Positions 1 through 35,011 of a DNA stretch of 35,011 nt are shown piece after piece (the first letter of the stretch is position 1; each line of letters starts with the position of its first letter). A program made the position numbers and the translations under genes. The notes beneath the pieces are model-generated. The model saw only the letters and a list, made by a program, of their open reading frames with translations. It was not told the origin of the DNA and did not search any database. The stretch is from a virus, in the IMG/VR virus record IMGVR_UViG_3300021956_000041, positions 1 through 35,011 of that record. One strand, written 5' to 3'.

Positions 1-42
1 CCACAACGCGCAATTCCGCAAAATTCGAAGATTTCCCGAAAC

Positions 43-513
43 ATGGGCAGAAAACCAATTCCCGCGGCAGTCCGAAAACTGACCGGCAATCGTTCAAAAC
101 GCGAGATCGTCGAGGGCGTCGTCATGCCACCAGGACAACCGATCCCGCCCTGGACGCTGACCAAGGAGGCGAAGCGCGAATGGGACCGGCTTTGCGCCAC
201 CCTGGCGCCGGCCGGCGTCCTGGCGACGTCCGACGCTGACGCCCTGGCGACCTGGGCGGAGGCGATCGCCCTGTACCTCAAGGCCAACCGCGAGCTCGAG
301 CGCCAGGGGCCGATCATCGCCGGCCCCAACGGCGTCCCGATGGTCAACCCCGCCAGCCGGATCGCGAAGTCCGCCCTGGCGACCATGCAGCGGTACCAGG
401 TCGAGTTCGGCGCGACGCCGTCCGCGCGCATGAAGGTCAAGGGCAACCAGGCGCCCGCCGCGGTCGATCCGTTCGACGCTTTCCTGGCCGGCAAGCCGGC
501 GCTCAACGCATGA
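43..513 (+). CDS. terS: Terminase small subunit, P27 family
   Basis: A 156-residue protein with the P27-type (Terminase_4) pattern: a basic N-terminus (MGRKPIPAAVRKLTGNRSKR), a PPxxLTxEAKREWDRL segment near residues 35-50, and a helical region around ASRIAKSALATMQRYQVEFG. The small subunit recognises phage DNA at the packaging start and hands it to the large subunit. It overlaps the large-subunit gene by 4 bases (ATGA), as expected for translational coupling. An HNH endonuclease gene lies at the far end of the window, the usual neighbour upstream of this family if the molecule is circular. The start at 43 is the first ATG and has no Shine-Dalgarno sequence. The family call rests on sequence pattern and position. 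Confidence 0.9.
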   Translation: MGRKPIPAAVRKLTGNRSKREIVEGVVMPPGQPIPPWTLTKEAKREWDRLCATLAPAGVLATSDADALATWAEAIALYLKANRELERQGPIIAGPNGVPMVNPASRIAKSALATMQRYQVEFGATPSARMKVKGNQAPAAVDPFDAFLAGKPALNA

Positions 514-2126
514 AGGCCGACGCCGTCACCGAAAAATGGGTACGGTCCGCGGCCGACGAGCAAGCGGTCGCCGCCGGCTGTTACTTTGACGAGGTCGCCG
601 CGGAGCACGTCGTCACTTTCTTCGCCAAGTTCCTCCGGCACTCAAAAGGGCAGTGGGCCGGCCAGTCCTTCGCGCTCCTGGACTGGCAACGCGACGAGGT
701 CGTCAAGCCCCTGTTCGGCTGGAAACGAGCCGACGGCCGGCGGCGCTTCCGCGAGGCCTTCATCGCGATCCCCAAGAAAAACGGCAAGTCCACCCTCTGC
801 GGCGGCCTGTCCCTGTACTTTCTCACGGCCGACAACGAGGCCGGCGCGGAGGTTTACGGCGCCGGCTCCGACCGCGAGCAAGCCGGCATCGTTTACCGCG
901 AGGCCGCGGCAATGGCGAAGGCCGCGCCGGCCCTTGCGTCCCGTCTCACCCTGGTCGAGTCGCGCAAGCGGATCGTCGCGCCCCTGACCGGCTCGTTTTA
1001 CCAAGTACTCTCCGCCGACGCCTTCCGCGCGGAGGGCATCAACGCCCACGCCACCATTTTCGACGAGCTCCACGCGCAACCGGACCGGCGCCTGTCCGAC
1101 GCCCTCCGGTACGCCGGAGCGGCCCGCCGCCAGCCGTTCCTCATCCAGATCACCACCGCCGGAGCCGACCGCGACTCGATCTGCGGCGAGCGCTGGGAAT
1201 ACGCCCGCCAGGTCCGCGAGGGCAAAGTCGAGGACCTGGCATTTTTCCCGTACCTCCGCGAGGCCGACCCGACCGACGACTGGCTCGATCCGAAAACCTG
1301 GGCCAAGGCCAACCCATCCCTCGGCATCACGATCGACCCCGCGGATTTCGCGCGCGACGTCCAGGCCGCGCGGATCTCACCAGGAGACGAGGCAAGTTTC
1401 CGCCGGTACCGGCTCAACCAGTGGCTCGACGCGGCGGACGAGTCCTGGATCTCGCCCGAGCGCTGGCGCGCGTGCCAGCACAAGCACACCGAGGCCGACT
1501 TTGCCGGCTGCGAGGTCTGGCTGGGCCTCGACCTGGCGCGCGGCGGAGGCGACTTCACCTCCCTCTGCATCGCCACCAGGACGCCCGACGGCCGCGTCCG
1601 CGTCTCCTGGCGGCACTGGTACCCGCGCAGCAAGTTCGACCAGCGCGCCAGGGAGGGCCGCATCCCGATCGCGGCCTGGGAGCGCGCCGGCTGGCTGACC
1701 GTCACCGACGGCAACGTCACCGACTTCGCGCGGGTCGAGGCCGAGATCGCCGACCTGGCGAAGCGCGCGAAAGTCCAGTCGCTCAACTACGATCCCGCGG
1801 CGGCGGCGGAGCTCGCGCAGCGCCTCCAGGACAATCACGGCCTGACCCTCATGCAAGTCCCCCAGACCCTCGTCCACTTGAACGGCCCGACGCTGGACCT
1901 CGAGCGACTCCTCGAGTCCGGCCTCCTCGAGCACGACGGCAACCCGATCGCCGCCTGGATGGCGACTAACGCCGTCAAGATCACCTCGCACACGAACGAC
2001 CTTTGCAAAGTCGCGAAGCCCCGCCACGGCCGCGACAAGAACATCGACGCCCTCGCGGCGCTCATCTTCGCCCTCAAAAACATCGCCGCCGAGGCGCCTG
2101 GCACGCCTGGCATCCTGTTCGGCTGA
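510..2126 (+). CDS. terL: Terminase large subunit (packaging ATPase/nuclease)
   Basis: A 538-residue packaging motor of the Terminase_1 family. The N-terminal ATPase shows a Walker A-like PKKNGKST (residues 88-95) and a Walker B with catalytic Glu in ATIFDELHAQ (D185, E186). The C-terminal RNase H-like nuclease shows its acidic residues in WLGLDLARGGGDF (D341), NYDP (D428) and DKNIDALAAL (D513). It drives DNA into the prohead through the portal and cuts concatemers. The length is typical of HK97-like phages, and all key residues are present, so it should be active. The start at 510 overlaps the stop of the small-subunit gene. Confidence 0.95.
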   Translation: MKADAVTEKWVRSAADEQAVAAGCYFDEVAAEHVVTFFAKFLRHSKGQWAGQSFALLDWQRDEVVKPLFGWKRADGRRRFREAFIAIPKKNGKSTLCGGLSLYFLTADNEAGAEVYGAGSDREQAGIVYREAAAMAKAAPALASRLTLVESRKRIVAPLTGSFYQVLSADAFRAEGINAHATIFDELHAQPDRRLSDALRYAGAARRQPFLIQITTAGADRDSICGERWEYARQVREGKVEDLAFFPYLREADPTDDWLDPKTWAKANPSLGITIDPADFARDVQAARISPGDEASFRRYRLNQWLDAADESWISPERWRACQHKHTEADFAGCEVWLGLDLARGGGDFTSLCIATRTPDGRVRVSWRHWYPRSKFDQRAREGRIPIAAWERAGWLTVTDGNVTDFARVEAEIADLAKRAKVQSLNYDPAAAAELAQRLQDNHGLTLMQVPQTLVHLNGPTLDLERLLESGLLEHDGNPIAAWMATNAVKITSHTNDLCKVAKPRHGRDKNIDALAALIFALKNIAAEAPGTPGILFG

Positions 2127-2130
2127 CCCC

Positions 2131-2367
2131 ATGACAACGTCCGAAAAATACCTCCCACCCAAAGAGCTCGCCGAGGCGATTTGCGCTCGGTACGGCCTCT
2201 GCCTCTCGCCCGATTACTTCCGCGCGGTCCGACGCGAGACCGAGCTCCGCGGCGAACGGCTTTTCGTCGCCGGCATGGCGCGGCCGGCCGACGTGTTCTC
2301 CTGGCTCGAGCACAACCCCAGTTTCCGCGTGCGGCCGCGTAATAATGCCGGCTGCGCGGCGGCCTGA
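2131..2367 (+). CDS. Small putative helix-turn-helix protein
   Basis: A 78-residue protein between TerL and portal. The segment PPKELAEAICARYGLCLS followed by DYFRAVRRE and, near the C-terminus, PADVFSWLEHNP resembles the layout of small excisionase/MerR-like winged HTH proteins (helix, recognition helix, short wing, final helix). The match is by shape only; I cannot name a family. It starts 4 bases after the TerL stop in a TGACCCCATG context and ends just before a set of phased 10-bp repeats (2372-2411), which it might bind. Its position within the packaging genes could also suit a packaging accessory factor. Function unknown. Confidence 0.6.
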   Translation: MTTSEKYLPPKELAEAICARYGLCLSPDYFRAVRRETELRGERLFVAGMARPADVFSWLEHNPSFRVRPRNNAGCAAA

Positions 2368-2371
2368 TCGG

Positions 2372-2411
2372 TCTGTCGCCATTTGTCACGGTCTGTCAGT
2401 ATTTGTCCGAC
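2372..2411 (+). repeat. Four tandem 10-bp TYTGTC repeats upstream of the portal gene
   Basis: The hexamers TCTGTC, TTTGTC, TCTGTC and TTTGTC start at 2372, 2382, 2392 and 2402, exactly one helical turn apart, each followed by four variable bases. They can also be read as two 20-bp direct repeats (2369-2388 and 2389-2408). They lie in the 88-bp gap between the small HTH-like gene and the portal gene. Exact 10-bp phasing puts all copies on one DNA face, typical of a cooperative protein-binding site such as an operator, activator site or terminase-binding site. Which of these it is cannot be told from sequence. The remaining bases to 2455 include a T-run (ATTTTTTAG) but no clear promoter. Confidence 0.6.
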
Positions 2412-2455
2412 GCGAAGTTTTGCCGGCGATTTTTTAGAGTGCCCGCAATAGTCGC

Positions 2456-3781
2456 GTGGGCCTTTGGTCAAAATCTCGCGACTTAGTTTCTGACCTCTCC
2501 GCGCGGACCGCGCGCGCGATGGGCGTTTCCGGTCGCGAGCAACGCTCGAGCGGCACCTCGACCTTCACCGAGCCCGCTGAGTGGCTCCTCCAGGTTTTCG
2601 GCACGCAGTCCAAGGCCGGCTCGATCGTAAACGAAAACTCGGCCCTCACCGTCGCGACGTTCGGCGCGTGCGTCCAGATCCTCGGCAACGCCCTCGCGAC
2701 CCCGCCGCTCCGCCTCATGCGCAAGACGACGCGCGGAGCCGAGCCGGCAAAGGATCATCCGCTGTATTTCCTGGTCGGGCACGAACCCAACGCGGTCCAG
2801 TCCTCTTTCCGCTTCCGCAATTTCTGCATGGCGTGCCTCTGCCTCGGCGGCAACGCGTACGTGCGGATCCGCCGCAACGGTTACTTCGAGGTCGAGGCGC
2901 TCGACCCGATGCTGCCGTTTAAGGTCCAGCCCCGTGCGATCGCGACTGGCGATTACGACGGCGCGATCCTGTACCGCTACAAGGGCGAGGAGTTGAAGCC
3001 CTGGGAGGTCCTGCACCTCCGCGGCCTCTCGACCGACGGCTTTTTCGGCGTCTCTCCGATCCGCGCGCTCCGCGAGTCCCTGGGCCTCGCGCTCACGATG
3101 CAGGAATTTACGGCGCGCACGTTCAACAACGGAAACCGCCAGCCTGGCATCCTCAAGGGGCCGGCCCAAATGAACACGGAGAAGGCCAAGGAGTTTCTCC
3201 AGGTCTGGCAGCAAACGTACGGCGGCGCCCAAAACGCCGGAAAGACCCCGTTCCTTTTTGGCGGCGTCGAGTGGATGAACGCCGGCTTTACCAACGAGGA
3301 CGCGCAACTCCTCCTCTCTCGCTCGTACGAGCGCAGTGAAATCGCCGGCTGGTTTCGGATCCCCGAGGTCCTCCTGGGCAACACAGAAAAGACGAGCTCC
3401 TGGGGCACCGGCATCCAGCAACTCATGCTGGGCTTCGTCAACCTGACCCTCAAGCCCTGGGCGCGCAACTGGGAGCAGGAGCTCGACCGCGCGCTCCTCA
3501 CCAAGGAGGAGAAGCTCGCCGGCTATCACTTCCGCTTCGATTTCACCGAGCTCCTGGCCGGCACCCCCAACGACCAGGCCGCGTACTTCAAAACCCTTTT
3601 CGAGGCCGGCGCCGCGACGAGCAACGAGATCCGGCACGCGTTCGGGTACCTCGAGCTCCCCGACGGTCCCGCGAATCTCCGGTACGTCCCCGCCAATTTG
3701 CAGCCCGACAACGCCGCCGCGCAACCCGCGCTGGTCGGCGCTCCGGATCCCACCGCCGGCACCAAGGAGAACGAAACATGA
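2456..3781 (+). CDS. Portal protein, HK97 family
   Basis: A 441-residue protein of the Phage_portal family. The dodecameric portal forms the vertex through which DNA enters the head and to which the tail attaches. Recognisable features are the start MGLWSK, the segment SALTVATFGACVQILGNALA (near residues 62-81), the central WEVLHLRGLSTDGFFGVSPI, and ERSEIAGWFRIPEVLLGNTEKTS towards the C-terminus. The length is normal for the family. I chose the GTG at 2456 because MGLWSK-type starts are common in this family. It overlaps the protease gene by 4 bases. The upstream gap carries phased repeats. Confidence 0.93.
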   Translation: MGLWSKSRDLVSDLSARTARAMGVSGREQRSSGTSTFTEPAEWLLQVFGTQSKAGSIVNENSALTVATFGACVQILGNALATPPLRLMRKTTRGAEPAKDHPLYFLVGHEPNAVQSSFRFRNFCMACLCLGGNAYVRIRRNGYFEVEALDPMLPFKVQPRAIATGDYDGAILYRYKGEELKPWEVLHLRGLSTDGFFGVSPIRALRESLGLALTMQEFTARTFNNGNRQPGILKGPAQMNTEKAKEFLQVWQQTYGGAQNAGKTPFLFGGVEWMNAGFTNEDAQLLLSRSYERSEIAGWFRIPEVLLGNTEKTSSWGTGIQQLMLGFVNLTLKPWARNWEQELDRALLTKEEKLAGYHFRFDFTELLAGTPNDQAAYFKTLFEAGAATSNEIRHAFGYLELPDGPANLRYVPANLQPDNAAAQPALVGAPDPTAGTKENET

Positions 3782-4728
3782 AATCCCGCGAATTACGCGC
3801 ACGCCAGGGCGGCATCGAGCTCCGCCAGGTCACCGACGAGGAAAAGAAAGCCGGCGCGATCGCCGCCCTGGTCGGCGAGATCCCGTACAACGCCGACTCC
3901 CAGGAGCTCCGCGACCGCGGCGTCAACCGCGGCCAGCCCTTCATCGAGCGCATCGCGCCCGACGCCTTCAAGCGCTCCCTCGCCGAGGACGCCGACCAAA
4001 TGGCGTTTGCCGGCCACACCGACGACCCGCTCTGCGCGTTCGCGCGCCTGGGCGAAAACCTGACCATCGAGTCGAGCGACCGCGGAATCACCTGGCGCGC
4101 GCTCGTCCCTGACACCCAGGCCGGCCGCGACCTGGTCACGCTCACCGAGCGCGGCATCATCAAGGGCACCTCCTTCGAGTTTAACCTCAACGCGGGCGGC
4201 GACTCCTGGGAGAAGCGCGACGGCAAGGACATCCGGACCATCACCTCCGCGCGCCTGTACACGGTCAACCCCGTCGCGTTTCCCGCTTATCCTGGCTCCG
4301 AGCTCACCGCGGAGCGCTCGCTCGAGCGCAAGGCCGCCCGCCGCGGCCTGTACGCGTACACCGACGCCGAGTACGACCCGAGCATGACGTGCGACGCGCG
4401 GTACGCCGCCGACGCCCTGTGCGACGAGCTCGACGAGCTCGCCGACGCGATGGATTACCTCCGCTGCATCCAGGATCCGGAGACGAGCGCGACCGGCGCC
4501 CTCAAGGATTACGCCGAGCGCGAGCTCAAGGAGTCCGCGGCCGCCGTTGCCGAGCTCACGGCCTGGCTCGCGACCAACGGCACGACCGTCAACCCCGACC
4601 TGGTGGAGCGCGCCAAGGCGAAAGTCGCCGAGGCCCGCGCGGCCACCCCCAACACTTCCGCTAACGCCGAGCAAAGGGAGCGGCGTCTGCGGTTACTTCC
4701 CGTCCCTCCCGTTTCACCCATGCCCTAA
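3778..4728 (+). CDS. Prohead protease, S78 family
   Basis: A 316-residue HK97-type maturation protease (Peptidase_S78) that processes the capsid delta domain inside the prohead. The catalytic His is in FAGHTDD (H80) and the Ser in KGTSFEFN (S132). The preceding IERIAPDAFKRSL and following ARLYTVNPVAFPAYPGSEL are family-typical. The C-terminal 120 or so residues (from SLERKAARRG on) are rich in Ala, Glu and Lys, form probable helices and are longer than in minimal proteases; a scaffold-like role for this tail is inference. An AAGGAG sequence lies 8 bases upstream of the ATG. It precedes the capsid gene, the classic order. Confidence 0.92.
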   Translation: MKSRELRARQGGIELRQVTDEEKKAGAIAALVGEIPYNADSQELRDRGVNRGQPFIERIAPDAFKRSLAEDADQMAFAGHTDDPLCAFARLGENLTIESSDRGITWRALVPDTQAGRDLVTLTERGIIKGTSFEFNLNAGGDSWEKRDGKDIRTITSARLYTVNPVAFPAYPGSELTAERSLERKAARRGLYAYTDAEYDPSMTCDARYAADALCDELDELADAMDYLRCIQDPETSATGALKDYAERELKESAAAVAELTAWLATNGTTVNPDLVERAKAKVAEARAATPNTSANAEQRERRLRLLPVPPVSPMP

Positions 4729-4747
4729 ACGGGCAACCCGACACCAC

Positions 4748-6118
4748 ATGAACGCTCAAAAAATCAAAGAGCTCAACGAACAGCGGGGCGCGAAGTACAA
4801 GGACCTCGTCGCCCTTTCACACAAGGACAGCCTCACGGCTGACGAAAACCAGCGCTTCAACTCGCTCGAGACCGAGATCCGCGGCATCGACGAGGCGCTG
4901 ACGCGCGGCGCCAAGGCCCTCTCGCTCGCGAGCTCGGCCGCTCCGACGCTCTCCGCCAAGGAAGAGCGCGAGGTCGCCCGCTTCGACCTGGCGAAGGCGC
5001 TGCGCGCCGCCGCCGGCATCAACGGCGAAGTGCTCGACGGCATCGAGAAGGAAATGGCCCAGGAAGGCGCCCGCGAGGCCTTCGAGGCCGGCATCCCCTC
5101 GGCCCGCGGCATCACGCTGCCCCGCATCCTCGTCCGCCGCCAGGACCGCTCCGCGATCCTCGCCCGCGAGGCCCGCACCGCCATGTCCGCGACCGGCACG
5201 ACCAGCACGGCCGGCGACCAGGGCGGAATGACGGTCGCGACGACCCCGATGGGTCTGCTCGACGCGTTTTACGCCAAGCTCGTCCTCGCCCAGGCCGGCG
5301 CGACCGTCCTCGAGGGCCTCCGCGGCAACGTCAACTTCCCGCGCTACGTCAAGGACACCGACACGACCGCCAAGACCGAGAACGCCTCGGCCGCGGCCCT
5401 GTCGCCCACGACCGCGATGCTCTCGCTGACCCCGAGCCGGTATCCGGCTTACGTGGACATCTCCGAGCAATTGCTCATGCAGTCCTCGGCGAACATCGAG
5501 GCCGTCGTCCGCAACAACGTCGCCAGCCAACTCGCCGCGATCGTCCAGAAGGACATGATTAACGGCAGCGGCTCGAGCGGCGCGATCGCGGGCCTCCTCG
5601 GCACCAGCGGCATCGGCGCGATCTATGCCGGCGGCGCGAACACCACCAGCGGCACCAACGCGAACGGCGCGGCCCAGGTCTTCCCTGACTGGGTCAACCT
5701 GGAAACCGCGGTCGCCAACGTGGACGCCGACATCGGCTCCCTCGCTTACGTCACGAACCCCAAGGTTCGCGGCCAGGCCAAGCAGACCCGCCGCGGCAAG
5801 AGCACGCCGTCGGACACGACCGCGACGGACTCGAACATGATCTGGCAGAACGGAAACGAAGTGAACGGCTACAACGCCTTCACGACCACTTCCGTCCCGA
5901 GCAACCTGACCAAGGGCTCCTCGAGCACCCTGTCCTCGCTGATCTTCGGCAACTGGTCCGATTTCTACATCGGCTACTGGTCCGGCGTGAACCTGGAGCT
6001 CCTGCGCGATGCCACCATCGGCATCCAGGGCCTCTACCGCCTGAGCGCCTCGGTTTACGTGAGCTCCGGCATCGTTCGTCCGGCCTCGTTCGCCGCGATC
6101 AAGGACATCGCCGCCTAA
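4748..6118 (+). CDS. Major capsid protein, HK97 fold
   Basis: A 456-residue capsid subunit of the HK97 gp5 family (Phage_capsid). The first 100 or so residues are charged and helical (MNAQKIKELNEQRGAKYKDL...), like the delta scaffolding domain removed by the S78 protease. The mature fold begins around TMSATGTTSTAGDQGGMTVA. Segments typical of the shell domain are NVNFPRYVKDT, LLMQSSANIEAVVRNNVA, KDMINGSGSS and the C-terminal YRLSASVYVSSGIVRPASFA. The open frame extends upstream to 4547, but that part lies inside the protease gene in another frame. I use the ATG at 4748 because it follows the protease stop and gives a normal delta domain. Confidence 0.94.
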   Translation: MNAQKIKELNEQRGAKYKDLVALSHKDSLTADENQRFNSLETEIRGIDEALTRGAKALSLASSAAPTLSAKEEREVARFDLAKALRAAAGINGEVLDGIEKEMAQEGAREAFEAGIPSARGITLPRILVRRQDRSAILAREARTAMSATGTTSTAGDQGGMTVATTPMGLLDAFYAKLVLAQAGATVLEGLRGNVNFPRYVKDTDTTAKTENASAAALSPTTAMLSLTPSRYPAYVDISEQLLMQSSANIEAVVRNNVASQLAAIVQKDMINGSGSSGAIAGLLGTSGIGAIYAGGANTTSGTNANGAAQVFPDWVNLETAVANVDADIGSLAYVTNPKVRGQAKQTRRGKSTPSDTTATDSNMIWQNGNEVNGYNAFTTTSVPSNLTKGSSSTLSSLIFGNWSDFYIGYWSGVNLELLRDATIGIQGLYRLSASVYVSSGIVRPASFAAIKDIAA

Positions 6119-6148
6119 GTAGGCGCCGACCCCTGACCAACTGAACGC

Positions 6149-6186
6149 AACAGCCGGCCGTCGCTATTCGGCGGCCGGCTCAATTT
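6149..6186 (+). terminator. Hairpin terminator after the capsid gene
   Basis: A strong GC-rich hairpin: AGCCGGCCG (6152-6160) pairs perfectly with CGGCCGGCT (6172-6180). Three more inner pairs (one G-T) leave a 5-base loop, CTATT. The downstream tract CAATTT is only weakly T-rich, so termination may be partial, lowering expression of connector genes relative to capsid. Confidence 0.6.
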
Positions 6187-6203
6187 CCCGACGCTCCCTC
6201 GCC

Positions 6204-6479
6204 ATGCACCATATCAAAATCACTGGCTCCTGTTTCGGTTTTGGTCGCTCGTTCGCCGAGCACCAGGTCGTCGCGGTCGATGCCGTGCCTGGCGAGGACA
6301 CCGTCACCCCCGAGCAAGCCCGCGACCTCATCCTCGCCGGCCGCGCGCATCGTCACGTCGTCGAGAACGACGCACCCGCGCCCGCTCGGCCCCTTTCCGT
6401 TGAAACCGCGGAGGCCGCGCCGGCTGCCGAGACTGCCTCGAGCAAGCCCGCCGCCAAGTCCCGCCGGACCAAGGCCTGA
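6204..6479 (+). CDS. Small Ala/Pro-rich protein after the capsid gene
   Basis: A 91-residue protein of unknown function. The N-terminal half (HHIKITGSCFGFGRSFAEHQ, then TPEQARDLILAGRAH) looks folded. The C-terminal half is low complexity (Ala, Pro, Glu), ending in a basic tail KPAAKSRRTKA. The N-terminal pattern, a short beta stretch then PEQARDLILAGRA, is seen in many small phage proteins between capsid and connector genes. The position suggests a role in head completion. It starts 24 bases after the terminator hairpin and is followed 2 bases later by the connector gene. No Shine-Dalgarno sequence. Confidence 0.75.
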   Translation: MHHIKITGSCFGFGRSFAEHQVVAVDAVPGEDTVTPEQARDLILAGRAHRHVVENDAPAPARPLSVETAEAAPAAETASSKPAAKSRRTKA

Positions 6480-6481
6480 CC

Positions 6482-7189
6482 GTGAACCTCAACACCATTT
6501 TCCGCGGTCCGGCGACGGTCGATCCGCCGCGCCTGACGCTGGTCTCCGGCCCCGCCGTCGAGCCCTGGACCGTAAACGACTCCGAGGTCCAGCAAGCGCT
6601 CAAGCTCGAGAGCACCGACGACGCCGCGTACGTCACGCTCGTCCTCAAGTCCGCGCGCAAGTACTTCGAGCGGATCACCGGCCTCTGCCTGGTCAACCAG
6701 ACCTGGCAAGTCGCGTTTGACGACCTCCCGATCCGCCAGGGACAGTTCGGCCTCGAGTACGGCCTGGCGCCGTCGATGTCCCGTTTTACCGGCCAGGCCG
6801 CCGGCCGTGAAATCCGCTTTGCTCGCGCTCCGCTCCAGAGTGTGGACGCTTTCCACTACCTCGACGAGAGCGGGGCCGAGCAATCCTTCGCCTCGAGCAA
6901 CTACACGCTCGGCAGCGTCGGCGTCGCCACCACGTTCGGCCGCCTCTGGCTCAACGAGGACGCATCCTGGCCATCAGTCGGATCCTTCCCTGGCGCCATC
7001 CGCATCCAGTTCACTTGCGGCTTCGGCCCCACGGCCGCCTCGGTCCCCGAGGACATCCGCCTCGCGCTCCTGTACCTGGCGGCGCACTGGTACGAAAACC
7101 GGCTCCCCGTCACCGGAGACGGCGTCCAGGAGGTCCCGCACCACCTCGACGCACTGATCGCGATGCACCGCGTCGCGTTCCTCGCCTGA
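6482..7189 (+). CDS. Head-tail connector, gp6-like (phiE125 gp8 type)
   Basis: A 235-residue adaptor of the gp6-like/phiE125 gp8 type, which sits under the portal and builds the head-tail junction. Supporting segments are WTVNDSEVQQALKLESTDDA, then SARKYFERITGLCLVNQTWQVAFDDLP (the family's 'YxExxTGxxLxxQTW' signature, residues 59-85) and a C-terminal VPEDIRLALLYLAAHWYENR with the family's HWYENR ending. I take the GTG at 6482, two bases past the upstream stop, since it gives a full-length family member. The downstream head-tail adaptor gene fits the call. Confidence 0.85.
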   Translation: MNLNTIFRGPATVDPPRLTLVSGPAVEPWTVNDSEVQQALKLESTDDAAYVTLVLKSARKYFERITGLCLVNQTWQVAFDDLPIRQGQFGLEYGLAPSMSRFTGQAAGREIRFARAPLQSVDAFHYLDESGAEQSFASSNYTLGSVGVATTFGRLWLNEDASWPSVGSFPGAIRIQFTCGFGPTAASVPEDIRLALLYLAAHWYENRLPVTGDGVQEVPHHLDALIAMHRVAFLA

Positions 7190-7196
7190 CCCCGTT

Positions 7197-7664
7197 ATGG
7201 CCCTGCAATACAACAACGCCGCGCGCCGCCAGGCCGTCTCGACCGATCCTGGCCGGCTGGACCGTCGCGTGACGTTGCAAGCCCCTTACCAGGGGCGCGA
7301 CGAGAACGGGGCCTGGGTCACGCAATGGGTCAACGTCGCGACCGTATGGGCCAGCAAGCGCGCCCAGACCGGCCAGCGCACGTTCGCGGCCGAGGACAAG
7401 CAAGCGATCGACCTGGTCATTTTCCGCATCCGTCACCGGCTGGACGTGCAAAACTACTGGCGCCTGGTGAACGGCAACAACGTCTTCGAGATCATCCCGC
7501 CTCTCGAGGAGCTCGGCCGGCGTCATTTCCTCGATCTGACGTGCCGCGGCGTCAACCAGACCATCGGCGCGGGCATCGACGTCCTCCTCCTGGAGGGCAC
7601 ATCCGGCAACGAGTTCCTCACGCTCGAGGACGACACGCCGCTCCTCCTGGAGGCCTCAACATGA
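7197..7664 (+). CDS. Head-tail adaptor (Phage_H_T_join/SPP1 gp16-like)
   Basis: A 155-residue protein of the head-tail joining family. DPGRLDRRVTLQAPYQGRDENGAWVTQWVNVATVWASKR is the family signature (opening strands plus the conserved 'W..vATVWA' stretch), followed by a beta-rich core. It closes the head pore and docks the tail. After about residue 125 there is an extra C-terminal stretch with the repeated pattern LLLEGTSGNEFLTLEDDTPLLLE, similar to short 'LLxExGxxL' tails on other phage structural proteins. Its stop overlaps the next ATG (ATGA). Confidence 0.82.
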   Translation: MALQYNNAARRQAVSTDPGRLDRRVTLQAPYQGRDENGAWVTQWVNVATVWASKRAQTGQRTFAAEDKQAIDLVIFRIRHRLDVQNYWRLVNGNNVFEIIPPLEELGRRHFLDLTCRGVNQTIGAGIDVLLLEGTSGNEFLTLEDDTPLLLEAST

Positions 7665-8155
7665 GCTCACGACTGTCCGCCATCCTCGCCGCGAATCCCA
7701 AGGCCGGCGCAAATCTGAAAAAGGCCGACGGCCTGTACCTGTACAACTCGGACGGCACCGGCACCGACAAGAGCGCCGGCTTGCTCCTCGAGGAGCTCGT
7801 CAAGGGCCTGTTCGGGTACACCGCCTCGAGCAACGCGAGCGGCAACACGACCATCACGCCAGGCGTCATCGCGCTCCGACACACCGAGGTCACGACCGTC
7901 ACTGGCGCTGGATCCACGACCCGCAAGTTTATCCTGGCGACCTCGAGCACGCCGGTCGCCGGCACCGTCGTCCTTCACCGCGTCAACTTGCCGGCCACCT
8001 CCGGCATCACCCTGCAATGGGTCAACGCGACGGCCGGCGGAGCGCTCCTGACCTCCTACGTCACCGACTCGAGCGGCGACGACCTGGTCGCCGAGTTCTA
8101 TTTCGACGGCACAGCCTGGCAGTTCCTCCGCTTCACCGTCCCCGCCAACGCCTGA
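7661..8155 (+). CDS. Beta-rich structural protein next to the fibre gene
   Basis: A 164-residue protein I do not recognise. The N-terminal part is helical (SRLSAILAANPKAGANLKKADG). The rest is rich in Thr, Ser, Gly and Val in short alternating strands, ending in AEFYFDGTAWQFLRFTVPA, a typical ending of small beta-sandwich fibre-associated proteins. The start at 7661 is chosen because it overlaps the previous stop by 4 bases; the frame is open further upstream but inside the adaptor gene. The position directly before the fibre gene suggests a fibre-anchoring or decorating role, which is inference. Confidence 0.72.
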   Translation: MSSRLSAILAANPKAGANLKKADGLYLYNSDGTGTDKSAGLLLEELVKGLFGYTASSNASGNTTITPGVIALRHTEVTTVTGAGSTTRKFILATSSTPVAGTVVLHRVNLPATSGITLQWVNATAGGALLTSYVTDSSGDDLVAEFYFDGTAWQFLRFTVPANA

Positions 8156-8157
8156 CC

Positions 8158-11100
8158 ATGAAGATCACCCGCTTCCTCTCCGCCCTGGTCCTCGCCGCGA
8201 CTGCATTTGCGCAGCAGCCCAAGAACGTCCAGAAAGTCTCCGACGGCACCAACGCGATCACCGAGTCCCTGGTCATCGGCGACGGCAAGGCCCTGTCGGC
8301 CTCCGGCACCGGCTCGATCACGGCCACCAGCGCGCCGGCCAGCGGCATCACCGGCATCGTTTCCGGCGCCCAGGGCGGCACGGGAGTCGCCAACACGGGC
8401 AAGACGCTCACCCTGGGCGGCAACGTCACCTTTTCCGGCGCTTATTCGACCACGCTGACCGTCACCGGCAACTCGAGCGTCACGCTTCCGACCTCCGGCA
8501 CCGTTGCGACCCTGGCCGGCGTCGAGACGCTGACCAATAAGAGCATCGACGCCTCGCAACTGACCGGCACGGTCTCCGCGCTCCGGATGCCGGCTTTTAC
8601 CGGCGACGTCTCGACCACGGCCGGATCGACCGCAACCACGCTGGCGACCGTAAACGCCAACGTCGGCACGTTTGGATCGGCCACCCAGGCCGGCACCTTC
8701 ACGGTCAACGGCAAGGGCCTGGTCACGGCCGCGTCCAACGTCACCATCACGCCGGCCGTCGGATCCATCACCGGCCTCGGCACTGGCGTCGCGACGTTCC
8801 TGGCGACGCCATCGAGCGCCAACCTGGCGGCGGCCGTCACCGACGAGACCGGCACCGGCTCGGTCGTCTTTTCCAATTCGCCGGCCCTGGTCACGCCAAA
8901 CCTAGGCACGCCGTCGGCCGTCACGCTGACAAACGCCACCGGCCTCCCGCTGACGACCGGCGTGACGGGCACCCTGGCCGTCGCGAACGGCGGCACGGGC
9001 GTCACGACCTCGACCGGATCTGGCAGCAACGTCCTTTCCAACTCGCCCACCCTGGTCACGCCCAACATCGGCGCGGCCACCGGCACGTCGGTCAACCTGT
9101 CCGGCGCCGGCACGTTCGGCGGAAACCTGACCGTCAACGGAACGGGGACGAGCAGCGTGTCGGGGAAGCTGGGCATTGGAGACACCAGCGGAGTCAGCAA
9201 ACTGGCGGTGCTTGATACGCTCCCTTACGCGACCGTTACAGGCTCATCTACTGGTCAATTCGGCTATCAGATTAAGGCAGGATTATCAGACTCCGCTGGA
9301 ACGCTTGTCGGTGGTTTGACTTACAACAGCGGCACCGGAGAGCAAAGATTGATTGGGGCGCAATCCTACGTTTTCCAAACATTATATTCGGGCGGGTCGG
9401 AGCGGATGCGATTGGATACCAGCGGAAACCTAGGAATCGGCACGACCAGCCCGCAGTCAAAGGTTGATGTGTACAATCCTTTGCTGGCCGCGACATCGAT
9501 CAGCAATAACAACTGCCATTTGGTTCTGTCTACTCAGAACAATGCTACGCTGCAACAGGCTGCGATATATTTCCAAGCGTTCAACACGACTGGCAATGCA
9601 AGCCCAGCCGCAATTTCAGCGATTAGTAGCGGCAACACGGCATCCAGTTTGGCGTTCTATACCAATGCCAACAATACATACACGAGCACACCTACTGAAC
9701 GTGGACGCTTCAGCAGCAACGGTAACTTACTTATTGGCACGACCTCTGATGGTTATGGTCGATTGTTGGTGCAAGACAACGTGGCATCTGGAGCCGCTGT
9801 CGCGGCGATCAAAAACGTAACCGATACTGGCGGCGACAATACGCGGTATGCTGGAATCAACTTCATCGTTGGTAGCGACGATTCGACGGCTTCAATTCGC
9901 ACCTATCGAACCAACAGCGCAACGGATTACTCCAATGCAATCGCTTTCCTGACCAAGGGTTCCGGTTCCGGTGCGACTACGCCGACCGAGCGGATGCGAA
10001 TCAATGAGAGTGGCAATCTCCTTCTCGGCACGACCACGGACAGCGGTCAGAAACTACAAGTTAATGGTACAAGTTCTTTTGATCGTTCGACCAGTGGGAC
10101 GGCAATGGCAATTCGCGCCAGTTCGATTACCGCTGGCCAACAGGTAAACTTGTTTTTCGGAAAGAACGATTCAGCGAAAAACGAGGCGACGATCATTTAT
10201 CACCACGCCGCCGACGGAAGCTCCAGCAATTACCTCGGCCTTGGATTTTTTGGTGCCGACGATCTGCTCAACGTGACGGCCTCCGGAGACGTCCTGGTCG
10301 GAGGAGGGACACTTAGCTCAGGAAACGGAAAGCTCCAACTCACCGACACCAGCGGCAGCAGCACCAAGGGCATCGGGTTCGGTACAGATACAAGCTTTTA
10401 TCGGGATGGAAACGGCCTAACGATGAGCAAGGCCAGCGCAAATTATCTCGCGTCTGGAATCTCGGTAATAAACACGGCGGGAAGTTCCTATGCGGCCGGA
10501 TTGACGGTCACGGGTTCGGCTTACGCTGCGGGCGACATTTCCGGTGCTTACTCAATGCTTCAAGCGGCGTATCAAACGCCCTTGGCTCTCTCTACTAACG
10601 CTGCGCAGCCAGTAAAAATTTTTACCAACAACACGCTGTCTGCGACTTTTGGCACCGATCAATCCGCGACTTTTTCGGGGCGCGCCACCGTAAACAGTAC
10701 TACCGCATCGACCAGCACCACGACCGGCGCCTTGGTTGTTAATGGCGGTATGGGCGTTGCCGGCTCGGTCAACATAGGCGGAAACACAACCACGACCGGA
10801 GTCCGCGTACTTAAAGGTACTTCAAGCAATGGCTATTCGGTAAACATCCCGCAAATCGCCGAGTTTTCCAAGTCGTCCGGAGACAGTGCGACGACCAGCA
10901 CCAGCGTCTCAATCGACATCACTTTCAGCCCGACGTATAGCTGGAAAAAGGGAACGCTGGAAGTAGTCGCTACTAATCAAAACAGTTACAGCGGCAGCGA
11001 AGGAGCGATTAACGAAATGATCCACTTCCAACAACTAACGACGCTCGGCGTCCGAAATTTCACCACGATCCGCACCAACTCCTCGGGCACGGCCATCACC

Positions 11101-11244
11101 CTCACGTATTCGTGCCCGTCCGACAACGTGCTTCGTGTTACGGCGACCTGTAACGACACCCAGGTCCCAGGGACAGTGCCGACGCATGAAGTGTGGCTCA
11201 GTGCCAAAGTCATTTCAGCTATAAATGTAGCCTCGATGCAGTAA
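8158..11244 (+). CDS. Large fibre-like protein with signal peptide and mosaic composition
   Basis: A 1028-residue protein with fibre-type repeats. Two copies of SNSPxLVTPNxG begin near residues 239 and 294, each near a GGTGV motif, a pattern common in phage tail fibres. Further on are GNLxIGTTS-type repeats (NLGIGTTSPQSKVDV, NLLIGTTSDG, NLLLGTTTDS) seen in trimeric fibre shafts, and a beta-rich C-terminal domain. Two oddities stand out. The N-terminus MKITRFLSALVLAATAFAQQ is a clear signal-peptide pattern, unusual for a virion protein. The DNA is GC-rich up to about 9150, then clearly AT-richer to about 10260 and again from about 10370 to 11030, which points to recombination. It probably binds the host surface. 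The start is the ATG at 8158 after TGACC; no upstream Shine-Dalgarno sequence. Confidence 0.8.
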   Translation: MKITRFLSALVLAATAFAQQPKNVQKVSDGTNAITESLVIGDGKALSASGTGSITATSAPASGITGIVSGAQGGTGVANTGKTLTLGGNVTFSGAYSTTLTVTGNSSVTLPTSGTVATLAGVETLTNKSIDASQLTGTVSALRMPAFTGDVSTTAGSTATTLATVNANVGTFGSATQAGTFTVNGKGLVTAASNVTITPAVGSITGLGTGVATFLATPSSANLAAAVTDETGTGSVVFSNSPALVTPNLGTPSAVTLTNATGLPLTTGVTGTLAVANGGTGVTTSTGSGSNVLSNSPTLVTPNIGAATGTSVNLSGAGTFGGNLTVNGTGTSSVSGKLGIGDTSGVSKLAVLDTLPYATVTGSSTGQFGYQIKAGLSDSAGTLVGGLTYNSGTGEQRLIGAQSYVFQTLYSGGSERMRLDTSGNLGIGTTSPQSKVDVYNPLLAATSISNNNCHLVLSTQNNATLQQAAIYFQAFNTTGNASPAAISAISSGNTASSLAFYTNANNTYTSTPTERGRFSSNGNLLIGTTSDGYGRLLVQDNVASGAAVAAIKNVTDTGGDNTRYAGINFIVGSDDSTASIRTYRTNSATDYSNAIAFLTKGSGSGATTPTERMRINESGNLLLGTTTDSGQKLQVNGTSSFDRSTSGTAMAIRASSITAGQQVNLFFGKNDSAKNEATIIYHHAADGSSSNYLGLGFFGADDLLNVTASGDVLVGGGTLSSGNGKLQLTDTSGSSTKGIGFGTDTSFYRDGNGLTMSKASANYLASGISVINTAGSSYAAGLTVTGSAYAAGDISGAYSMLQAAYQTPLALSTNAAQPVKIFTNNTLSATFGTDQSATFSGRATVNSTTASTSTTTGALVVNGGMGVAGSVNIGGNTTTTGVRVLKGTSSNGYSVNIPQIAEFSKSSGDSATTSTSVSIDITFSPTYSWKKGTLEVVATNQNSYSGSEGAINEMIHFQQLTTLGVRNFTTIRTNSSGTAITLTYSCPSDNVLRVTATCNDTQVPGTVPTHEVWLSAKVISAINVASMQ

Positions 11245-11264
11245 CCAACTCTTTACACCGGACC

Positions 11265-11594
11265 ATGAAAACTCGCTTCGCTCTCTTCCTCGCGGTCGTC
11301 GGCTTGGCCGCCGCCGCTTCCGATCCAACCGTCTCCGAGTCCCTGGTACGGATCCAGTGCGACCCCGCCTCCGGCCAGGTCCAGGCCTTCTTCGAGAAGG
11401 TCGTCACCGTCGAGGGCCAGTCCTTCCGCCAGCCCTGGACGCAAGTCTCCTGGCCGACCGGATCCGACAAAACGGTCACCGTGGACGGCAAGACGTACAC
11501 GTACGCCGAGGTCATGGCGGCCGTCGTCGCCATCGCCAACCAGGAGAACCAGCCGGCGCCCGCTCCGGCTCCGGCCCCTGACGCCAGCAAGTAA
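11265..11594 (+). CDS. Small secreted protein with signal peptide
   Basis: A 109-residue protein. The N-terminus MKTRFALFLAVVGLAAAASD is a Sec-type signal (basic start, hydrophobic core, small residues before the cut). The rest is a short beta-rich segment (ESLVRIQCDPASGQVQAFFEKVVTVEGQSF, then GSDKTVTVDGKTYTYAEVMAAVVAIA) and an Ala-Pro tail (PAPAPAPAPDASK). No family recognised. The start is the ATG at 11265, although the frame is open upstream into the fibre gene. It sits between a fibre with its own signal peptide and the lysis-like genes, so it may act in the periplasm or on the cell surface. Confidence 0.7.
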   Translation: MKTRFALFLAVVGLAAAASDPTVSESLVRIQCDPASGQVQAFFEKVVTVEGQSFRQPWTQVSWPTGSDKTVTVDGKTYTYAEVMAAVVAIANQENQPAPAPAPAPDASK

Positions 11595-11597
11595 ACC

Positions 11598-12071
11598 GTG
11601 AACCTCCTGGACCGCATTTTCCGTCGCGCGCCTCGGCCCGTATTAAATACGGGTCGCGTCCTGACGTGCCAGGAGGTCATCGAGCAAGTCGGATTTCCCG
11701 TACATACCGCCGACGACACGTACGACCAGGTCACGCGCGCCTGGCTCGACGTGTTTTATGCCGATTACAAGGAGACGCTCTTCCGCCAGGGCGTCGTCCA
11801 CTGGGAGCCGACCTTCGACTGCGACAATTTCGCCTCCTTCTACGTCGCCCTGGCCAACGTGCGGCACTTCACCGCCACCTGGGGCCGGTCCGACGCGGCG
11901 CAATCCCTCGCCCTGGCCGAGTACTGGTACCGCCCCAACGGCGGCACCGCCGGCCATGCGATCGTCCTGGCCCTCACCGAATACGGCCAGGTCTTCATCG
12001 AGCCCCAGTCCGGCCGCGAGATCCACCTTTCAGCCGACGAGCAGCAAACCCGCTACCTCGTCAAATTCTGA
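11598..12071 (+). CDS. Transglutaminase/papain-like cysteine peptidase candidate
   Basis: A 157-residue protein with the features of a papain/transglutaminase-fold cysteine peptidase: Cys75 in FDCDNFASFYVALANVR at the start of a helix, His120 in GTAGHAIVLAL on a strand, and E135/Q137 in VFIEPQSG on the next strand. The Cys-His-EPQ order recalls small phage proteins and the protease domain of MOA-type agglutinins, from memory. There is no signal peptide. The gene sits directly before holin-like and spanin-like genes, and no other endolysin is visible, so a cell-wall-cleaving role is possible but inferred. The GTG start at 11598 lies 3 bases after the upstream stop. Confidence 0.6.
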   Translation: MNLLDRIFRRAPRPVLNTGRVLTCQEVIEQVGFPVHTADDTYDQVTRAWLDVFYADYKETLFRQGVVHWEPTFDCDNFASFYVALANVRHFTATWGRSDAAQSLALAEYWYRPNGGTAGHAIVLALTEYGQVFIEPQSGREIHLSADEQQTRYLVKF

Positions 12072-12076
12072 CCACC

Positions 12077-12280
12077 ATGAACAAAACCAACGTCCTCAAG
12101 TACCTCGCCCTCATCGGCAAAGTCACTGGCGTCGTCGCCGGCCTCGGCGCGATCCCGTTTGTCAGTCCCCAGGTCGGCATCGTCGTCTTTGCGGCGTCCT
12201 CGATCCTCAAGGACGTCGTCAACCGCGTCGGCGACCTCCTGGACGACGGCGTCGAAAACAAGTCCTTCAAGGCCGAGTGA
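12077..12280 (+). CDS. Holin-like small membrane protein
   Basis: A 67-residue protein with two hydrophobic stretches (about residues 8-25, YLALIGKVTGVVAGLGAI, and 29-43, VSPQVGIVVFAASSI) and a charged C-terminus (DLLDDGVENKSFKAE). Size and topology suit a class II holin, which forms holes in the inner membrane at the time of lysis. Its neighbours, a peptidase-like gene upstream and spanin-like genes downstream, support this. The stretches are weakly hydrophobic for holin helices, so the call is tentative. The ATG at 12077 is chosen over upstream starts, which lie in the preceding gene. Confidence 0.6.
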   Translation: MNKTNVLKYLALIGKVTGVVAGLGAIPFVSPQVGIVVFAASSILKDVVNRVGDLLDDGVENKSFKAE

Positions 12281-12284
12281 GTCG

Positions 12285-12470
12285 ATGCTCGCGGCGATCC
12301 TTGGTTTCCTCGGCTCGGTCGTCTCGGCGCTGCCCAAGCTCCTCGAGATCCTGACCGGCTGGAAAAAGGACCAGGCGATCGCCGCGGAGCAGACCGCGAA
12401 GGACCAACGCAACGAGCAAGCGATCCGTGAAGCGTGCCAACCTCCTCCTCCTGGCAGCCATAAGCCTTAG
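12285..12470 (+). CDS. Possible inner-membrane spanin (Rz-like)
   Basis: A 61-residue protein with an N-terminal hydrophobic segment (MLAAILGFLGSVVSALPKLL) followed by a charged, helix-prone stretch (KKDQAIAAEQTAKDQRNEQAIREA). This is the i-spanin layout of membrane anchor plus periplasmic coiled coil, but shorter than usual. The last 44 bases overlap, in another frame, the start of a lipoprotein gene (12427), mirroring the overlapping Rz/Rz1 arrangement. The overlap argues for the call; the short length argues against. The 12633 product has a similar topology and is an alternative i-spanin. Confidence 0.5.
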   Translation: MLAAILGFLGSVVSALPKLLEILTGWKKDQAIAAEQTAKDQRNEQAIREACQPPPPGSHKP

Positions 12471-12636
12471 CGGCTGCGCCTCGATGCCGTCCACGCCGGT
12501 CATCGAGCACCGCGACGCGACCAAGGGCCTCATCGAGCGCCCCGACTTCCGCGCCGCGGCCCAGGCGGCCCCGCAATGGGTCTCCGACGCTTTGCTCACC
12601 ATCACCCGATACGAGGCCGAGCTCGCCCGCAAATGA
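12427..12636 (+). CDS. Lipoprotein, outer-membrane spanin-like (Rz1-like)
   Basis: A 69-residue lipoprotein. MKRANLLLLAAISLSGCASMP carries a perfect lipobox (LSGC, Cys17), so the mature protein is about 53 residues and anchored by lipid. The o-spanin links to an i-spanin and fuses inner and outer membranes in the last step of lysis. The mature part is not especially Pro-rich, unlike classic Rz1. The gene starts at GTG 12427 inside the previous gene in another frame and overlaps the next ATG, which fits a lysis cassette. Such a lipoprotein implies a host with an outer membrane. Confidence 0.65.
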   Translation: MKRANLLLLAAISLSGCASMPSTPVIEHRDATKGLIERPDFRAAAQAAPQWVSDALLTITRYEAELARK

Positions 12637-12899
12637 ACCCGACCACCAACGCCCCATTCCTTCACTCCGACCGGCCCGTCAAAACCACCTGGGGCACGAT
12701 CCTTTCGCTCCTGGCCATCGTCGCGGCCGGCGTCGCGGCCTGGACCCTGGTGAAGGCCGAGGTCGCGAGCCAGGCGAGCACCCTGGCGGCGCATGAGGTC
12801 CGGATCAAATCCATCGAGGACAAGATCGCGGCCGACCACGACATCCTCATCGAGATCCGCTCGGACCTCAAAGCCCTCCGCCGCTCGAGCGCCCAATAA
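12633..12899 (+). CDS. Single-pass membrane protein with coiled coil
   Basis: An 88-residue protein with one transmembrane helix (about residues 19-40, TWGTILSLLAIVAAGVAAWTLV) followed by a heptad-like helical tail (AAHEVRIKSIEDKIAADHDILIEIRSDLKALRRS). The topology resembles XhlA-type lysis-associated proteins and i-spanins. Its ATG overlaps the stop of the o-spanin-like gene, and its own stop overlaps the next ATG (TAATG), so all are translated together. Likely a lysis accessory; an exact family cannot be named. Confidence 0.65.
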   Translation: MNPTTNAPFLHSDRPVKTTWGTILSLLAIVAAGVAAWTLVKAEVASQASTLAAHEVRIKSIEDKIAADHDILIEIRSDLKALRRSSAQ

Positions 12900-13279
12900 T
12901 GTCCGCGCAATCGTCCATCTTCGCCCGCCTTTCGGATCCGACCAGCGCCACCGCGGCCATCGTCGGCTCCGGATCCACCGCGCGCGTTTATCCCGAGATC
13001 GCGCCCAACCTGGCGGCGCGGCCGTACGTTGTTTTCCACCAGGTCGCGCTCGATCCGGCCAACACGCTCACCGGCACCTTCGAGGTCGCCAACCGGCTTT
13101 TCCAGTTCTCTTGCTTCGCCACCACCTTCGCGGCCGCCCTCGAGCTCCGCGACGCCGTCACGGCCGACCTGGACAACGTGACGCTCGACAACGGCGACAC
13201 GCCGATCGTCCAGGACCAGCGCAGCGGGTACGAGGAGGTCGTCGATCTCCACCGTGCCGACGTCGATTTTCTCGTCTGA
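12899..13279 (+). CDS. Tail terminator/completion protein, DUF3168-like
   Basis: A 126-residue protein resembling the DUF3168 tail-completion family: short N-terminal helix (SSIFARLSD), ARVYPEIAPNLAARPYVVFHQVALDP (the family's 'YPxxAPxxAxxPYVVFxxv' signature, about residues 35-60), RLFQFSCFATTFAAALELRDAV, and a final strand pair EEVVDLHRADVDFLV. It caps the tail tube and makes the head-joining end. It directly precedes the tube gene, as expected, but is separated from the other connector genes by a 5 kb block. Confidence 0.78.
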   Translation: MSAQSSIFARLSDPTSATAAIVGSGSTARVYPEIAPNLAARPYVVFHQVALDPANTLTGTFEVANRLFQFSCFATTFAAALELRDAVTADLDNVTLDNGDTPIVQDQRSGYEEVVDLHRADVDFLV

Positions 13280-13303
13280 TCCAACCCTCAACCAGCACCA
13301 GCC

Positions 13304-13723
13304 ATGTCCAAAATCAAAGCCAAGGGCGTCGTCCTCAAGTACGGCGACTCCGCCTCCCCCACCACCACCATCCCCCAGGCCGCCGAGGTCACTTATGACA
13401 ACGGCAACTGGGACCGCGCCGAGACGACCACGCACGACTCGAGCGGCCAGACCAAGACGTACGCCACCACGCTCAAGGAGCCGGCTTCCGTTGACGTCCG
13501 CGTCCTCCTGGATCCGGCCGACACCGCGCACGCCTGGCTCATCGGCGCGGCCGACTCCGGCGCCGACAAGTTCCTCACGCTGATCCTCCCCGACGCGGGC
13601 GCGGCCCAGTGGGCGCTCGCCGGCCAGGTCACGTCCTTCAAGACCGGCGCCCTGACGCCTGGCGGCCTCATCGAGGCCTCCTTCACGTTCGCCGCGTCGT
13701 CGTCGCACACGTTCACGCCGTAA
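13304..13723 (+). CDS. Major tail tube protein
   Basis: A 139-residue beta-rich protein forming the tube rings. Supporting segments are AKGVVLKYGDSASPTTTIPQAAEVTYD at the start, then YATTLKEPASVDVRVLLDPADTAHAWL, FLTLILPDAGAAQWALAGQVTSFKTGALTPGGLIEASFTFA, a strand order seen in lambda-V-like and related tube proteins. Size and position, between the DUF3168-like gene and the frameshifted chaperone pair, agree. No Ig-like extra domain is present, so this is a minimal tube subunit. Confidence 0.82.
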   Translation: MSKIKAKGVVLKYGDSASPTTTIPQAAEVTYDNGNWDRAETTTHDSSGQTKTYATTLKEPASVDVRVLLDPADTAHAWLIGAADSGADKFLTLILPDAGAAQWALAGQVTSFKTGALTPGGLIEASFTFAASSSHTFTP

Positions 13724-13726
13724 GCC

Positions 13727-14074
13727 ATGCCCACGCCCGTCACGTTCAAGGTCCAACTCGATCGCGAGCGCTCCATCGCGTTCACGCAGCGCGCGCTTTT
13801 CCGCATGGGCACTTTGCCGGCTCCTTTCGAGTTCGGCGACCTGTCCAAGCCTCGGAAGGCCTACGCTGCCCTGGTCGCCTGGACCTGGGCGTGCCTGGTG
13901 CCGGAGGACGCAGCCGACTTCCCGAGCCCCGAGGACCTGGCGGGTCACATCCCCGTCAAGTCCGAGGTCGTCCGGCAAATCGGCAACGCCCTCGCGGATG
14001 CTGTAAACGCGGCAACCGCTGAACCAAAAAACGCCAGTGGCTCGACGCCTGGGTCTTCGCCCGCGTCGAGCTAA
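13727..14074 (+). CDS. Tail assembly chaperone, short form (G-like)
   Basis: A 115-residue protein between tube and tape measure genes, the position of lambda G. It starts with a strand-rich part (PVTFKVQLDRERSIAFTQRALFRMGTLP) and continues with helices (KPRKAYAALVAWTWACLV, EVVRQIGNALADAVNAATAE). It probably coats the tape measure protein during tail assembly. The last 13 residues (SGSTPGSSPASS and neighbours) are read only when the ribosome does not shift frame at 14026-14032; the longer product is listed separately. Confidence 0.82.
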   Translation: MPTPVTFKVQLDRERSIAFTQRALFRMGTLPAPFEFGDLSKPRKAYAALVAWTWACLVPEDAADFPSPEDLAGHIPVKSEVVRQIGNALADAVNAATAEPKNASGSTPGSSPASS

Positions 14075-14355
14075 ACCTCACCCGCAGTGAGTTCGAGGAC
14101 CTCACGCCGATCGAGTACCAGTCGCTCGTTTCGGCGTGGGAGCGCAAGGAGCGGCGAGCCGACCAGCGGTTCGCCCTCCTCGCGTGCATCCTAGCAAACG
14201 CCCACCGCGGACCCGACGACGAGCCTTTCGAGATCCGCGACTTCCTCCCGATGTCCGACAAAGAACGCGCCAAGTACGAGGCCGAGAAGGTCAAGGCGAG
14301 CCAGCAACGGTTCGCCGCCGGCCTCGGCCTGTCCGGAAAGGACGCCCGTGGCTAG
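13727..14355 (+). CDS. Tail assembly chaperone, long form by -1 frameshift (G-T-like)
   Basis: If ribosomes slip back one base at A AAA AAC (14026-14032), reading continues in the -1 frame from 14032 to the TAG at 14353-14355, adding about 107 residues for a total near 209. The added part has no start codon of its own near its beginning, so it is easily missed. It reads RQWLDAWVFARVELNLTRSE, then LTPIEYQSLVSAWERKERRA, DQRFALLACILANAHRG and FEIRDFLPMSDKERAKYEAE. This 'EFxxLTPxEYxxLxxAWxxxxxxxxxRxALLxxxLANAHR' pattern is typical of phage tail chaperone extensions. The frameshift is inferred; the open frame, slip site and hairpin are directly visible. Confidence 0.8.
14026..14071 (+). promoter_or_regulatory. 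Programmed -1 ribosomal frameshift signal
   Basis: The heptamer A AAA AAC (14026-14032) is in the exact X XXY YYZ phase of the upstream gene. Seven bases later a perfect 9-bp stem begins: GCTCGACGC (14040-14048) pairs with GCGTCGAGC (14063-14071). Inside it GGG (14051-14053) can pair with CCC (14060-14062). The zero-frame stop TAA follows directly at 14072. Slip site, spacer length and stem are all canonical. Confidence 0.85.
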
Positions 14356-14917
14356 TTCGTTTGTTAAATTCAAGCTCACCGGATTAGACGAGATCCGCGC
14401 GACCTTGCGGCAACTGCCGGAGGAGACCCAGAAAAAGGTCATGGCCGTCGCGGTCCGCCGCGCCGCGAAGCCAATGATCGCGGCCGCGAAGAGTTACGCG
14501 TCCAGGAGCGTTCGCACCGGAGCGCTCCGCGCGTCCATCGACGTCGTCGTCAAAAAGAGCCGGAGCGGCGATTCGTACGCCATCGTTGGCCCCGCGCGCG
14601 GGTACTATTCCCGAGGCAAGAAGCTCGGCAAGAACGCCGACCGCCGCGGGGCCAACCAGCCGGCCAACTACGCGCACCTGGTCGAGTTCGGGCACCACTC
14701 GACCGCCTCGACCGGATCCAACCTGGCGAGCGCTAAGGGAACCTCGCGCCGCAAGGGCACTTTCAACGCCACCACGTTTGTCCGTCCCAAGCCCTTCATG
14801 CGGCCGGCCGTGCTGACCACCCAGGAGGCCGTCGCGGCCGGACTGGCTGAGGGCGTCTCCGCCGGCATCCAGCAAGCACTCAAGCGCATCGTCAAAAATC
14901 CCGCCGCCCGCGGCTAA
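14348..14917 (+). CDS. HK97 gp10-like tail-joining protein
   Basis: A 189-residue protein of the HK97-gp10 family. The signature parts are FKLTGLDEIRATLRQLPEET near the start, AVRRAAKPMIAAAKSYASRSVRTGALRASIDV (residues 36-67), YAHLVEFGH (residues 111-119), and FMRPAVLTTQEAVAAGLAEG near the end. Members join or complete the tail in HK97-like phages. It is usually encoded before the terminator and tube genes; here it stands between the chaperone pair and the tape measure gene. The GTG at 14348 overlaps the end of the frameshifted chaperone frame by 8 bases. Confidence 0.85.
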   Translation: MASSFVKFKLTGLDEIRATLRQLPEETQKKVMAVAVRRAAKPMIAAAKSYASRSVRTGALRASIDVVVKKSRSGDSYAIVGPARGYYSRGKKLGKNADRRGANQPANYAHLVEFGHHSTASTGSNLASAKGTSRRKGTFNATTFVRPKPFMRPAVLTTQEAVAAGLAEGVSAGIQQALKRIVKNPAARG

Positions 14918-14929
14918 CTCCTTCCCATC

Positions 14930-16372
14930 ATGGCCACCCGTTCCATCGGCACGCTCGCCGCCTTCATCACCGCGGACTCCACGCAGTTTATGAAGGAGTT
15001 TAACAAGCTCGACCGGCAGATCGCGCGCTCGAGCAAGTCCTGGACGGAGCCAGGGGCCAAGCTCGCGCTCGGATTCATCGGCGTCGAGAACGCGACCAAG
15101 GCCGTCGTCCGGCAGATCCGCGACGTCATCCAAAACGTCGAGAACATCCGCGGAGTCGATCCCCAGGCCCTCGACTCGATCGTCACGCTCCGGAAAAACA
15201 TGGCCGACGCAAAAAACTGGGTCGATCGAACCACGGCCAGCGTCGTCGGCTTTGGCGTTCGCGTCGCGCAATCGGTCGGCGTCGGCGCCGCCATGCTCGC
15301 CAACCGGCTCACCGGCACCAAGGACGATTTCTCCGGCCTGGCCAAGCTCGAGACCCCCGACGAGGTCGCGCGCAGCAAGGACGCCGGATTCGACGACAAG
15401 GTCGCCGAGGCCCGCAAGCGTCTCGCCGATGCGAAGAAGGCCGCGGCCCTGGCGGCCGCCGACGAGGCGACCCAGATAAAAATGCTCCGCCAGGAGGCGG
15501 AGGCGCTCAACAGGTTTTCCAAATCCAACTCGATCGACACGGTCACGCGTCTCGATGCGGAGACCAAGGCCTTCGAGAAAACGACCCAGGCCAACGCCAA
15601 ATTCCAGGCCATGCAGCAAAAGCTCGCGGACCTGGAAAAGAAAAACGCCGAGACGCTCAAGGACGTCATGGTCGCGTCCTCGTTCAAGGACAATTCCGAG
15701 AAGCTCTCCGACGTACGCAAACAGGCCAACGATTACCGGAAACAACTTTTCGAGTTGTCCAAGCTCGACCAGAAAGACCCCAAGGTCATCCAGGACACCA
15801 TCGAGGCCCGCGAAAAGCTCGACGCGTCGATGCGCCGCCAGATCCCGCTCCTCGAAAAGGAAAAGGCCCTGGCGCTGGACTTCGGCAACGCGTTCGGCGC
15901 TTCCCTCGAGGACGCGATCCTCAACGCCACCAAGCTCACCGATGTCGTCCGAAACCTGGCGCGCGAGATCCTGACCCTGTTCCTCCGCGAGCAACTGATA
16001 AAGCCGTTCGCGTCGGGCATCTCGTCCCTGTTCTCGAGTTTCTTTACCGTCGGCGGCACCGCGACGGCCGGCACTCCCACCGTCATCCCTGGCAAAGCCA
16101 TCGGCGGCCCCGTTGCCGGCGGCTCGACGTACATGGTCGGCGAGAAAGGCCCCGAGCTCTTCGTCCCTGACTCCTCCGGACGCATCATCCCCAACGCGTC
16201 CCTCCGCGGAGGGTCCGGATCGGCGCCGGCCATGCAGTTCACGTACAACTTCCAAAGCGGCGTCACGCGCCAGGAGCTCTCCGCCATCATTCCCGAGATC
16301 CAGCGGGTCACCGTCGCGAGCGTCATGGAAAAGGTCCAGCGCGGCGGCACGTACCGCAAAGCCTTCGTTTAA
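14930..16372 (+). CDS. Tape measure protein
   Basis: A 480-residue protein. The start ATRSIGTLAAFITADSTQFMKEFNKLDRQI is the usual tape measure opening. The middle (about residues 155-310) is charged coiled coil, and the end carries the lambda H-like hallmark GGPVAGGSTYMVGEKGPELFVP with GRIIPN. It sets tail length and is released into the cell envelope at infection. At 480 residues it is short; by the usual scaling of about 0.15 nm per residue the tail would be about 70 nm. Hydrophobic stretches (VVGFGVRVAQSVGVGAAMLA) may enter membranes. The chaperone pair upstream supports the call. Confidence 0.9.
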   Translation: MATRSIGTLAAFITADSTQFMKEFNKLDRQIARSSKSWTEPGAKLALGFIGVENATKAVVRQIRDVIQNVENIRGVDPQALDSIVTLRKNMADAKNWVDRTTASVVGFGVRVAQSVGVGAAMLANRLTGTKDDFSGLAKLETPDEVARSKDAGFDDKVAEARKRLADAKKAAALAAADEATQIKMLRQEAEALNRFSKSNSIDTVTRLDAETKAFEKTTQANAKFQAMQQKLADLEKKNAETLKDVMVASSFKDNSEKLSDVRKQANDYRKQLFELSKLDQKDPKVIQDTIEAREKLDASMRRQIPLLEKEKALALDFGNAFGASLEDAILNATKLTDVVRNLAREILTLFLREQLIKPFASGISSLFSSFFTVGGTATAGTPTVIPGKAIGGPVAGGSTYMVGEKGPELFVPDSSGRIIPNASLRGGSGSAPAMQFTYNFQSGVTRQELSAIIPEIQRVTVASVMEKVQRGGTYRKAFV

Positions 16373-16375
16373 CCC

Positions 16376-16993
16376 ATGCCCACGACTTTCCCCGTTTCCC
16401 TGCCGACCACCGGCACGCGCACCATCACGATCCGCCAGCAAAGCGTCGTCGCGGTCGCGTCGTCGCCGTACACGCTCGAGCGCCAGGTCCAGCGCCACCA
16501 GGGCCAGGTCTGGAATCTCGACGTGGAGTACGCGCCGCTTGCCCGCGCGGAGGCCGAGGCCCTGGTCGCGGCCCTCTGCTCCCTCAACGGCCGCGAGGGC
16601 ACTTTCCTTTTCGGCGACTCGGCCAACAAGGCGCCCCGCGGCACCGCCACCGGCACGCCCGTCGTCAACGGCGGCAGCCAGACCGGCGAGGACATCTCGA
16701 CCCGCGGCTGGACCGCCAGCGTCACCGGCATCCTCAAGGCCGGCGACTGGGTCCAGTTCGGCACCGGCTCCACGGCTCGGCTCCACAAGGTCCTTGCCGA
16801 CACCAACAGCAACGGATCCGGCGTCGCGACGCTGACCCTCTGGCCCCGCGTCCGGACGGCCTGGGCCGACGGCTCGGCCATCGTCACCACCTTCCCCAAG
16901 GGCAATTTCGCCCTCACGACCGACGGCCAGGACTGGTCCGTCGATGTCGCCCACCGCTACGGCCTCAAATTCTCCGCCGTTTCCATCCCGTGA
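16376..16993 (+). CDS. Distal tail protein, minor
   Basis: A 205-residue beta-rich protein directly after the tape measure gene, where distal tail proteins are encoded. It opens with FPVSLPTTGTRTITIRQQSVVAV and YTLERQVQRHQGQVWNLDVEYAPL (strands joined to the tube), followed by FLFGDSANKAPRGTATGTPVV and GDWVQFGTGSTARLHKVL, a pattern seen in phage tail proteins where a small domain holding a 'GDWVQ(F/I)G' hairpin is inserted. It likely forms the ring at the tail end that anchors the hub. The function is inferred from position and pattern. Confidence 0.72.
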   Translation: MPTTFPVSLPTTGTRTITIRQQSVVAVASSPYTLERQVQRHQGQVWNLDVEYAPLARAEAEALVAALCSLNGREGTFLFGDSANKAPRGTATGTPVVNGGSQTGEDISTRGWTASVTGILKAGDWVQFGTGSTARLHKVLADTNSNGSGVATLTLWPRVRTAWADGSAIVTTFPKGNFALTTDGQDWSVDVAHRYGLKFSAVSIP

Positions 16994-17613
16994 GTCGCGA
17001 CCTTACCACATCCCTACGCGCGGAGACCCAGGCCTCGGCGCTTTCGCCGGCCTTCTTCGCCTTCTTCGACTTTTACACCGGCCCCGTCCGCGTCTGGTCG
17101 GGCATCGGCGACAAGGTCTGGGGCGGCAACACGTACAACGGCCTCGGCAACCTGGGCACGATCTCTCCCATCGAGGAGTCGGTCGAGGCCAAGGCCTCCG
17201 GCGTCTCGTTTCAACTGTCCGGCGTGCCGAGCTCGCTGATCTCGACTGTCATTTCCGACAACTACCAGGGCCGCGACGTAAAGCTCTGGTTCGCCGCCCT
17301 GGACTCCGCCGGCAACGTCATCGCCGACCCATACCAGGTCTTTGCCGGCCGCATGGACCTCCTCGAGATCGACGACGGCGCCGACACCGCGGTCATCCGC
17401 GTACAAGCCGAGTCCCGCATGATCGACCTCCGGCGCAACAACGAGCGCCGGTACACTCACGAAGACCAGCAGATCGACTTTCCTGGCGACGAGGGCCTCG
17501 CCTTCATGCCGACCGCGCAGTCCACGCCCTTCGTCTGGGGCGCCCAGAAGGTCGCGGCCTACGCCGGAGCCGGCGGCGGCGGATCCAGCCAAACCCCCGA
17601 CAATCTCGAGTAA
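16990..17613 (+). CDS. Tail hub-like protein (DUF2163-like)
   Basis: A 207-residue protein starting with GTG at 16990, overlapping the upstream stop by 4 bases. LSPAFFAFFDFYTGPVRVWSGIGDKVWGGNTYNGLGNLGTISPIEE, then VKLWFAALDSAGNVIADPYQVFAGRMDLLEI and RRNNERRYTHEDQQIDFPGDEGLAFM match the general pattern of DUF2163-type and related hub proteins ('G.vr.wtG.gd..w.G..Y.g.G.l..is.i.E'). It probably forms part of the baseplate hub next to the NlpC/P60-like and tip proteins. A low-complexity Gly-Ser tail closes it. Confidence 0.75.
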   Translation: MSRDLTTSLRAETQASALSPAFFAFFDFYTGPVRVWSGIGDKVWGGNTYNGLGNLGTISPIEESVEAKASGVSFQLSGVPSSLISTVISDNYQGRDVKLWFAALDSAGNVIADPYQVFAGRMDLLEIDDGADTAVIRVQAESRMIDLRRNNERRYTHEDQQIDFPGDEGLAFMPTAQSTPFVWGAQKVAAYAGAGGGGSSQTPDNLE

Positions 17614-17615
17614 CC

Positions 17616-18035
17616 ATGCCCACACGCTGCGACAACTGGCCCCTCAAGCTCGACCTCTTCATCGAGGAGAAGCGCCGCCAGCCTTTCAACTGGCGGACCA
17701 ATAACTGCGCCTTTTTCGCGGCCGACTGGCTCGCGATCATGCTGGGCGTGGACCTGGCGGCCCGCTTTCGCGAGCGCGTCACCTCACCGCGGTCCGCCCT
17801 TGCGGCCATCGACTCGCACGGCGAGGTCGATGCGATCGCCGCCCAGGAGCTCGAGCACGTCGGCGCCACCGAGGTCGCCCTGGCGCTCGCCCGCCGCGGC
17901 GACATCGTCACCACTGACACCCGCCACGGTCCAGCAATGGGCGTCTGGCTCGGCCACTGCGCAGCGTTCGCCGGCCCCGAGGGCGTCGAGTTTATCCGCG
18001 CGGATCAGATCCGCCGAGCCTGGAGGGTCGCATAA
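17616..18035 (+). CDS. NlpC/P60-like tail peptidase (DUF6950-like)
   Basis: A 139-residue protein in the position of lambda K, just before the tip gene. FNWRTNNCAFFAADWLAIMLG (Cys31 at the helix start) is the NlpC/P60-type nucleophile motif. LARRGDIVTT and GVWLGHCAAFAGPEGVEFI supply the conserved GD turn and a strand with His114, and the ending IRRAWRV is typical of DUF6950-like members. These proteins probably cut peptidoglycan during tail assembly or DNA entry. The ATG at 17616 follows the upstream stop (TAACCATG); its stop overlaps the tip gene's ATG. Confidence 0.8.
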   Translation: MPTRCDNWPLKLDLFIEEKRRQPFNWRTNNCAFFAADWLAIMLGVDLAARFRERVTSPRSALAAIDSHGEVDAIAAQELEHVGATEVALALARRGDIVTTDTRHGPAMGVWLGHCAAFAGPEGVEFIRADQIRRAWRVA

Positions 18036-21000
18036 TGCCTCCCGTCGTCGCCGCCGTCGCCTCCTGGGTCTCCGCCGCCTCGTACGCCGCGGCCGTCACG
18101 GTCGCCAGCGTCTCGGTCGCCTCCGCGATCGCGACCGGCATTTTCTACGTCGCCCAGGCCGCCATTTACTACACGATCTCGCGCGCACTGACGCCGAAAA
18201 ACTCGATGGCGTCTCTCCGCGAGACCGGCACCGAGGTCAACGTCCGCGACCCCGCGGCGGCCCGCCAGATAATTTACGGCCGGCGCCGCGTCTCCGGCGT
18301 GTTTTACCCCGCCGGCACCTCCGGCACCAAAAACGAGTACTTGCACGCCCTGCTCCTGGTCGCGAGCCATGAGGTCGAGGAGCTCGGCGACACTTATTTC
18401 AACGACGAGCTCGTCTCGCTCGACGCCTCCGGCAACGGCACCGGCAAGTGGTCCGGATACGTGCGAATCAAAAAGCACCTGGGCACGTACAACCAGACGG
18501 CCGACTCGCTCCTGACCTCCGAGGTCACCGGCTGGACGGCCAACCACAAGCTCGCCGGCATCGCGTACCTGTACCTCCGGCTCAAGTACAACCCCGACCT
18601 TTTCTCCGGCATCCCCGAGATCTACGTTGTCACCAAGGGCCGCAAAGTCTGGGACCCGCGCGACGGCACGCAAAGCTCGAGCGATCCCTCGACCTGGAAG
18701 TACTCGGCCAACGCAGCCCTCTGCCTCCTCGACTGGGTCCGCGGCGTGCCGACCCGCAACGGCGCCGGCACCGTCGTCCGAAACTACGGCCTCAAGGCGA
18801 CCGACGCCGAGATCGACACCACGGCCGTCACCGAGGCCGCCAACATTTGCGACGAGACGGTCGTCCTGGCCGACTCGACCACCGAGAAACGGTACGAGGC
18901 CAACGGCATCATCACCACCAAGGTCGTCGCGGCCGACGGCATCGAGGGCATCAAGTCGGCAATGGCCGGCGACTGCATTTTCATCGGAGGCAAATGGGTC
19001 ATCCGCGCGGGCGCGTACCGCACGCCGACCGTCACGATCACCGACTCGGACCTCCGCGCGGCCCTCACTGGCGTCCAGTTCAAGCCCAGCCGGCGCGACC
19101 TCTGCAACGGCGTCAAGGGCGTGTACATCGCCGAGGACAACAACTGGCAGCCGGCCGACTTCCCGCCGGTCACAAATGCGACGTACAAGACCCAGGACGG
19201 CGACGAGCGCCTCTGGCACGACGTCGAGTTCCCATTCACGACCTCGCCGGCTTGCGCGCAACGCCTGGCCAAAATCATCCTCGAGCGGTCGCGGCAGACC
19301 ATCACCTTCACCGCGAAGTGCAAGCTGACGGCCATGCAAGTCCAGCCCACCGACGTCATCCGCGTCACGCACGACCGTTTCGGCTGGTCGTCAAAAACCT
19401 TCGAGGTCCTCGGCTTCTCGTTCGCGCTCGAGACCAACGGCCAGGGCGGCCCGTACCTCGGCTGCGACCTGGTCCTCCGCGAGACGGCCGCCGCGGTCTG
19501 GAACTGGGCGAACGGCGAGGAAACGGTCGTCGATCCGGCCCCCAACACCGACTTGCCGGATCCGTTCGCGGTCCCGACTCCCTCCGGCCTCACCCTAGCG
19601 TCGGACTCCTACCGCCAGGCCGACGGCACGTACGTCCCTGTCATCAAGGTCACCTGGAATCCCGCCGGCAACCAGTACGTCGAGCAGGGCGGAAGAGTCC
19701 GCCTCGAGTACAAGCTCCACTCGTCGAGCGACTGGATCGTCTGGTCCGAGCAACGCGGCGACGCGGTCGTCGATTACATCACGGCCGTCGCGGTCGGCTC
19801 GATTTACGACGTCCGCGTACAATTCCAAAGCTCGGCCGGCGTGCGGTCGAATAACGGCGGCACGGCCACTCTCAACGATTACGCCACCGTCTCGAGTTAC
19901 ACGGTCACCAACGACACCACCGCGCCGGCAACGCCAACCGGCGTCTCGGCGTCTGCCGGCACCGGCCTCGCGGTCACGGTCTCCTGGAACGCAAACACCG
20001 AGTCCGACCTCGAGGAGTACCGCGTTTACCGGAACACCGTGAACAACAGCGGCACGGCCACCCTGGTCGCGACCGTCTCGAGCACCCGTTTCGTCGATCT
20101 CAACGTCGTCCTGGCGACGACGTATTATTACTGGATCGCGGCAGTGGACCGGAGCAACAACGCCTCCGCCGTTTCCTCGGTCGCAAACGCGACGACATCG
20201 GCCGTGCCGGCCAGCCAGGTCGATTCGACCGCTCCAGGGGCTCCCAGCGCGGCCTCGTTCACGCTCAACAGCAGCGGAACGCGTCTCGCGAGCGACGGCA
20301 CCAGCCTAGCTTTCATCGTCCTCAACTTGCCGGCACTTCCGACCGGCGCGGTCGGCTTTAATGTCCTTTACCGAAAGGCCGGCGCCTCCGGCTGGATCAT
20401 CGGCAACCAGGCCTTTGCCGGCGGCGGCACGACCTCGGTTGACGACCTGACGCCTGGCACGTCCTACGATTTCGGCCTCCAGGCCTTTTCCTTCTCCGGC
20501 GCGTCCTCGAGCATCACGACGCTCCTGTCGCAAAGCGCGCCGACCAACACGACCGCACCGGCTGCGCCGACCGGCGTGACGGCGGACTCGCCCTCGAGCT
20601 CGGTTTCGGTCCCGCCGTCCTTCACCCCGACCACCAAGGCCCAGTACTACGGTGCGCGGATCTCCTGGACGCCCTCAACAACGCCAAGCGTCGTCGGCTA
20701 TCAAATCGGCTACGCGACGAGTTACCTGGGGAGCATTACCTGGGACACAACGCTCATCCCCGAGGCCCGTTTCTACTACTACACGCTCAACTTGCTTCCT
20801 CAGTACGTCGCGGTCCGCGCGGTCGATCGAAGCGGCAACACCTCGGCGGCGGCCTGGTCCTCCACCAACCTCAACTCGGTCGTCAAATTGTCGGCCGGCA
20901 GCATCGCCGCCCAGGACTCGACCGACCTGACCACCACCGGAATCAAAACCGGCGGCGGCTCGAGCACGCGCCAGGTCAACGTCGTCTTCAGTGACTCGGT

Positions 21001-21250
21001 CGTCAGAACCCTAACCGGCGGAGCGCTGACGGAAAACATCAACGTGGACATCAGTAACCGCGGATTTTCGGCCAAGCCGGACAACGGCTGGGCGCAATGC
21101 AGCAACAACGCCAACCTCGTCGCGGCCTACGATTACGACGCGGCCGGCAATTCCAGCACCAACGCCGTCGTCCGGATCACGACGCTCGACGGCACCAACG
21201 TCCCGAGCGGTCTGCACCGCTTCTCGGTCGAGTTCTCCGACTACACCTGA
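18035..21250 (+). CDS. Tail tip/host-specificity protein (lambda J-like) with fibronectin III domains
   Basis: A 1071-residue tip protein. The first 50 or so residues are hydrophobic. ALTPKNSMASLRETGTEVNVRDPAAARQIIYGRRRVSGVFYP is the typical J opening, followed by a beta-rich hub. From about residue 509 four fibronectin III-like domains follow (about 509-628, 629-731, 732-840, 841-950), seen as VKVTWNP, VTVSWNANTESDLEEYRVYR and RISWTPSTTPSVVGYQIGY segments with AVDRSGN turns. The last 120 residues form a small beta domain. It contacts the cell surface and opens the tail. It is preceded by the NlpC-like gene, the standard order. Confidence 0.9.
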   Translation: MPPVVAAVASWVSAASYAAAVTVASVSVASAIATGIFYVAQAAIYYTISRALTPKNSMASLRETGTEVNVRDPAAARQIIYGRRRVSGVFYPAGTSGTKNEYLHALLLVASHEVEELGDTYFNDELVSLDASGNGTGKWSGYVRIKKHLGTYNQTADSLLTSEVTGWTANHKLAGIAYLYLRLKYNPDLFSGIPEIYVVTKGRKVWDPRDGTQSSSDPSTWKYSANAALCLLDWVRGVPTRNGAGTVVRNYGLKATDAEIDTTAVTEAANICDETVVLADSTTEKRYEANGIITTKVVAADGIEGIKSAMAGDCIFIGGKWVIRAGAYRTPTVTITDSDLRAALTGVQFKPSRRDLCNGVKGVYIAEDNNWQPADFPPVTNATYKTQDGDERLWHDVEFPFTTSPACAQRLAKIILERSRQTITFTAKCKLTAMQVQPTDVIRVTHDRFGWSSKTFEVLGFSFALETNGQGGPYLGCDLVLRETAAAVWNWANGEETVVDPAPNTDLPDPFAVPTPSGLTLASDSYRQADGTYVPVIKVTWNPAGNQYVEQGGRVRLEYKLHSSSDWIVWSEQRGDAVVDYITAVAVGSIYDVRVQFQSSAGVRSNNGGTATLNDYATVSSYTVTNDTTAPATPTGVSASAGTGLAVTVSWNANTESDLEEYRVYRNTVNNSGTATLVATVSSTRFVDLNVVLATTYYYWIAAVDRSNNASAVSSVANATTSAVPASQVDSTAPGAPSAASFTLNSSGTRLASDGTSLAFIVLNLPALPTGAVGFNVLYRKAGASGWIIGNQAFAGGGTTSVDDLTPGTSYDFGLQAFSFSGASSSITTLLSQSAPTNTTAPAAPTGVTADSPSSSVSVPPSFTPTTKAQYYGARISWTPSTTPSVVGYQIGYATSYLGSITWDTTLIPEARFYYYTLNLLPQYVAVRAVDRSGNTSAAAWSSTNLNSVVKLSAGSIAAQDSTDLTTTGIKTGGGSSTRQVNVVFSDSVVRTLTGGALTENINVDISNRGFSAKPDNGWAQCSNNANLVAAYDYDAAGNSSTNAVVRITTLDGTNVPSGLHRFSVEFSDYT

Positions 21251-21255
21251 CCAAC

Positions 21256-21582
21256 ATGGCCCTGCAAAAAACTCTCACCCTGCCGAGCGGCGTCTCCGGC
21301 AATTACTCCCGCCTCGTCACGTACCGATGGGACCGCGCGACGCGCGAGGCCGTCGCGCTCTTCGCGCTTTACCTGGACGCATCCGCGGCCGCGGCCGGCA
21401 AGCAACCGCTGACGCCCTGGATCGCGAAACTCCGCCTGACCGGCGACAAGTTCGACCTGTACTTGAGCAACGCGGCGCTCGAGGACCACGACGTCATCGC
21501 GCAACTGTACACGGCCGCCAAGGCCGAGCCGGTCGTCTCGGACTTCGGCTCCGACGTGTTCGCCGACGCAATCGACGTCTGA
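21256..21582 (+). CDS. Small protein after the tip gene
   Basis: A 108-residue protein. The start is strand-like (ALQKTLTLPSGVSGNYSRLVTYRWDRATREAVALFALYLD), followed by helical and strand parts and an acidic C-terminus. Proteins with a 'LPSGvsgnYhrl' opening often follow tip genes in phages and are of unknown role; I assume a small tail-end or fibre-chaperone role. The ATG at 21256 lies 6 bases after the tip stop (TGACCAACATG). No Shine-Dalgarno sequence. The frame is open further upstream, but only inside the tip gene. Confidence 0.72.
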   Translation: MALQKTLTLPSGVSGNYSRLVTYRWDRATREAVALFALYLDASAAAAGKQPLTPWIAKLRLTGDKFDLYLSNAALEDHDVIAQLYTAAKAEPVVSDFGSDVFADAIDV

Positions 21583-21584
21583 CC

Positions 21585-22406
21585 ATGCGACGCGCAAAAC
21601 CCATCCGCAAGGTCGCGATCCTGAGCGACCTTCACAGCGGATCCACGGTCGCACTCTGTCCGCCCGAGCTCACGATCGCCGAGGGCCTCGAGGTCCGGCC
21701 CAACGCCTTGCAACGCTGGTTTTGGGCGTGCTGGCTCGACACGCTTGCCTGGCTCAAAGCCGAGGCGGCCGGCGAGCCCTTCGCCCTCATCCTCAACGGC
21801 GACCTCATCGAGGGAGACCACCACCGGACCGACCAGATCATCGGCCGCAACATTTCCGACCACCTGGCCGTCGCCGAGGCCGTGCTCGAGCCCCTGGTCA
21901 AAATGGCGGCCAAGACGTTCGTCACGCGCGGCACCGAATGTCACGTCGGCGACATCGAGGCCGCCCTGGGCAAGATCCTCAAGGCCGAGCCCAACCCCGA
22001 GAACGGCCGGCACTCGTTCGACCGGCTCGCCCTGGACATTTGCGGCGTCCGCCTGGTCGCCAGGCATCACGTCTCGACCACCTCGCGCCCCTGGCTCGAG
22101 TCCAACGGCCTGGGCATGGAGCTCGCGTCCGAGCAACTCCACGCCGCCCGCAACAATGAGGTCCAGCCGCGGATCCTTTGCGTCGCGCACCGGCACGTCG
22201 CCGGCCACATCGTCGTCAACGACGGCCTCTGCCTGGCGACGCCGGCCTGGCAGGGCCTCACCAGGCACGGCCACAAGGTCGTCGGCGCCGCCCGTTGCAA
22301 GCCTGGCGCCTATTTCCTCGACTGGACCGGAATCCCCGACGGCCAACTGCCGGCCGTCCGCCGCCGCCTTTATGATGCACCGCAAGCCAAAGCCGTCGCG
22401 ATCTGA
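21585..22406 (+). CDS. Calcineurin-like metallophosphoesterase
   Basis: A 273-residue enzyme of the calcineurin-like phosphoesterase fold. Metal ligands are visible: SDLHSG (D15, H17), NGDLIEGDHH (D73), GTECH (H120; replaces the common GNHD), ARHHVS (H161/H162) and AHRHVAGH (H202, H204). It hydrolyses a phosphoester or nucleic acid with two metal ions; the substrate is unknown. It is placed at the end of the tail operon, 3 bases after the previous stop. Phages carry such enzymes with possible roles in nucleotide turnover or DNA repair, which is inference. The start is the ATG at 21585. Confidence 0.85.
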   Translation: MRRAKPIRKVAILSDLHSGSTVALCPPELTIAEGLEVRPNALQRWFWACWLDTLAWLKAEAAGEPFALILNGDLIEGDHHRTDQIIGRNISDHLAVAEAVLEPLVKMAAKTFVTRGTECHVGDIEAALGKILKAEPNPENGRHSFDRLALDICGVRLVARHHVSTTSRPWLESNGLGMELASEQLHAARNNEVQPRILCVAHRHVAGHIVVNDGLCLATPAWQGLTRHGHKVVGAARCKPGAYFLDWTGIPDGQLPAVRRRLYDAPQAKAVAI

Positions 22407-22686
22407 CGACACGGTCGTCGTCGGCAACCAAAGCTGGGAAACCCTCTGGGCCGAGGCGCTCGGCAATCGCAGCCAGGAATCCAGGCCGGACGGCCCTGGC
22501 TGGAAGACACTCGCCGAGCTCGCGGCCGAGAAAGGCGTCACGCGCACGACCATCGACTACCATTGCAAGCGCCTGGTCGCGGCCGGCGTGCTCGAGCAAG
22601 CGACCGGCCGGCTCGGACCGACTCGAGTTGTCACGCTGTTTTTCCGTCCAAAACCGCAACACGCGACCAAGAGCTCTCGCAAGTAA
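22372..22686 (+). CDS. Winged-helix DNA-binding protein
   Basis: A 104-residue protein (103 if the second ATG at 22375 is used) overlapping the end of the phosphoesterase gene by 35 bases. GWKTLAELAAEKGVTRTTIDYHCKRLVAAGVLEQATGRLGPTRVVTLFFRPK (residues about 43-95) is a winged helix: helix AELAAEKG, recognition helix RTTIDYHCKRL, then a wing. The stop is 20 bases before the tRNA-like attP sequence. It may regulate late genes or help excision; the family is not named. N- and C-termini are basic. Confidence 0.75.
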   Translation: MMHRKPKPSRSDDTVVVGNQSWETLWAEALGNRSQESRPDGPGWKTLAELAAEKGVTRTTIDYHCKRLVAAGVLEQATGRLGPTRVVTLFFRPKPQHATKSSRK

Positions 22687-22706
22687 TTGCACCTCAACAA
22701 AGAGGC

Positions 22707-22766
22707 GGGGACTTAAAATCCCTTTCCCGTAAGGGAGTGCGGGTTCGAGTCCCGCCCTGGGCACCA
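22707..22766 (+). other. attP: 3' part of a tRNA-Leu(UAA) gene
   Basis: Reading starts at the anticodon stem: GGGGA (22707-22711), loop CTTAAAA with anticodon TAA at 22714-22716, TCCCT (22719-22723), a variable arm with stem TCCC/GGGA (22725-22736), the T arm GCGGG-TTCGAGT-CCCGC (22739-22755), the 3' acceptor strand CCTGGGC (22756-22762), A, and an encoded CCA (22764-22766). The D arm and 5' acceptor strand are absent upstream, so this is not a functional gene. A truncated tRNA 3' end 118 bases before a tyrosine integrase gene is the classic attP core, restoring the host tRNA gene after integration. Confidence 0.85.
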
Positions 22767-22778
22767 AATACTTACAAA

Positions 22779-22805
22779 ACCTCCTCGAGAAAAACTCGCG
22801 GAGGT
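22779..22805 (+). promoter_or_regulatory. Hairpin between attP and integrase gene
   Basis: ACCTCC (22779-22784) pairs with GGAGGT (22800-22805), and CGAG (22786-22789) with CTCG (22795-22798), around an AAAAA loop, with one mismatch. It lies in the 118-bp gap between the attP core and the integrase start. No T-run follows, so termination is unlikely; it may be an accessory site or affect integrase translation. The rest of the gap shows no clear promoter. Confidence 0.4.
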
Positions 22806-22884
22806 GGATTTCGCGTAAGTGCTTGGAAATTTCGCCGGATTTCGGCTTTGACGGCTGACGCTAGGGACAGGAATCCTCTGCGGC

Positions 22885-23847
22885 ATGAACCGCACCGACT
22901 TCGCCCTCTCCGCGGCCCAACGCATCGACGCGCGCGCCGCTTTCCGGCTCCTCGAGGGCACTGGCATCACGCTCGAGGAGGCCGCGCGACGCGCCGTTTC
23001 CGGCCGGCGTGCAATCAAACGAATCACCATCGAGGAGGCAATCGACCAGTTCGTCCGCTCACGCCTGTCCAACGGCAGCCGGTCGGCGACGGTCAACTGG
23101 TACGAATCCAAGCTCAAGCTCTTCGGCGTGCATTTCGGCAAACGGCATTTCGACGACGTGGACCGCGCGGCGATCCTCGACTGGCTCGGCGGACTCAAGC
23201 TCTCCCTGGGCACCAAGGCCGGCATCGCGCGCGCGATCCGCGCCCTCTGGCGCTGGGGCCTCATCTCCGAGCCCCCACTGGTTGGCGTGGACGCGACCAT
23301 CGGCTTGCAAACGACGGCGCCGGCCAACAGCGGCGAGGCCGAGTTTCTCACCGTCAACGAGGTTTCCCAGATCATGCGCGCGGCCGGCCCGTACCGCTCC
23401 GCCCTGGCGCTCCTGCTCTTTGCCGGCGTCCGGCCGGAGGAGCTTGCCGGCCAGGACAAGGACCGGCTCCTCTGGCAGCACGTCAAAATCGACGAGAAGC
23501 TCATCCGGATCCCCGCTGAGATCGCCAAGACCGGCAAGCCTCGGATCATCGAGCAACTCCCGCCGACCCTCTGGGCCTGGCTCGAGCCTGGCAAAGACTC
23601 CGACCCGATCTCCCCTGGCCGGTCACGCCAGGCGATCGAGCGCGCCCAGGACGCGATCTCGCGCAAAGACTGGCCGCACGACGGCACGCGCCACACGTTC
23701 GCGACGTACGCCCTGGCGTACGCGGCCGACGCCGGCAAGGTCGCGCACTGGCTCGGCCATGAAGGCAACCCGACCATGCTTTACCGGCATTACCGCGGCC
23801 TCGCCACCAAGTCGGAGGCCGACAAGTTTTTCGCGCTTCACCCGTAG
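22885..23847 (+). CDS. int: Tyrosine integrase
   Basis: A 320-residue tyrosine recombinase. An N-terminal core-binding SAM-like domain (about residues 48-125, ITIEEAIDQFVRSRLSNGSR onward) is followed by the catalytic domain: Arg183 in LLFAGVRPEEL, Lys216 in AKTGKPR, His265 and Arg269 in WPHDGTRHTFATY, His292 in WLGHEGN, and nucleophile Tyr303 in YRHYRGL. The spacing His265-x3-Arg269 is one longer than the usual HxxR. The ending, with EADKFFALHP shortly after the Tyr, resembles enzymes I associate with Verrucomicrobia and relatives. It catalyses recombination between attP (22707-22766) and the host tRNA-Leu gene. The 3' end overlaps the convergent gene by 10 bases. Confidence 0.93.
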   Translation: MNRTDFALSAAQRIDARAAFRLLEGTGITLEEAARRAVSGRRAIKRITIEEAIDQFVRSRLSNGSRSATVNWYESKLKLFGVHFGKRHFDDVDRAAILDWLGGLKLSLGTKAGIARAIRALWRWGLISEPPLVGVDATIGLQTTAPANSGEAEFLTVNEVSQIMRAAGPYRSALALLLFAGVRPEELAGQDKDRLLWQHVKIDEKLIRIPAEIAKTGKPRIIEQLPPTLWAWLEPGKDSDPISPGRSRQAIERAQDAISRKDWPHDGTRHTFATYALAYAADAGKVAHWLGHEGNPTMLYRHYRGLATKSEADKFFALHP

Positions 23848-24050
23848 CGCACCGAGCTCGAGGCGCGCGGCGCCTGGTCCGGCCGGCGGGTATTCTCGGC
23901 CGTCGCGTTCGACGCGTCGCGAATCTCTTTGAGTAGTTTTACCACCTCGCGGAGTTTCGACCAGATCATCACTGGCAGGAAAAGCCAGAAGGCCCCGATC
24001 ACCAGGGCGACGGAATAGAGGAGCACGGCTGGGACGGCTTGCGGATCCAT
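23838..24050 (-). CDS. Small membrane protein, leftward
   Basis: A 70-residue protein on the minus strand: MDPQAVPAVLLYSVALVIGAF, continuing WLFLPVMIWSKL, forms one long or two close hydrophobic helices (about residues 6-32). It is followed by an amphipathic helix (REVVKLLKEIRDASNATAEN) and a basic, unordered tail. The frame is open up to 24191, but the upstream part is basic and non-conserved in look, so I choose the internal ATG at 24050. It lies downstream of the leftward RHH gene and is convergent with the integrase gene, so it could be a lysogenic-state (for example superinfection-exclusion) gene, which is inference. Confidence 0.6.
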   Translation of the reverse strand: MDPQAVPAVLLYSVALVIGAFWLFLPVMIWSKLREVVKLLKEIRDASNATAENTRRPDQAPRASSSVRYG

Positions 24051-24281
24051 GCCTGGCGTTTTCGCCGGCAAATAATGCCGGAGCGAGCCGGTTTTTGACG
24101 GTGGGACAACGAGTGTCCCACCCGATGCCGTACTGTTACGGACTGCGCACCGACGAATTACGTATAAGTCGCGGTTGCGATCACCCCGCAAAGCAACTTT
24201 CCCAGCCTCTTCCCATGCCCACCCACAACTTGTGCCACCACTGCGCCGCGCACCAGGTCGCGCTCGCGACAGTGGCCAGAA
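24051..24281. promoter_or_regulatory. Regulatory gap with two inverted repeats and an ATTACGTA motif
   Basis: No convincing gene lies in these 231 bases. Two perfect inverted repeats stand out: CCGGCA-AATAA-TGCCGG (24065-24081) and GTGGGACA-ACGAG-TGTCCCAC (24101-24121). Neither is followed by a T-run on either strand, so they look like operators rather than terminators. ATTACGTATAA at 24157-24167 is nearly the same as a motif in the divergent RHH promoter (24625-24639, read on the minus strand). A TTGACG hexamer (24095-24100) has no matching -10 box. Confidence 0.5.
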
Positions 24282-24566
24282 CTATTTTTGCGTACGTTTC
24301 GCCGCGCCGTCGCCGCGCGTGTCTCGCAGCGCTTGCAAGGCTGCGGTCACGCTTTGCTCGAGGACGTGGAGCTCGCGCGCGGTCTTCGGATCACGACGCA
24401 GCATCTCCTCCCGCGCGATCTCGCGCTCGAGGAGCTCGCAAATGATCTCGACGAGCGACTTGCCCTGGCGCTTCGCGTATTCATGGAAACGCTCCCTCTG
24501 CTCGAGCTCGAGTGAGAGAGTGAGTTTCGCCGCGCGTTTGCTCGCGCCTCTGATCGGTCGGGCCAT
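24282..24566 (-). CDS. Ribbon-helix-helix regulator, leftward
   Basis: A 94-residue protein. The RHH fold is seen as a strand AAKLTLSLELEQ (about residues 12-23), helix A RERFHEYAKRQG, a turn KS and helix B LVEIICELLEREIAREE. A helical tail follows (MLRRDPKTARELHVLEQSVTAALQALRD). RHH dimers bind the DNA major groove with the strand. It is divergent from another RHH gene at 24673, sharing a 106-bp AT-rich operator region. As the main leftward regulator next to the integrase it is the best candidate for the lysogeny repressor; no CI-like protein is seen. Confidence 0.78.
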   Translation of the reverse strand: MARPIRGASKRAAKLTLSLELEQRERFHEYAKRQGKSLVEIICELLEREIAREEMLRRDPKTARELHVLEQSVTAALQALRDTRGDGAAKRTQK

Positions 24567-24672
24567 GCAATAGTTTTATGCGCATTAAACACGGGAGCGC
24601 AAATTTTTTCTTGTGTCCCGTATTTTATACGTACGTAATGCGTCCAAGAAAAACGGATACCCACTCCCCCAC
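24567..24672. promoter_or_regulatory. Divergent promoter/operator region between two RHH genes
   Basis: This gap is markedly AT-richer than its surroundings. It contains the perfect palindrome TACGTACGTA (24628-24637) within TTATACGTACGTAAT (24625-24639), and an inverted repeat ACGGGA...TCCCGT (24591-24596 and 24616-24621). On the minus strand, TATAAA with TTTCTT 16 bases upstream is a possible promoter but too far from the ATG to be certain; TTGCGC-17-ATAAAA is nearer the leftward gene. Binding of one or both RHH proteins here is likely but inferred. Confidence 0.6.
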
Positions 24673-24846
24673 ATGGCAAGACCCAGAAAGAACGTGCGGC
24701 CGGTCAACCTGACCCTACCGCTCCCAATCAAAACAGAGGCCTCGCGCATCGCCTACCGGCGAAACCTCTCCCTCTCGCAACTGGTCACGCAACTCCTCGA
24801 GGCGCGGATCCAGGAGGAGACCAAGGCCGCACAAAAGGCCGCTTGA
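24673..24846 (+). CDS. Small ribbon-helix-helix regulator, rightward
   Basis: A 57-residue Arc-like protein: basic N-terminus MARPRKNVR, strand PVNLTLPLPIK, helix A TEASRIAYRRNL, turn SLSQ, helix B LVTQLLEARIQEETK. This is just the minimal RHH fold. It starts 106 bases from the divergent RHH gene and is first in the rightward early transcript, the position of a Cro-like regulator. The ATG at 24673 is used because the frame upstream (from 24613) lies in the operator region. Confidence 0.72.
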   Translation: MARPRKNVRPVNLTLPLPIKTEASRIAYRRNLSLSQLVTQLLEARIQEETKAAQKAA

Positions 24847-24857
24847 TTTTTCACCCC

Positions 24858-24983
24858 ATGAAAACCACCCGCTCCATCATCCTCGCCGCGTTCGCGGCCG
24901 TTTCGTTCGCCGTCCTGGCAGTGGTCGCCGCCGTCCAGGTTGTTTGCACCGGCCGCAAGGCCCTCGAGGAAATCCAAGGCTGA
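24858..24983 (+). CDS. 41-residue single-pass membrane peptide
   Basis: MKTTRSIILAAFAAVSFAVL, then AVVAAVQVVC, is a basic start followed by one long hydrophobic helix (about residues 6-30); the tail TGRKALEEIQG is charged. It lies 11 bases after the RHH stop and 3 bases before the next ATG, in a tightly packed series, with the usual ACCCCATG start context, so I think it is real despite its size. It could also be a small secreted peptide. No homologue known to me. Confidence 0.55.
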   Translation: MKTTRSIILAAFAAVSFAVLAVVAAVQVVCTGRKALEEIQG

Positions 24984-24986
24984 CAA

Positions 24987-25232
24987 ATGATCTCGACCGA
25001 GGACATCGAGGCCATCGCGCGCCGCGTCGTCGAGCTCCAGGCGGAGCAGTCGATGCGCAACGAGCGGGTCCTCACCAGGGCCGAGGCCCGCGCGTACGTT
25101 AAGCGCGAATCCGAGGCCGCGTTTCACGACTGGTGCAAGCGCTGGCGGATCAAGGCCGCCGTGCATGGCCGGTACTCGCGCGACCAACTCGACCTTGCCC
25201 TGGAACGCGAAAGCCGACTCCGCGCCGCATGA
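24987..25232 (+). CDS. Small HTH/excisionase-like protein
   Basis: An 81-residue protein. VLTRAEARAYVKRESEAAFHDWCKRW (about residues 28-53) followed by a short wing (RIKAAVHGRYSRDQLDLALERES) has the layout of excisionase/MerR-like winged HTH proteins: helix-turn-helix, 'W' in the recognition helix, a basic wing and a final helix binding the major groove. Located in the early series after the RHH switch, it may be the excisionase that reverses integration, which is inferred. The stop overlaps the next ATG by 4 bases. Confidence 0.65.
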   Translation: MISTEDIEAIARRVVELQAEQSMRNERVLTRAEARAYVKRESEAAFHDWCKRWRIKAAVHGRYSRDQLDLALERESRLRAA

Positions 25233-25444
25233 CTCCCCCGTACGACAACTCATCCGACGACCTCGAGATCGAGATCGCCGAGCTCGAGGAGGAAAACGCG
25301 ACGCTCCTCCGCCAGCGCAACGGCTGGCGCCAGGCCGCCGAAACCTTGGCCGAGGCCCTCCGCTTCGCCCGCGACACCGGCATCCACGACGGCGACACCG
25401 TCAACGCCGCCATCGATTTTTTCCAACGCCAGCAGAAGAAATGA
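25229..25444 (+). CDS. Small acidic coiled-coil protein
   Basis: A 71-residue protein. An acidic coiled coil (DDLEIEIAELEEENATLLRQ) runs into a second helix (RNGWRQAAETLAEALRFARD), and the end (GDTVNAAIDFFQRQQKK) is helical. Leu and Ile recur at heptad spacing. No family recognised; such proteins are common in phage early regions as partners or inhibitors. It overlaps both neighbours by 4 bases (ATGA), so it is translated with them. Confidence 0.65.
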   Translation: MTPPYDNSSDDLEIEIAELEEENATLLRQRNGWRQAAETLAEALRFARDTGIHDGDTVNAAIDFFQRQQKK

Positions 25445-25725
25445 GCAACCACGCCACCACCGCGGCCGAGCTCGTCCTTGGCGATCGTAATGCGTCCTAC
25501 GGCAACCCCGCGGACGATTACGCCAAGGTCGCGAAACTCTGGTCCGGCCTTTTGCACCCGATCCTCAAGCGCGACATCACGCCCCAGGAGGCGATCCTCT
25601 GCATGGTCGCTCTCAAACTGGCGCGCGAAGTCCACGCGCACAAGGACGACAACCTCATCGACGCCCACGGCTACCTCCTTTGCTACGCCTGGGCGCAGTC
25701 CGGCGAACGGCCGGAGAAACAGTGA
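25441..25725 (+). CDS. DUF6378-like phage protein
   Basis: A 94-residue helical protein with the family pattern: LVLGDRNASYGNPADDYAKVAKLWSGLL near the start, PQEAILCMVALKLAREVHAHKDDNLIDAHGYLLCYAW after it. The conserved 'DRxxxYGxPxxDYxxxAxLW' and 'MxxLKxAR...DnxxDxxGY' residues recall MazG-like nucleotide-binding helical bundles. It may act on nucleotides, which is inferred from the fold resemblance. The start overlaps the previous stop by 4 bases. Confidence 0.75.
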   Translation: MSNHATTAAELVLGDRNASYGNPADDYAKVAKLWSGLLHPILKRDITPQEAILCMVALKLAREVHAHKDDNLIDAHGYLLCYAWAQSGERPEKQ

Positions 25726-25728
25726 GCC

Positions 25729-25902
25729 ATGACTTTCGAGACCAAACTTTTCCTCTCTCTCCTGGTCGTCCTCGCGGCCGGCATCGCGCTGGTCGCGGTC
25801 GGCCTGGGACTTTCGGGCAAGCTCGCCGCCCTGGGCGTCGGACTCCTCCTGTACGTCGCCGCACTCAAGGGCCTTGCGGCCCTTTGGAAAGGCCGCCCGT
25901 GA
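25729..25902 (+). CDS. Two-helix small membrane protein
   Basis: A 57-residue protein with two hydrophobic helices: LFLSLLVVLAAGIALVAVGLG (about residues 7-27) and LAALGVGLLLYVAALKGLAAL (about residues 32-52), joined by SGK. The tail WKGRP is basic. It starts 3 bases after the previous stop (TGAGCCATG) and overlaps the next gene by 4 bases. No family recognised; it is one of three tiny membrane proteins in this early block. Confidence 0.55.
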   Translation: MTFETKLFLSLLVVLAAGIALVAVGLGLSGKLAALGVGLLLYVAALKGLAALWKGRP

Positions 25903-26066
25903 CGCTGGCCATCATCTTCGCCGGCAAGGTCGCGGCCTGGATCCGCACCCTGGTCATCGCGCTCCTGGCGACCGTCATTTTCTGGGTCTTCCTGGTCGCG
26001 CTCCTGGCGTCCGCCGCCAAGCGCCGCGTCCTTCGCCAGCCCAAGATCCTCGAGCTCGAGGACTGA
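25899..26066 (+). CDS. Single-pass small membrane protein
   Basis: A 55-residue protein starting with GTG at 25899, overlapping the upstream stop (GTGA). One hydrophobic helix (about residues 18-38, LVIALLATVIFWVFLVALLA) is followed by a basic then acidic tail (AAKRRVLRQPKILELED). The start choice is supported by the overlap. Function unknown; it may act with the two-helix protein before it. The gene ends just before a set of three hairpins. Confidence 0.5.
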   Translation: MTLAIIFAGKVAAWIRTLVIALLATVIFWVFLVALLASAAKRRVLRQPKILELED

Positions 26067-26171
26067 TTCCGGCCGGCATCCGGCCCCGTTCAATTTTTGC
26101 CCCTCAAGGCAAAAACGCCCTGACCGCGTCAACGGCCAGGGCGCATCCGAAAACCTAGTACTAAAAACACC
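26067..26171 (+). promoter_or_regulatory. Three consecutive hairpins before the replication operon
   Basis: GGCCGG-CAT-CCGGCC (26071-26085) is followed 8 bases later by a T5 tract and resembles a terminator. TTTTTGCC (26094-26101) pairs perfectly with GGCAAAAA (26108-26115). CGCCCTG (26116-26122) pairs with CAGGGCG (26137-26143), with three further CCG/CGG pairs (26124-26126 and 26133-26135). Because the second hairpin's left arm is the T-tract of the first, the two compete, as in attenuation or antitermination. A promoter near CTAGTACTAAAA (26155-26166) is possible. Confidence 0.5.
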
Positions 26172-27341
26172 ATGCCATTGCAGATCATCAGAGGCAAGCG
26201 CCAAGGCGCCATTCGTGCCGTCATCTACGGCACCGAGGGCATCGGGAAATCGACCTTCGCGTCGAAAATCCCCGAGGCACTCATAATCGACACCGAGGAC
26301 GGCACCGGCCAGATCGAGGCCGCGCGCGTCATCGCCCTCGACTGGCGTGCCATCGAGCACGCCGTCAAGGAGATCATCGCCGACGCCCAGGGATTCCAGG
26401 CCGTAGTCATCGACACCGCCGACTGGCTCGAGAAGGCCCTCATCGAGCACGTCCTCCGCCAGGCCGGCAAAAAGTCGATCGAGGACTTCGGGTACGGGAA
26501 AGGGTACACGATCATCCAGGAGCACGTCGTCCGATTCCTGGCGCAACTCGACCAACTGATCGCCAAGGGCGTCCACGTTGTTTTCGTTGCGCACGCGAAG
26601 GTCACGCGCACGTCGCCGCCTGACCAGACCGACGGCTTCGACCGCTACGAGCTCAAGCTCACCAAGCAAGTCGCGCCGCTCCTCAAGGAGTGGGCAGACC
26701 TGGTCCTCTTCTGCAATTACCGCATCCAGGTCGTCGAGGGCACCGACGGCCGGCTCAAGGCCCAGGGCGGCAAGGAGCGGATCATGCACTGCGTACACTC
26801 GGCAGCCTGGGACGCGAAAAACCGCTTCGGTCTGCCGGACGAGCTCCCGATGGAATTTGCCAAGATCGCGCACCTGTTCTCGAGCTCGACCCCGCGGCCG
26901 GCAACGCCCGCGGCGAAAGCGGAGGCCGACGTCCAGGCCGCCGTCGTCGCAGACCCGGCGCCGGCCGAGCGCGCCACGGCCCTCCAGGTCGCCGCCATCC
27001 AGGCCGCAAAGTCCAAGCCTGGCGCCGCGGCACTGATCGAGGAGGCGCTGGCATATTGCGAAGCGCTCGACCTCGAGGAGATCGAGCAAAGCGTCGCCGG
27101 CAAGCTGGTCGCCAAGCTCGAGGCCATCACGGCCGCGAAGCCCGCCGGCTACGTTTTCCCGCCGGCCGTCTTGGCCTGGCTCGAGGACAATGACGCCGCG
27201 GTCAACGCGTACTTCCGACACGTCGGCTGGGCGCCCTGGCGCGAGCTCGACTCCGACAAGGCCAACTCGGTCGTCGATCGTTTCGAGAAACTCAAGGGCG
27301 CCGTCCTGGCGCACAGCAAACCAGCGAAGAAGGCCGCATGA
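26172..27341 (+). CDS. RecA-like ATPase (AAA_24/Sak4-like)
   Basis: A 389-residue protein. The N-terminal ATPase has a Walker A GTEGIGKS (residues 20-27), IIDTEDGTGQIEA (a family motif after strand 2) and a Walker B VVIDTADW (residues 78-85). VHVVFVAHAKVTR (about 135-147) is the sensor strand. These are features of AAA_24/Sak4-like recombinases, which pair single strands during recombination and replication. The region from about residue 240 is Ala-rich and helical and may bind a partner. It heads a tightly packed series with an ssDNA-binding-like protein and a helicase. No Shine-Dalgarno sequence; three hairpins lie upstream. Confidence 0.82.
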   Translation: MPLQIIRGKRQGAIRAVIYGTEGIGKSTFASKIPEALIIDTEDGTGQIEAARVIALDWRAIEHAVKEIIADAQGFQAVVIDTADWLEKALIEHVLRQAGKKSIEDFGYGKGYTIIQEHVVRFLAQLDQLIAKGVHVVFVAHAKVTRTSPPDQTDGFDRYELKLTKQVAPLLKEWADLVLFCNYRIQVVEGTDGRLKAQGGKERIMHCVHSAAWDAKNRFGLPDELPMEFAKIAHLFSSSTPRPATPAAKAEADVQAAVVADPAPAERATALQVAAIQAAKSKPGAAALIEEALAYCEALDLEEIEQSVAGKLVAKLEAITAAKPAGYVFPPAVLAWLEDNDAAVNAYFRHVGWAPWRELDSDKANSVVDRFEKLKGAVLAHSKPAKKAA

Positions 27342-27784
27342 AAATCGAAATCAACAAAGTCGCCGAGGTCATAAAAAAGAACCAGGTCGATCCCGCTATC
27401 ATCCGCCGCATCATCGAGGAGCTAAACCTCGAGGCGCAACCGGAGCCTGGCGAGGAGACGGCCCCCGCCGTCAAAAAGCAGTTTGCGATCCTCATCAGCG
27501 ATCCCAACGGCGTGATACCGAGCGGGTGCCTGGTCGGCTGGGTCTTGCAGATCCCAGAAAACGAAAGCGTCGCCACCACTCAGGACCGAATCCTGCGCGG
27601 AGCCTACGACTTCAACGCATCAAAGAAGGGCCGCTTGCTGCCGGTCAAAACGATCGGCGAGGCGCTGGAATCCGTGCCGGCCAAATTCTTCAAGGAGGCC
27701 GATCTCTGGGTAAAAACCAAGACGCCGGTCCTTGTACTTCGCACGGACAACGAAATCCCGCGCGACTCAAAGGAGGCCGCATGA
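27338..27784 (+). CDS. Unknown protein in the recombination operon
   Basis: A 148-residue protein overlapping both neighbours by 4 bases. The start is helical and charged (KIEINKVAEVIKKNQVDPAIIRRIIEELNLEAQ). The centre (KKQFAILISDPNGVIPSGCLVGWVLQIPENESVATTQDRILRGAYDFNASKKG) is beta-rich, followed by VKTIGEALESVPAKFFKEADLWVKTKTPVLVLRTDNEIP. The pattern resembles small phage proteins encoded next to Sak4-like ATPases, but I cannot name a family. It is likely a recombination or replication accessory. Confidence 0.7.
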   Translation: MKIEINKVAEVIKKNQVDPAIIRRIIEELNLEAQPEPGEETAPAVKKQFAILISDPNGVIPSGCLVGWVLQIPENESVATTQDRILRGAYDFNASKKGRLLPVKTIGEALESVPAKFFKEADLWVKTKTPVLVLRTDNEIPRDSKEAA

Positions 27785-28500
27785 GCGACGCCATCGTCAT
27801 CACGCCGGCGCTGAACGCCGCCCAGATCACCACGGCCGCAGACGCCCGCCGGCAACGCGACGAGCTCCTCCACCGCTCCGCGATCGTCACCGAGGTCAAG
27901 GACCGGATCGACGCCGACGACGCGACCAACGTGCTCCGCGACCTCAAGGCCTTCACGGTCTCCATCGAGAGCGCGCGGGTCGCCGCCAAGGCGCCCGTCC
28001 TGGACGTCGGCCGCAAGATCGACGCCCTGGCCAAGGAGCTCGCCGACAAGGCGACTGCCGAGGCCGGCCGGATCTCCAAGGTCCTCGGCGCTTTCGAGGC
28101 CGAGGAGCGGCGCAAGGTCGAGGAGGCCCGATACCAGGCCGAGCTCGAGGCCCGCCGGATCGCCGCGGAGGCCCAGCGCCAGGCCGTCCAGGCCCGCGCC
28201 GCGGCTCCCACCGCGGAGGCCGCCGATCGCGCAAGCGACGCTGTGCTCGAGAAGGCCGCCGAGGCCGTCGTCGCCGTACGTCAACAGGCCGCGGCCGTGA
28301 ACACGCGCCAGGCCGGCACCCAAGTCCGCGAGGACGTTGTTTTCGAGGTCACCGACATCCGCGCGCTTTTCGGAGCGCATCCGGAGCTCGTCAACCTCGA
28401 GCCAAACGGCACCGCGATCCGCGCGATCCTGCGCGCCAACCCCAACCTACAAGTCCCAGGCCTCCGCCACTGGCGCGAGGCGAAGCTCAACGTCCGATAA
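27781..28500 (+). CDS. Coiled-coil protein of the recombination operon
   Basis: A 239-residue protein. About residues 15-165 form a long charged coiled coil (DARRQRDELLHRSAIVTEVK, then RISKVLGAFEAEERRKVEEA and AELEARRIAAEAQRQAVQAR). The C-terminal 60 residues are compact: VVFEVTDIRALFGAHPELVNLEPNGTAIRAILRANPNLQVPGLRHWREAKL. Both parts match the layout of phage proteins found beside ATPase and SSB-like genes that may hold the nucleoprotein complex. An AAAGGAGG lies 4 bases before the ATG, a strong Shine-Dalgarno sequence. Precise function unknown. Confidence 0.75.
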   Translation: MSDAIVITPALNAAQITTAADARRQRDELLHRSAIVTEVKDRIDADDATNVLRDLKAFTVSIESARVAAKAPVLDVGRKIDALAKELADKATAEAGRISKVLGAFEAEERRKVEEARYQAELEARRIAAEAQRQAVQARAAAPTAEAADRASDAVLEKAAEAVVAVRQQAAAVNTRQAGTQVREDVVFEVTDIRALFGAHPELVNLEPNGTAIRAILRANPNLQVPGLRHWREAKLNVR

Positions 28501-28505
28501 ATTCC

Positions 28506-28943
28506 ATGCCTACAATCCAAAATCCAGGCCGTTACGCGGCCACCGTTTCCACTGCCGAGTTTGGCGAAAGCCAAAACGGCACGCCTTACCTGGAGCTCCA
28601 GTTTTCTACCGACCAGGGCGAGCACATCACCGGCTGGCTTTACCTGTCCGAGAAAGCGCTCCCTGGCTCACTGCGCACGCTGCGCGAGGCCTTCGAGTTC
28701 GACGGCAATTTCGAGGCCGTCATCGACCAGGTTGCCGGCAAGCCGTGCTCGCTGACGGTCGAGACCGAGGAGTACGAGGGCAAGGAGCGTCTGCGCGTCA
28801 AGTGGATCAACGCCCCGCGCACGTCCAAGCCGATCGACAACCAGGGCCAGTTCCTCAAGGCGCTTTCGGCCAAGGCCGCGCGGATCCCGCGCGAAGCCCC
28901 CAAGGCCGCCGCCCCGACCCGAAAGTCCGTCCCGTTCGCGTGA
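28506..28943 (+). CDS. ssDNA-binding-like protein (DUF669-like)
   Basis: A 145-residue protein with an OB-like beta core: AATVSTAEFGESQNGTPYLELQFSTDQGEHITGWLYLSEKALPGSLRTLREAFEFDG, then KPCSLTVETEEYEGKERLRVKWINAP. This resembles DUF669-type proteins that bind single-stranded DNA and work with Sak4-like ATPases. The tail is Ala/Pro-rich and ends KSVPFA, recalling the short hydrophobic tip (IPF) of SSB tails without the acidic residues. It overlaps the helicase gene by 4 bases. The role is inferred from fold-like pattern and context. Confidence 0.7.
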   Translation: MPTIQNPGRYAATVSTAEFGESQNGTPYLELQFSTDQGEHITGWLYLSEKALPGSLRTLREAFEFDGNFEAVIDQVAGKPCSLTVETEEYEGKERLRVKWINAPRTSKPIDNQGQFLKALSAKAARIPREAPKAAAPTRKSVPFA

Positions 28944-30031
28944 AGCTCCGCGCCTACCAGACAACCTCGGTCGAGTTCCTCCTGCCTCGCCGTCGCGGCT
29001 TCATCGTCGCGCCGGCCGGCAGTGGGAAAACGATCATCGCGGCCGCGGCGGCCTCTCAAGTCGCCGAGCCGTTCGGCCGAGTTGTCTGGCTGGCGAACAC
29101 CCGCGAGCAGTGTGAACAGGCCCGCGCGGCGTGCCTCCGCATGAAATGGCCGGATCCGGTCGCGCTCGACGTTCACTGCGTCGCCGCGCGGCCGGACGTC
29201 TCCGGCGCCGACCTGGTCATCATCGACGAGGCCCACCACACGCCCGCGCGTACTTGGTGGAACACCGTTGCCGAGGCCCAGGCCGTCGTCTGGGGATTCT
29301 CGGCGACGCCCTGGTCCGGAGACTGGGAACGCGACGCCATCCTCAAGGGATTTTTCGGCGAGGAAAACTTCCACGTCGTCCCGCGCGAGGAGGTCATGGC
29401 CGGCGGCTCGATCACCAAGGGCGTCGTCGTCATCCACGACCTCGACCAGGAGGGCGAATTTGACGACCAGATCGACGCCCTGACGGCCGAGGAGGTAAAG
29501 GTCCGCGCCAAGCGGCACCCGTACATTCCCCGCGACGAACACGAAAGGCGCGCGCGCTGGCAGTTCACGGCCGAGGCGATCCGCACCAACGTCGCGCGGA
29601 ACGGCCGGATCATCGAGCTCGCGACGCACCAGGAGGGCGCCGTCCTGGTCCTCGTCTCGACGGTCGATCACGGCAAGGAGCTCGAGGCGGCCATCCCTGG
29701 CTCGCTCCTGGTCCACGCCAAGGTCGGCAAAAAGAGACGCGCGGCCGCGATCGACGCCTTCCGCGACGGTTCGCTGCGCTGCATGATCGCGACGTCCCTG
29801 GCCGACGAGGGCCTGGACGTGCCCAGGGCCTCGGTCCTGGTCCTGGCATCCGGCGGCCGTTCGGCCGGCAAGCTCGAGCAACGCGCCGGCCGCGTAATGC
29901 GCCCCCACGCCGGCAAGGAGTTCGGCACCGTCCACGACTTCGCCGACCGCGGCGCCGGCCTGGCGCACAACCAATTCAAGGCCAGGGCGCGCACGTATAA
30001 GCGCCTCGGCTACACCATTAGCACAAAATAA
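28940..30031 (+). CDS. SF2 DNA helicase (DEAH-type)
   Basis: A 363-residue superfamily 2 helicase. Visible motifs: Q-like motif LRAYQTTSVEFL, I (Walker A) APAGSGKT (residues 24-31), II DEAH (96-99), III SATPW (121-125), then in the second lobe LLVHAKVGKKRRAAAIDAFRDGSLRCMIATSLADEGLDVP and VI QRAGRVMRP. It unwinds DNA during replication or recombination with the ATPase and SSB-like proteins. The GTG at 28940 overlaps the upstream stop. The last bases before 30031 turn AT-rich, marking the edge of an inserted segment. Confidence 0.9.
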   Translation: MKLRAYQTTSVEFLLPRRRGFIVAPAGSGKTIIAAAAASQVAEPFGRVVWLANTREQCEQARAACLRMKWPDPVALDVHCVAARPDVSGADLVIIDEAHHTPARTWWNTVAEAQAVVWGFSATPWSGDWERDAILKGFFGEENFHVVPREEVMAGGSITKGVVVIHDLDQEGEFDDQIDALTAEEVKVRAKRHPYIPRDEHERRARWQFTAEAIRTNVARNGRIIELATHQEGAVLVLVSTVDHGKELEAAIPGSLLVHAKVGKKRRAAAIDAFRDGSLRCMIATSLADEGLDVPRASVLVLASGGRSAGKLEQRAGRVMRPHAGKEFGTVHDFADRGAGLAHNQFKARARTYKRLGYTISTK

Positions 30032-30035
30032 TAAA

Positions 30036-30554
30036 ATGGCTAAAAGACCAATAGTATGGACTGGGCACGAAGACGCCGCATGGCTCGCTGAAAAACTGGG
30101 CGTAGTTGTAAAACAAATTTGCCGCCTAGAAAGAGCACTCGAGAAGGGCGAAGAAACAACGCAAGATTACCTAGATCGCGTTAGAGATATACGTATATAC
30201 ACTGGAATAGTAGTCGGCGGACTCTTTGCCGATTTGGATGACGCCCCAGAAATAAACGAGATTTTTCGGTGCGATGATAGCGAAGGCAAGTGGGTTTTGG
30301 ATTTGATATATAATTTAGGCAGAAATTCCAAATACTGGAAACTTACTTACCCTGAGCTGTTGAAGTTGCCCGAGTGGCAGCGAAAGCGCTTGGAGCTATT
30401 AAAAGCTAAACGATTTCGGTGCGAAGCGTGCGAAGATTCCGAATCTTCATTGCACGTTCACCATAAGAAATACGGTCACGGACTTCCGTGGGAGTTACCC
30501 AATAGCGCTTTCGAAGTGCTATGCGAAAAATGCCATCAATCGGAACACCAATGA
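30036..30554 (+). CDS. HNH endonuclease, AT-rich insert
   Basis: A 172-residue protein with a C-terminal HNH domain: C129-x2-C132, LHVHHKKY (H142, H143), PWELPNSAFEVLCEKCH (C163, C166, H167). This is the 'YPELLKLPEWQRKR...RCEAC...VHHxxY...PWExP...LCxxCH' type, a nicking or cutting nuclease with two structural zinc Cys pairs. The N-terminal 100 residues are unrelated to the nuclease and may bind DNA. The whole gene is visibly AT-richer than its neighbours and uses different codons (AAA, GAA, TTA), a sign of recent transfer. It overlaps the next gene by 4 bases. Free-standing homing-type or anti-competitor nuclease is likely. Confidence 0.85.
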   Translation: MAKRPIVWTGHEDAAWLAEKLGVVVKQICRLERALEKGEETTQDYLDRVRDIRIYTGIVVGGLFADLDDAPEINEIFRCDDSEGKWVLDLIYNLGRNSKYWKLTYPELLKLPEWQRKRLELLKAKRFRCEACEDSESSLHVHHKKYGHGLPWELPNSAFEVLCEKCHQSEHQ

Positions 30555-30856
30555 CCACCGCTGAATTTTTGGAGAAACACGACATCCCCATGCCCCTCAC
30601 CGAATACAAATTCCACCCGACGCGCCGCTGGCGTTTCGACTATGCCTGGCCGGCCTACCGGCTCGCCCTCGAGGTTGAGGGCGGCATCTGGGTCGGAGGC
30701 CGCCACAACAGCCCGACCGGCTTTTTCAAGGACCTCGAGAAGTACAACGCCGCGGCGATCCTCGGCTGGCGCATCCTCCGCGTCACGCCCAAGGCGATCA
30801 ACACGCTCGCCGTCGTCCACCTAGTCCGCGAGGCCATGAAAGGAGCAACCGCATGA
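30551..30856 (+). CDS. Small PD-(D/E)XK-like nuclease
   Basis: A 101-residue protein with a PD-(D/E)XK-like core: RRWRFDYAWPAYRLALEVEGG (D30, E41, E43), then KYNAAAILGWRILRVTP. The order Asp on strand 2, E-x-E on strand 3, then 'GWRILRVTP' on strand 4 is seen in small phage and bacterial nucleases of the Vsr/DUF559 type. An added ATG at 30521 exists, but the one at 30551 overlaps the HNH stop (ATGA) and gives a normal N-terminus. It could resolve DNA junctions, trim ends or act with the methyltransferase that follows. Activity is inferred. Confidence 0.78.
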   Translation: MTTAEFLEKHDIPMPLTEYKFHPTRRWRFDYAWPAYRLALEVEGGIWVGGRHNSPTGFFKDLEKYNAAAILGWRILRVTPKAINTLAVVHLVREAMKGATA

Positions 30857-31752
30857 AAGCCGTGGATCTCTTTGCCGGCCTTGGCGGATTCTCCGAGGGC
30901 GCGCGCATGGCCGGAGTCGAGGTTGCCTGGGCGGCAAACCACTGGCCCTCGGCCGTTGAAGTACACGCAAGCAACCACCCCGAGACCGCGCACGCTTGCC
31001 AAGACCTTCATCAAGCCGATTGGTCGGCCGTCCCGCGTCACAATCTGCTCCTCGCATCTCCGGCCTGTCAGGGCCACTCGAGGGCGCGCGGAGTGGATCG
31101 GCCGCACCACGACGCGTGCAGATCGACCGCGTGGGCCGTCGTCTCCTGCGCCGAGTACCACCGGCCGGAGTTTGCCGTCGTCGAAAACGTGCCGGAGTTT
31201 CTGAAATGGACGCTGTTCCCCGCCTGGGAGAACGCCATGCAGCGCCTCGGCTACACGCTGACGCCGCACGTCCTCGACTCCGCGGATCACGGCGTCCCGC
31301 AACACCGCCGCCGCGTGTTTGTCATTTGTACGCGAGGAAAACATACACTCCGGCTCAAATTACAAACACGCCCGCACGTCGCGGCCGAGACCATTCTCGA
31401 GGAGGGCGGAAAATGGTCCTCGATCGAGGACAAGGTTGAGGCAACCAAGGCGCGCGTCGCAGAGGGCCGCAAACAGCACGGCTCGCGTTTCCTCATGGCA
31501 TACTATGGCAACGAGAAGGGCGGCCGGTCTCTCCGCCGGCCGATCGGCACCGTCACGACGCGCGACCGTTACGCTCTGATCGACGGCGACCGGATGCGGA
31601 TGCTGACCGTCCAGGAGTACCGCCGCGCAATGGGATTCCCTGACGGCTACCGGCTGCCGGCCTCGAGCACCCTGGCGAAACATATGATCGGCAACGCCGT
31701 TTGCCCGCCGGTCGCCCGCGACATCATCACCGAGCTCAAGGAGGCCGCATGA
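30853..31752 (+). CDS. C5-cytosine DNA methyltransferase
   Basis: A 299-residue enzyme with all main motifs: I DLFAGLGGFSEG (residues 5-16), IV SPACQGHS (catalytic Cys72; Ala replaces the usual Pro before it), VI ENV (111-113), VIII QHRRRVF (150-156), a target-recognition stretch (about 175-235) and X GNAVCPP (280-286). It transfers a methyl group from SAM to C5 of cytosine at a specific site, possibly protecting phage DNA from host restriction. AAGGAG lies 8 bases before the ATG. It overlaps the nuclease stop by 4 bases. The target sequence is unknown. Confidence 0.92.
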   Translation: MKAVDLFAGLGGFSEGARMAGVEVAWAANHWPSAVEVHASNHPETAHACQDLHQADWSAVPRHNLLLASPACQGHSRARGVDRPHHDACRSTAWAVVSCAEYHRPEFAVVENVPEFLKWTLFPAWENAMQRLGYTLTPHVLDSADHGVPQHRRRVFVICTRGKHTLRLKLQTRPHVAAETILEEGGKWSSIEDKVEATKARVAEGRKQHGSRFLMAYYGNEKGGRSLRRPIGTVTTRDRYALIDGDRMRMLTVQEYRRAMGFPDGYRLPASSTLAKHMIGNAVCPPVARDIITELKEAA

Positions 31753-31919
31753 AACGAGGACGTCCGCCCAAGCGCCCCGTCTCCACTTGCTGGGACTCGA
31801 AGCTCACCGACGAGCGGCCGAGGAAAAAAATCAAGGTCAAGTCGATCCACAAGGAGATCGAGGCCGGCTTCCGGTATTTTTGGAGCAAGCGCCGCGTTGG
31901 CCCTTATCACTCCGCATGA
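31749..31919 (+). CDS. Small basic protein
   Basis: A 56-residue very basic protein (MKRGRPPKRPVSTCWDSKLT, then ERPRKKIKVKSIHKEIEAGF) with an 'AT-hook'-like GRPPKRP near its start. A helical part with aromatic residues (FRYFWSKRRVG) closes it. It probably binds nucleic acid. It has AAGGAGG 4 bases before its ATG and overlaps both neighbours by 4 bases. No family recognised. Confidence 0.6.
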   Translation: MKRGRPPKRPVSTCWDSKLTDERPRKKIKVKSIHKEIEAGFRYFWSKRRVGPYHSA

Positions 31920-32122
31920 ACGGCAAAGGCGACTCCCCGCGGTCCTGTTTCTCCGAGCAGTACCGCGACAATTACGACCACATCTTTCGGACAAAGAAGT
32001 ACGACGCGGTCTTTCAAACGATCACCGCGCCTGACTGGAAACGAGCGCTCGAGCGCGCGAAAGCGACCCGCAACCAGGTCGCCGAGCAGATCCGAGCCAA
32101 GGCCGCCAAGCGCAAGCCGTGA
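31916..32122 (+). CDS. Small conserved phage protein (MNGKGDSPR type)
   Basis: A 68-residue protein with the opening MNGKGDSPRSCFSEQYRDNY followed by DHIF, which matches a short N-terminal pattern ('MxGKGDxPRpxxxxxYxxNYxxIF') common in phages; its function is not known. The rest is helical and basic (DWKRALERAKATRNQVAEQIRAKAAKRKP). Start and stop overlap with neighbours, as in the whole stretch from 30036 to 34385. Confidence 0.68.
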   Translation: MNGKGDSPRSCFSEQYRDNYDHIFRTKKYDAVFQTITAPDWKRALERAKATRNQVAEQIRAKAAKRKP

Positions 32123-32295
32123 CGAAACTTCCCGAGTCCCTCCGGCGGATCCTGGACAAGCAGAAGCCCCAGGCCGCCGCACCGAAACCCGAGCCCCGCG
32201 GCGACATCACGACCATCTGGCGCGATGGCGAGATCTGGAAACTCGGTACCGACGGCAAGCTGCGCCAACTCAAACCCATTCCCCCTTTGCAATGA
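32119..32295 (+). CDS. Small protein before the prim-pol gene
   Basis: A 58-residue protein from a GTG at 32119, which overlaps the upstream stop. It reads TKLPESLRRILDKQKPQAAA, then PKPEPRGDITTIWRDGEIWK and LGTDGKLRQLK; the second half is a short beta meander with two Trp. Its stop overlaps the next ATG (AATGACT). It fills an otherwise empty 170-base gap in a fully packed operon and keeps the overlap pattern at both ends, so I consider it real. Unknown function. Confidence 0.5.
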   Translation: MTKLPESLRRILDKQKPQAAAPKPEPRGDITTIWRDGEIWKLGTDGKLRQLKPIPPLQ

Positions 32296-34385
32296 CTCCC
32301 ACACTTTCCACCGCGCTCGTCCTCCGCGCCTCCGGCTCGGCTTGCGTGCCGGTAAAACCTGACAAGCTCCCGCTCGTCTCCTGGAAACCCTACCAGCACC
32401 GGCTCCCCACCGAGGAGGAGCTCGGCAAGTGGTTCGCCAGGCCGACCGCGGGCATCGCCCTAATCGCAGGAGGCGAGGCCGGCGTCGAGTGCCTGGACTT
32501 CGACGAGAAGTACGCCCGCGGCATCCTTTCGCGATTCGCGAACCGCGCGGAGGAGGTCGGCCTGGATTACGTCCTCGGCCAACTGATACGCCAGCGCACG
32601 CCCTCCGGCGGGTACCACCTGGTCTGGCGCTGCACCGGCAAGCGCATCGGCAACCAGAAACTCGCCAGCCGGCCGGCAACGGCCGAGGAGAAGGCCGCCG
32701 ACCCGCACGCCCGCGAGCGCACCATGATCGAGACCCGCGGCGAGGGCGGGTATTTTCTGATCGCCCCGTCCGCCGGCTACGTGCTCGAGCAAGGCGACTG
32801 GTCCTCGATCCCGACCATCACCGAGGACGACCGCGACGCGATCCTGTCCCTGGCCCAGTCCTTTGACGAGCGCCAGGTCGAGGCCGTCGAGGTCGAGGCC
32901 CTTCCGGTCGAGTCCAGGCCAGCCGGGGCCGGCGAGCTCACGCCTGGCGACGACTATGATGCCAAGGCCGACGTGCCGGCGCTCCTCAAGGCCCACGGCT
33001 GGAAGCCCGCTGGCTCGAGCGGCAAGTACTGGACTCGCCCAGGCAAGGGCCGCGGCATCTCCGCCACCTGGGACATCGTCCCAGGCCGGTTTTACGTCTT
33101 CACCTCCTCGAGCGAATTTGAGCCCGCCCACGCGTACCGGCCCTGGCACGTTTACGCGGTCCTCGAGTGCGGCGGCGATTTTTCCCGCGCGGCTTCCGAG
33201 CTCCGCCGGCAAGGTTTCGGCGGATCGAGGCAGAAAGCCAGCCAGGTCCTTCCCTGGGACTTGGTCCCCGACGCCGAGATCCCCGCGGTCGAGCCTTCGC
33301 CGGACGACCCGCCAGGGATCGAGGGTTGCGACCCGCACGGCCAGGCGCCGACCACCGAGACCGAGGACGACCGGATCCGCCGGCTCCTCAAGGCCCGCGC
33401 GTTCGACCCCACCAAGGTCCCGCCGCCGGTCCGACCGATCTACTCCCTGGGCGGCGTCGTCATTTGCACGCCTGGCAACCTTACTGCCATCACGGCCCAG
33501 GCCAAGGTCGGCAAGTCGGCCCTGGTCTCCGCCCTGACGGCCTCGGCAATGGTCCCCGAGGACTCGGACGCCGACCTCCTCACGGCCGCCGGTTTCAACG
33601 CCGCCGGCAAGGCGCTCCTGTACTTTGACACCGAGCAAAGCCCCGACGACTTCTGGCACGCCGTCGCCAGGGCAAAGCGCCGCTCCGGCCTCGAGGTCCT
33701 GCCGGACTGGCTCCACGCGTACACGGTCGCCGACCTTCCCGCCCAGATCGCCCGCAAAGCCGTCGCCGTTGCAATGGCCGACGCCGCGGCGGCGCACGGC
33801 GGCATCCACTCGGTCATCATCGACGGCGTCGCCGACCTGGTCCTGGACGTCAACGACGCCGAGGAGTGCAACGGCATCGTCGCCGAGCTCCACGCCCAGG
33901 CCATCCGGTACGACTGCGCGATCCTTTGCGTCATCCACAAGAACCCAGGCACCGAGAAGGTCCGCGGTCACCTCGGCTCCCAGATCGAGCGCAAGGCCGA
34001 GACCAACCTGTCCCTCGAGAAGGAGGACGAGGTCACGGTCGTCTGGTCGGCCAAGCAACGCCGCGCCCCGATCGACAAGAAGACCGGCCCCCGCTTCCGC
34101 TGGGACGACGACCTCAAAATGCACGTCACGGCCGAGGCCGTCGCCAAGCCGGCCGCCCGCCTGGTCGAATTGGTCACCCTGGCGGAGGAGGTCCTCAAGC
34201 CTGGTCAAAGCGTTCCCTGGCGCGATCTGGTCACCGCTCTCAAGGCCGCCAGGAGCACGCCTGAGCGCTCCCCAGCCCAGTCCACGGTCGAGCGCTGGAT
34301 CGCTGAAATGAAGAAGGCCGAGGTCATCGTCACGGCTTTCGGCGCCTACCAACTGAACCCGAAACACCACCTTCCGGCAGCGTGA
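32292..34385 (+). CDS. Primase-polymerase/helicase fusion
   Basis: A 697-residue fusion. The N-terminus is a prim-pol domain: ECLDFDEK (D69, D71), TPSGGYHL (H109) and IETRGEGGYFLIAPS (residues 146-160). A middle domain (about 235-310: GKYWTRPGKGRGISATWD, YVFTSSSEFEPAHAYRPWHVY and ECGGDFSRAASEL) is typical for phage primases. A RecA/DnaB-like ATPase follows: Walker A AQAKVGKS (402-409), YFDTEQSPDD, Walker B VIIDG (508-512). A winged-helix tail is possible at the end (PAQSTVERWIAEMKKAEVIV). It would make primers and unwind DNA at the origin, which probably lies directly downstream. The start overlaps the previous stop. Confidence 0.88.
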   Translation: MTPTLSTALVLRASGSACVPVKPDKLPLVSWKPYQHRLPTEEELGKWFARPTAGIALIAGGEAGVECLDFDEKYARGILSRFANRAEEVGLDYVLGQLIRQRTPSGGYHLVWRCTGKRIGNQKLASRPATAEEKAADPHARERTMIETRGEGGYFLIAPSAGYVLEQGDWSSIPTITEDDRDAILSLAQSFDERQVEAVEVEALPVESRPAGAGELTPGDDYDAKADVPALLKAHGWKPAGSSGKYWTRPGKGRGISATWDIVPGRFYVFTSSSEFEPAHAYRPWHVYAVLECGGDFSRAASELRRQGFGGSRQKASQVLPWDLVPDAEIPAVEPSPDDPPGIEGCDPHGQAPTTETEDDRIRRLLKARAFDPTKVPPPVRPIYSLGGVVICTPGNLTAITAQAKVGKSALVSALTASAMVPEDSDADLLTAAGFNAAGKALLYFDTEQSPDDFWHAVARAKRRSGLEVLPDWLHAYTVADLPAQIARKAVAVAMADAAAAHGGIHSVIIDGVADLVLDVNDAEECNGIVAELHAQAIRYDCAILCVIHKNPGTEKVRGHLGSQIERKAETNLSLEKEDEVTVVWSAKQRRAPIDKKTGPRFRWDDDLKMHVTAEAVAKPAARLVELVTLAEEVLKPGQSVPWRDLVTALKAARSTPERSPAQSTVERWIAEMKKAEVIVTAFGAYQLNPKHHLPAA

Positions 34386-34513
34386 ACCCTCACACCCTCA
34401 CCCAACCCTCATTTCACCCTCACGAGGGTCAACCCTCACACCCTCACCAGGCCGTATATATATACGGCCTGAGGTGAGGGTAACCCGATGAAGGTTTCGA
34501 CCCTCAACCCTCA
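34386..34513 (+). repeat. ACCCTCA iteron array, probable replication origin
   Basis: Eight direct copies of ACCCTCA start at 34386, 34394, 34405, 34416, 34432, 34440, 34500 and 34507. One inverted copy is at 34475-34481, and a second inverted copy with one change is at 34423-34429. Several are followed by C, two by TTT. The array begins right after the prim-pol/helicase stop and contains a long AT-centred palindrome. Direct repeats, an AT-rich centre and replication genes next to it are the usual make-up of an iteron origin. Confidence 0.72.
34440..34481 (+). other. Perfect 24-bp palindrome flanked by inverted iterons
   Basis: The stretch 34448-34471 is a perfect palindrome: arm CAGGCCGTATAT and its complement, with an alternating TA centre. 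The iteron ACCCTCAC (34440-34447) and inverted copy GTGAGGGT (34474-34481) extend the stem by 8 pairs with a 2-base bulge (34472-34473). It could extrude as a 20-bp cruciform or fold in single-stranded DNA as a primase or initiator site. A transcription terminator is an alternative, but no T-run follows. Confidence 0.75.
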
Positions 34514-34523
34514 TTTGCTCAAA

Positions 34524-34994
34524 ATGCCAAGCTCCCCCCTTAAACCCTGCGCGCACCCTGGCTGCCGCAACCTGGTCCAGGCCGGCAAGTGCGACCAGCA
34601 CCGCCGCACCAACGCCCGAGCCTGGGACGCCACCGTCCGCCAGGCCGACCCATCCCTGGCCGAGGCCGCCAGGATCCGCGGCACGCCAGCCTGGAAACAA
34701 ACCCGAGCCCTCCACCGCGACCTCGAGCCCTTCTGTCGCGATCCGTTCAACCGTCACGGCAAGCTCCCCCCTCCCGCCCGCGAGTCCCACCACATCCGGC
34801 CCCTCGCTACCAACCCCGAGCTCGCCTTCGACCTGGCCAACCTGGCCGGCCTTTGCGTCCCGTGCCACCGCCAGGTCGAGGCCCTCGAGGCCGCCGGCCA
34901 GCCGACCGTCCACCTGTTCGCCGGAGGACCCCGCCGCCTGGGCGAAACGCGCGTGGGGAATACCACCCACCCCCAGGGGGGCCAAAAAGTCTAG
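34524..34994 (+). CDS. HNH endonuclease of the packaging module
   Basis: A 156-residue protein. The N-terminal zinc-ribbon-like part C9-x4-C14...C23-x2-H26 is followed by RGTPAWKQTRALHRDLEPFC, then the HNH core SHHIRPL (H89, H90), N106, and CVPCH (C111, C114, H115). HNH proteins encoded just before TerS assist TerL in cutting at cos in HK97-like phages. If the molecule is circular, this gene is 60 bases upstream of TerS. The ATG at 34488 is also possible, but the extra 12 residues would be coded partly by the iterons; I favour 34524. The first zinc pair of the HNH core keeps only one Cys. Confidence 0.82.
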   Translation: MPSSPLKPCAHPGCRNLVQAGKCDQHRRTNARAWDATVRQADPSLAEAARIRGTPAWKQTRALHRDLEPFCRDPFNRHGKLPPPARESHHIRPLATNPELAFDLANLAGLCVPCHRQVEALEAAGQPTVHLFAGGPRRLGETRVGNTTHPQGGQKV

Positions 34995-35011
34995 AGCCGA
35001 CCGTCCACCAC
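34968..35011 (+). other. Possible cos region at the HNH/TerS junction
   Basis: CCCCC-A-GGGGG (34970-34980) lies at the end of the HNH gene, followed by a 17-base non-coding tail to the window end. If circular, another 42 non-coding bases with AT-rich runs (GCAAAATTCGAAG) precede TerS. The location between HNH and TerS genes is where cos sites lie in many HK97-like phages. No known cos sequence is recognised, so this is a positional guess. Confidence 0.3.

What the first reader, a model, noticed from the sequence alone, without database searches (positions are those of the whole stretch)
34386..34513. Iteron array with a 24-bp palindrome directly behind the prim-pol/helicase gene
Eight direct ACCCTCA copies plus an inverted copy surround a perfect AT-centred palindrome whose stem is lengthened by paired iterons. 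It is the only such array in the window and abuts the replication gene. Iterons usually bind a dedicated initiator; here none is obvious, so the prim-pol fusion or a small neighbour may recognise them. The start of the terminal HNH gene at 34488 would even be coded by iterons.
Basis: partly seen in the sequence, partly recalled or inferred. Interest (0 to 1): 0.75.

Follow-up and report, generated by a model that had tools for sequence, protein, structure and literature searches.

The report
Phage replication origin read by helicase
A cluster of short repeats around a TA-centred mirror sequence, right behind a phage's replication gene, is very probably where its DNA copying starts; across related phages and bacteria the repeat "word" keeps changing while the spacing stays fixed, apparently because the tail of the replication protein reads the word.

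Summary
In detail: eight direct and one inverted ACCCTCA plus a perfect 24-bp palindrome start at the base after the stop codon of the prim-pol/helicase gene, and nothing similar exists elsewhere in the 35-kb record. It is not an isolated curiosity. The close phage relatives carry the same element directly 3' of this gene, or 8-15 kb away and inverted in two prophages, and it also follows the homologous helicase in Verrucomicrobiota genomes. The repeat word differs between lineages (more than 15 words), all copies changing together, while the layout stays nearly fixed (centres about -70, -62, -51, -40, -24, -16, dyad, +18 inverted) and the dyad stem is kept by paired changes. The helicase is the only gene shared by all tested carriers. 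Its C-terminal domain is modelled as a winged helix, and its recognition helix changes with the repeat word. CTD-less helicase relatives lack the array. Best explanation: a replication origin bound through the helicase's own C-terminal domain, in the manner of SaPI Rep but with a RepA/RecA-type (AAA_25) helicase and a PrimPol. Initiation and binding are inferred; no replication or binding data were available. New variant of a known kind.

The parts
32292..34385 (+). Prim-Pol / AAA_25 (RepA-RecA-like) helicase / C-terminal winged-helix fusion, 697 aa; proposed initiator
   Evidence: Pfam Prim-Pol 5.7e-15 and AAA_25 2.2e-11; AlphaFold model; Foldseek match to pRN1 ORF904 primase 4.5e-09
34155..34355 (+). 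C-terminal winged helix-turn-helix domain (about residues 622-688); proposed iteron reader
   Evidence: model with block pLDDT 91-93 over the domain; VIA-align best matches are winged-helix proteins, Z up to 7.9
34278..34316 (+). predicted recognition helix (residues 663-675, QSTVERWIAEMKK)
   Evidence: the equivalent column is the one that best tracks iteron identity in Verrucomicrobiaceae copies
34386..34392 (+). iteron 1 ACCCTCA (centre -70)
34394..34400 (+). iteron 2 (centre -62)
34405..34411 (+). iteron 3 (centre -51)
34416..34422 (+). iteron 4 (centre -40)
34423..34429 (-). inverted iteron, one mismatch (centre -33)
34432..34438 (+). iteron 5 (centre -24)
34440..34446 (+). iteron 6 (centre -16)
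34448..34471 (.). 24-bp perfect dyad, GC stem and (TA)n core; proposed opening / helicase-loading point
   Evidence: stem kept by paired changes across relatives
34475..34481 (-). inverted iteron 7 (centre +18)
34489..34495 (-). inverted iteron, one mismatch (centre +32)
34500..34506 (+). iteron 8 (centre +43)
34507..34513 (+). iteron 9 (centre +50)

Best explanation
34386-34513 is the replication origin of this phage. The initiator is the neighbouring prim-pol/helicase itself. Its C-terminal winged-helix domain binds the ACCCTCA iterons, whose fixed spacing (including 11-bp, one-turn steps) places several copies of the protein on one face of the DNA and an opposing copy across the dyad. This brings RepA-type helicase domains to the GC-stem/(TA)n dyad, which opens or extrudes, the helicase ring loads there, and the fused Prim-Pol domain primes. 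Shown: the array, its fixed layout with changing word, paired changes in the stem, linkage to CTD-bearing helicases, and recognition-helix co-variation. Inferred: binding, opening at the dyad, helicase loading, initiation. Iteron word and recognition helix probably evolve together, giving each lineage a private origin specificity.
For: (1) Twelve of the 14 prim-pol/helicase relatives (44-78% identical, L002-L012 and L015; several near-duplicates) carry iterons plus a palindrome directly 3' of the gene. (2) A motif-blind layout test finds 6-7 of 7 slots only in array loci; one Markov control for each of 152 loci never exceeded 4. (3) Layout is almost the same for ACCCTCA (window, L002), AGTCTCA/C (phages) and ACTGACA/ACGGACA (Opitutaceae prophage L014 and its relative L013), in the latter two inverted and 8-15 kb from the helicase. 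(4) The dyad stem keeps pairing through changes on both sides. (5) Of eleven window genes tested, only the prim-pol/helicase is shared by all 16 phage loci compared. (6) The array goes with AAA_25 helicase plus CTD: it persists where Prim-Pol is replaced by BT4734-like_N (L022) or where the helicase has no fused primase (L095-L098, with a separate Toprim gene in L098); 64 CTD-less homologues (~280-300 aa) show none at 6/7. (7) CTD modelled as winged helix. (8) In 10 Verrucomicrobiaceae copies with 6 iteron words, the best co-varying CTD column lies in the recognition helix (ARI 0.61, next 0.37); a triplet there is 93% identical within the same word, 34% between, permutation p = 0.00025. Phages agree: ACCCTCA with TVERWI, AGTCTCA with T(V/T)ARWI, AGTCTCC with TVGKWI. 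(9) Published precedent: SaPI Rep and Cch2 bind iterons directly downstream of their own gene through the C-terminal domain (PMC7581432).
Against: No replication, binding or read-depth data. GC skew is uninformative. Bacteroidota homologues with a CTD show no comparable array nearby. The co-variation rests on 10 related copies; the triplet was chosen after seeing the data, and the rest of the CTD also shows some relatedness signal (p = 0.02). In phages the array often lies near terminase genes. The core is only about 10 bp of TA, shorter than a classical unwinding element, and no DnaA box was found in the window.
Confidence: 0.8

Rival explanations
1. Packaging initiation site (cos/pac) recognised by the small terminase or the HNH protein; window order is array-HNH-(record end), record start-TerS-TerL.
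For: In the window, L007, L009 and L022 a terminase gene lies within about 0.5-3.5 kb on the array side (window assuming a circular map), and in prophage record L014 (L013 by resemblance) the array is nearer to the terminase than to the helicase.
Against: The layout is constant although terminases differ: TerL_ATPase/TerL_nuclease in the window, GpA in L007/L009/L022, Terminase_6C in L014. Chromosomal copies (L095, L096, L098, L101) keep it beside ordinary chromosomal genes (in L101 FAD-halogenase and 3-keto-disaccharide hydrolase genes) with no terminase recognised among the ORFs scanned. The HNH gene is shared only with L002. Iteron word tracks the helicase CTD.
Confidence: 0.07
2. Operator or terminator that regulates the replication gene or the next gene.
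For: Intergenic position between two genes; wHTH domains are common in repressors; a strong hairpin can form.
Against: No sigma-70-like promoter and no intrinsic terminator in 34200-34700 (Verrucomicrobiota promoters may differ). The element is 3' of the gene, and in L013/L014 it is 8-15 kb away and inverted. A dozen fixed sites and a TA dyad exceed a usual operator. Downstream genes differ between relatives.
Confidence: 0.07
3. Partition (centromere) or site-specific resolution site.
For: Iteron arrays also serve as centromeres; the plasmid partition protein TubR is among the winged-helix matches.
Against: The only gene common to the compared phage carriers is a helicase; no partition ATPase or resolvase was looked for systematically.
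Confidence: 0.03
4. Hairpin nick site of a rolling-circle replicon, or a telomere-resolvase target.
For: Perfect palindrome with alternating TA centre.
Against: No ResT/TelK catalytic domain in the record. Sizeable tandem iteron sets with fixed spacing are not expected for either. A HUH nickase was not searched for specifically.
Confidence: 0.03

Closest known systems
SaPI Rep / SCCmec Cch2 self-loading initiator helicases and their origins (PMC7581432)
   Same: Helicase whose C-terminal domain binds short iterons in an origin directly downstream of its own gene; primase encoded with or near it.
   Different: SaPIbov1 Rep/Cch carry DUF927 and SaPI5 Rep/Cch2 Primase_Cterm/D5-type helicases; here the motor is AAA_25 (RepA/RecA-like). 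Here 7-bp words change between lineages at constant layout around a compensated GC-stem/(TA)n dyad. Cch2 has three 5-nt iterons.
pRN1 ORF904 replicon (PMC4234260)
   Same: Prim-Pol, helicase and C-terminal winged helix in one protein; origin just 3' of the gene with a stem conserved in structure but not in sequence.
   Different: SF3 helicase; the pRN1 origin is a 100-nt stem-loop without iterons.
IncQ/RSF1010 oriV
   Same: RepA-family hexameric helicase at an iteron origin (PMC4234260; PMC8965321).
   Different: Iterons there are read by a separate RepC; here the only shared gene is the helicase.
PrimPol-PV1 families fused to RepA helicases, with C-terminal winged helix (PMC5862659)
   Same: Domain combination predicted; origin recognition by the winged helix was suggested there for PolpTN2.
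   Different: The passages read name no origin, iteron or co-varying site.

Membership tests
Iteron-type replication origin | Clustered short direct repeats beside the initiator gene | tested here: met
Iteron-type replication origin | Repeats conserved among relatives as protein sites with phased spacing | tested here: met
Iteron-type replication origin | AT-rich unwinding region | tested here: inconclusive
   only a ~10-bp (TA)n core inside the dyad
Iteron-type replication origin | Supports autonomous replication | not testable with these tools
   needs an experiment
SaPI Rep / Cch2 self-loading helicase system | Origin directly downstream of the helicase gene | tested here: met
   window and most relatives; exceptions L013, L014, L020, L022
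SaPI Rep / Cch2 self-loading helicase system | C-terminal DNA-binding domain that reads the iterons | tested here: inconclusive
   winged-helix model and co-variation; binding not tested
SaPI Rep / Cch2 self-loading helicase system | DUF927 or D5/Primase_Cterm helicase core | tested here: not met
   Pfam gives Prim-Pol and AAA_25 only
pRN1-type PrimPol replicon | Prim-Pol domain related to ORF904 | tested here: met
   Foldseek 1rni 7.1e-09, 9aam 4.5e-09; Pfam PF09250
pRN1-type PrimPol replicon | SF3 helicase domain | tested here: not met
   AAA_25 instead
IncQ/RSF1010 oriV | Separate RepC iteron-binding protein | tested here: inconclusive
   No other gene shared by all carriers among those compared; RepC was not searched for by profile
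Telomere-resolvase (linear plasmid phage) telomere | Protelomerase gene | tested here: not met
   PF16684 absent from the record

The most novel reading that the evidence does not exclude
A family of phage and chromosomal replication modules in Verrucomicrobiota in which a RepA-type helicase carries a winged-helix reader and its origin is a rigid scaffold of slots whose 7-bp word is freely swapped together with two or three residues of the recognition helix, giving a readable protein-DNA specificity code that creates mutually exclusive replicons. Some copies have become fixed in chromosomes as origin-like islands without phage genes.
Probability: 0.5. Interest if true: 0.78.

Novelty: new variant of a known kind. 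Interest (0 to 1): 0.64.

Why it matters
It turns one repeat cluster into a testable origin family: same geometry, more than fifteen words, and a named protein domain and helix positions that should decide the word. That allows origin specificity of a phage initiator to be predicted from sequence, gives a way to find origins in uncultured Verrucomicrobiota phages, and offers a compact system (helicase, primase and origin reader in one protein) for studying how a RepA-type ring is loaded without a separate initiator.

Tried and rejected
GC skew: uniform sign, no information. Sigma-70 promoter / intrinsic terminator scan and Rfam: nothing. DnaA boxes and protelomerase: none. Pfam/PDB sequence search with the CTD alone: nothing significant. 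HNH start at 34488: doubted from L002. Exact palindrome search in viral contigs found only L002's contig, because stem sequence is not conserved. My first layout for L013/L014 (array missing) was wrong: it lies elsewhere in those records. Arthrobacter PrimPol-SF3 phages do not share this element, though Peas has its own repeats. Foldseek with the CTD alone gave no match below E 0.001; the winged-helix call rests on the model and on middling VIA-align Z scores. Bacteroidales TTAGGA repeats upstream of helicase genes do not match this layout with a dyad. Paper searches found no description of this origin family, but the library lacks most subscription journals.

Full report
Observation. The array is real and unique in the record. 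Nine exact ACCCTCA copies (8 direct, 1 inverted) lie in 128 bp starting at the base after the stop codon of the 697-aa prim-pol/helicase gene, around a perfect 24-bp palindrome at 34448-34471. No other 7-mer clusters like this in the window (next best 5 per 200 bp), and shuffled windows reach 3-5. GC skew has one sign throughout and cannot place an origin.

The gene. Pfam finds Prim-Pol (13-161) and AAA_25 (376-550). An AlphaFold model from 15 homologues shows a further domain at 622-688 (H-H-H-wing) with good local confidence; modelled alone with 28 homologues its core blocks have pLDDT 91-93 and the order H, short strand, H, H, two-strand wing. VIA-align matches are winged-helix proteins, Z up to 7.9, which shows only the common fold. 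The primase part matches pRN1 ORF904.

Relatives. A protein search of IMG/VR found 14 loci. Reading the DNA behind the gene showed the same architecture in all but two of them, with different words: ACCCTCA (L002, L007), AGTCTCA (L004, L005, L009, L011), AGTCTCC (L003, L008, L010, L012; mixed in L006) and ACCCCGT (L015). Some of these loci are near-duplicates. A wider search with the alignment added viral loci and Verrucomicrobiota genomes. There the element again follows the helicase gene, with ACCGTCA, CCGTGTC, AGGGCCA, GGTATCA, AGGATCA, AGGGTCA, GGGTTCA, GCGGGAA, CGGGACA and others, and the dyad core is usually a TATATA-like stretch. In some copies the stem is built of inverted iterons (54-bp perfect palindrome in L095). 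In L022 and L020 the array lies one or two genes further on. The two apparent exceptions, prophage records L013 and L014, carry the array 8-15 kb from the helicase and in the opposite orientation.

Geometry. Measured from the dyad centre, iteron centres sit at -70/-69, -62, -51, -40, -24, -16 and +18 (inverted) in the window and L002. The AGTCTCM phages share most of these slots. Read from the other strand, L144 (L014 record; -69, -62, -51, -40, -24, -16, +18) and L146 (L013 record) give nearly the same numbers. A motif-blind test for any 6-mer filling these slots scored 6-7 of 7 in array loci only; 152 Markov controls, one per locus, never exceeded 4. The dyad's inner pairs differ between relatives but remain complementary. 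Conserved spacing with exchanged sequence argues for a protein-DNA machine and against mere recent descent.

Which protein reads it. Of the window genes compared, only the prim-pol/helicase occurs in all 16 phage loci; the small neighbours, the HNH and the methyltransferase do not. The fused primase is not the common element: L022 has BT4734-like_N in place of Prim-Pol, and the chromosomal Verrucomicrobiaceae helicases have no fused primase, with a Toprim gene beside the one in L098. The common elements are the AAA_25 helicase and the C-terminal domain. Sixty-four homologues of ~280-300 aa that end before this domain show no array at 6/7. In ten Verrucomicrobiaceae copies with six words, the CTD column that best follows the word is in the recognition helix (ARI 0.61; next 0.37): GGGTCA with SEST, GGTTCA with S[EA]SS, GGATCA in three genomes with EPTAKRRIKLW, GGCTCA with SPAT, GGGCCA with AERS, GTATCA with SVAT. 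Two copies in one genome (for example G010: GTATCA and GGATCA) have different helices. The set is small and related, and the triplet was picked after inspection, so this is strong support rather than proof.

What it does. A helicase whose own DNA-binding tail recognises a nearby iteron set with a TA dyad is best read as a self-loading initiator and its origin. SaPI Rep and Cch2 do this, with the origin downstream of the gene and recognition by the C-terminal domain (PMC7581432), and pRN1 has its essential stem-loop origin just 3' of a PrimPol-helicase-winged-helix gene (PMC4234260). A packaging site is less likely because the layout is indifferent to terminase type and persists beside chromosomal genes without a recognised terminase. 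An operator or terminator is unlikely from position, mobility and scans. No replication experiment could be run, so origin function is inferred.

Novelty. The kind (iteron origin read by its helicase's C-terminal domain) is known. New here, as far as the searched papers show, is a family built on an AAA_25/RepA-type helicase with exchangeable words on a fixed scaffold and a recognition helix that follows them. The library searched is incomplete.

HNH start. In L002 the ATG equivalent to 34488 opens a nine-codon frame that stops just before the HNH ATG. The iterons at 34500-34513 are therefore probably not coding, although in the window the frame is open.

Noticed in passing
L151:7560-7810 (Arthrobacter phage Peas, MH834623.1): A different repeat set (AGTGACA, seven copies, in inverted pairs around hairpins) lies 3' of a PrimPol-SF3 helicase gene, overlapping annotated gene 61; possibly a parallel origin.
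   Followed up: partly
L098:8994-9430: The array occurs twice in tandem; between the copies is a fragment that still encodes the recognition helix (RTAQRLIRQWASSGLIKL), as if reader and site were duplicated as a unit.
   Followed up: partly
L095, L096, L098, L101 around 7.7-9.2 kb: Chromosomal helicase-array island in Verrucomicrobiaceae with ordinary metabolic neighbours and no phage gene recognised; a Toprim primase gene precedes the helicase in L098. Possible domesticated replicon.
   Followed up: partly
L160, L161, L162, L159: Truncated copies of the helicase C-terminal end with their own arrays; in three genomes (L160-L162) they are second copies whose word differs from that of the full copy.
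   Followed up: partly
L017:10530-10680: Seven TGGACAA repeats about 3.5 kb from the helicase gene, without a clear TA dyad.
   Followed up: no
L128:7715-7800 and L135:7690-7790: TTAGGA repeats directly upstream of Bacteroidales AAA_25 helicase genes.
   Followed up: no
window 30036-31752: HNH gene and C-5 methyltransferase in a stretch that includes a GC dip (0.54 in 30001-31000); both are absent from the relatives compared, suggesting a recent insertion.
   Followed up: partly
window 9001-11000: GC falls to 0.54-0.55 within the 1075-aa ORF at 8017-11244.
   Followed up: no
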